NCBI RefSeq assembly: GCF_029633865.1
Contig: NC_079219.1
Span: forward strand, 19,669,717 to 19,733,716
Length of the DNA stretch: 64,000 bases
Source: Lampris incognitus
Lineage: Eukaryota; Chordata; Actinopteri; Lampriformes; Lampridae
Direction: 5' to 3'
The notes under the pieces were generated by a model, which had not been told where the DNA came from, did no database searches, and was given only the letters and a program-made list of their open reading frames with translations. Positions 1 through 64,000 of the stretch are shown here, in pieces. Each line of letters starts with the position of its first letter. Positions within the stretch are counted from its first letter, which is position 1. A program made the translations under genes and the position numbers.

Positions 1-559
1 AATTATTCATATTAGTTTAATAATATAGTTTGCTCATCTTAAAATATGCAGCTCCGATTGACTTAACGAGTTGATATTCACCGCCGTGACACTGCTTGTG
101 CATGGTTGCAATTGTTAGGTTTAGTGAAGCCAGCTAACAAAAAGACATCCTGGGTATGTTGCAAGTACATATACTCGTTTCATAGTATAGGCCTCAGGTG
201 GCACATGTAAAGACCGCTGGAATCCCAACAAATCTTCTCCTCTCCCTTCTGTGATGTGCACCTCAGTACATAACAGGTTGAAGGTATCACTAGATGTTTG
301 ACCACAAGGTTTAAAAATTGTGATAATGACACCAAATTATATCATTATCAATCATATAAGTAAAAATTATACACTTGAAATACTCAATAAAGTATGTGTA
401 TTTTTGAAGTCATGCAAGCAAAACAACATGTATTAGAAATTATATTTAAATATTCACTCTGAAGTACTTGAATATAGGGTTTGATTGGAATTTGTTTACT
501 ATTTTCTGTGCAATGGTAAAATAAAAATTATCACATAAATCTTGTCATCCATCAGTTCT

Positions 560-1004
560 TTTTTTTTTGGATCCCCCCCTTTTTTTCTCCCCAATTGTAC
601 CTGACCAATTACCCCACTCTTTCGAGCCATCCCGGTTGCTGCTCCACCCCCTCTGCTGATCCGGGGAGGGCTGCAGACTACCACATGCCTCCTCCAATAT
701 ATGTGGCGTCACCAGCCGCTTCTTTTCACCAGACAGTGAGGAGTTTCACCAGGGGGACGTAGCACATGGGAGGATCACGCTATTCCCCTCATTTCCCCCT
801 CCCCCCGAACACGCATCCCAACCGACCAGAGGAGGCACTAGTGCAGCGACCAGGACACATACCCACATCCGGCTTCCCTCCCACAGACACGGCCAATTGC
901 GTCTGTAGAGATGCCCGACCAAGCCGGAGGTAACACGGGCATTCGAACGGAGGATCCCTGTGCTGGTAGGCAACGGAATAGTCCACTACGCTATCCGGAC
1001 GCCC
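560..1004 (-). mobile_element. SINE-B (tRNA-derived), full-length
   Basis: Reverse-complement copy of the element at 12601. Target duplications CATCCATCAGTTCT (546-559) and CATCCATCTGTTCT (1005-1018) differ at one of 14 bases. Located in BBS9 intron 4. Confidence 0.88.
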
Positions 1005-1111
1005 CATCCATCTGTTCTAACATACCGAGAATGCTCATATGTAGAAGTGGACCAATTTGGCACAGATCTAAAGTGAAATACAAATGTTATCTATGTACTG
1101 GTCTTGTTTGG

Positions 1112-1195
1112 GTTAGTCACTTAGATGAGTGACGAAACGTTTTTCCCCTCTAAACTTTGTATCCAGATGAACTGATTCAACTTTCTGGGGTAAGA
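1112..1195 (+). mobile_element. PLE tail fragment
   Basis: GTCACTTAGATGAGTGACGA followed by AACGTTTTTCC and CCAGATGAACTGATTCAACT. Confidence 0.7.
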
Positions 1196-1197
1196 AA

Positions 1198-2845
1198 AAT
1201 ATTAAACAAAATGCATTTATTTTAAGTCCCATGAGTTACCAATCTTAAAACACGAGTATGCTTCCTGGGTAAATGCTCATAATTCAAACCTCTTCACAGC
1301 ATGTTAACTGTGCTTCAACATTTTGATTCAGGGAATGCTTCAAAATTAAACCTGCAATGATCTGCTTTTTTCCTTCCCACCACCGATATGTTCATATATA
1401 TTTTTGTGCACACGTACGTTGCGGTATGCGTACACATTCATGTCTGTCTGCCTATGCACATTTATACGTGTGTGTGTGTGTGTATGTGTGCGCACGCACA
1501 TGTGCACAAATGTGTGTGTGTGGGTGGGTTGGTGTGCCTGCGCTGCTGGAAACTGCCACAATTGAACAAACGCAAAAATCTATAATAGTCCCAAAATAGA
1601 CAGAAATCATTGAGTGTTAACAAGAGAGAAAAGATGGAGGGAGAGACAGAAAACAGACACAGAGATAGGAAGCCCAGCAGGCAGGCAGACAGAGAGATAA
1701 GCAAGCAGACAGGCAGCCCAACAGACAGGCAGACAGAGACTGTTAAAAATGCTGGTCCATTTGTTCACAGACTTTTGGAAAAACTAAGCAGGGGAAAGCC
1801 CTCGACTAGTCAGCCTCCAAGAGAAACACACACACATGCACAGACAGACACAGGAATAGACACCCACAAACACACACACACAAAAAGACACACAGGGAAA
1901 CCCCTCAGTGGCAAACACAGCCACTCAAAATAAAGGCACTATTGTTGAGGTGTGCATGTGTACATGTGTGTGTGTAAATTTAAGCAAAACTAGAGGAACG
2001 TGCCAAGGACTTTGGCCTGGCATGATAGCCCTTTCATTCACTCTATAATTAGTGTGTGTGTGGAGAACAGTGTGAGCTCAGTAAGCCAAGACCTTCACAG
2101 TGTACAGTTCACCACGTGTGCTACATAAACCTGTGTTTGTGTGCGAGTGTGCGTCCATGTGCTCTTGTCCTGCTTTTACCACATGGATGACCCTTGTAAC
2201 CATATGCACTCTCTCTCTCTCTCTTTCACTCCCTTCCTCTCATACTTATGCACACACATGTATTCACATCAACACTCATGACCCTTCAATCCACGCTACA
2301 GTAAAAATTCAGCTGGCGTTGTTAAGGAGTGACCTCGTCCACGTGAGTCATTCTCTGTCCTTCGGGCCAATAAGTACTTTTGGCCCAATACGTGTGTTAG
2401 AGCTGACACGCAGACAATTTACCCAATGTTATTGTGACATGCACAGCTGATGTGCAGGAGCTGGACGAAACACACACAGCATTTTTGCTGCCCTGTTCTC
2501 TTTCTGCTCCAAGTCTATTTTCCTAGACTGCATCACTGAAGTCTAGGCTCTATAGTACCTGTTTCACCCCATAATGCAGTTTTCTGTAGCTTAGTTTGTT
2601 TCATCTTCTCGTTTCCATCTATGCACACATGGAAGAGATCTATGTGGTAATATTCATCACTAACAAAAGAATCTCTTGGACTCTAACCCTTGACCCAATC
2701 TAACTGAAAAACAAGCATTTCATTATGAGCAAGTATAAACTTGCTTTCATACATGACAAATGAACTTGAAGTGCAAATACATTGCAAATAACCCGCAATC
2801 TTGCATCTGTGTCGTTACAACCATGAGTCAGATTTTTCTTTTTTT
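1198..2845. other. BBS9 intron stretch without a gene
   Basis: Holds GT-rich low complexity (about 1470-1525), a CAGACAGG-rich stretch (1640-1740), CA-rich sequence (1825-1900) and a short CT run (2209-2225). Open frames here are translations of simple repeats. Confidence 0.7.
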
Positions 2846-3194
2846 TGAGATACTCTATTGATCCCCATGGGGAAATTACACTCTGTATTTAACCCACTCT
2901 AGATGTGTAGCTAGGAGCAGTGAGCAGCTGCCGTGCAGCACCCAGGGACCAACTCCAGTTTGTCTTGCCATACCTCGGTCAGGGCACAGACACGAGTATT
3001 AACCCTAACATGCATGTCTTTTCTTGAAGGTAGGGGCAACTGGAGAAAATCCACCGCAGATACGGGGAGAACGTGCAAACTCCACACAGAGAAGGTCCTG
3101 GGATAACCCCCCAGGGTTGAACAACTCCAGGGTTTGAACCCAGGACCTTCTTGCTGTGAGGCAACAGCACTAACCACTGTGCCACCGTGCTGCC
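2846..3194 (-). mobile_element. SINE-A (tRNA-derived, DANA-like head)
   Basis: Minus-strand head GGCAGCACGGTGGCACAGTG with B box GGGTTCAAACCCT, the shared core ACGTTCTCCCCG, and a tail ending GGGGATCAATAGAGT. Located in BBS9 intron 4. Confidence 0.85.
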
Positions 3195-3199
3195 AAATG

Positions 3200-4299
3200 T
3201 GACGTGACAGCAAACCAAACAGAACACACACGTGACACAGCCGGCAGATACCGGCCTTTATAGTTCCACAGACGTAACTGACAGAATGACTGAGCAGGAA
3301 GGAAGCAGGTCTTCAAGCTTGATGGTCAGAAATAACCACCTATAACAACCTGCGTCTTTGGGAAAATGTCTGAAAACTCACACCTTCAAAAATACTTCAC
3401 AAGAGCACCTCAATACATCCTCCGTTCCAACCAGTTCTCTGTTAAATAATCTTTTTACAGTGAAAGGAATATTGTTTGTTCAACGTGACTCTAACCCTTG
3501 ACTTCAATACTCTTGGTTGGCTGTAATGCTGGTGATCTAGGAACAAGACCATTATACCGTTGCATGCACTGGTAGTCACTGTGGATAAGGGCATCAGGTA
3601 ATGATTCAAATAAACATTAACGCCTTGGTTACGGTAGTCAAACTGGATTCAAGACACGTAATGTTCAAAAGGTTCATATGTAACAACTGCAGCCACTGAT
3701 ACTGTCTGAATCTGTACAAGAAATATGTCTGTTAGTCTTGGATTGAGGATGAAATATTAAAATACAGAAAAAAAACAACATTAGTCTATTCAAAAGCACA
3801 TTAAGCATATAATGATGAACCTATAAACTCTTGTGTTAATGTATTGTCTCCATGTCCTCATGTATGTCGTGCGGTATGTATAGAATGTGTACATGCATTT
3901 ACTGTGAGGCTCTGCACAGAAGGTAAAAACAAATATCCTCGTGAGGACAATACAGTATATTTATCTATATATCTAATTCATAAAATATAATAGATCAAAA
4001 ATTGTATTCTTGACTGATGAAGGTACAATACTGGCAGATAGGGAAAACTGAACGTTTCAACTTTTCAGGTTTCCTTATAAATAGTTGTGATATCAGATCA
4101 TATATTCATGTAAAAGGCGCAGTGAAATAATGGGGTTTTCATAACTACACTGTGTGATAAACCCATGCCACTTCCAGGACCATGCTGGCACAGAGCCACA
4201 TATGAGGATGATGTTTAACGGGTTCAACATTTGTTACAAAACACAACTGATCTGGTTTTGGATTGCATAAAAACAGTATGTTAAAAGAGCTACATGTCT
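3200..4299. other. BBS9 intron stretch, nothing recognised
   Basis: AT-rich unique-looking sequence with a possible decayed SINE tail at about 3585-3600 (GTGGATAAGGGCATC). The BBS9 exon expected next is not here. Confidence 0.6.
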
Positions 4300-4432
4300 G
4301 CAGAGTCTGTGATGGACTGGCGGCCTGTCCAGGGTGTCTCCCCACCTGCCGCCCAATGACTGCTAGGATAGGCTCCAGCATCGCCACGACCCTGAGAGCA
4401 GGATAAGCAGTTTGGATAATGGATGGATGGAT
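4300..4432 (+). mobile_element. SINE-A variant, 3' part
   Basis: GATGGACTGGCGGCCTGTCC to GGATAATGGATGGATGG, sense orientation, 5'-truncated. Confidence 0.75.
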
Positions 4433-4862
4433 AATGTTTGCATTATCTTGCCAGATTATCAAGTCGGACATTATTCTTCTACTGTCCAAATAGACTGGTT
4501 CTGGCTCACATCTAGTAAATTATCAACAGCCACAAGCCACAAGGTAAACACTGGTAAATCATTGACTGTGGCTGGTTAGTTTGGTCAAGTTAAGTTTCAC
4601 TTACCAGCCAATTTTTACAGGTAACCAATGACAGTTTAGCAACCTCATTCTATTCTAAAAAGCAGCCTGATGAAATGGTAAACTTGGAAATTACTATCCA
4701 CTTCAGCCAGAGGTCAGAAGAGAAAGCTCCTTTCACTGAATGTAATCTTACTGTGTGCATAGTATGTGCATTTGTATGTGTGTGTATGTGCAAGTTAAGT
4801 TTAAGCAAGATAGAGGAAAGTGCCACGGGATATGGTGTGTATGTGTGTTGAGTTAATGGTAC

Positions 4863-4976
4863 CAGTGACCCCTCCGAAGGGACCAGTAGTCATGTTGCAG
4901 GCAGTTCTCTGCAGGTTGTGTTCATAAACCAACTTCAACTGGTACTGGGCACCGTGCTCCACATTCCCCACCATGC
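4863..4976 (-). CDS. BBS9: BBS9 coding exon 4
   Basis: 114 bp encoding [20 protein letters not shown] then [18 protein letters not shown]. The acceptor TTTTAG is directly preceded by about 25 TG units. Donor G|GTACCA. Confidence 0.92.
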
Positions 4977-4978
4977 CT

Positions 4979-5031
<53 letters not shown>

Positions 5032-8000
5032 CATTAGACTTCTAAAAAAGACTTAATGGTAGTTGTCAGTACCTCAGGATGGGAAAAGGCCATATGCTGG
5101 GAAATTCTTCTACTCTGCCAGCGACTTTGGGAGGCAACCAACCATTATCTGGAGGTTATGTTCTGTTCTGAAAGTCTAGCTGTTTCTCAGACGTAGCAGA
5201 CATTGTGGTCAGTGGAAAAAACAATTTTTTGAACTGAGGGTGAAGTGTGGGAGTTTTGTGAAAGCAATTTAGAAGTGTGGTCCCTTGTTGTGAAGCAATT
5301 TAGAGGACGGGTAGGACAAGAGAACGTTGAGACACTTTTCAGCTTTCATATCTGTTCACATATCTGCAGTCTTCTCTAATACACTATAGGTTGTCTGTGC
5401 ATGTTTTTGTCTTGATGTGCGTGCGTGTGTGCATTACCTGAGACAGAATAGACAGAGAGTTTCCTAGGATGGAGAACAGCCAAGTGGAGGAGCTCAGAAC
5501 ACCTGGACAAAGAATAAAACGTACTTTCTTCATCTTTAACTTCCTCATTAAGACAAATAATCAAATATAATTTAACACAATGACACCGTTGGAGTGAGAA
5601 TTGTTCTCACCACTACTAGTCTTCAACTGCTACAGCTGTTAAAAATCATCATTGCTACTGTTACGGCCACAGGTGTGTCCATGTCCATATAGTTGTGTTT
5701 TGTGTTCCCTTCTGTATTTAACCCACTCTCATTCTACATTCAGGTATCTGGCAGGTGCTCCTCATCACCTAATCAACCAGTCAATCAATCAACCAATTGT
5801 CCATCAGCTGTGCAGTCTACTATTTAAACCCCCACATGTCCTCAGTTCTGGGGCCAACTAGTTTAGTTTGTGTGTGATTTTAGTGTTCTGTAGCTACCTT
5901 GTGTTGCTATCTTTGTCTCTGTAGCTACTTTGTGTTTGTAAAGTCTGGCCAGTTTTCAGTTAAGTTTTGCATTGTTTCAGCCTGGAGTATTTTGAGTTAT
6001 GTTTAGCCTTTAGTTTGTTTAGTTCTTTTGGGCAAAGGGCTCAAGGTAAGATGCCCATGGGCATACACCCCATCAAGTAGCTTACCTCCTGTTATGCACA
6101 CTAGGTTAGGAGCGGTTGCCACCCTCTGTATTTAGGTTTGGTGCTTTTGAGCACTGTAAAGAGGGGATTACTTTTATTAGTAGTTTGTTGTTTTGGCAAC
6201 TGTTCCGTTCCCTTGTTCTGTCATGTTTAATTTAATAAAATTTATATTTTATTATATTTATATGTTTTCCTGTCTCACCGTGTTGCACCCTCACCTCACT
6301 TACCCAGTACACTAGTTGTCCCTCACCAGACCGAGGGATGCAATTATCATTATCAAAACTTTTTCCATGGCGCCACAGAAAATGGCAGAATATTGTCAGA
6401 GCTAGGAGTTTGATTCCCATTGCAGCCGATAAAAGCTTTGATATTTCCCTGCATCGTCTGTGTACAACTTCGGTCCATTCTCCCGTTTGCCTCCCTGTTT
6501 TCTCTCCCTTCTCTCCTCTCCTGAATAGTTTTGGCGGAGAGGTGATCTTTCAGTTTACCTAGCTACATTAAAAAAAAAAGTAATTCTAACCGGATGCAGT
6601 TTCTAACTTGACTTGACCCTGATCCAGCAGGGAGGCAGCTCCAGATCCAATTATCCTGTGCAATAACAAAGCAAGATTGGGCCTTGGAGTCAACAGCTAT
6701 GCTAGTGCCTCAGTGGTTAGGGCTAACACTGTAGGCAGGGCTATGTTTGGTCTGTTGGGTGGCTGATAGATGGTGGCAAGTCATTGAGAAGGATTGAAAC
6801 TCCCTGACAGGGTGGTTTGGGTTGGTTTGTGCCAGAGAGGAATAATCTTTATGCGGTGGTGAGTTGTGCAGAGATTGCTGTCTATGAATGAACAGCCAGA
6901 GCAATAGGTTATGAATGGGCGCTTCTGTCCAGCAGTTTAAAATAAGCTGTTATGAATGCTTATAATTCACAGAAGGTCATGACATGAAGTTGGAGACCAG
7001 TGACTCATTCTTAAGACATCACATAGGTGAAATAAACAGGAATTCTGCATGGCAGGGTGGCCTTGTGGTAAGAGAGCACATTCTGTACCCAAAAGGTCAA
7101 AGGTTTAGCTCCCACAACAGCGAACGGCCATTCACTGCCACATGTTCTGTTTAAGAGCCTTTGAGCAAGGCAGTTATCCCTATCTGATAGGTCATTGTGG
7201 ATTGCTCTGGATAAAAGTGTAAGCTGAATGTGTAACATAAATACACAATTTGCTTCCACATACCAACAGTCAACATTTATGTAATCAAAAACACTTATGA
7301 AAAAAAAGACTTTACATAAAAGTTAAAATAATGAATAGGAAAATAAAGATTATATGCTCAGGTAAGGAGGAAATAATGGCATGTTGATAACTGTGTTAAA
7401 GAATATGTGGATTCCTTTTCTTTTCTTTCCATTGGCAATGTTAGATTGTCAAATGTGAAATGTTCAGCATTTCAGAGAAACACCACACCAGCCACTACTT
7501 TTGTCAGTCAACTGGTCACAGCAAAGGAAAAGTAGGGTTTCATGTACTCTGGGCAGCTGTGAGTATGATACAACAACAGTCAAAGTCAATACGGATTCAC
7601 AATCAGTAGAAATGTCCTGTTTTTTGCCAAATTCAAGTAACTGATCATTGAGATCTGCGTAAAGGGACGCTCTGTCTGCTAAGTATTTGAGACTTGTAGC
7701 TAAATACTGCTAAACACTGTCTGCAATTTGCTGTCATGGAAACAAAATGTGCTACCCAACCTGTTTTTGACATCAGGCCAAAATAGGATCGATACATGGT
7801 CGATGGACATTGCTTTTTCTACTAAAACTAAACTAAAAAAAATAAAAAAATCAGACAGTGCAAACACAACCACAGTGTGAGCTCCCTGTTTCATGCTTTA
7901 TGCAGCCTTTAAGCAGGGCTGTGTTAGATTAATGCCACTGTGACCAACAGTTCAGCTACTAGGAAAGGTCAAGGCCACATATAGAGACCTGAGGGGCAGA

Positions 8001-9900
8001 TAGAGGGAATAAGGAGAGAGGGATTAGGAAACTCATGATTGATCCTGGTGTTTGAGGGATAACACTACAGCTCTGTACTGGAAGCTTGGACTATGTGGGA
8101 ATATGGTCAGGTAGCTTAGCAATTGCAGTAAAGCTTCACTAAAAACACGTGAAAAAGGATTCAAAACTCTGAAATATTCCAAATGGTATAAATATGCACA
8201 TGGTATACGTTGTCATTTGACACACATGTGAATAACAAAAACTTGGTTTCACACTTAGGAGATATGAAAAATGCCTGCAAGGTGGCTTTAGCAAATATGC
8301 ACAGTAGGTATCTGTCTGAATTTTGTAACACAAAAAACTGTAGTGACAATCCACTGCCGAACAATAAAATTGTCTGTGATCGGCTCTGCCTTCCTAACTA
8401 CTCTGTGGTGACTTGACTGGTCTATGGTTGTGTAATGTTTTTGCATTAGCATTTACAATTTACAAATTGCCAGTGAAATCTACACCGATGAGCCAAAACA
8501 TTAAAAACACCTGCCCAATATTGTGTAGAGCCCCCTCATATGGCCAAAACAGCTCCAACCCATCAAGGCATGGACTCCACAAGACCTCGGAAGGTGTCCT
8601 CTGGTATCTGACACCAAGACGTTAGCAGCAGATCCTTTAAGTCCTGTAAGTTGCGAGGTGGGGCCTCCATGGGTCAGACTTGTTTTTCCAACACATCCCC
8701 CTTGATTGGATTGAGATCTGGGGAATTTGGAGGCCAAGACGAAATCTTGAAGTCTTTGTCATGTTCCTCAAACCTTTTCTGAATAATTTTTGCACTGTGG
8801 CAGGGCGCATTATCCTGCTGAAAGAGGCCACTGCCATCAGGGAATACTGTTGCCATGAAGGGGTGTACTTGGTCTCCAACAAAGTTTAGGTAGGTGGTAC
8901 ATGTCAAAGTAACATCCACATGAATGCCAGGACCCAAGGTTTCCCTGCAGAACATTGCCCAGAGCACCATACTGCCTTCGCCGACTTGCCTTCTTCCCAT
9001 AGTGCATTCTGGTGCCATCTCTTCCCCAGGTAAATGATGCACACACACCCGTCCATCCACCTGATGTAAAACAAAATGTGACTCATCAGACCAGGCAACC
9101 TTCTTCCACTGCTCCAAGGTCCAGTTCTGATGCTCGTGTGTCCATTGTAGGCGCTTTTGGTGGTGGACAGGGGTCAGCATGGGCACTCTGACCAGTCTGC
9201 AGCTATGCAGCCCCATGCGCACAAGCTGTGATGCACTGTGTGTTCTGACACCTGTCTATCATAGCCAGCATTAAGTAATTTGAGCAACAGTAGTTCTTCT
9301 GTGGGATCGGACTGGAAGAGCTAACCTTCGGTCCCCATGCCTGAGCCTTGGACGCCCATGATCCTATCACTGGTTCACTGGTTGTCCTTCCTTGAACCAC
9401 TTTTGGCAGAGGTACTGACCACTGCATAACAGGAACACCTCACAAGACCTGCAGTTTTGGAGATTTCGTCACTCAGTCATCTAGCCATCACAATTTGGCC
9501 CTTGTCAAAGTTGCTCAGATCCTTACACTTTTCCATTTTTCCTCCTTCCAACAGATCAACTTCAAGATCTGACTGTTGGCTTGCTGCCTTATATATCCCA
9601 CCCCTTGACAGGTGCCAATGTAATGAGATAAAGAGTTTTAGTCACTTACCTGTCAGTGGTTTTAATGTTTTGGCTGATCATTGTATATCTAGACTATATC
9701 TAAAAGCTAGACATACCTTTTAGTTTCCATTGTTTACCGACTTACTGTATTGCCAAGTTAACATACAAAAGGGGCATTCATCCATTATCCAAACCGCTTA
9801 TCCTTACTCAGGGTCGTGGGGAAGCTGGAGCCTATCCCAGCAGTCATTGGGCGGCAGGCGGGTAGACACCCTGGACAGGACGCCAGACCATCACAGGGCC

Positions 9901-9932
<32 letters not shown>

Positions 9933-11607
9933 CCTAGGGACAATTTAGTATGGCCAATTCACCTGACCTACATGTTTTTGGACAGTGGGAGGGACAACAC
10001 TGACTGAGGAAATGAAGACTTCATTTATTTAAAATGCAACACATCAATCAAAAGTAACTCATCAACTGAAGTTTATAATACAATGTCTCTGGAAAATCAA
10101 GTCTTTGTTTATTGCACAACCAAGGATATAAATGGTGCTCTAACCTTTGAAATGTACCATCATTTAGTTTAATCTTGTTCTTCTAGTCATTAAGTGTTGT
10201 GGGTTTTTCACAGAATGGATATCTCATTAAGATATTTTATCAGGATACCACCTTACATCATATTACGTACCATCAACAGTCTGATAACATGTAAAACCTT
10301 CATGAGGCTGGCCTCTACAGAATCATCATCACTGCTTAACTGCCCTGGAGCAGGGCACTTGCTGCCACAAAAAAAAAAAAAAACAGATCCATGGGGGCTC
10401 AACTGGTCCTGCAGTCTAACTGACTAGAAGGGTACAAGTGGCACGGTTTGGGTGAGAGTGTTTATGACCTTTGTGTGTATGTTTCACTTAGGAGAGCCAT
10501 GAAAAATAACAAAATGAATTGTGCACAGTGTGTTACCATGTAAAATAAATTTAGCAAAGGCGGTTCTTCTCAAAAAGTAACCACTTAAATGACCATGTGT
10601 TCCCTGAAGGCATGTACATGCCCCTGCCTTGTGTGGCCTTACTTACGAGACAAACTTGCCCACTTCCACCTGTATGATGGAGTCTGGGAGCTGGATTTCC
10701 AGGAGCTGGGCATCCGCCAGGCTCTGGCCTCCCTCCCCGAGTTTATCGGCATGAGGGCAGAAGATGCGAAGCATACCCATGTAGCTGCCAACCACAACCT
10801 TATCTGCAGGATGCACAAGGGGAGATGAAGAGATTCATGAAGTTTTAGAAACCAGGGTGGGAGATTCTCATCAACAGGCATTTGCTGGTTTATCTTGGTT
10901 GAGGTTAGTTATGTTTGTCCATCGGATGGAGAGGGAGAATTAATCACGATTCATTTCTGTCTTCTAACACACGCAAAAAGTGGTCTTTCTTGTGTTTCTA
11001 TTCTTATTAAGTGCTGCGAGTTGTGAGGCCAATAACCTAGTCAAATTAAGTTGTTGTAAACCTTATATGGATGTATAGAAACCATAAAGATTTAACAACA
11101 ACCACCAGATGCCAAATGCTGGTCAATCCTGTGTCTGATTAGACAGTCAAATCCAGCAGCAACTGAAGCGAGATTTACTCAAAACTGAATTTATGGTGCT
11201 AGTGGCTGAAGCAGTTAAACATCCATCCATCCATTATCCGAACCGCTTACCCTGCTCTCAGGGTCGCGGGGATGCTGGAGCCTATCCCAGCAGTCATTGG
11301 GTGGCAGGCGGGGAGACACCCTGGACATTCCGCCATGCCATCACACGAAGCAGTTAAACATTGTATTTAAAAAGAACATGTGACACCAATCTCTCTTTCT
11401 TCTCTTTCTTTCTTAGAGCAAACAACACATGCACATTTTTTGTATAAACAACCCCACTGGTGTGCAATAACACACACACACACACACACACTGACCATGT
11501 CCTGAGCCACTGTTGTCCACATCTCCGACACACAGGCATCCTTGGTCAAACTCCTCTCCCTCCCCCAGCACCACTGACCACCAATCACGGGCCTTGAAAA
11601 GAGACAT
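4863..11607 (-). CDS. BBS9: BBSome subunit BBS9 (PTHB1), N-terminal part, four coding exons
   Basis: Family knowledge: BBS9 is a core scaffold of the BBSome, the coat-like complex that moves membrane proteins in and out of cilia; its N-terminus forms a beta-propeller. Seen: exons 11607-11496 ([11 protein letters not shown] start), 10803-10647, 5502-5438 and 4976-4863, all with AG/GT borders and matching phases. They give about 149 residues, including [30 protein letters not shown] and [13 protein letters not shown], which closely match human BBS9. The protein is about 880 residues in human, so most of the gene lies left of the window. The next exon (expected RDxICIQS) is not present in 1-4862. 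A Tc1 element lies between exons 2 and 3. Confidence 0.93.
4980..5029. repeat. (CA)n microsatellite at BBS9 exon 4 acceptor
   Basis: About 25 CA units. On the minus strand (TG)n is followed by TTTTAG and exon 4. Confidence 0.97.
5438..5502 (-). CDS. BBS9: BBS9 coding exon 3
   Basis: 65 bp, acceptor TTTGTCCAG, donor GTAATGC. It encodes [21 protein letters not shown]; human has GTEMLHLAVLHSRKLCVYSVS. Phases fit exons 2 and 4 exactly. Confidence 0.92.
5658..6330 (+). mobile_element. Possible solo LTR
   Basis: Begins TGTTACGGCCACAGGTGTGT and contains a TATTTAAA promoter-like box (about 5821), T-rich U3/R-like sequence and AATAAA (about 6234), followed by a CTCACCGTGTTGCACC segment. No clear end or target duplication was found. 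Confidence 0.27.
7047..7240 (+). mobile_element. tRNA-derived SINE-D with L2-type tail
   Basis: Head GGTGGCCTTGTGGTAAGAGA, a decayed B-box region, and the TTGAGCAAGGCAGTTA ... GCTCTGGATAAAAGTGTAAG tail shared by many fish SINEs and L2 LINEs. Confidence 0.65.
7245..8480. other. BBS9 intron stretch, nothing recognised
   Basis: Unique-looking AT-rich sequence between SINE-D and the Tc1 element. No convincing exon, RNA or repeat. Confidence 0.6.
8481..9685 (-). mobile_element. Tc1/mariner-family DNA transposon, about 1.2 kb
   Basis: Ends are inverted repeats at TA: TACACCGATGAGCCAAAACA (left) against TACAATGATCAGCCAAAACA (reverse of the right end). On the minus strand a transposase reads from 9222 to 8674 with the DDE regions [20 protein letters not shown] and [11 protein letters not shown] (second Asp in QQDNAP). 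The N-terminal DNA-binding part upstream (9230-9480) is in broken frames and the C-terminus ends prematurely at DVLEKQV, so it is probably inactive. It sits in BBS9 intron 2. Confidence 0.9.
9778..9995 (-). mobile_element. SINE-A variant, partial
   Basis: CATCCATTATCCAAACCGCT at the left, CAGTCATTGGGCGGCAGGCG, a CA repeat at 9900-9930, then CACCTGACCTACATG; the head is missing. Confidence 0.78.
10647..10803 (-). CDS. BBS9: BBS9 coding exon 2
   Basis: 157 bp, acceptor CCTGCAG, donor GTAAGTAAG. It encodes [20 protein letters not shown] through [12 protein letters not shown], part of the first propeller blades. Confidence 0.94.
11222..11345 (-). mobile_element. SINE-A variant, 3' end only
   Basis: CATCCATCCATTATCCGAAC through ACACCCTGGACATTCCGCC. 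An AAGCAGTTAAACAT repeat at about 11209-11222 and 11347-11360 looks like a target duplication. Confidence 0.8.
11471..11491. repeat. Short (CA)n at BBS9 exon 1 donor
   Basis: Minus-strand donor GTCAG continues directly into (TG)n. Confidence 0.93.
11496..11607 (-). CDS. BBS9: BBS9 first coding exon
   Basis: 112 bp from ATG (11607-11605) to donor G|GTCAGTG. It encodes [20 protein letters not shown] then [17 protein letters not shown] and the first base of an Asp codon. A pyrimidine-rich stretch ending CTGAG lies just upstream of the ATG, so the exon probably begins within about 10 bp of it and an untranslated exon lies upstream. The donor merges into a TG repeat. Confidence 0.93.
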
Positions 11608-11913
11608 GCTGCCTCAGATATGGAGAGACAGAGAGAGAGGTTAGATAGAGAACAGGTTTCTTATACACAGTACTGAGTTGTAAAAAAAAAAGGATCATTA
11701 GAAGGATGTAGAGACATGGCAAGAAGGTTTATGGGACACATCGCTGCCCTAGCAGTCAACATCCGTCTGCATCTGTCTCTGTACAATTGGCACTGGCCAA
11801 GCATTGGCACGGCTCACACACAACTACTCATTTCAGTGAGTAAGCAGCGCCATCTAGCGCACCAAGGCTGAAAATTCATTCTGTGAGAACTCATTCTGAA
11901 AACCTGCTCCCAA

Positions 11914-12012
11914 CACCTAGAACTGCTATCCATCCATCCATCCATCCATCCATCCATCCATCCATGGATAGCAGTTCTAGGTGCATGCATAAAGTGATCA
12001 CTTTATGCATGC
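11914..12012. repeat. Two adjacent palindromes at the PLE left junction
   Basis: A 20-bp perfect inverted repeat (CACCTAGAACTGCTATCCAT, 11914-11933, against 11964-11983) encloses an ATCC repeat. It is followed directly by a perfect 30-bp palindrome (half-site GCATGCATAAAGTGA, 11983-12012). Confidence 0.95.
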
Positions 12013-12199
12013 TCGATAATCCAGGTAAGAAAATCACAGAAAGTTGAATCAGTTCAACAGTTCAGACTCCGCAGATGTCTGCAGAGTTTTTTAGATGAAG
12101 GAAAGCTGTCGCTGCTCTCTCCCTCTCGCCGCTGCGTCGTTGTGTGTGTGTGTGCAGGTACAATTTAACCTGAGCTAAAGAGCTAACGTGTCAGGCAAG

Positions 12200-12358
12200 G
12201 ACTCCGCAGTCTACACTCATCTACAGGCCAGTGGCCACTCTTTCAAGGATGAGGATGTGCACATCCTTGATAGTGAGGAACGCTGGTTTGAACAGGGAGT
12301 GGGAGACGCCATCTATGTGAAGAGGGAACGACTATCACTGAACAGGGGGGGGGGCTAA
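12200..12358 (+). pseudogene. PLE GIY-YIG endonuclease C-terminal remnant
   Basis: 52 open codons then TAA: DSAVYTHLQASGHSFKDEDV and further on EERWFEQGVGDAIYVKRERL with SLNRGGG at the end. This matches the conserved C-terminus of PLE proteins (EERWFERGVKEAIYVKxExPSLNRGGG). The catalytic Glu of KEAIY is Asp here. Reverse transcriptase and the rest of the endonuclease are absent. Confidence 0.8.
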
Positions 12359-12600
12359 CAGTACATCTGTTGCCATTTTACAGTGCTGTGATTACAACTA
12401 TTCGCCAACCTCTCTGAATAGTACACATGGCCACTGAAACTCTAGTTAATGGACACGGCAATCTGCATATGAAACCAATCGTTGATTTCGGTCGTTATGC
12501 CACTGTATCGTTCATAAGGGTGGGGATACCTGCAGTCACTTGAGACTGAAGAGGTCACTTAGGTGAGTGATGAAACGTTTTTCTCAATAAACGTTCTGTC

Positions 12601-13035
12601 AAGGGCGACCGGGTGGCGTAGCAGTCTATTCTGTTGCCTACCAACACAGGAATCAGCGATTTGAATCCCCATGTTACCTCCCTACAGATACAGTTGGATG
12701 TGTCTACGAGTGGGAAGCTGTATGTAGGTACATCCTGGTCACTGCAATAGCACCTCATCTGTCGGTCGGGGCGCCTGTTCGAGGGGAAGGGAGAACTGGG
12801 GGGAATAGCGTGATACTCCCACGCACTATGTCCCCCTGGTGAAATTCCTCACTGTCAGGTGAAAAGAAGCGGCTGGCAACTCCACATTTATCGGGGGAGG
12901 CATGTGATAGTCTGTAGCCCTCCCAAGATCGGCAGAGGGGGTGGAACAGAGATCAGGACAGCTCAGAAGAGTGGGGTAATTGGCTGGATACAACTGGGGA
13001 GAAAAAAAAGGGGGAAAAATCCAAAAAAAAAAAGG
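12601..13035 (+). mobile_element. SINE-B (tRNA-derived), full-length
   Basis: Head GGTGGCGTAGCAGTCTATTC (A-box region), B-box region GATTTGAATCCCC, a conserved body (GTGAAAAGAAGCGGCTGGCA) and an A-rich end. Flanked by an imperfect duplication GTTCTGTC/GTTGTGTC of the PLE tail it interrupts. Confidence 0.85.
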
Positions 13036-13544
13036 TTGTGTCCAGATGAACTGGTTCAACTTTCTGTGAATAGAAAATTGATTTTCAGAGCATCATTAAA
13101 TGGCACCAGGTAACATCTCAGTTTCATGCCATAACAAACTTTCTATTAATAGCATCTGTATATATTTTTTGGGTCCTTTGTTATATTGCGTTTGGTTGTG
13201 TGTGGTGTGTGCGCGTTTGTTTTCGCTGTCCACGGCTAATCTACTGAGCCTATAAGCCTGATTTTTTATTTTATTTGTTTGCAGTTATGACTGTATGATC
13301 AAGAACCTCTCGTGGTTGGGGTGATTCAAAACCTTTGAAAAACATTTGTTCTTGCTACAGCCGCTCCCTCTCTTCATTCACTCTCTAGTTAGCCAACATT
13401 GCTCTCTATCACTATCTGATCTAAGTCAACCTGATGTACGACTCTTGATTGTATTTTGCAAATCGTTCACTCTCAGCACAGGAGAACTGGAGGAACACTG
13501 GATGAACCAAAAAATAACAACTTCTGTCATTATTTTCATAGTAT

Positions 13545-14832
13545 TGTAGCAAATTCAGGGGGCAGCCGGGAACCGCCGCATCCAGGATGCGAACCCTGTT
13601 CGGACCCTTTAGTCGACTGGTTAGTGCAGTCGGGCAACCTTGATTCGCAACCCGGCTGCGGCGGTTCCCGGCTGCCCCCTGAATTCACTACATTGGTGTC
13701 ACAAGTGGGATGGTGAGACTGTGAGGCCTCTGGGCGCACGTGCTTCCTATGGCCTCATAGTCTCACCATCGCACTTCTGACACCAATGTAGCAAATTCCA
13801 GGGGCAGCCGAGAACTGCTGTAGCCGGGACCCGAACCTGGATCTCCCGCACCATGGGTGACTATGTTAACCAGTCAACTAAACCCATTTAAACCCATCCA
13901 ACACATTTGCCAAGGGCTAGCTAGTCTAATCATCTGTGGTCGTTACACTACCCCGCTCCTTCAGGAAGCACGTCCCCGCGTTTCAGCATACTAGCTCCCT
14001 CACGTCTCTGGGTGCAAGCACTTCGAATGGCCTCATGGTCTCACCATCCCACTTCTGACACCAATGTAACGAATTCTGGGGGCAGCCGGAAACTGCCGCA
14101 GCCGGGACGCGAACCTGGATCTCCTGCAGCATGGGCAACTACGTTAACCAGTTAACTAAAGGGTCTGACCCGGGTTTGCACCCCGGCTGCGGCGGTTCCT
14201 GGCTACCCCCTGAATTCACTACATTGGTGTCAGAAGTGAGATGGTGAGACCGTGAGGCCATCAGATGTGCGCATGCCCAGAGGTGTGCGGGGGCTGATAT
14301 GCTGAAGCCCAGGGATGCACTTCCCAAAGGAGGGGGTAGTGTAACGATCACGAATGACTAGATTTGCTAGCTTGTTGGCTAACGGGTCAGACCTTTTAGT
14401 CGACTAGTTAGCGCAGTCTCCCGTGGTGCGGGCGACCCAGGTTCGCAGCTGGGACACGAACCCGGGTCGCCCACACCATGGGCGACTGTGCTAACCAGTC
14501 GACTAAGTCCGACCTGGGTTAATGTACCGGCTGCGGCAGTTCCCGGTTGCCTCCTGAATTACATCAGTGGAGAAGTGGGATGGTGAGACCATGAGGCCAT
14601 TGGAAGCGTGTGCACCCAGAAGTGTGAGGGAGCTGGTATGCTAAAGCGCAGGGATGCGCTTCCCGAAGAAGGGGGGAGTAGTGTAATGATCATGAATGAG
14701 TAGACTCACTAGCCAGTTAGCTAACAAGTCGGACCCTTTAGTTGACTGGTTAACGTAGTTGCCCGTGGTGCGGGAGATCCGGGTTTGTGTCCCAGTTGCA
14801 GCAGTTCCCGGCTGCTCCCCGAATTCGCTACA
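13545..14832. mobile_element. Palindromic array of very short LTRs (TRIM-like, tRNA-Leu primed)
   Basis: Built from a short LTR (TGTAAYGATC...GCTACA; the complete right-hand one is 14682-14832, 151 bp), a primer-binding site TGGTGTCAGAAGTGGGAT complementary to the 3' end of tRNA-Leu, about 100 bp of non-coding internal sequence and a G-rich tract (GAAGAAGGGGGGAG). PBS copies: plus 13694-13711 and 14225-14242, minus 13768-13785 and 14046-14063. LTRs on the plus strand are at about 14340-14563 and 14682-14832, and on the minus strand at about 13787-13952. No coding. Both outer ends are LTR 3' termini, inverted, between GTAT repeats (13541-13544, 14833-14836). Confidence 0.75.
14396..14506. repeat. 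Long inverted repeat inside one short LTR
   Basis: Arms of about 50 bp (TTAGTCGACTAGTTAGC... and its reverse complement ending GACTAA) face each other inside the 14340-14563 LTR, making it about 70 bp longer than its neighbour. Confidence 0.75.
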
Positions 14833-14836
14833 GTAT

Positions 14837-16226
14837 GATAAAGCCGGGTAAAAAGTTTACGCTCGCACATGCACAACTTACATCTACAACTGACTTTTCC
14901 TGGTAGACGAAAAAAGGGGTGGTTTGTTGCCAAGTCTGAGCACCGGAGAAGGGTAGATAAGCCTGGCGAGGATATCCTCTTGTTCATATCTGATACTGAT
15001 TATTCCGAGTCACTATCCATTCAGTTTAAAGTGGAACAAATCCCCCAGGTCTGAGCTTAACTCCATCCACTGTATAATTTTGAAAAAATGCTAAGAAGTG
15101 GGCATGGTGCTTTTGAGGGGGGTAGGGTTTGGATGTGTGAGGCAGAAGCATGAGCAGGAGTAGCTGGGGAGATCATGAGAAGGACACAGCCCCGAGTCTC
15201 TGGCCCGCCGCCATACCCAGTCCCCTCCACATAGACGCCCCAACCGCCACGATGCAGATGCACCGCAGATGGAAGGGGCCGAGATGCAAGACGGCCCGTG
15301 GCTTTCTGGCGGCGGAGAGAGAGGGGCGATGGGACGACTGCTCCCCCAGCCGCAGGGCGAGCTCAGTCTGACTGGCCCAGTTGTCCGGTTGTGCTTCTAC
15401 AGCTGTCGAAAGCACCAGTGCACCACAATTTAAAATGATGAAATGAAACAATATAACTATAACTAACTGTAAATTAAGAGAAATTCAAAAGGTTGGTAGA
15501 AAATGAAATAAAGGCACAAGTTTAGCGAGTCTTGATCAGTCTCGGTCATATTTGAAAATGAGCATGGTTTCATGGACTCACACTGAAGGGCGGGGCTGGG
15601 GAGGTGGGTCATCCATTTCTGATTAGAGAGCATTAACATTCTTTTTCTTTTTTTTTAATTTCATGACATATATAAGTCCCAACCTGTTGACTCTGTGTCA
15701 GCGTGGGCCTTGCAAGGTTCAGAGCTGATTTAAAACAGTAGATGGCGTGTTGAGCCATTCTGAACCCATGAAATGCCGATTTTTTAAAAATAAATTTGGT
15801 AAGAAATGTCAATATCAACACCAGCATTGATGTGTTTCATCAGTGTAGTCATATCATTCAGTTTACAACTCAAGGAACACGTTTAAGTGTTTAGCACCTC
15901 TTTAATAAATTCAAACCTGTAAAGTCCTGGAAGGAGAGTATAGTTTACAGACAGGTTTAGACAAACACATACATAAAGAAGCATTAACGAAAAGGCCAGT
16001 TAATATGAACAACGAAAGTAATAAGTTGATAAAGTAGAGACATAAAGACAGGATGAGAAGCAGACAGACAGACAGAGATCATCAGACACAGAACTAAGAG
16101 AGACAGCTACAATTAGAGAGGCATCAAAATAATTCTTGGCCAATACAGACATGATTTATCCCGATTTCATTTTTTGCATAAAACCTGCCAATTTAACAGG
16201 GGTGTGTGGCCTTTTTATATCCACTA
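14837..16226. other. Stretch with a GC-rich patch, no recognised gene
   Basis: 15130-15400 is CpG- and GC-richer than its surroundings and holds overlapping open frames on both strands (e.g. minus 15451-15173). None resembles a family I know. Confidence 0.5.
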
Positions 16227-16313
16227 TACAGTACTGTGCAAAACTCATAGGCATATGTAAAACTATGTAAAGTTAAGAAGCTTTAGAAAATAATGAAATG
16301 AAAAAAGTTTCTA

Positions 16314-17786
16314 CTACTACCACTACTACTATCAGCTGCTCCCATTAGGGGTCGCTACAGCGGATCATCTGTTTCCATTTCTCCCTGTCTTCTGCATCTT
16401 CCTCTGTCACACCAGCCACCTGCATGTCCTCCCTCACCACATCCATAAACCTTCTCTTTGGCCTTCCTCTTTTCCTCTTCCCTGGCAGCTCCATATTCAG
16501 CATCCTTCTCCCAATATAACAAGCATCTCTCCTCCACACATTTCCAAGCGTTTCACCTCTCATCCAAGAGGCTTCCTCAGTTCGTGCCTTTCTGACTAGC
16601 TTGGTCTAGTCAGAAAGGCACGAACTGAGGAAGCCTCTTGGATGAGAGGTGAAACGTCTTCACGGATATATACCAAGTCCAGTTGCACTTGATTCAACTC
16701 CTTTGGATAACCATGACCTGGATGAATGAGAACATTCACAGACACATTTCCAAGCCATCTCAATCTTGCCTCTCTTGCTTTGTCTCCAAACCATCCAATC
16801 TGAGCTGTCTCTCTAATATCTAATCATTCATAATCCTGTCCTTCTTCATCACACCCAATGAAAATCTTAGCACCTTCAACTCTGCCACCTCCAGCTCTGC
16901 CTCGTGTCTTTTCATCAGTGCCACTGTCTCCAAACCATATAACATAGCTGGTCTCACAACCATCTTGTAAACTTTCCCTTTAACTCTTGCTGGTACCCTT
17001 CTGTCGCAAATCACTCCTGGCACTCTTCTCCACCCACTCCACCCTGCCTGCACTCTCTTCTTCACTCCCCGCTACTTTGGACAGTTGACCCCAAGTATTT
17101 AAACCCATACGCCTTTGTCACCTCTACTCCTTGCATCCTCACCATTCCACTGTCCTCCCTCTCATTCACACATATGTATTCCCTCTTGCTCCTTCTGACT
17201 TCCATTCCTCTTCTCTCCAGTGCATACCTCCACCTCTCCAGGCTCTCCTCAACCTGCAGCCTACTCTCACTACAGATCACAATGTCATCCTCAGACATCG
17301 TAGTCCACTGAGACTCCTGCCTGATCTCGTCCATCAACCTGTCCATCACCATTGCAAACAAGAAAGGGCTCAGAGCTGATTCTTGATGTAATCCTACCTC
17401 CACCTTGAACCCAATCTGTCATTCCAACCACACACCTCACCATTGTCACACTTTCCTCATACGTATCCTGCACCACTCCTACATACTTCTCTGCAACTCC
17501 TGACTTCCTCATACAATACCACACCTCCTCTCTTGGCACCCTGTCATATACTTTCTCTAAATCTACAGACACAATGTAACTCCTTCTGGCCTTCTCTATA
17601 CTTCTCAATCAACATTCTCAAACATCGCATCTGTGGTGCTCTTTCGTGGCATGAAATACTGCTGCCCGCTAATCATCACCTCTCCTCTTAACCTAGCTTC
17701 TATTACTCTTTCCCATATCTTCATGCTGTGGCTGATCAACTTTATGCCTCTTTAACTGCTACAGTTCTGCACATTGCCTTTGTTCT
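16314..17786 (-). mobile_element. RTE-clade LINE, 5'-truncated, within the Tc1 element
   Basis: Exact 15-bp target duplications (TGAAAAAAGTTTCTA) at 16299-16313 and 17787-17801. The 3' end is the (TAG)n-type tail next to GGTCGCTACAGCGGATCATC. Minus-strand fragments include ALSPFLFAMVMDRLMDEIRQ, DDIVICSES (FADD-equivalent box degraded to SEDD), VRPAMLYGLETVALMKRHE and RRMLNMELPGKRKRGRPKRR. Frames are broken, and a hairpin element is inserted at 16550-16741. Confidence 0.88.
16550..16741. mobile_element. Hairpin-forming PLE-tail-like insertion in the RTE LINE
   Basis: Flanked by perfect 14-bp duplications ACACATTTCCAAGC (16536-16549 and 16742-16755). The left part is a near-perfect inverted repeat of about 35 bp per arm around CTAGCTTGGTCTAG (16568-16638). 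It is followed by TGAAACGTCTTC and a GTCCAG...TGATTCAACT tail resembling the Penelope-like tails elsewhere in the window. Confidence 0.7.
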
Positions 17787-17842
17787 TGAAAAAAGTTTCT
17801 ATGTATCAAAAAATTATTATAAAAAGCAGTGAGAAGAAAAAA

Positions 17843-18022
17843 GAAAGCCACTTTATTTTCGTCATCATACAGGTTACAATGAAATTTGTTCTCTGCATTT
17901 AGCCCATCCTATTGTATATCAGCAGTGGGCAGCTGCAACGCCCGGGGATCAACTCCAGTTCTTCTTTCCAATGCCTTGGTCAGGGACACAGACACAAGTA
18001 TTAACCCTAACATGTGTCTTTA
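17843..18022 (-). mobile_element. SINE-A, 5'-truncated copy
   Basis: Reverse complement of the 3' part of the SINE seen at 50828 and 51368: GACCAAGGCA, GGAGTTGATCCC, CAGCTGCCCACTGC and GTGACAAA-like tail segments in the same order. Confidence 0.7.
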
Positions 18023-18973
18023 AAAAGCCGTGATCAGTTAAACTAAATCAAATAAATATTTGGTGTGACCACCTTTTGCCTTTAAAACTGCATCGATTCT
18101 CTTTGGTATACTGTTGTGCATTTTTAGAAGAAATTTGGCAGGTAGATTATTTCCAAGCATCTTGGAGAACTTGCCACAGTTCTTCTGCAGACTTTAGTTG
18201 TCTGGCTTGCTTCTGTCTCGCCAGGTAATCCCAGACAGCCTTGATGTTGAGATCAGGGTTCTGTGGAGGCTATCATTCCATATGCTGAAGAACTCCATGT
18301 TCTTCTTGCTGAATATAGTAGTTCTTTGACCTTGGCTGTGTTTGGAGTCATTATCCTGCTGCAGAATTAAGTTGGGACCGATCAGACGCCTTGCTGATGG
18401 TACAGCGTGATGGATAGGCATCTGCTTGTACTTTTCAGCACTGAGGATTCCATTAATTCTGACCAGATCTCCAACTCCATTTGCAGAAATGCAGCCCCAA
18501 ACCTGCAGGGAACCTCAACTGTGCTTCAATGTTGGCTGCAGGCACTCATTCATGTGGCACTCTCCAGCTCCTCTACAGACACACTGCCTCCTGTTTGAGC
18601 TAAAATTTTCAAATCTTGGCTCATCAGTCCACAGCCATTGCTGTCACTGTTTAGCACCCCAGTCCTTGTACTTTCATGTGGAGATGAGTCTCTTGGCTTT
18701 GTTTCCACCTCAGAGTAATGGCTAGTTGGCAGCAACTCTTCCATGAAAACCACTTTTGACAGGATTTTCCTGACTTTCGAAGTGTGTAGATGGGTCCCAG
18801 TGGTTTCTGTGGGTTAAGAGCTGATAGCACTGCTGAACTTGTTCTGATTTCGAAGGGAGGTCAGTTTGATGTATCTCTCATCTGCAGCACTCTGCTGCAG
18901 TTTCCATGGCCAATCACTGCGTTTCTATTCCACAGCCATGCCTGTTTCTTTGTGTTTCCTCAGAAGAGCTTGG

Positions 18974-19138
18974 ACACACATAAGGCTGAGTCCTTACCGC
19001 AGCGGCCTGGGTTCGAATCTGGCCCAGGCCCTTTGCTGCATGTCATCCCCTCTCTCTCCCCTGTCTTTCCTGTCTCTCTCGACTATTGCTATCTAATAAA
19101 GGCAGAAAATGCCAGGAAAAAAAATCTAAAAGAAAGAA
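18974..19138 (+). mobile_element. SINE-C (tRNA-derived), 5'-truncated
   Basis: Perfect 12-bp duplication AGAAGAGCTTGG at 18962-18973 and 19139-19150. It contains the B box GGGTTCGAATCTGG and the CATGTCATCCCCTCTCTCTC body, lacks the A box, and ends in an A-rich tail. It is a sister of the full copy at 62183. Confidence 0.85.
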
Positions 19139-19569
19139 AGAAGAGCTTGGGCAGCACATCTTGAAACTCCTGTCTGCCAAGAAATTTCTGCTTGGGAGAG
19201 ACCTTGCTGATGCAGGATGACCACCTTGTGTCTTGTTGCTATGCTCACTCTTGCCGTGGTATATGAATTGCTGATTTGAAGGTTTGCCATCTCCCACACC
19301 CTCACTGTTTTAGTTGGTTGTCTTTCACCCAGTTTGATTCCTCCTACACCTGTTTCTGTTTCAGTCAATCAGTTTGGGTCAATGAACTCATTGTGTCATT
19401 GATCATTAACACTTGTTATCTTTGCTCAATCATGCACTGGGCTATATACCTATAAAGTAAGTTATTATCTGAATCTGAGTGGTCTATTACTTAATGTTAC
19501 TTTCTTTAAATACAAAAATGTCCATGTAACATTTAATTTTAGGAAAAAGAATGCAAATCTAAAATTTGC

Positions 19570-19960
19570 TACCTTCGTCTTTCGGCTGCTCGCATTAGGG
19601 GTTGCCACAGCGGATCATCCTTTTCCACCTCTTTCTGTCCTTTGCATCTTCCTCTGTCATGTCAACCACCTGCATGTCCTTCCTCACCACATCCTCTTTG
19701 GCCTTCTTCTTACCCTTTTGCCTGGCAGCTCTATCTTCAGCATCATTCCCCCAATATATCCAGCATCTCTACTCCTCCTCCTCCTCCCCCGAAAATCTTA
19801 ACATCTTCAACTCTGCCACCTCCAGCTCAACCTCCCGTCTTTTCATCACTGCCACCGTCGCCAAACCATACAACATAGCTGGTCTCACTACCATCTTGCA
19901 AACCTTCCCTTTCACTCTTGCTGGTACCCTTCTATTGCAATCACTCATGACACTCTTCTG
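19570..19960 (-). mobile_element. RTE-clade LINE 3' fragment
   Basis: Shares CATTAGGGGTTGCCACAGCG and the adjacent coding sequence with the LINE at 16314-17786, and is more diverged. It lies near the right end of the Tc1 element. Confidence 0.75.
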
Positions 19961-20040
19961 ACACTAATGCAGAAAACAAACATCTAAGAAAAAAATTATA
20001 GAAGAATCTAGGGTGCCAAGGAATTTTACACAGTACTGTA

Positions 20041-20588
20041 CATGATGACTATTAGCTCACCGTATTAGCTAGGTTTCCCTTGTGTAGTATACTAGGAATC
20101 CACTAATGCTGACACTGGTATCAGATAATGGTATTGTAGATATGTTAACTATGGTCTTGAACCAATATCAAGCACAGTTCAAATATTTGGAGAATTAAAT
20201 TACATTAAATCTGACAATGTGATGGCTAAAGCAGGCTCTTTATCAAATTAGTCTGAATATATGATTATTATATGAGTAATATACCCATGTGATATTAGCT
20301 TCGAGTGATAAATAGTAGAATTCTGATTAACATAAAACCATTTCATGTCAGTTCACTAACAAAGCCCAGTCTTGTTAACACCATTTGAAATGCTGACTTA
20401 ACGCTCACGTGCCGCCAAACAATCAACAACCCTTGGTAATACAGAATAACAACGAGGACCAAAGCCAATTTCTGCCACAGCAGGGTAGCCTTAAATAGTT
20501 CTATTCACCAATCATAAAGTTAATTCCTATGTCATGTCAACGCTATAAATCTCGTGATATTGCGTTTCTTTTGGTATCCTTTAACTGG
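20041..20588. other. AT-rich stretch, nothing recognised
   Basis: No exon, RNA or repeat boundary could be supported between the Tc1 and the hAT MITE. Confidence 0.6.
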
Positions 20589-20596
20589 GTGATGTC

Positions 20597-21224
20597 CGGT
20601 GGCAGCTGGCCAGTACAGGGTGCTGGAGCACCGCCCCCTTCAAATAGCAAGAGATGAAAATCTACTTAAACATGTTAATATAATTTAGTTGTATAATGCA
20701 AATAATTATGAAATAAAAGTGTTTTTTTTGTTCTGTGGGTGCCTGTCAGCAGCCATTAAATATTGGTTCCAAATGGTATTTGGTTGATTTCTGTCTGAAT
20801 ACATGTACTTCCTGGGTGAGGGGCGCCGGCCAAACGATACCCTAAAGCTCTCAAACTTTGGTGAGCAGGTGACCTGAGGCTGTCTAATTTGTTTCTTCAG
20901 ATTTTCCATGGGGCGCAGTTCTGTGCGCCCCAGACACTTCCACTTTTGTTGGCAGCGAATTGGGTTTAATTGAGTTTAATGTTTTTTTACATAATGTGAC
21001 TGGACAATTCTCGTGGCTGTCAATCACGTCCACATCCACCACGACACCTCGTCTCGACTGTCAATCAGCCACCGTCTACAAACCCTGATATAATCTACAG
21101 GCTACATTGTCCTTTTTAATAACTCTGTGACCATGTGGGCATTAAAGCAGCTGTCAGGTGTGCTGCGCCAAGGTAAATTGCGCCCCCCCTCACCAAAAAA
21201 AATGTTTCGCACCAGCCGCCACTG
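20597..21224. mobile_element. hAT-type MITE, 628 bp
   Basis: Perfect 8-bp target duplications GTGATGTC (20589-20596, 21225-21232). Terminal inverted repeats are CGGTGGCAGCTGG (left) and CAGTGGCGGCTGGT (reverse of right). No transposase coding is visible. The 8-bp duplication and CAGTGG termini fit the hAT superfamily. Confidence 0.85.
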
Positions 21225-22318
21225 GTGATGTCTCTCCACTGGAAGCTACTAGAACGCTGTAAGCCATCGCAACGGTCCAAGGGTGATACTTGAAGAGGGG
21301 CTGTCACCAGCTGCCAATGACAGAGCAGAGGCTTAGTCACATGATCTGAGGATCGCAACGGAGGTGTGGAGGGGGGAGGGGGGGCAAGCGGCTTTTCGAC
21401 CTGCTAACTGCTGAGCAGGTGGAACACACGCTAATCCATATGAGAAAGACAGAAACACGAAAAAATAGAGAACGGAATCGAGAAAGTGAGAGACAGCGCC
21501 CCTCCCTTCACCAACTTGACCTTAAGCAGCTCTGCGACAAATATAACTATTCATTTAGATTTGTCTTCGTCTTTCATAGCTTGGCACGAGAGGAAAAAAA
21601 CCCTTATTAGGTGGGAAGACAAAATTAATCAACTGAGACCATCAGGACAATGTACTAGCAATCCAATTAAATTAGAACATTAGACTGAACTGGTCTCTCT
21701 GGCTCCGGGGTTCATTTGGCTGTCAGTGGCTCAACCTGTTGCACGAATCCAGGTAGTTTCCGAATGGCCCGTCTTGTAACATTTAAAAGACTAGTTTAGC
21801 CGTGTGACGATTTTTCCCCGCTTGCTTGATGAACACGTCCATGCAACATAAACTATAGATATCAACACTTTGTAGTTATAACCAGGAGAGATACTGAACC
21901 CAAGTTAAACCGCTGAAGCAGATTACTTCGACTCAGTACACGATCCGTCAGGCAAACTGCCTGAGATTGGACATGAATTGTATGAGTTGTTGGGGAAAAG
22001 AACAGTGTTATCACCTGTATAACGGCGGTGGGAAGAGTATGAGGGGCGAACAATGCCTTGGACCCAAAAGGACGTTAAGACATTTTGTCTGTGTACTGTG
22101 CTCATTCAAGATAGGCGCTCTCCTGGTAATCAGGCCAGATGAGTTCGGTTGAGCGGCTAACGTTAGCTGAATTAACACTAACCTGTATAGCTAATTAGCT
22201 AACAACTAGCTCCACCTGGTTGCTACTGGCGCTCCGAGTCGCGAAGAGCAGAGAACGCTCTTTAACAAACTCTCGGCCAACAAAAGATGCTCCCGGGTCC
22301 ATGCCGCATTTCCCTTAC

Positions 22319-22436
22319 CTTAATGAACAAGAGCAACTCTTAAAAAGCCAGCGTTGTTGTCCGGACAAAATAAATCACATTTCCTGTGTCTGTCTCTACA
22401 ACTTGCTTGGAGTCATCCTCCTGTTGTCATAGCACT
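22319..22436 (-). promoter_or_regulatory. BBS9: Putative BBS9 untranslated exon 1 and promoter with X-box-like site
   Basis: Minus strand: AGTGCTATGACAAC (22436-22423) matches 11 of 14 positions of the classical RFX X-box GTTGCTATGGCAAC. About 105 bp downstream lies a consensus donor (CATTAAG|GTAAGGG, exon edge 22319). Just upstream is TGCGCAC, an NRF1-like half site. RFX X-boxes near the start site are known for BBS genes. The assignment rests on position between BBS9 exon 1 and NT5C3A, strand and motif only. Confidence 0.38.
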
Positions 22437-22949
22437 GACGCTCAGTGTAGATAGACACTAGTGCGCAGATGCGGGCATAAGAGACCAAGGGCTGATGGGA
22501 AATTGAGTGTGAGGAGTCTGAAAAGCTTGAGCTGACCGTCAATTGGTTCGGTTTGGGGTAGATCAACGAGGTTTAATGTACTATTTTTGTTGCAAAATTG
22601 CCTAGTAAATGCAAGGATAATCTGCATGCTCATGTTATATACTTTCACACGTTCATATTTATATAAAATTTATTGAACGTGCAATAAGAGGGAAATTCCT
22701 TGGTAGTTACTCCCTACATCAAAGAAGGTTGAATCAGTTCATCTGGACACAACGTTTATTGACAGCTACGTTTCATCACTAAACTAAGTGACATACATCT
22801 TCAGTCTAAACTGACTGCAGATATCCCCACCCCTTATAAACAATACAGTACAATACAGCGCCTAACGACCGAAACCAACGTTCGGTTTCATATGCAAATA
22901 TGGGTTTGACCACTGATCATGTGCACTATATAATACTACTAGAAGAACT

Positions 22950-23940
22950 CCGCTACAATGTAGCGGTTTGGTTATCCACCCGTCTAAATCTCCCTCCTCT
23001 TCATCCTGCCAGCTAACCGCCTTCTCCCTGCCCCTAAACCCCCCCCCACTCCAACTCCCTCCCCCCAAATGCTCAGAATAATCTGAAATGCCGAGAAAAG
23101 TGGTTTTAGCCATTTTTAGAAAAATGCATATTTTGCATAATTATGCATAATTTTAATTTTCTGGGATTTTTTCCCTTACTCTCTGAGACAATACCTACCA
23201 CCTCCAAAAAGAATTAGGATCATAAATGCTTTAGTTTTCGGTCAACACACACACACACTAACACCACACACACACACATTACGAAAATATATGAGTGAAG
23301 AAAAACCCCGCTACAATGTAGCGGTTTGGTTATCCACCCGTCTAAATCTCCCTCCTCTTCATCCTGCCAGCTAACCGCCTCCCCCCTGCCCCTACCCTCC
23401 CACTCCAACTCCAACTCCCTCCCGCCGAAAGCTCAGAATCATCTGAAATGCCGAGAAAAGTGGTTCCCCCCCACTCCAACTCCCTCCTTCCAAATGCTCA
23501 GAATCATCTGAAATGCCGAGAAAAGTGATTTTTAGCCATTTTTGGAAAAATTCATATTTTGCATAATTATGCATAATTATTATAATTATTTTAATTTTCT
23601 GCTATTTTTCTGGTCCTCTCTGGAACAATACCTACCACCTCCAAAAAAAATTAGGATCATAAGGGCATTTTTGCAAAATCCATATATTTTGCATAATGCC
23701 AAAGTCCCAGAAATTTTTTTTATACAGTTGAAAAAATCAAAGATGCTCAGAAATCATCTGAAATGCCGAGAAAAGTGGTTTTTAGCCATTTTTAGAAAAT
23801 GCATATTTTGCATGTTTATGCATAATTATGCATAGTTTTAATTTTTTGAGATTTTTCCCGTACTCTGGAGCAATACCTACCACCTCCAAAAAGAATTAGG
23901 ATCATAAGTGCTTTAGTTTTCGGTCCCGCTATCTACACTA
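22950..23940 (+). repeat. Internal tandem-like repeat units
   Basis: CGCTACAATGTAGCGGTTTG followed by TTATCCACCCGTCTAAATC occurs at about 22971 and 23309. AATCATCTGAAATGCCGAGA followed by a TTTTAGCCATTTTTRGAAAA / GCATAATTATGC / CTACCACCTCCAAAAAG block occurs at about 23071, 23438, 23500 and 23751. CCGCTACA-A-TGTAGCGG is an 8-bp-arm palindrome. Confidence 0.75.
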
Positions 23941-23966
23941 ACTAACTAACTAACTAACTAACTAAC
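23936..23966. repeat. (CTAA)n tetranucleotide repeat
   Basis: About seven ACTA/CTAA units inside the composite 22725-24150, followed by CA. Confidence 0.93.
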
Positions 23967-24159
23967 ACACACACACATTACGAAAATATATGAGTAGATC
24001 ATGTGTACTGTATAAGGGGTGGGGATACCTGCAGTCAGTTTAGACTGAAGATGTCACTTAGCTGAGTGATGAAACGTATCTGTTAATAAACGTTGTGTCC
24101 AGATGAACTGATTCAACCTTCTTTGATTTTCTTACCTGGATTATTGAGCATGCGTCAAG

Positions 24160-25300
24160 ACATTACTCCCTACAGAAACCAACTTTGGGGGATTCCGCTG
24201 AAAAGATAATTATTCAGCATAACATCCAACAGCAGACCACACACTGGTATTCCTTGTTCGTTTTCAAATACATACTGTAGAACATTGTAAACCATACCAT
24301 TTGAGAAAGTTTTGTGATTCACAATGTAACAGCTCAAAAGACGGGCTCGTCCGGGATTTGAACCCGGGACCTCTCGCACCCTAAGCGAGAATCATACCCC
24401 TAGACCAACGAGCCTATAAGCTCAACAGTTTAAATACAAATTCCAGAAGTTACAGTTCTGCCACGTTGTCTCAAAGTTCAGACTTCTGATTCTCTCCGTT
24501 AGTTTACCCTGAGCTGCCATCTACTGGCGTTTTATGTTACTGCAGCTTATTGCTGTAACATAAAAACCAACACCTCACAGAGGGAAACTGCATACGACAA
24601 TGTCAATTTAAAAAACATTTTCCTTCTATCTAACTATATATCTAACAAGGCCATTGCACTTTGTAAAAATTAATGTGCAAATCCTGTTGAAAAAATTCAT
24701 ATATCCACAAGGCCCTGATATAATTCCCAATTTTATTGAGTTTTTTTTTTAAACATTTATAGACATAAATCCAGCTTTAAGAAAAGGCAACATGCAGGTG
24801 ATAGCAGCACATTTCAAACGCACACATTCAAAAAAGAACATCCAACAAAACATGTCCAAACAAACAACAGGGTGACATTTTTCTTTGAGCCTCCAACAAA
24901 AGATCCAAATTGAGAGGTAGCGTTCAATTTCAACCCTAGAAAAAAAAGGTCAGAATATGGATTAAAAAAAAAAAGAAAAAAAAAGGCTTTGTCCAAGACA
25001 TATGTCTTATGCTAGGTTTTACTGAGCCACAAACAGCTTATTTCCTTTAAGCAACTGCTGCCTGTGTAAAGTAAAGTATACTTTGGCTGTTGTGAGAGAA
25101 ACTGAAGGTAACACACTACATTTGCAGAAGGGACTGAAGAAGTGAAGAGTTGACTTCACCTTGTAACTTAACACCACCTGTCACGTACATAGAGCTCACG
25201 CCTGTTTCTGGCCATGCATCTGGGAATGCTTACAACCGAAGCTGTCTAAACTTAGTTTGGTACCACCGATGCCCTGAGCACAACCCGTCCACAGTCACAG
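24160..25300 (-). repeat. tRNA-Pro segmental duplication, unit A (longest)
   Basis: Diverged flanks shared with units B and C surround the tRNA: the CTTTGGGGGA block at about 24184, CCATCTACTGGCG at about 24517, the CACAAGGCCCTGATATAATT block at about 24705, GCCACAAACAGCTTATTTCC at about 25026 and a GATGCCCTGAGCACAACCC block at about 25268. Sequence between the landmarks aligns in order. Confidence 0.8.
24343..24414 (-). tRNA. tRNA-Pro (anticodon AGG), copy 1
   Basis: 72 nt folding as a standard cloverleaf. The 7-bp acceptor GGCTCGT pairs with ACGAGCC, discriminator C. The anticodon stem-loop is CTCGC-TTAGGGT-GCGAG, giving AGG. A box TGGTCTAGGGG; B box GGTTCAAATCC. A TTTT Pol III terminator follows within 4-8 nt (24339-24336). 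No intron. It lies downstream of NT5C3A in duplicated unit A. Confidence 0.95.
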
Positions 25301-26324
25301 GATCACAGGAGGCGGCTTTCAATGTAAAAACCCTTTGCGTGGTGGGGAACTCAAAACTAAGCTGACTGGGATATTAGACTAAGTGAACTCACCCCTCCTC
25401 TGAATAGGTATCAATGCTCTTATGAATCCAAACTATCTGGGGGAATCATTGTACAAAGAGATTAAAGTGCATTTTTTTCTGACCAACTGAATGATGCCAA
25501 ATTCTCCAGCTTCAGTTCCTGTGTTGATATCTGAGCTTTAAAATTTTCTAAAACGGATACCATGTCTGTTGGCTTCTGTACTACAGTATTTTAAAAATGT
25601 TGCAGAAAAATACAAACAATGATATACTGGTGATTTATGGTTCCACTGTAATTTATCTGACATGACTTTCATGACCATTTGGTCTTTAAAATTTAATCAA
25701 ACTCCCATTCTCCAGTCTCAAAAATATATAGGAGTTAAAAAGAATTCCTCATTCTTTTCTTCATATCAGAAAAATTTAGGATGACTGCCTGTGAGGTGAA
25801 ATGCATGCTGGGATCGATCTAGAAAAATCTTGTCTTCCTGTGGGTGTCTGGTTTATGTGTAAACTTTTATACAACGATACAAAAATTACAATGTCAAAAA
25901 TCATATGAACAACAATTGTAACAGTAATGGGAAAATTATAGAGAACGTTATTTTTTCTGATTTTGTTTTTTTCATTTTCAAAGGTTGGAGAAAGACGGCA
26001 TGGGGAAACAATCAACACACGGACAAATTACACACCAAAGACAAGCAATGCTGCTGTGTGTACTTTTATATAAGTGTTCATTCAGGACTTGTACAATGTC
26101 TCTTTAAAACAAGGATGTGAGTGGTTTCTAGAGATCGGGTCAGCGACTTGCTGGGGCCACATCCAGAGTAGAAGAACAATGATAGTTTCGTTCGGTGGAA
26201 AGGTCACTGCCACCTGGGATTGGGAGAGGTCTTGAAGTGTATCACATACTGTGGGCCTCAGGGTTGGAGGGGTCGATACATGGGCTGGTGGTAGGATTAA
26301 ATGAAGGTGAATCAGGGGGCAGAG
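25301..26324. other. Region 3' of NT5C3A stop, probable 3' UTR or flank
   Basis: Unique AT-rich sequence. Part is presumably NT5C3A 3' UTR; the polyadenylation site was not identified. Confidence 0.45.
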
Positions 26325-37719
<11,395 letters not shown>

Positions 37720-38879
37720 CTAAACAGACAAGAGAGAGAGAAATACATACACAGAATGACAGTCAGATGGACAGATACACACACAGACACACAGTCCAAT
37801 ACACAAAACACATTCATCAGTCCCTGATATTACAACTGCACATTAACTCTAGCTGCCCAGTAAAACCATTGCCTCCTACTGTCAGAGAACGACTGCACCT
37901 TCTGCCCACAGATACAGGCCCCCCATTCTCTCTGGGCCCTGGACTCTAACCTGCCTTTTGTTTCATCTCTAATTATGACTGCTTCTTTTTCTGCTATGCA
38001 TAATTTTAGCAGGACTGTGTAACAATGTTGGAGGGACACTTTCCAGACAGAAACGTCTTAATGGAGTCTTCCTGCCAAACAAGGCATTCCTTTCTGAGGT
38101 GCTTGGAGCACAGTGTTGTGCGACCTCGTCTCTTGGACAAATAAATAAAAGCTCTACTTTGCATAAACTTAAAGCACCCCTCCACTCAAAAATGTGTTTT
38201 TCTTATGTTTGTGTCCCCTAAAATGTCTGACCTTGACTATAATGACTTGTATCTGTGCAAAGCTTGTCACTTGAGCGATGAGATTCCTCTTCTGGAAGAG
38301 GAGTTGTCTGTGCACTTCCCTAAAATCTGAGTTTCAAATGTACCTCGGCAAGCTAGATTTGGTACATCACAAATCCGCAAGCCAAATGCTATCTAATATG
38401 CAATGCAGGGTGGGCAAAACAAAACCTGCACAGAGCGCACTTGTCAGTACAGAGAGCTATCCCTCGCCGGCAATAACGAGCCACAGCAACCCTGTCCAAT
38501 TTACTCTTCTTCTTTTTGCAATCGGTTTCTGGTTCGAACATTTATGGCCGAATTGCTCCTATATTACCACTTGCTATTGTACATGTTACAAGTCCCAGGG
38601 GGTTGGGATCCCATGAACAGGTAATACTTGTGGACAACCTGTTAGGAACAGGGGAAAAAGAGAAGTAACGAGGAGGGACAGTGTTTGCTGTGTTCTTTAG
38701 TTCTTCTCGTCAGCACCTGAAGCAAGACGGCAGCTTTCGACGCTACCTAGCATAAATTCCCTCTCTGACAGGGCCCCCCTGAGGTGAAAACTAGAGCAGC
38801 ATTCATTTGAAAGTATTGGTAGACTAAAAATCAAACAAAACAATCGTCAGGAAAATAAAAAGTATATTAATTCAGTATA

Positions 38880-39780
38880 TCACAAAATTGTGACCATACA
38901 TTCAGTGGGCATCACATGCTCCCCAACAACACAAATGGCTCCTGACATAATAACTCTCCAGACCGACTTACACCCCAAATGTCTGGTAACAATAAGCATT
39001 CAAGGTAAGTTTCTATACTTAAGACCCATATGTGGGAATACTGTAAAGCATTACTGGTGGGTAGGGTAGTGTTTGGTATGGTAACGTCTGATATGGATGT
39101 GTGAAATGATAAGCTGGTACTGCTGTCAGTGTGATTATGGGGGTCAGGGTAGGTGGAAGAGGCCCGTCTTCACATGTAGGCTCAACACACTGTTCCTGCT
39201 CGCCATAACCCTCTGATAGCTCAACCTCCTCAAGTGGGTCGTCCTCTATTATTTCCTTTCCAGTTCTCTCATTTCCTTTCCAGATGTCTCCACTCCAACT
39301 CTTTCCTTTTCTGTTGCAGGTTCAGTGTGACTAGGACTTCGAGGATTACCGGTAAGTACATTGTTCTCCTGTCTGTATCCACTTTCTGCAGGCATCTGCA
39401 GCCAGTATGGGTACCTGGGAGTTCCATCATCATCCAAGTCTGTCTCGCTCTGTTGGACAAGTGGCATTTCGCTCTCAGTCACTTTGTGTCTATTATTTCT
39501 CCTTTTCTTTCTAGGTGCTGGTGGCTTTACTCGTGCAGGTAAGTCTGCAGGTAGGTCGTTAACCAGATGTAGCAGGTTTTAGTGTAGGACACGTGACCTT
39601 GACCCATATGTCTCCGAGACCACTCTGTACACCGGACTGTCGTCGACTCTTTCCTTTACAACATAGACTGTGTTTTCTCATTAAGCCCTTAGCCTTCCAG
39701 GTCCACCTCTCTCGCCCAGATTATGTACAAGAACTCTGTTGCCTGGTTGCAAGATGGCCCCCCTCACATGTTGGTAAGAT
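38880..39780 (-). pseudogene. Possible Ty3/gypsy-like pol C-terminal relic
   Basis: Minus-strand fragments with VLHxNLL-like and PPAPRKKRRNNR segments (about 39640-39500) resemble the degenerate C-terminal end of fish gypsy pol proteins. Several stops and shifts. No LTR could be paired. Weak call from composition and order only. Confidence 0.28.
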
Positions 39781-39844
39781 GTAAGAATGTAAGATGGGGT
39801 TTAGAGTTTGCAATTAGTTGGGGGTAGCAGACTAGATGTTCTAA

Positions 39845-39846
<2 letters not shown>

Positions 39847-39884
<38 letters not shown>
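39847..39884. repeat. (CA)n microsatellite
   Basis: Nineteen CA units in the NT5C3A first intron. Confidence 0.95.
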
Positions 39885-39886
<2 letters not shown>

Positions 39887-40091
39887 TGGAGTAGTGGGGG
39901 GGTCTTGAGGGGGGATAAGGAACAGCTGATGTTTTGGAATTCAACACTGTTATATAACGAGGCAAATTACCACCCAAACAACCCTACCCCCATTCCCCCA
40001 GGGAGATCAGGGCAGATTTTCTTTTTTTGGGGGGGGGGGGGCTAATGTTTGGTATCCATCGGTGTTGGATAACAAGTAAAATTACCACCCA

Positions 40092-43000
40092 GACTTCCGG
40101 TATGGCGACCGAAGGAAGCAGATGCACAGAGCAGCTCCTGAGCGATTTCTTAAACCCTTACTAGTCATGTCATCAGTAAACCTTGAATGTACTCAGTGTT
40201 GCAGGAACGGGCTACAATATGAATTTCAATAATGTCTGGCAAAAATAAGACCGGCGCCCAAAGAGGAAAAACTACGATCACGTACCCTACCATGCCTCCA
40301 GAGACTAAGCTAAAAACGGTTACTGCACCTGAAGTAGCTAACTCCACTCTGACAATTGCCAACCTCATAGTTGAACTGGAGAAGAATAGAGCAGCGATTT
40401 CTGCTGAAATACAAGCTTCGCTGTCTCCTATTCAAATGACCTTAAATGCGGTTCGAATCAAGGATGGAGGATTTGGGCTCTCGTATGATTGCAATGGATA
40501 CTGCCCTCTCCGACCATAGTGACGGGCTAATCAGCATTGAAACACAGCCGAAACAACTCCAAACTGAAAACAGTCAACTTAAACACAAGACAGAAGACCT
40601 TGAAAATCGCTCTCATCGAAACAACATCACAGTAGTTGGACTACCCGAAGGTTACGAGGGACGTTTGGCCACAGATTTTAGGTCTACATTTTTCATTGAC
40701 ATATTGCAAGACAAATCGTTCACCTCACCACCAGAGCTTGAAATGGCACACCGCACGTTGAGAGCAAAACCAGGGGAAGGGGAAGGAGAACGGCCTCGAC
40801 CCAAGATCATTCGCTTTCTACGCTACAAACAGAGGGACTAGGTACTTGCCCTAGCGAGAAAACGAGGTCAACTTGCATATCAGGGTCAAGGACTCTTTAT
40901 TTTTCCAGACATGAGCAGCAAGCTGGCCAAGAAGCACACCACATTCCTCACAATCAAGTCCAAACTCTACAAGAGAGGTATTAAGTTCACACTCCGCCAT
41001 CCAGCTGTACTTACACTAACACATCAGGGCGGGGAGCACAAGTTTCACACCGCAGAAGAGGCTGAAACGTTCTACAATCAACACAAGCCTGCAACGTACA
41101 CGGCTCCTGAAATACTGCTCAGGCTTTCCTATTTGGTCCGGGACATGCATCAATTATATTAATAATTAAATAATTACAGGTGTCACGGTGGGAAGCTGAT
41201 TTGGCAACCGTACACCTCGGCCCTTTTTTGAAACTTGATTATTTCAACCCGGCAAAGCTCCTCGTTATAATGCTAAACTTTGACTTTGGATTGTGTACCT
41301 GTAGCATTGGAATATGGGCTTAGCATTAATTCTGGACACTACAATTTGACTTTTTCCCCACTGCCGCGCTCACTATAATATCAGCTTCCTTAAGCCCAGT
41401 ACACGAAAAACGGAGTCACTTCAGACAACTACGTCATCCACTGAATACAGTAGACTACGTGAGACTTCTCTTTTTTCAAACTGCAGTCATCTCAAATTCA
41501 GGGAATACCCCAGTCTAGTATTCCCTTCAAATTATCTAGCACCAAGCTTAAATATTTAGGAATAAATATTACTATTTCTATCCACTGTCTATGTGAGGAA
41601 AATCTTACAGCTCTAACGGCAACGGTAAAAACGGATCTGCAGAAATGGAACAGCCTACCCCTCTCCCTAGCAGATAGAGTACAATCCATTAAAATGTACA
41701 TGCTCCCCAGATACTTATTTCAATGCCTACCTATTTTTCTTTTACACATAAACACTTCTTTCGCCAGTTGGATCCAATAATTTCAAATTTTATATGGGGG
41801 GTAAAATCCCATGAATTCGGATATTTTTGCTCCAGAGGGGGAGGTTACAGGGGGGACTTGGTCTACCAAATTTTCAATCATATTACTGGGCCACTAACAT
41901 GCATAAAATGCACTCTGGATCTCAGACACTGATGATAACTGGATTCAATTAGAAGCTAACTCTTGTCATTCTTCATCCCTAAAAGCACTGGTGTGTAGCA
42001 GTCTTCAATTTAAGCCGAGACAGCACTCCTCTAACCCCATAGTAATTATCACTTTGAAAATCGGCAACAATTTAGGCAACAGTTCAGCTGGACTTCGCTG
42101 CTCCTAGCTACACCTATCTGCAACTATCAACTCTTTCAACCAGCCAAGATTGTTTCAAGATTTGCCGTCTGGCACAGACAAGGCCTATCCTGCCTGGGTG
42201 ATCGTTATGTTGATGGCCTGTTTGTTAGCTTTGCACAACTACGTTCCACATTCAAACTTGAACATTCTGTTCTGTTTAGATATTTCCAAATTCACAACTT
42301 TGCCAAATCCAACACCCCAGCATTTCCGCAGGCTCCGCCCACATCAGGCATTGACCATCTTCTTGCAGTTACTGACTTGCCAAAAGGCCATATTTCTTTT
42401 ATCTGCAGCAACTCCCCTTGCTCTGCATAAGATCAAGACAGGCTGGGAGACTGAACTGGGTATCACTCTGTCCAATGATTGGTGGGACACTGCAATAAGT
42501 GCAGTACACTCATCCTACTCTTGTGCGAGGCTTAGTCTCATTCAATTCAGAGTCCTTCATAGGATCCATTTTCGTAAAGCAAGATTATTGAAGACTTACC
42601 CAAACCTCTGATATTTGTGACAGATGCTCTCAGGCACCAGCAGACTTGACTCATACTATGTTCTGGACATGCCCGAGTTTGACGGAATCCTGGGGGTCTT
42701 TCTTTGACCTTATATCGGAGATTTTGGAATTGAATTTGGACCCATCACCTTAAATTGCTATCTTTGGTGTCCCTGAGGAGGGAGTTAAAATTACTGCTAA
42801 ACAAATTAATGTAATCTCCTTTGCCTCTTTAATTGCCCATCATCATATTCTCCTCCAGTGGAAAAATCGCTCACCCCCCCTCAAACATGTCCTGGTTACG
42901 GGACAATGTAATTTCTGACATTGGAAAAGATCAAATTTGCTGTCCGGGGCTCAGCTGAAAATTTTTACAAACACCGGCAGCCTCTTATCTCTCAATTTGA

Positions 43001-43592
43001 AACGTTGCACTCTATCCCATTGGACTAGAGCAGTGGATGTATGATTTGGTTTAAATAACTGTGTATTGTTCTGGGATATGCACGTGCATGCATATAAATA
43101 TAGTGTGTATATAGGTACATTAGGCATGTGTTTCTGTTGGTAGGCATACGTGCAGGTATAACAATGTGCAAGTACATACATCTTGGACTGTGGCCTTGTG
43201 GGGTGCAGGTGGTTTTTGAGGGCAGACCGATATGTTGATTTGATGTGTTACCAATTGTCCATACCTTTGTTTTTTTTTATTTCTTTATGTTATACAAGTA
43301 TTTTGTTATCTTTGCTTATTCAATTCACTCATTTATTATCACCATTATTATTGCTGTTGTGGTTGTTTGTGATGTTAGCTATTAGGAGGGAGACAATGTT
43401 TATTGGTGGCTTCTCTTTTATATATATATATAATATTTTTCTTTGTATTGTGTGTTTTTGTTGAGGTGCAGGGGTTGGGTGGGGTGGAAGGGTGGGTGGG
43501 GAAAAGAGAATATGAAAAATGGTGACCTGTAAACCCAGTATTGTGTTTATTATTTGCTCATTTTTCATCAACAAAAAAATATATATTAAAAA
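40092..43592 (+). mobile_element. L1-clade LINE with large internal ORF2 deletion
   Basis: Target duplications AAAATTACCACCCA (40078-40091) and AAAATTACTACCCA (43593-43606), one mismatch. ORF1 (40232-41162) is an L1 ORF1-like protein: a coiled-coil-like region, NRSHRNNITVVGLPEG (RRM region) and PRPKIIRFLRYKQRD. It is broken by a frameshift near 40450-40515 and a TAG at 40842. ORF2 keeps only the C-terminal third from about 41520 (LKYLGINITIS, SLADRVQSIKMYMLP, WWDTAISAVHSSYSCARLSL). The endonuclease and the catalytic RT part are missing. A-rich 3' end. Confidence 0.85.
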
Positions 43593-43799
43593 AAAATTAC
43601 TACCCAAATACCACCGCTCACCCACATGTCTTTAACTCCCCCAGCATGAACAGGGTCAGAGGACAGAGAGAGTGAGAAACAGAGAGAGGCTGGATGACCT
43701 CACTAGCAGAAGAGAGATGAAAAGCAAATAAAAGGACATTCATAGCACTGATGCTATTGACAATTGAGCCATTTTCTGTATCAGATTTGAAAGTCTGTG

Positions 43800-43935
43800 T
43801 TTAGGTGTCCTGATGCATGCTCAGTAATGCAGGTAAGAAAATCGAAGATGGGTGAATCAGTTCATCCGGACACGACATTTATTGACAGATACATTTCATG
43901 ACTCATCTAAGTGACCTCTTCAGTCATCTGTGTTT
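43800..43935 (-). mobile_element. PLE tail fragment
   Basis: GCATGCTCAGTAATGCAGGT, then GTGAATCAGTTCATC, CATTTCATGACTCATCTAAG and TGACCTCTTCAGTC: a minus-strand copy of the tail. Confidence 0.75.
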
Positions 43936-44730
43936 AGGTGAAGGCCATCCCTTCAGAAGTGGTTCTGTTTCGACTGAGGAGTGACAGGTACGCCTGAACA
44001 AACCAATTCACCTCTAAGACCAACTGATGAGGGTAGTTAGAATTCCTTTTTTCTCGAACTCTAGCAGCCTCATGCGAAAACCTTTGAGAATGACGATGGC
44101 GGCAAGTTTCAGCCTAAACCTTCAGGGTTTGCACAGAGATCTAATGAAGACTCAGACTCCTGTGTTTGGCCCCTGGGCAGCCATTGCTGGAGGGTCTACG
44201 CCCATTCAGCTGACAGGTTTACGGGGACTACCGAGAGAAAATCAGAAAGTCTTGCAAACAGACCCTGTCATGCAACTGTCAACAAGTCAATGCAAGAACA
44301 CAATGAATGCAGATCCGAGCTAGTTAATGTGTGTTTAAGTGTTCAGTTGTCTGTACATGTGAATATATAAGGAGAGGCTCATTTTTAACACAAGTACATG
44401 ATCTGACTTGCCCCACAGCTGTATTTACAAAACTACACTGAACATCTTGGCTTTATGCATTAGCCCTGGCTTACTATGCTGCAGGGACATCTACCCAAGT
44501 GTACTGCAGTGTGCATGGCTGTGTCTAGCAACAGGGATTTCTACTTCTCATATTTCCATTTTGTTGTTTTTTCATGTCGTCTATGATTTGGTATTATTTG
44601 TGCAAAGCAATCTGCATCACGAGTTGTTACTTTCACTTTTAGTTGCTTTGTCATCTGTTAAGTTTTCTGAGATACGCCCAGTGCCACCATATCAATGTTA
44701 CCCGGATACACAACACCCTACCCCCACCCC

Positions 44731-44732
<2 letters not shown>

Positions 44733-44767
<35 letters not shown>
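44733..44767. repeat. (CA)n microsatellite
   Basis: About 17 CA units in the NT5C3A first intron. Confidence 0.95.
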
Positions 44768-44769
<2 letters not shown>

Positions 44770-45459
44770 ACTCACAATTGAAAACTTGCTTCAAATTCTT
44801 GATGCAAGAATATCTGCCATCTTACCTTCAAACCGTTCAATTTGCCTGTTTTGTTTTTTCGGGGGGGGGGGGTTGGTGTGAGCCCGCTCGGCAAATGAGG
44901 CACCGTTGTATTAAAAGCATACACATCAGTTAAAACTGTTAGAAGGTTTTTCCAGAGACAGCGTCGGCCATCAAAACACGCCGACATGAATACATTTAGA
45001 GGAAAGGAAGGCAAAGCTGAGCTGCAGGCGGTTTTTGCGGTGTTCTCCCCGTGTTCAGAACAAGCCTGCCTGCAAAACCTGAAAGTTCTGTACACAGAGC
45101 ACGAAATGCACCACCGCAAAGGACTGGTTATGTCACATCTTGTGCCTTGGTTTACTGTTTAGCTGTTCAGCCAACACTCTTAATCTGGACAACTTATAAT
45201 CAGACTGACAAAAGAAAAAGCTTTCATTGCCAAGTTTGTTCAACCAAACGAGCAACCGGTTAAAAAAATAAAATAAAAAGAGTTCAAAGGTCACCATCAC
45301 AGTATCTACATTATGAAGAAGTATTCCTGTTTCTAGAATGACCTTGGGTGATAGAGAAGATGATGTTATCTAATTTCTGAATTTATATCGGAGTAAAAAA
45401 AAACGTGATATTTTTGGCATTTGTAGAACTTTTCTGTATTAGAAATAAAGTCTACTCAG

Positions 45460-45461
<2 letters not shown>

Positions 45462-45499
<38 letters not shown>

Positions 45500-45522
45500 G
45501 CACGCACGCACGCACGCACACA
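45462..45522. repeat. (CA)n(CACG)n microsatellite beside putative NT5C3A exon 1 donor
   Basis: Lies about 10 bp intronward of the GTAAGG donor at 45532. Confidence 0.95.
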
Positions 45523-45532
45523 AACCCCTTAC

Positions 45533-45566
45533 CTCAGCTCTGTAGTCTCGGGCAAAGGAAGAGTGG
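45533..45566 (-). other. NT5C3A: Putative untranslated exon 1 of NT5C3A
   Basis: On the minus strand a consensus donor (GCTGAG|GTAAGG, exon edge 45533) lies about 60 bp downstream of a TATATAAA box. No in-frame ATG precedes the donor, and the CDS start lies exactly at the next acceptor, so the exon would be 5' UTR. The transcription start near 45566 is inferred from TATA spacing. The intron starts with a TGCG/TG repeat. Linkage to NT5C3A is inferred from position and strand only. Confidence 0.42.
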
Positions 45567-45592
45567 GGAAAACGTTCTCTCGCTGAAGATGG

Positions 45593-45670
45593 TTTATATA
45601 GCCACAGTTAAACAGGGGGGCGTCACTCAAAATAGATTACAGCAGATCACCCCACCCCTCCCCCTTGCAG
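45593..45670 (-). promoter_or_regulatory. NT5C3A: Putative NT5C3A core promoter: TATA box and CACCC/GC box
   Basis: Minus-strand TATATAAA at 45600-45593. About 50 bp upstream is a G-rich block (plus strand CACCCCACCCCTCCC, about 45649-45663) of the KLF/Sp1-binding CACCC type. CACCC plus TATA is typical of erythroid promoters, which would fit this enzyme's known red-cell role; that link is inference. Confidence 0.38.
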
Positions 45671-45711
45671 AGGGACAGGCAAAACACAAGCATACATGCA
45701 TACAGACACAT

Positions 45712-45751
<40 letters not shown>
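45712..45751. repeat. (CA)n microsatellite
   Basis: About 19 CA units upstream of the putative NT5C3A promoter. Confidence 0.95.
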
Positions 45752-45752
<1 letters not shown>

Positions 45753-46083
45753 AGAATTTGTGTGCTGCATTTTTACACAATTTGGATAATGCCATTATTT
45801 TCAGTCATAAAACTTGGTCTCACACACACACACACACAGTATAAATAGATGTGGAATGGGGCCAGTGTATAGACGTGGACATCTGTAACCCAGCCTTGTT
45901 CCAATTATTTGACCTTTGCCCCCTGGAGTGTGTGGGTGTGTGTGAGGGGGGGCGCTTCTAAAAATGATGCAAATATTGATCAATTATTGGAAGCACCCAT
46001 TGCCACCAGCCAATCTGCGTTATCAATGGCAAACACATTTCACCAATACCGATGAGCATATCCATTTCAAACCATACCTCCCA

Positions 46084-46301
<218 letters not shown>

Positions 46302-47274
46302 ACAATAGAAACCACAGCTTTTTTGAGTATGGCAACTGTGTCACAGGGCGACATGATTGGTAACACTGTGCTATCATCGTTTACCAACTTGAAATTAAAA
46401 TATTCGAAGCGCAAATTGTACTGTAACACAGAACAAAATTTAAGTGGATAATGGTTTTAGCACTCAATTCCTATCTAATTTGGTTATGTGAATGTAATAA
46501 TCAAATATGTAGGCAAACATCTAGTCGCACGTCGGTGTCAAAGCATCAGACATGCTTGCAAACACAACATTTAAGCATAGCTCTAGCTTAAGAGGTCAAA
46601 TTGGCTGAGATTCAAGGAGAAGACCCAGAGAGTTTGCAGTCATTACAGTCAGGGAAACATCACAAACAAAGCAAATGCATGTCTCACATGTCAACACACA
46701 TATGCACACACGCGCACACTTTATATAATGGGTGGAATTTGGTCTTATCTCCCCTTGCTGTTTCAATAATTGTGATGGGTCACACACACACACGTGCAGC
46801 AGTCCTGCAGTAATCAGGTTATATGGGTTCTTCAGTGCAAAGACAAATACAGCACAGTTTTATAGAACAGCAACACGTGGGTGCAAACCAGTCGACACAT
46901 CTAGAAGTCTAAAGCCCAGCGCCACAGCGAGGAAAGCGGTTTCTTTTCTCTTCTGAGAGAAATGTCAATGTCCCCTCATAAGGATTTCAAAATCGCAAAG
47001 AAAGACACCCAAAGCTAGCATGTAAAGACAGAAAATTGCATCACTAGGGTGTATCTGATATTGCAGTGTTGATGTTGTTCCCACGACATCATAACTAATA
47101 TGTTGCTCCTGGACCATCATTGCAACGGCCCAACCACGATGTTGCACTGTTGTGTGTTTGTGACTCGAGTAAAAAGACGGTTGTGGGATTAGGTTATGGG
47201 TTAGCATGGATTAGCTCTCGGTTAGGTTAAAGTTAGCTATTGGTTAAGGTTGGGGGGTAAGGTAAGTGTCTTTA

Positions 47275-47490
47275 TGCATGCTTAATAATCGAGGTGAGGT
47301 AAGCACAAAGTTGAAAAGGTTCATCTGGGCACAGCCTTTATTGAGAGAAACGTTTCATCACTCTTCCAAGTGACCTCTTCAGTCTTGACAGAAGAGGTCG
47401 ACTAAAGACTGAAGAGGTCACCTAGATGAGTGATGAAACGTTTCTCTCAATAAACATTGTGTCCAGATGAACTGATTCAACTTTCTGTGG
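47275..47490. mobile_element. Palindromic PLE tail dimer
   Basis: The left arm reads as the reverse complement of the right: GAGAAACGTTTCATCACT (about 47344) against AGTGATGAAACGTTTCTC (about 47429), and GTGACCTCTTCAGTC against GACTGAAGAGGTCAC. A short centre (TTGACAGAAGAGGTCGACTAAA) separates them. Confidence 0.8.
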
Positions 47491-47989
47491 TAAGGTAAAT
47501 TTAAGGTTAAGGTTATGTTAGATTAGCTTTGGACTTTTTCCAATCTTTTTCCCCCTGTTGCAAAGGCACGACATTAAACCAACAGGATTGATCTGTTGCA
47601 ATGATGGTTCTGGAGCAACATTAATTATGATGTTGTAGGAACACCACCAAAACGGCGATATCAGAGGGCCGGTGTCACTAGAGTCAAAAGTACAAGCTCC
47701 ATAAGAGGCATGTGTGTGTTCACCAACAGCCATGGACACTACCCAACTGTCCGTGAGCAAGACAGTGAACCCTTTGCCCGCTAGTTGGTTGTAAATGCAA
47801 AAAAAAAAAAGTCTCCATCTCCTGGGATTTTATGGATGCATTTGTCAAAAAGAAATTAAATCAATAATGAAAAGATGTTATTAAGTATATATTTTCATAA
47901 TATTCCACTTTTGACTTGGATTTCTTCACCTAATAATTGTAAACTTTAGAAAAGTTTCAGAGGCAGAGGAACACCTGAGTGCTGTGGCT

Positions 47990-50900
47990 CCGACTCTTGA
48001 CCTTCCTACTGCTGGACTATAGGTCTTTGATACGTGATGAGATCTAAGATAACGCCGTACTATGGCAACTCGCTACAAGATTAGACATTCCCAACAGCTG
48101 GAAATCATGGGACTTGCCAACAGATTACCTATACCAAACTGGTACCACCATGGAGTAATGGCCGCAGACAGCACTGACAGAGGTGAGGTAAATGAGGTGG
48201 CGCCCTGGTGAGGCTACGATGGCGTTCTACCCAGCCCCGGATTCCCAACATACTGCTTTCTAATGTACAGTCACTCGACAACAAGCTGGACGAACTTCAT
48301 TGCAGCATAAGCTCTCAAAGGGACATGAAGGACTGTTGTGTGTTCTGGTTTGCAGAGACTTGGCTGGGCCCTAATACACCTGAGAGGGCTATACAACCAG
48401 AGGGTTTTTATGTGCACCGCATGTACCGTTCCATGACAATTACTGGCAAGGTAAACGTAGGTGGTGTATGCTTCTTTGTTAACAATTCATGGTGCACTGA
48501 TGTGGAAATAGTCTCTTAGTCCTGTTTACCAGTGTTGGAACAATTAATAATAAGGTGCAGACCATTCTATCTCCCAGGGGAATTCCCCTGCGTGTTGTTA
48601 ACTGCTGTCGTCATATCACTGCAAGCTACTGCCGCAGAGGCACTGGATCAACGGTATGGAGCCATTAGCAGGCAGGACAACTTGCACCCTGAGGCCATTT
48701 CAATTGTGGCCAAGGATTTTAACCACTGTAACCTGGAATCTGTGCCAAGATTTTACCAACATGTCACCTGCCCAACCAGAAGCAGTAAGACTCTCGACCA
48801 CTTTTACTCCATGATCAAGGCAGCTTACAGGCCTATCCCACGACCTCACTTACAGAAATCTTACCACCTGTCAGTGCTCTTGCTTGCTGCCTAGAAGCAG
48901 AGGGTGAGGTGCGTGCAGCCCACTATGAGGACAGCAGAGTGCTAGACTACAGAACACGAATCCAAACTTCAGGGATGTTTTGAATCAAAAGACTGGTCAA
49001 TCTTTAAGGATTCAGCCACGAGTCTGGATGAGTATGCTGAATCGGTCACTGGCTATGTTAGATTCTGTGTGGATAACTGTATCCAAGTGTGGACTATTCA
49101 CTCCTACCCCAACCAGAAGCCCTGGATTAACAGTGACATTCACCTGAGGTTGAGGGAGCGTATCTCTGCTTCTAAATCAGTGGACAAGGAGTGCTACAAA
49201 AAAAAAATCCAGGTATGACTTGGCATTAAAGTCACTAAAAGACAATATAGCAACAAACTGGAAAATGACTACAGTGGCTATGACTCGTGGCGCATGTGGA
49301 GGAGGCTGCAGGAGATTAAATCTAAACTCAGTATGGCTATCAAGACCTCTGGCATCTCTCCCGGATGAGTTTATCAACTTTTATGCCTGCTTTGACGCTC
49401 ACAACAGGGACCCAGTGACAGCAGCACAGTGCCCACCTGATGAAGTCCATCTACAGGTAACAGAGGCTGATGGGATTAAAACTTTTAAAAGGGTTAAGCT
49501 TTGTAAAGCTGCTGGACCAGACGACATCCCTTCCCATGTCCTCATGGCATTTTACACTATCTCAGGTTTTTACTGACATTTTTAAGCTGTCCCTGTCATT
49601 GCGTGTGGTTCCACTGTGTTTTAAGAAAACAACCATGGGGGCTATACCTAAGAAAACACCCGTCTCTTGCCTTGATGATAACCGACTTGTTGTTTTGACC
49701 TCAGTTATTATTTAGGGCCTGGAAGGATTGGTTATGTCATATATATAAAATGTAAATTCCTGTTACCCATGACCCATTACAGTTTGCCTACTGTTCCAAC
49801 AGAACTTTAGATGACACTATCCCACTTGCTCTGCATACTGCTTTAGTACACCTTGAAAAGAAAAATACCTATATCAGAATGTTGTTTTTATTGAATATAG
49901 CTCTGCTTTTAATACAATTGCACCATCCAAACTGGTGTTGAAACTGAGCGGTCTTGGTTTGGACAACTCTGTCTGTAATTGGCTATTTGATTTCCTGATA
50001 TGCAGGCCCCAGATAGTGAGAATAGCTAAAACATACTCATCCACATGAGTTCTTAGGACCGGCGCACCTCAGGGCTGCTGTCTCTGTCCCCTATTGTACA
50101 GTCTGTTTGCACATGACTATATTGCCAAATATGACAACAACAGCATCATTAAATTTGCAGATGACACCAGAGTGATTTGACTAATAAGCTACAGTGATGA
50201 GAGGGCCTATAGGAGGGGAGCAGATGATTTTACCATATGGTACCATGATAACAACCTCTCAGACAAAAGAAATCATTGTTGACTTTAGAAAGATCAGAGA
50301 AAATCACATTCCCATTTCCATCAATGGGTCATCTGTTGAAATTGTGGAGTTTTAGATTTCTCGGTTTACACATCACACACAACCTCCCATGGTCTCTCAA
50401 CAACAATTGCATCCTCAAGAAGGCAAAGCAGAGACTGTATTTTCTGAGGAGTCTTTAGAATTTTGGTATGAGTACCAAAATTCTTATGAACTTTTATTGC
50501 AGTACCATCGAAAGTGTCTTGACAGGCTGTATCATAGTGTGGTTTGGCAACCTGACTACTTCAAAAGACTTTAAAGACAGCAGCAAAAATCACTGGCATG
50601 TAACTACTACAACTTCACAATATTTATACCACTCACTGCAAAAGCAAAGCCCAAAACATCATTAAGGACACCAGCCACTCATAATCTGTTCTCGCACCTT
50701 CCATCTAAAAACTGTTACCAGAGCATCAAATTACACACCTCTTGTCGCAGTAACAGTTTCTTTCCAAAGGCTGTTCAAAGGTTGTTGAACAGCTGACGCA
50801 CCCATATGCACCTTACATTGTTGCATTGGGCGGCACAGTGGGCCAGTGGTTAGCGCCGTTGCCTCACAGCAAGAAGGTCCTGGGTTCGAACCCCAGGCTG

Positions 50901-51366
50901 TCACAGGTCCTTTCTGTGCGGAATTTGCATTTTCTCCCCGTGTCTGCGTGGGTTTCCTCCGGGTGCTCCGGTTTCCTCCCACCATCAAAAAAGACATGCA
51001 TGTTAGGCTAAATAATTCTGCCTGTGCCCCTGACCAAGGCAATGGAAAGAAGAACTGGAGTTGGTCCCCGGGTGCTGCAGCTGCCCACTGCTCCTATACA
51101 ATAGGATGGGTTAAATGCAGAAGACAAATTTCACTGTAACCTGTACAATGACAAAATAAAGTGGCTTTCTTCTTTCTCTTATCATGTACTTTTCTATATT
51201 GTGAATATAATGTATGAATTCATCGTCTACATAGTAGTCTATGTAGGTCTGTAGTGGTTTTTTTTTGGGATGGTGTGTCCTTTGTCCGTGTCCTTTGTGT
51301 TAAGGCAGAAAGAGTCAGAGCACAAGAATTTCATTGTATTGCATTGCAATACACACGACAATAAAT
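47990..51366 (+). mobile_element. L2/CR1-group LINE, broken
   Basis: Endonuclease part at 48208-48880 (NILLSNVQSLDNKLDELHCS, FAETWLGP, GGVCFFVNNSWCTDV, DFNHCNLESVPRFYQHVTCP). RT pieces are CKAAGPDDIPSHVL (49500), IEYSSAFNTI (about 49893), APQGCC (about 50067) and the catalytic box KFADDTRV (about 50150). 3' UTR ends CAAGAATTTCATTGTATTGC then ACAATAAATA. Many frameshifts. SINE-A copies lie in and after the 3' UTR. The 5' edge is uncertain. Confidence 0.82.
50828..51172 (+). mobile_element. SINE-A, full-length
   Basis: Head GGCGGCACAGTGGGCCAGTG, B box GGGTTCGAACCCC, core TTTCTCCCCGTGTCTGCGTG, tail with ATGACAAAATAAAGTGGC. Inserted in the 3' region of the L2-type LINE. Confidence 0.88.
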
Positions 51367-51367
51367 A

Positions 51368-51720
51368 GGCAGCACGGTGGCGCAGTGGTTAGTGCTGTCG
51401 CCTCACAGCAAGAAGGTCCTAGGTTCAAACCCTGGGGTTGTCCAGACTTGTGGGGTCATCCCAGGTTCTGTGTGGAGTTTGCATGTTCTCCCCATGTCTG
51501 TGTGGGTTTTCTCGGGGTGCTCCGGTTTCCCCCACCATCAAAAAGACATGCATGTTAGGGTTAATACTCCTGTCTGTGCCCCTGACCAAGGCATGGCAAG
51601 ACAAACTGGAGTTGGTCCCTGAGCGCTGCACGGCAGCTGCCCACTGCTCCTAGCTACACAGCTAGGATGGGTTAAATGCAGAGGAAGAATTTCCCCAAGG
51701 GGATCAATGAAATAAAAAAA
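51368..51720 (+). mobile_element. SINE-A, full-length
   Basis: Head GGCAGCACGGTGGCGCAGTG, B box GGTTCAAACCCT, core, and tail GGGGATCAATGAAAT. It follows the LINE 3' end (CAATAAATA) directly and lies about 200 bp after the previous SINE, same orientation. Confidence 0.88.
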
Positions 51721-51724
51721 TAAT

Positions 51725-53762
51725 AATAAAATACAGTTGAATTTGAACTTAAGTACATATAGAAACAAATGGAGTATCTGATTCTGATTTTAAATGCCCA
51801 AAATGTCAAATGTTTGACCGACATGTACACTTGGTGATGCCAATACCGTATCTGTGTTCAACCATTACTCAGCTAATGTCCCATTTAACTTCCAGTTTGT
51901 GCAAATATAAAGCCTCCTGAGAGTGGACTTATTTTAGGGCTATACTAATAAAATTGACTTGAATGCATGATTATCTGGCTGAGTCACTGAATGCTACGTG
52001 ATGAAAAGGTTTCCCAATGCACAGAAGTTGCTGTCGGCAATCTAGCAACTTTGCTCTACCTTTCTGATTCTGCACAACTGAATGTACAACCTTTGAACAT
52101 ATTTTAAAACCTCAATCTGAGTTCAGCTTTTGTTTACTTCTGCTCCTACTCCGTACAGTCTGTAGGGCTGTGTGCCATATGAAGCAGGCTGGAACATGAG
52201 AAAACGGGCTGTCCTCTTCCACAGAGGACCACCTTGCATGCCGCAGCACCTAAGAGGCGGCCAGTGTTGTCCAATTGCATTTCAGCAGAGTAGGAACACA
52301 TCCCTGTGCCGCCTCTGCAAGGTCGCTTTTGTGCTGGGTTCGAAAAGGTACATTCCAACCAATCAGTGGAGAGATGGAAGGGGAGGATGAGCAGTTGAGC
52401 TCCTGTTTGGTGGAGCAACGCAGTGGTCCGATAATCTTCCTCTTATAATTGGGAAGCCTTTAGGTGGTGCTCCTCTCAGCTCTTGTGTCTCCAGACTTGT
52501 CTATCAAACAGAACCACACTGGGCTCACTGGAGTATTCTGTTCCATTTACTGTCTGAATACGGCAGCTCTGACCTTTACATTTCTATCAGTTGTATGTAA
52601 CATGGCCGATCCGGGGACTGATGCTTCTCCTTCAGTTATGAGCCTCTTCGGGATTCTTTTGTGTCAAACACACAGTGTTGCACTCTAGTTTTGTTGTGCT
52701 TCGGCTGCTTTTTATGATTTTGTTTTAAATTCATTTGTTGCCAATAAGCTCAAACCCACTGTGAAACTTCAACCTCGCTGCAAGGCTTTGTAAAAGAAGC
52801 GGGGAGACGTCCGATTTAGGTCAGATATGAAACCCTTGTACAACCCAAACCCCCTAAGGCACAGCACATGTGTCAGGTGATGGGGAGGACTCCTGCTTGT
52901 CCCACTGCTCTTGTTCCCTCGAACATATACAAACCATTATACAAACCACTTTGCCCTCAGAGAAAACAGGTTCTGCCTGAGTTTAATGGATTCATCTGCT
53001 TCACACTGGAATCTGCTCCCAACAGCACTTGTGCAAAGAGAGGGAGATTTATGGCCCTCAGAAGACGGGTCACAACCTCTAAAGTGTGCAAACAAAATAT
53101 TTTGTAATTGGAGATATCACAGGTTGCCAAATGTTTCACTGACACCTTAGGGACTTAGCATTTGCTTTTAGTCAGTGTCTTTTAAAATCAATACGACCTT
53201 ATCATTTTTCAAATGTGTGTCAGCAAAGTCACAAGCTATAACTAGCAAAGAGGTCAACGGTGAGGGTGATGGCACGCTGACAGAATTCCTGTGAGTATAA
53301 AAGGATCATGTCGATAGAGAAGCTAGTTAAAGAAATAACAGAAATATGATCTTAGGAAAGTAGTAGGTGATCTTTTTTCCCCCCTTGGTTGTTAAAAACC
53401 CTCTGCTCTTTACAGCACTTCACAGCTCAGAGGGAGTTTTTGGTTTTAGTAGTTCAGATCATGCCTGCAGACACTGAGGCAGCGTCGCAATTTCATGAAC
53501 ATTTACAACCCCCAAAAACATCTGCAAGGGGGGAAAAAAAACTCAGATCAACAACTTTTCCATCGACTGTCAAACAGCCAGTCTTGACATTCTCCCAACA
53601 TTCCTTTGAAATACTACCCACATTCAGCGGGCTCCCTCAACAACAGCAAATTAGAAAAAAGGTTGGAGATGGCTGCCGTGGCCTGGCCTTTGCTCGCTGA
53701 GGTCAAAGGTTGCAGAGACAAAATACAAGGTGTGCTGGTATTTGCTTTTTCATCTGACCCCT

Positions 53763-53801
<39 letters not shown>

Positions 53802-55850
53802 CAGAAAATTTGTGGCGTCATCATGGTTCATGTGCTGCAAATTAAAACTATTGTGAAAGAAAGGGGAACATATGTACTGAACCGAGGACAAGGATAGTGG
53901 GGGTTGCTGCTTTTGAGTACTCACTGTCACCTATTAGCCCGAATTAGATTGACGTTTTTCTCCAGATAACAATAGATAAGGACCTATCAGTAGTCATGAT
54001 AATGCTGGGTGTTGCACCAGTTGTGTTTAGAGGTAATACAAGTCTGGTTTAAACCTTATCCCCATTTCTGTCCCAATTCAGGGAAAAGTACGAAATAAAT
54101 TCTATCATAATAACATCATCGGCTACGCTAGATTATTAGACTCCCAGTTAGGTTTTTTTGCTGTAATGTCACACATTCACTAGCTTGCTGATAGATTGTC
54201 ACCACTGCTATATGAACCCGGGAAACCTCGGTGCTGCAGATCTTCTCTACCGGCGGGGGGTTGGGGTTGACCAGAACTCACACACACCATTCACTGGGCC
54301 TGAGCTAGCTCAGCGGCCCAATGATTGCAACATCAATGCCAACAAGCAGTTACAGATAATATCCGCCTGTACATTTTTGTATGATCATGTTTGTGTTGTA
54401 AGTTGTTTTTGTTTTTTTTGACAAGACTATCTGCCTGCCTGTTTGTGTAACTGATTATGTACTGTGTCCGCCTTTCTGCTGGCCTGCCTGCTGTCTAACA
54501 AACTTACTGTCACCAACTGCATTGCCTGTCTCTCTATCTGAATGATTGCCTAGCTGCTTGCCTGCCTCTCTCCAACTGCCAGCCTTCCTGCCTGCTGTCT
54601 TTCTGCCTCTCTGCATGTTTGTATGCCTTGCCCTTTTAGGTCTGGTGGGAGGACTCATATACCTTCCAGCCAAAACCGCTACAATATCACTGAACACATG
54701 GTGTCCTCATGAGGGTAACTACGGTTTACCAGGGCTCCTTCTGTTGCCCCTCCACACAGCCAGCTGCTTACTTCATCCTGGTGACAGCCGTCTGTTGGGC
54801 TACAGATTACTCAGTTTGGCAAAATCAGGACACACTCACCAAACTCAAAACTGCAGGCTTCAACCTTTTACTACTTTCTGCCCTTAGCTCCGACTTCTGA
54901 CTTGAGGAACGGTTTGAGAACCACTGCTCTAGACCAGTTTCATGAGTTGATCCCAACAATCCCATTTGGGGACATTGGGTGTGGCCTCCCTCTCATCGAG
55001 AGCGACGTCAAGAAAGCACTTCAATAACAGTCATTTCCATCACAACAGCTGGCACATGCTAGCATCTTGCGCACAATGCCAGTGTCATGAGCACACCCGG
55101 TATCATGGGCGAGCCCACCCATCCAGGATTGTAACCTTCCCAGGAGAAATCAGCATTATTATAGTTATTTTCATATGTGTGTGTTAGTTGTGATTTATTA
55201 TTATTATTATTGCTGTTATTTGATAGATATGCGCTTTATCCAAAATGTTTCTTTTGTATTCAACTACCTTGCAACATTAGTGTTTGGAAAATCATGTTTC
55301 TATTGTGGGATGAAAGCCTGAAAGAATTGGTTCTGTTTCTGATAATATGGTCTAAGTATGCCCTCTGCTGGTGATCCACTAGACTGGTTTTGAGTAGTGC
55401 GTAACAACGGGAGTGACGTCACCTCTGCGTATTGTTTTTTTCCAAGTCAGTACGACGCTTCACTTCAGCCAGTGTCTGGCTAGCTTCCAGCTTTAGGTGG
55501 TTAAAAATACTGGGTCTTTTTCAGTGTATGTTTGCCAGAGTAACAGATATGTGAGAGAGAGAGTAGAATACAATGTCCCCTGTGCTGCATGTCTTGCTTG
55601 TTTGATGGGTAGTGCTGTCCATGGTGCTGATGCAACTGTCACGACGTCACTGTTTTGTGACTTTGTTTTGCACTAATAACTGACTTGGGCCTCGGACTGT
55701 TTGTGTATGAATTGTAAGGTTTAATAGTGGGGGTGAGGCTACACTATCGGGACACAATTAATTCATATTGTCTGAACCAAAATTTAAGTGTCATTAAAAT
55801 ATACAGTAAATAAGCATTTTTCATAGTAGTCTTAACATATAATAATAATA
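51725..55850. other. Long intergenic stretch without a recognised gene
   Basis: Contains a CA repeat (53763), a pyrimidine-rich CTGCC-type degenerate repeat (about 54425-54620) and a perfect TGACGTCA (55414-55421). Open frames of 60-110 codons lack recognisable domains or splice context. Confidence 0.55.
53763..53797. repeat. (CA)n microsatellite
   Basis: About 17 CA units in the upstream flank. Confidence 0.95.
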
Positions 55851-55851
55851 A

Positions 55852-55912
55852 TCCATCCATCCATCCATTATCCAAACCGCTTATCCTACTCAGGGCTGCG
55901 GGGATGCTGGAT
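55852..55912 (-). mobile_element. SINE-A variant, short 3' fragment
   Basis: CATCCATCCATCCATTATCC through GGGCTGCGGGGATGCTGG, inserted in an ATA repeat (ATAATAATAAT on both sides). Confidence 0.7.
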
Positions 55913-55924
55913 AATAATAATAAT

Positions 55925-56645
55925 AATAATAATAATAACCTATTTATATAGCACTTTTCTAAAACAATGTTAAAGTGCTTCACAAAAAAATAAAATCAGA
56001 CAAGACAAAAATAGGAGTAAGACCAAATAAGAGTAAAAATAAAAACAGTATAAATAAAAACAAATAAACATTTGTAAAGGCTTTTATAAAAAGAAAAGTT
56101 ATAAGACGAGATTTAAAAGAAGCTAGAGACTTGGTTTGTCTTAGCTCAACAGGAAGAGACTGCCATAGTGTAACAAACCGAGACCTGGGAATAACCAGCA
56201 GGGCTCCATCTGCGGATCTTAGTGGTCAAGGGGGCATATACCAGGTCAATAAATCAGAAATCTGTGTAGGACCAAGACCATTTTAAAGCCTTAAACATGA
56301 GCAATACATTTTTAAAATCAATTCGAAACATAACAGGGAGCAAGTGTAGGAAGGCAAGCACAGGAGTGATATGGTCATGCCCCTTTGTCCCAGTAATGAG
56401 CCGAGCAGCGGCATTTTGTACATACTGCAGACGGTGGAGGGAGCCCTTGCTAATACCAGAATAAAGTGCATTACAATAGTCAAGCCAAGAATACATAAAA
56501 GCATGTACAACTTTTTGCAGATTGGCAACTGATAAAAATGACCTAATTTTGGAGATTAGCTTGAGCTGGAGAAAGCATGACTGAACGTGTTTGATTTGAT
56601 CATCAAAACTGAGGTTAGCATCGACTATTACCCCAAGATACAAAC
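55925..56645 (-). mobile_element. LINE-derived repeat with RT C-terminal fragment
   Basis: Minus-strand open frame 56643-56254: YLGVIVDANLSFDDQIKHVQ, HAFMYSWLDYCNALYSGISK, QNAAARLITGTKGHDHITPV. Downstream TATTTATATAGCACTTTTCT-type 3' sequence runs to about 55925. The catalytic RT core is absent. Confidence 0.75.
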
Positions 56646-56699
56646 ATAGATCATATTGAACTATTCGTATGAATCTGCTATTGCATTAAAAAGTCTGGG

Positions 56700-58180
56700 G
56701 GAAAAAAAAGGGCCCACCCATAAAAACCAAACACCTGGCCGTTCATTTTCCTCTGGTGCCAGGACTGGACATGAGACTTGGGCTACAGTCACACATGCGC
56801 GAATACAGAGGAAAAACATTGGTGAATAAGTTATAGTTGTATACTGCAAAATATGAATTGATGTTATTTGTAAATTTTCCATTTATTTACGTTCAATGCC
56901 TGTCTCTCGACTCACTGCCAGCCAGGCAGCATGTCGCTCATGGGGCAGTTGTAGTTTTTAAGGGCAATGTCATACAATACTGGCTGGTTACACACAGCAA
57001 CAACCAAAGCCTCCTCAGTTCTGGCTCCCTAAGAAAACTACAGCCAATTACAGCCAAGTGGGGCCAGCCACACACACACACACTTCTTTGCTATTGGTTG
57101 ACGCTGCAAATTCGCCGGTCAAACTTCACCAAAGTTGGAACTCAATGCGAAGCAAAGACGCAAATTTTCTTCACCACCAAAAGCAAATGTTTTATTCACC
57201 CCTTCGCTCATACAGAATGGAAATGTACAGGAGGTGAATATTCGCCAATGTTAATTTCGCGCATGTGTAACTGTTCTATAATAGTGTTTTCACCATTCAC
57301 CACTGCCACCATTGCTTATCATTTTGCTGCACTGCATTTTGACATCGTGGCCCCTCTAAGGGCTTTTAAATTCTCAAAGGCTGAAACATGTCGAGTTATT
57401 TTCTTCTCCTGCAGGTACACCATGTTCCAAGGCCCCCCAAGCATGGCTTTGAAAGATATTTCAATGTGAGGCCACGTGAAGGTCACTGAACAGTTGCTCA
57501 TGTTCTCTCTTGCAGTCAAAAAGGTGAAATGCACAAGCAGGCTCTATGGTCACTGGTTCACACACGGATAAACAAAAAGTTAGAGAGGCTGGTTGGTGCA
57601 GAAGATACCCAGACCCACTGATTAAAAAGATTTCAATAAAGCTCAATAACCTTGTCCACTAAGCAAGTTTAATAGCCTAAACTGTCCATTAATAGCCACT
57701 GGCAACTACTATGTGTCCTGTAAACGTGCTCTTGAGTCCAACTGTGAAATTCATCCATACCAATTTTTACATTGATGAGAGGATCCTTTACACCCAACAT
57801 GAATTCTCTACAATCGCTAAATGTTTAGCTACACCTTGTTAATTGGAATAGGCTACCTCAATGATATGCCAATATAATAATCTAACAGGAACTAGACCGG
57901 ATACGCTGCATGTAAGACAATTTCATTGTTCAAAACAGATGGTAAATTTTGATCTCTGCAAAATTTAAGTTCCTGGCTACTCAGTATACCATCGCTGGGT
58001 GAACCTAAAGATTCTGTAAATTTAGCACATCTTAGCCCTAAGAGATTTTTTTTTTTTGAATTGCATTTTCACTATATCATATTTATCTCACCGGCATTTC
58101 TCTGCGATACACTGTAGTGGTATTAAAAGTAGTGGTAGAAGAAGATGAACAAGAAGTAGATCATTATTATTTGAGGGACA
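56700..58180. other. Intergenic stretch without a recognised gene
   Basis: A 210-codon plus-strand open frame (56837-57469) has no recognisable domain, skewed composition and no nearby promoter. I regard it as chance or an unknown repeat. Confidence 0.5.
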
Positions 58181-58199
58181 CAGGGGGTTAAACATATTA

Positions 58200-61100
58200 A
58201 CCCAACCACTGAGGATGCACAAGCCAGTGCATTGTTAGTGCTGGTCCCAAGCCCGGATAAATGAGGAGGGTTGTGTCAGAAAGGGCATCCAGCGTTAAAT
58301 CTTTCCCAAATCAAATATGCAGATCATAAATCAGATTTCCTTACCGGCTCGGTCAAGGCCCGGGTTACCAACGACCACCACCGATATTGTTGGCCAGCAG
58401 GGTGCCACTGGAAACTATGCTACTGGTGGATGAAGAAGGAGAGGGGAAAAGCATGTCCAGAGGCAGCGGGAGAGGAGGAAGGAAGGGTAAGAGTGTAAAG
58501 GTGAGAGTCGGAACTTTGAATGTTGGCACTATGACTGGCAAAAGGAGAGAGCTGGCTGATATGATGGAAAGAAGAAAGGTAAGCATACTGTGTGCAAGAG
58601 ACCAGGTGGAAGGGGAGTTAAGGCCAGGAGCATCGGAGGTGGGTTCAAACTCTTCTACCATGTGTGAATGGGGGGAGAAATGGGGTAGGGGTAATTCTGA
58701 AGGAACAGTATATCAAGACTGTGTTGGAGGTGAAGAGAGTGTTGGACAGAGTGAAGCAGATGAAGCTGGAAATCGAAGGGGTGGTGATGAACATTATCAG
58801 CACATATGCCCTGCAAGTTGGGTGAGAGATGGAAGAGAAAGAAGAATCCTAGAGTGAGTTGGATGAAGTGGTGGAGAGTATACCCAAGGGGGAGAGAGTG
58901 GTGATTGGAGCGGACTTCAATGGGCATGTTGGTGAAGGGGACAGAGGTGATGAGGAGGTGACGGGTAGGTATGGTGTTAAGGATAGGAATGTGGAAGGAC
59001 AGATGATGGTGGGTTTGCAAAAATGAAGAAATGGCTGTGATGAATACATATTTCAAGGAGAGGGAGGAACACAGTGACGTATAAGAGTGGATAAAAGTGC
59101 ACACAGGTGGACTATATCCTATGTAGGAGGTGCAATCTGAAAGGGATTGGGGACTGGAAGGTGGTGACAGGGGAGAACGTAGCTAGGCAGCATCAGATGG
59201 TGGTCTGTAGGATGACTTTGGAGACCAAGAAGAAGAAGAGAATAAGGCAGAGCCAAAGATCAAATGGTGGAAGTTGACGAAGGAAGACTGTTGTGTGGAG
59301 TTCAGGGAGGACTTAAGACAGGCTCTGGGTGGAAGTGAAGAGTTGCCAGATGGCTGGGAAACCACTGCAGAAATAGTGAGGGAGACAGCTAGGAAGGTAC
59401 TAAGTGTGTCATCAGGACAGAGGAAGGAAGACAAGGAGACTTGGTGGTGGAAAGAGGAAATACAGCAAAGTATACAGAGGAAGAGGTTGGCAAAGAAGAA
59501 GTGGGGTAGACAGAGAGATGATGAAAGTAGACAGGAGTACAAGGAGATGTGGTGTAAAGTGAAGAGAGAGGTGGCAAAGGCAAAGGAAAAGGCATATGGT
59601 GAGTTGTATGAGAGGTTAGACACAAAGGAAGGAGAAAAGGACCTGTACTGATTGGCTGTACATAATCCAGAAAGGGCCAATGTGGGTGCGGGTCTTTTTT
59701 CCAACCAAGCAGTTACACACCTGATTCTATTAGTCAACCAATAGCCTTTGCTAAGGACCTTGATTTGTAGACTCAGGTGTATAACTGTTTGGTTGGAACA
59801 AAGACCTGCACCCACACCAGCCCTTTCTGGATCATGTTGCCCATCCCTGGGCTAGACAGAGTAACCAAGCTAGGAAGGATGTGCAGCAGGTCAGGGCAAT
59901 GAAGGATAGAGATGGAAATGTGCTGACAAGCGAGGAGAGTGTGTTGAGAAGGTGGAAGGAGTACTCTGAGGGGCTGATGAATGAAGAAAATTATAGAGAG
60001 AGAAGGTTGGATGATGTGGGGATAGTATATCAGGAAAGTGTGATGGATTAGCAAGGAGGAAGTGAAGGCAGCTATGAAGAGGATGAAGAGTGGAAAGGCA
60101 GTTGGTCCAGATGACATACCTGTGGGGGTCTTCAGGAGAGATGGCAGTGGAGTTTTTAACTAGATTGTTTAACACAATCTTGGAAAGTGAGAGGATGCCT
60201 GAGGAGTGGAGAAGAAGCATACTGGTACCAATTTTCAATAATAAGGGTGATATGCAGAGCTGTAGTAACTACAGAGGTATAAAGTTGATCAGCCACAGTA
60301 TGAAGATATGGGAAAGAGTAATAGAAGCTAGGTTAAGAGGAGAGGTGACGGTTAGCGAGCAGCAGTATGGTTTCATGCCACAAAAGAGCACTACAGATGC
60401 GATGTTTGCTTTGATAATGTTGATGGAGAAGTATAGAGAAGGTTAGAAGGAGTTATATTCTGTCTTTGTGGATTTAGAGAAAACATGACAGGGTGGTGAG
60501 AGAGGAGGTGTGGTATTGTATAAGATAGTCGGGAGTGGCAGAGAAGTATGTAGGAGTGGTGCATGATATAATATGTATGAGGGAAGTGTGACAATAGTGA
60601 GGTGTGCCGTTGGAATGACAGATTGGGTTCAAGGTGGAGGTAGGATTACATCAAGGATCGGCTCTGAGCCCTTTCTTGTTTGCAATGGTGATGGACAGGT
60701 TGACGGACGAGATCAGACAGGAGTCTCTTATGACATTTGCGGAAGACATTGTGATCTGTAGCGAGAGTATGGTGCAGGTTGAGGAGAGCCTGGAGAGGTG
60801 TAGGTATGCACTGGAGAGAAGAGGAATGAAAGTCAGTAGGAGCAAGACGGAATACATATGTGTGAATGAGAGGGAGGACAGTGGAATGGTGAAGGTGCAC
60901 GGAGTACAGGTGACGAAGGCGTATACGTTTAAATAGTTGGGGTCAACTGTCCAAAGTAACAGGGAGTGCAGAAGAGAGTGCAGGCAGGGTAGAGTGGGTG
61001 GAGAAGCATGTCAGGAGTGATTTACGACAGAAGGATATCAGCAAGAGTTAAAGGGAAGGTTTACAAGATGGTAGTGAGACAACCTATGTTGTATGGTTTG

Positions 61101-61503
61101 GACATGGTGACACTGATTAAAAGACAGGAGGTGGAGTTGGAGGTGACAGAGTTGAAGATGCTAAGATTTTCTTTGGGGGTGACAAAGAAGGACAGGATTG
61201 GGAACAAGTATATTAGAGGGACAGCTCAGGTTGGACGGTTTGGAGACAAAGCAAGAGAGGCAAAATTGAAATGGTTTGGACATGTGTGGAGGAGAGATGA
61301 TGGGTATATTGGGAGAAGGATACTGAATATGGAGCTGCCAGGGAAGAGGAAAAGAGGAAGGCCGAAGAGGAGGTTTATGGATGAGGGAGGACATGCAGGT
61401 GGCTGGCGTGACAGGAAGATGCAGAGCACAGGAAGAGATGGAAATAGATGATCCGCTGTGGCGACCCCTAATGGGAGCAGCCGGAAGTAGTAGTAGTAGT
61501 ATT
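58200..61503 (+). mobile_element. RTE-clade LINE, near full length, inactive
   Basis: Target duplications AGGGGGTTAAACATATTA (58182-58199) and AGGGGGTTAAACCTATTA (61504-61521), one mismatch in 18. Endonuclease start VRVGTLNVGTMTGKRRELAD at about 58503, VVIGADFNGHVGEGDRGDEE at about 58900, RT thumb/finger pieces (GNYRGIKL-like, QQYGFMPQKSTTDAMFAL at 60360) and LHQGSALSPFLFAMVMDRLT at about 60645. The FADD box reads FAED. C-terminus LYGLDMVTLIKRQE to PGKRKRGRPKRRFMDE. (TAG)n tail. Many frameshifts; a MITE is inserted at about 59650-59850. Confidence 0.88.
59650..59850. mobile_element. MITE with long terminal inverted repeats
   Basis: The left arm AATCCAGAAAGGGCCAATGT and following, through CAAGCAGTTACACACCTGA, is inverted at TCAGGTGTATAACTGTTTGG ... 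CCAGCCCTTTCTGGATCATG, ending GCCCATCCCTG. The CAGGGATGGGC terminus suggests a hAT MITE. It interrupts the RTE LINE. Confidence 0.75.
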
Positions 61504-62182
61504 AGGGGGTTAAACCTATTACAAGAAATAATATAGCCCTGACCTTTAATCTCATTTGCGAATGGCTACTTTTAATGTTGGTGAAAAGGGAACTTTCAGC
61601 CACCATCAATTTTGTTCAAATTTTAAAAATGTCTGATATTAAAGATGTGACTTAAAAGGCATTAAACAAAAGTTTCAATTAAAAAAAGCACCATTAAAGC
61701 TGCATTAAGATCTCTGACCACTACAGGACAGGCAGTAGTGCTACAGAGACTCCAAAAAAAAAGACACACAGCTAAGTGACTCCTCATCCCTCCTTTCTTT
61801 TCACTACGCTGGCTGAAGTGTAGCAAACGGCACACTCACTATCCATTTTTCCAACTGGATAGTGCTTGAAGAGGACTCAAAAGTGACGCCCATGCTGCTC
61901 CATTTCTTCTGCACATGTAAGTATGCAATCGTTCACGAAAATGTTCCCCTATGAACTTGCTAATTTCATACATATTTCTATGTTATTGTGCTTGCATCCT
62001 TTCTGTCTGTGATTGTCCACAGGTAACTTCACCCTAGACCGTGTTATGAACATGAATCCTTTCACATTAAAGGGAGTCATTTGATTCACGGGAGTCCTCT
62101 GATTCACAGTTAAGATAAAAAAAATATTGCTTAATGCAGCTTTAACTACAATGAATAAAACATGCTCAAAAAGCTCGGTATA

Positions 62183-62355
62183 GGGGCACCCCGGTGGCTC
62201 ACTGGTAGAGTGTGTACCACATAAGGCTGAGTCCTTACTGCAGCGGCCTGGGTTCGAATCTGGCTGGAGCCCTTTTCTGCATGTCATCCCCTCTCTCTCC
62301 CCTGCCTTTCTTCTCTCTCTCTCTCCTATCACTATCAAATAAAATGCCATAAAAA
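62183..62355 (+). mobile_element. SINE-C (tRNA-derived), full-length
   Basis: Head GGTGGCTCACTGGTAGAGTG (A box), GGGTTCGAATCTGG (B box), CT-rich body, A-rich 3' end. Target duplications AAAAAGCTCGGTATA (62168-62182) and AAAAAGCTCTGTATA (62356-62370), one mismatch. Confidence 0.9.
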
Positions 62356-62777
62356 AAAAAGCTCTGTATAACTTGGTCAGATCTGCCTTATCAGGAGTGT
62401 GTGGATGTAGACCAATCACAACATGACTGACAGTGGCATTTTGCCAGCAACCCAAAAAACACAACTACACATTCGTCAGTAACAGCTAGTTAGTGCTCTG
62501 CTAGCAACGGCAACATTAGGTAGGATCGGCACATTTCAGTCAAACATGTTTGAACTGACAGATACCGATTTTACTGAGGATTAACCAGAGGTCCTGTAGT
62601 CAAAAAACAGACAATTTCATGGGACTCAAACCAGTCACTGAATGGTGAGTTAAAAGGCTGAATGTACATGACAGCTAAGCTTGCATTAGCTATCCAAGAT
62701 ACATGATCTAACTGACCTTTCTGCACATTTACAACATGAATGCATAGTCATGAGTAAGAGTGTGTTGTTTTAGTGTT

Positions 62778-62896
62778 CAGGGATGGGCAACATGATCCAG
62801 AAAAGGCCGGTCTGGGTGCAAGTCTTTGTTCCAACCAAGCAGTTACACACCTGATTCTATTAGTCAACCAATAGTCTTTGCTAAGGACCTTGTGCT
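62778..62896. mobile_element. MITE, half copy
   Basis: CAGGGATGGGCAACATGATC followed by AGAAAAGGCC and CAACCAAGCAGTTACACACC: the left half of the 59650 MITE, ending at CTTTGCTAAGGACCTTG without the second arm. Confidence 0.75.
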
Positions 62897-63741
62897 TATA
62901 ACTTTTCTTGTGTTCTACAATGGTTGCACGTTTTTGGACTACTTTCTTTGTGCACCAAAGGCGTAAGTAACTACCTGTCTCACTGAAGTGGGTTTAAGAC
63001 AATGCTGACGGATAAAAGTGTATTACCTAACAGTCCTGCCCAAAGCAGATTAGTGAGAGAACAGAGAAAATGTGTTATGCAGAAATCGCTCATTTGGCAT
63101 GGGTAAGTCTGTTCTTCCCTTTGCAATTCGATGTATGTTCATGGAGGAGTCGGGGCCCTAGTTTATAACAAGAAGCTGATCAAAGAATGTTTTCAGGCTG
63201 TACTCACTACAAGTCTCTCTGGTTTTCAGAAATTGAAAAAAAACTTACGAGTTTGTTTCTAGTTGACTCCTCTGTATTCAATATTAACAAGGAGTTAATA
63301 TTTTCTAGGCCTTAGGGGCCATGAAACTGACTCGTCATTAACCACACGTACTTTCAAGTTACGCATGAAAAGCTAGAGCTGTTTTCCATGGTTTTTTCAC
63401 CCCCAGGACATCTTCAATATACAACCGGATGTTTGAACCCCATCTACGAGGCACAGGCATCATCAAAAACAGATGGTCAGAAGGTCCCAGGCAGAGGTCT
63501 CACATTCCAAGAGTCTCAACCAGAGCCTTCCTTTTTTCTTTTGCTGGACTGCAACAGCGTGGCCAGCCCTACAAACGCAGTCGTCTGAGTGAGTGATGGA
63601 GTTTCACCATTGGTTGGAAGGCCGAGTTGGGGTTTCCCCATTGGCCGGTTAACTTTCAAAATGAATCAACATACCATGAAAAGTTTTCCCTTATGTCATC
63701 AGTTGTTCACGGAACCAATGGCAAAACAGCCACTTTTTAAA

Positions 63742-63887
63742 TATCCGTCCATCCATCCATCCATTATCCAAACCGGGGTCACGGGGATGCTGGAGCCTAT
63801 CCAAGCAGTCATTGGGCGGCAGGCGGGGAGACACCCTGGACAGGCCGCCAATCCATCACAGCCATTATTTTCAGTTATAAAACTTGG

Positions 63888-63941
<54 letters not shown>

Positions 63942-64000
63942 GGAAACTTAGTATGGCTGATCCAACTGACCTACATGTTTTTGGACTGTGGGAGGAAACC
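63742..64000 (-). mobile_element. SINE-A variant, cut by the window edge
   Basis: CCATCCATTATCCAAACCGG, GGCGGCAGGCGGGGAGACAC, a TC/CA microsatellite at 63889-63937, then TTTTTGGACTGTGGGAGGAA up to the end of the window. Confidence 0.82.

Follow-up and report, generated by a model that had tools for sequence, protein, structure and literature searches.

Two-U5 LTRs and inverted arrays of a Helenus-type TRIM in Lampris incognitus, a possible by-product of self-primed reverse transcription

Helenus elements are TRIMs, short retroelements, with a tRNA-derived promoter (Kojima 2024, PMC10886601). As summarized in the main text of that source, animal Helenus elements have 4-bp duplications, vertebrate members are primed by tRNA-His, -Leu or -Lys, the zebrafish element LTR-11_DR forms tandem arrays, and the elements are said to be unlikely to encode a functional tRNA. 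A further trait of animal Helenus elements is mobilization by a Gypsy element that shares their primer site. In HIV-1, as portrayed in PMC4668388, the minus strong-stop cDNA self-primes and is a source of aberrant cDNA. Here we describe an inverted TRIM cluster in a 64,000-bp stretch of the Lampris incognitus genome (the window) and weigh the reading, to which we give a rough probability of 0.55, that it is a Helenus-type TRIM whose inverted architecture arose mainly as a by-product of reverse transcription, through self-priming, strand transfer, and integration by U5 ends.

The array occupies positions 13545-14832 of the window (1288 bp), and all of its pieces derive from one TRIM, the ingredients being U3, tRNA-like sequence, U5, and an interior roughly 115 bp long. 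A sequence-only reading of this DNA had proposed a TRIM-like fold-back element, and the observation behind it was confirmed on inspection. Direct short LTRs, a primer site, a purine tract, a length below 1 kb, and the lack of coding sequence were found in ordinary copies at many loci and in the window pieces; the longest stop-to-stop frame in the array has 76 codons. The proposed outer ends proved exact when the coordinates were rechecked (TGTAGC at 13545, GCTACA at 14832), GTAT is present on both flanks, and the supposed LTR length of about 150 bp is matched by an intact LTR of 151 bp at 14682-14832 (TGTAATGATC...GCTACA). Four primer sites, two per strand, were recovered with 0-1 mismatch to a 17-nt query that we take to be the tRNA-Leu 3' end: 13694-13710 (+), 13769-13785 (-), 14047-14063 (-), which is the perfect match, and 14225-14241 (+). 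The next best site in the 64 kb has 4 mismatches.

Read from left to right, the array begins after a GTAT at 13541-13544, a candidate 4-bp target duplication, with an LTR that carries a U5 end on both sides (B1, 13545-13692, +), an inverted short U5 half being followed by forward tRNA-like sequence and U5. The junction between the two halves, designated J1, lies at 13589-13614 and is read on the minus strand. There follows a palindromic internal segment (13693-13786) with a primer site at either end, forward interior at 13693-13728 passing into reverse interior at 13729-13786, and then an ordinary LTR in reverse (13787-13947, -). The next reverse internal segment (13948-14064, -) has its purine-tract side at 13948 and the perfect primer site at its other end, and it adjoins a second two-U5 LTR (B2, 14065-14223, -) with J1 at 14154-14179; B1 lacks 11 bp of the tRNA-like part that B2 has. 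A forward internal segment (14224-14339, +), with its primer site at 14225-14241 and a purine tract at its end, leads to a composite LTR (14340-14565, +) that is ordinary to about 14444 and continues as inverted tRNA-like sequence (14445-14506), a J1 minus three bases, and a short U5 half. The last internal segment (14566-14681, +) starts with a fifth, decayed primer site and carries a purine tract, and the array closes with the ordinary forward LTR at 14682-14832 (+) and the right-hand GTAT at 14833-14836. The two-U5 LTRs B1 and B2 did not figure in the sequence-only reading; since such LTRs are real and recur at other loci, a plain TRIM without inversion was ruled out.

Every good primer site in the window faces a U5 end, every purine tract faces a U3 end, and both outer ends of the array are U5 ends, each next to GTAT. 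The inverted arms measure 170, 117, 106, and 105 bp and are 77-86% complementary, while homologous pieces share about 66 to 92% identity. Because the interior turns at 13728 and the strand turns from forward to reverse at about 14444, one simple palindrome is insufficient, and at least two further turns are needed for the window. Pieces from eight other loci alone cover 1250 of the 1288 array bases, the longest gap being 21 bp (13883-13903), and cover nothing else within 13401-15000; this coverage replaces an earlier piece-by-piece gap count that was partly circular because the window itself had supplied most of its pieces. Where microRNAs matched the window palindromes, we regard the hits as hairpin artefacts. 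Elsewhere the window contains three tRNA-Pro (AGG) genes on the minus strand (24343-24414, 28238-28309, and 31696-31767), each within a longer repeated segment. A reading frame at 28922-29590 matches the DDE_Tnp_1_7 transposase, presumably piggyBac-like, and another at 8677-9255 matches the DDE_3/HTH_Tnp_Tc3_2 transposase, which we take to be Tc1-like.

The general plan of the family is an LTR of about 150 bp with a predicted tRNA-type pol III promoter, a tRNA-Leu primer site, the interior, and a purine tract. In the forward LTR at 14682-14832, a box A (TAGTTGACTGG, 1 mismatch) lies at 14739-14749 and a box B-like motif (GGTTTGTGTCC, 2 mismatches) at 14782-14792. This pair of boxes, a feature missing from the sequence-only reading, occurs at tRNA spacing on the sense strand of 52 of 98 LTRs, compared to none on the antisense strand and 12 of 1960 shuffles; the modal spacing is 43 bp. 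Together with the primer site, which matches tRNA-Leu perfectly over the 17 nt of the query, the purine tract, the lack of coding sequence, and the exact 4-bp duplications at 12 of 15 ordinary copies, the boxes make the family fit Helenus. The assignment is by features, the named Helenus families having been compared by description. No tRNA match in the LTRs came from ARAGORN on the window or from Rfam, for which the E cutoff was 1 on six loci and 10 on 13400-15000; both programs look for complete tRNAs, whereas Kojima's searches were made with Censor and tRNAscan-SE. A functional tRNA within the LTR is thus unsupported by either search, and the case for descent of the LTR from a tRNA rests on the boxes, since neither program recognizes the stretch as a tRNA.

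The family is very abundant. A 25-mer of the ordinary LTR across the predicted RNA-start region has 23,030 matches with up to 3 mismatches in the 1.48-Gb genome, against 1 for the reversed control; one scan of viral contigs for copies returned none. At C1:8455284-8456562 this 25-mer recurs, mostly every 141-143 bp and in one orientation, resembling an LTR-only tandem array without interiors.

J1 (...CTAAAGGGTCYGACC joined to YGGGTT...) is a single junction that unites two U5 ends in one LTR at the predicted RNA start. Allowing 3 mismatches, 24 copies were present at 23 of 60 distinct loci; besides the J1 minus three bases in the composite LTR of the window, L054 has a more decayed junction resembling J1. 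Two hits stand outside the census, one in L024 with 6 mismatches and one in L018 that is the run-on of an ordinary LTR. The 60 loci came from a first genome search, in which 40 of 10,199 candidates were scored and several loci had the arrangement of the window, from a second search, and from direct fetches; both earlier queries contain J1, so that the set is enriched for J1 and 23 of 60 is not a rate. Repeat fetches (L005, L042, L044-L047, L049-L051, L053, L056, L057, L063, and L069) and L033, a probable near-copy of L032, were dropped. Genome-wide, a J1 25-mer has 155 matches within 3 mismatches and 44 within 1 (14 exact, 30 with one mismatch, 35 with two; reversed control, 1), and many of the three-mismatch rows resemble ordinary LTRs or other sequence. 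J1 is therefore rare, at most 155 matches against the 23,030 ordinary ones. None of the 20 loci fetched from the 40 places listed by an interior-only query contained J1; among the places left unfetched, C9:25133082 adjoins a listed J1 match. Two loci of this query, L085 and L095, have inverted arrangements without J1.

The palindromic unit with two LTR 3' ends that had been proposed for the window is present at several other loci in the form reverse LTR, interior, two-U5 LTR, interior, LTR. Copies with inverted ends thus exist in the genome beside those with ordinary direct ends, though as a small minority. Inverted dimers were found at L002, L003, L004, L006, L009, and L024, the outer LTRs of some being truncated or composite, and monomers consisting of a two-U5 LTR, an interior, and an LTR at L019, L023, L025, L052, L058, and L072; L055 is less clean, with a reverse U3 adjoining its two-U5 LTR. 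Within this query-biased set of 60 loci, 37 of the 49 annotated inverted junctions run from reverse to forward, 26 of these being tRNA-like/U5, and no U3-U3 turn is among the 49. Turns inside the tRNA-like part occur at L010, L013, and L015, and L007, L015, and L017 are two-U5 copies without J1. Another type of two-U5 LTR is seen at L003:328-517, where reverse U5, tRNA-like sequence, and U3 are followed by forward U5, the turn lying beyond U3. At L060:1890-2011, in a second turn, the reverse strand again stops at GGGTC and resumes at a different forward place. L018:1097-1177 (-) matches the Type-P1 twister ribozyme (55.8 bits, E 2.6e-10, under the Rfam gathering score of 67.2), beside a Helenus LTR and partial primer site and just upstream of what by eye is RTE-type LINE endonuclease-like sequence.

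These observations bear on whether such an array could be a chance pile-up, in which copies of an abundant TRIM inserted independently into one another and deletion followed, leaving an inverted array. The abundance of the family and the wide range of identity among the window pieces would suit such a history, and at L004 a U5 end abutting a reverse LTR looks nested. We nonetheless consider a pile-up improbable, given that the spacing between LTR and primer site is kept at all four good sites, that almost no foreign bases lie between the array pieces, and that the same junction recurs at 23 loci.

The position of J1 suggests a different origin. At J1, reverse tRNA-like sequence meets forward U5 at the GGGTC found 13-14 nt upstream of box A; judging from box A, a pol III transcript should start there. 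With that start the minus strong-stop cDNA would end in GACCC, and a complementary GGGTC is found at box B of the same strand; J1 is the product expected if the GACCC 3' end primed there. We examined 60 ordinary LTRs in which the start motif is intact. In 20 of them the predicted 5-nt cDNA end finds an exact complement, at one site each, and extension from these sites yields J1 in 17 cases and J1 with a point change in 3; the remaining 40 now lack such a complement. DNA folds of three real strong-stop strands did not favour the J1 pairing, giving a smaller terminal hairpin in two and mixed pairings in the third, and folding was accordingly rejected as support for it.

We then compared the two U5 halves of each J1 LTR. 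With gaps ignored, halves of the same LTR are 0.861 identical, compared to 0.828 for halves from different loci (re-pairing p<0.0001); with gaps counted the values are 0.763 and 0.732 (p = 0.0004), and the same test on the first 14 J1 LTRs had given p = 0.014. Rare alleles common to both halves number 10, where 2.8 are expected (p ~0.001), and because the halves of one LTR share rare variants, J1 looks regenerated rather than inherited. In the control of 61 pairs of neighbouring ordinary LTRs, identity was 0.850 versus 0.837 after re-pairing (p = 0.0013), and 13 rare alleles were shared versus 8.4 expected (p = 0.08). As ordinary neighbours are also more alike than re-paired ones, part of the likeness within loci may be local homogenization.

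If J1 had a single origin, the two-U5 LTR would be an inherited subfamily that transposes as such. The identical junction at many loci would follow directly, and in the gap-counted comparison short halves are slightly more like one another (0.773) than like the long half of their own locus (0.763); the own short half is the best match for only 5 of 24 long halves. With gaps ignored the order is reversed (0.843 for short/short, 0.861 within loci), and rare alleles are shared within loci. In addition, the predicted RNA start comes only after the short half, which a normal transcript would therefore be expected to omit. Interiors beside two-U5 LTRs do not cluster on a tree on which few branches are resolved (23 changes, against a mean of 20.9 after shuffling); the tree omits 6 interiors that have other neighbours, and its two-U5 label includes L010, L013, L015, and L017, which have other turns. 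We rate an inherited subfamily as marginally less credible than a pile-up.

A stronger competitor, to which we would still assign only a minor share of belief, is template switching or repair between inverted copies in the chromosome after insertion, which would have made J1 and the other turns. J1 sits at a microhomology of 5-6 bp (GACCC/CGACCC), tandem arrays are common, several two-U5 copies are without matching flanks, and neighbouring LTRs are somewhat homogenized, all of which would suit chromosomal events. Such events would not predict the coincidence of J1 with the predicted RNA start, the private variants shared by U5 halves beyond what ordinary neighbours share, or an integrase target at both outer U5 ends. 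The dimer interiors also speak against inverted duplication of one copy, being no more alike than unlinked interiors (0.859 versus 0.860, n = 10), though the test is weak in a star-like family. Same-strand neighbour interiors are 0.885 identical (n = 32), and as they do not differ significantly from the inverted ones (Mann-Whitney p = 0.12), interior divergence was dropped as proof that dimers had two templates.

Autointegration, in which the U5 end of a cDNA attacks its own interior, is a known fate of retroviral cDNA, which counts for it here, and turns with a U5 end set against an internal site, as at L004, could be explained by it. J1 is internal on both sides and has no U5 terminus at the junction, making autointegration the most doubtful of the explanations considered and, in our estimate, very improbable.

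The target sites indicate how such copies were inserted. Outward of the U5 end, ATAT or GTAT occurs on the left flank in 10 of 15 two-U5 copies and on the right flank in 11 of 15, compared to a background of 0.74% per position. As these preferred targets stand beside both outer ends, it was probably integrase that joined the U5 ends at either side. Exact 4-bp duplications flank the 12 ordinary copies noted above, including CAAG, GAGT, and CCAG; four ordinary copies read later gave CTTC and TATA as exact duplications and two that were one letter off, for a total of 14 of 19. Two-U5 copies have exact duplications in 6 of 15 cases, where re-pairing gives an expectation of 3.1 (p = 0.019; p = 0.088 for the mean number of matching letters), three others being off by one letter and six (L015, L017, L019, L023, L052, and L058) by two or more. 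For J1 copies alone the count is 5 of 12 versus 2.8 expected (p = 0.06), and the difference between two-U5 and ordinary copies (6/15 versus 12/15) has a Fisher p of 0.06.

All 15 + 15 flank pairs were scored visually, mutated ends (L024, L026, L048, L058, L064, L066, and L072) being placed by judgement; L026 is split by an unannotated stretch. The duplication test left out two-U5 copies in which an end was truncated or could not be read (L002, L003, L006, L010, L013, L021, L043, L054, L055, and L073-L075), ordinary copies with a purine-tract remnant outside the end (L012, L014, and L018), an unreadable flank (L067 and L068), or a missing end, the mixed array L004, and the later-fetched L076-L095.

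For the window, the proposal that one unit had been integrated through two LTR 3' ends therefore stands in part. Two U5 ends do lie at a preferred target, but a single event with a 4-bp duplication does not follow: as GTAT is a preferred target of the family, the GTAT/GTAT match is fairly likely to be coincidence, and it was rejected as strong proof of one integration once the preference was found. A concerted single event is only partly supported, and no individual copy, including the window array with its GTAT/GTAT, proves it.

In the reading we prefer, by-products of reverse transcription would arise in four steps. The RNA would start at GGGTC just 5' of box A, and the minus strong-stop cDNA would end ...CTAAAGGGTCCGACCC. 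That 3' end could then anneal to the GGGTC of box B, on the same or a sister strong-stop strand, and extension to the U5 end and into the tRNA primer would yield an LTR with U5 on both sides at J1, the step whose footprint is present in the sequence. Since self-priming would leave the primer site copied at the end of the strand, ordinary second-strand transfer could carry that strand onto a full minus strand. One such transfer would give a two-U5 LTR, an interior, and an LTR, and transfers to two full minus strands would give an LTR, an interior, a two-U5 LTR, an interior, and an LTR. Finally, and with partial support from the flanks, integrase would join the U5 ends to ATAT or GTAT, sometimes with a 4-bp duplication. 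The array in the window would then be an inverted dimer with further turns and one more unit.

A broader proposition, which we hold tentatively and at slightly less than even odds, is that the self-primed minus strong-stop cDNA of an LTR retrotransposon with a pol III promoter still has a route into the genome. Through primer-site transfer it would give rise to two-U5 monomers and inverted dimers inserted by integrase, and the genome would retain recurrent fossils of these, in the tens to about 150, sharing a junction that marks the RNA 5' end. If so, a cDNA intermediate known as an abortive product has been kept at many loci with a predictable junction, and J1 would be a genomic readout of the RNA start for this class of promoter. 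It would further suggest that natural integration can use two U5 ends, and would account for part of the inverted TRIM arrays with no need for chromosomal rearrangement. In the literature searched, mostly by title and abstract opening and with subscription journals thinly covered, we found no report of integrated two-U5 LTRs from self-priming.

Compared to known systems, the family resembles Helenus, for example LTR-11_DR, in being a TRIM below 1 kb with box A and box B in the LTR, a primer site, and a purine tract; 4-bp duplications as in animals, tRNA-Leu among the vertebrate primers, and tandem arrays are further points of likeness to the description in PMC10886601. It departs from that description in its inverted copies, the terms "inverted" and "palindrom" each occurring 0 times in the main text of PMC10886601. 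Like Cassandra as portrayed in PMC10886601, it is short and has a pol III promoter in its LTR, and Cassandra forms tandem arrays as well, going by the title of a reference cited there; Cassandra, unlike this family, is of the 5S rRNA type and belongs to plants. The bivalve biv-TRIM, in the account given in PMC6934838, likewise forms tandem arrays of the type LTR(x) int(x-1) and solo LTRs, and differs in that this account describes no two-U5 LTRs and no clear primer site. The proposed priming is closest to HIV-1 self-priming as presented in PMC4668388, which also takes place at the 3' end of strong-stop DNA and is affected by the RNA 5' end; there the products are aberrant or abortive, whereas those proposed here would have been integrated.
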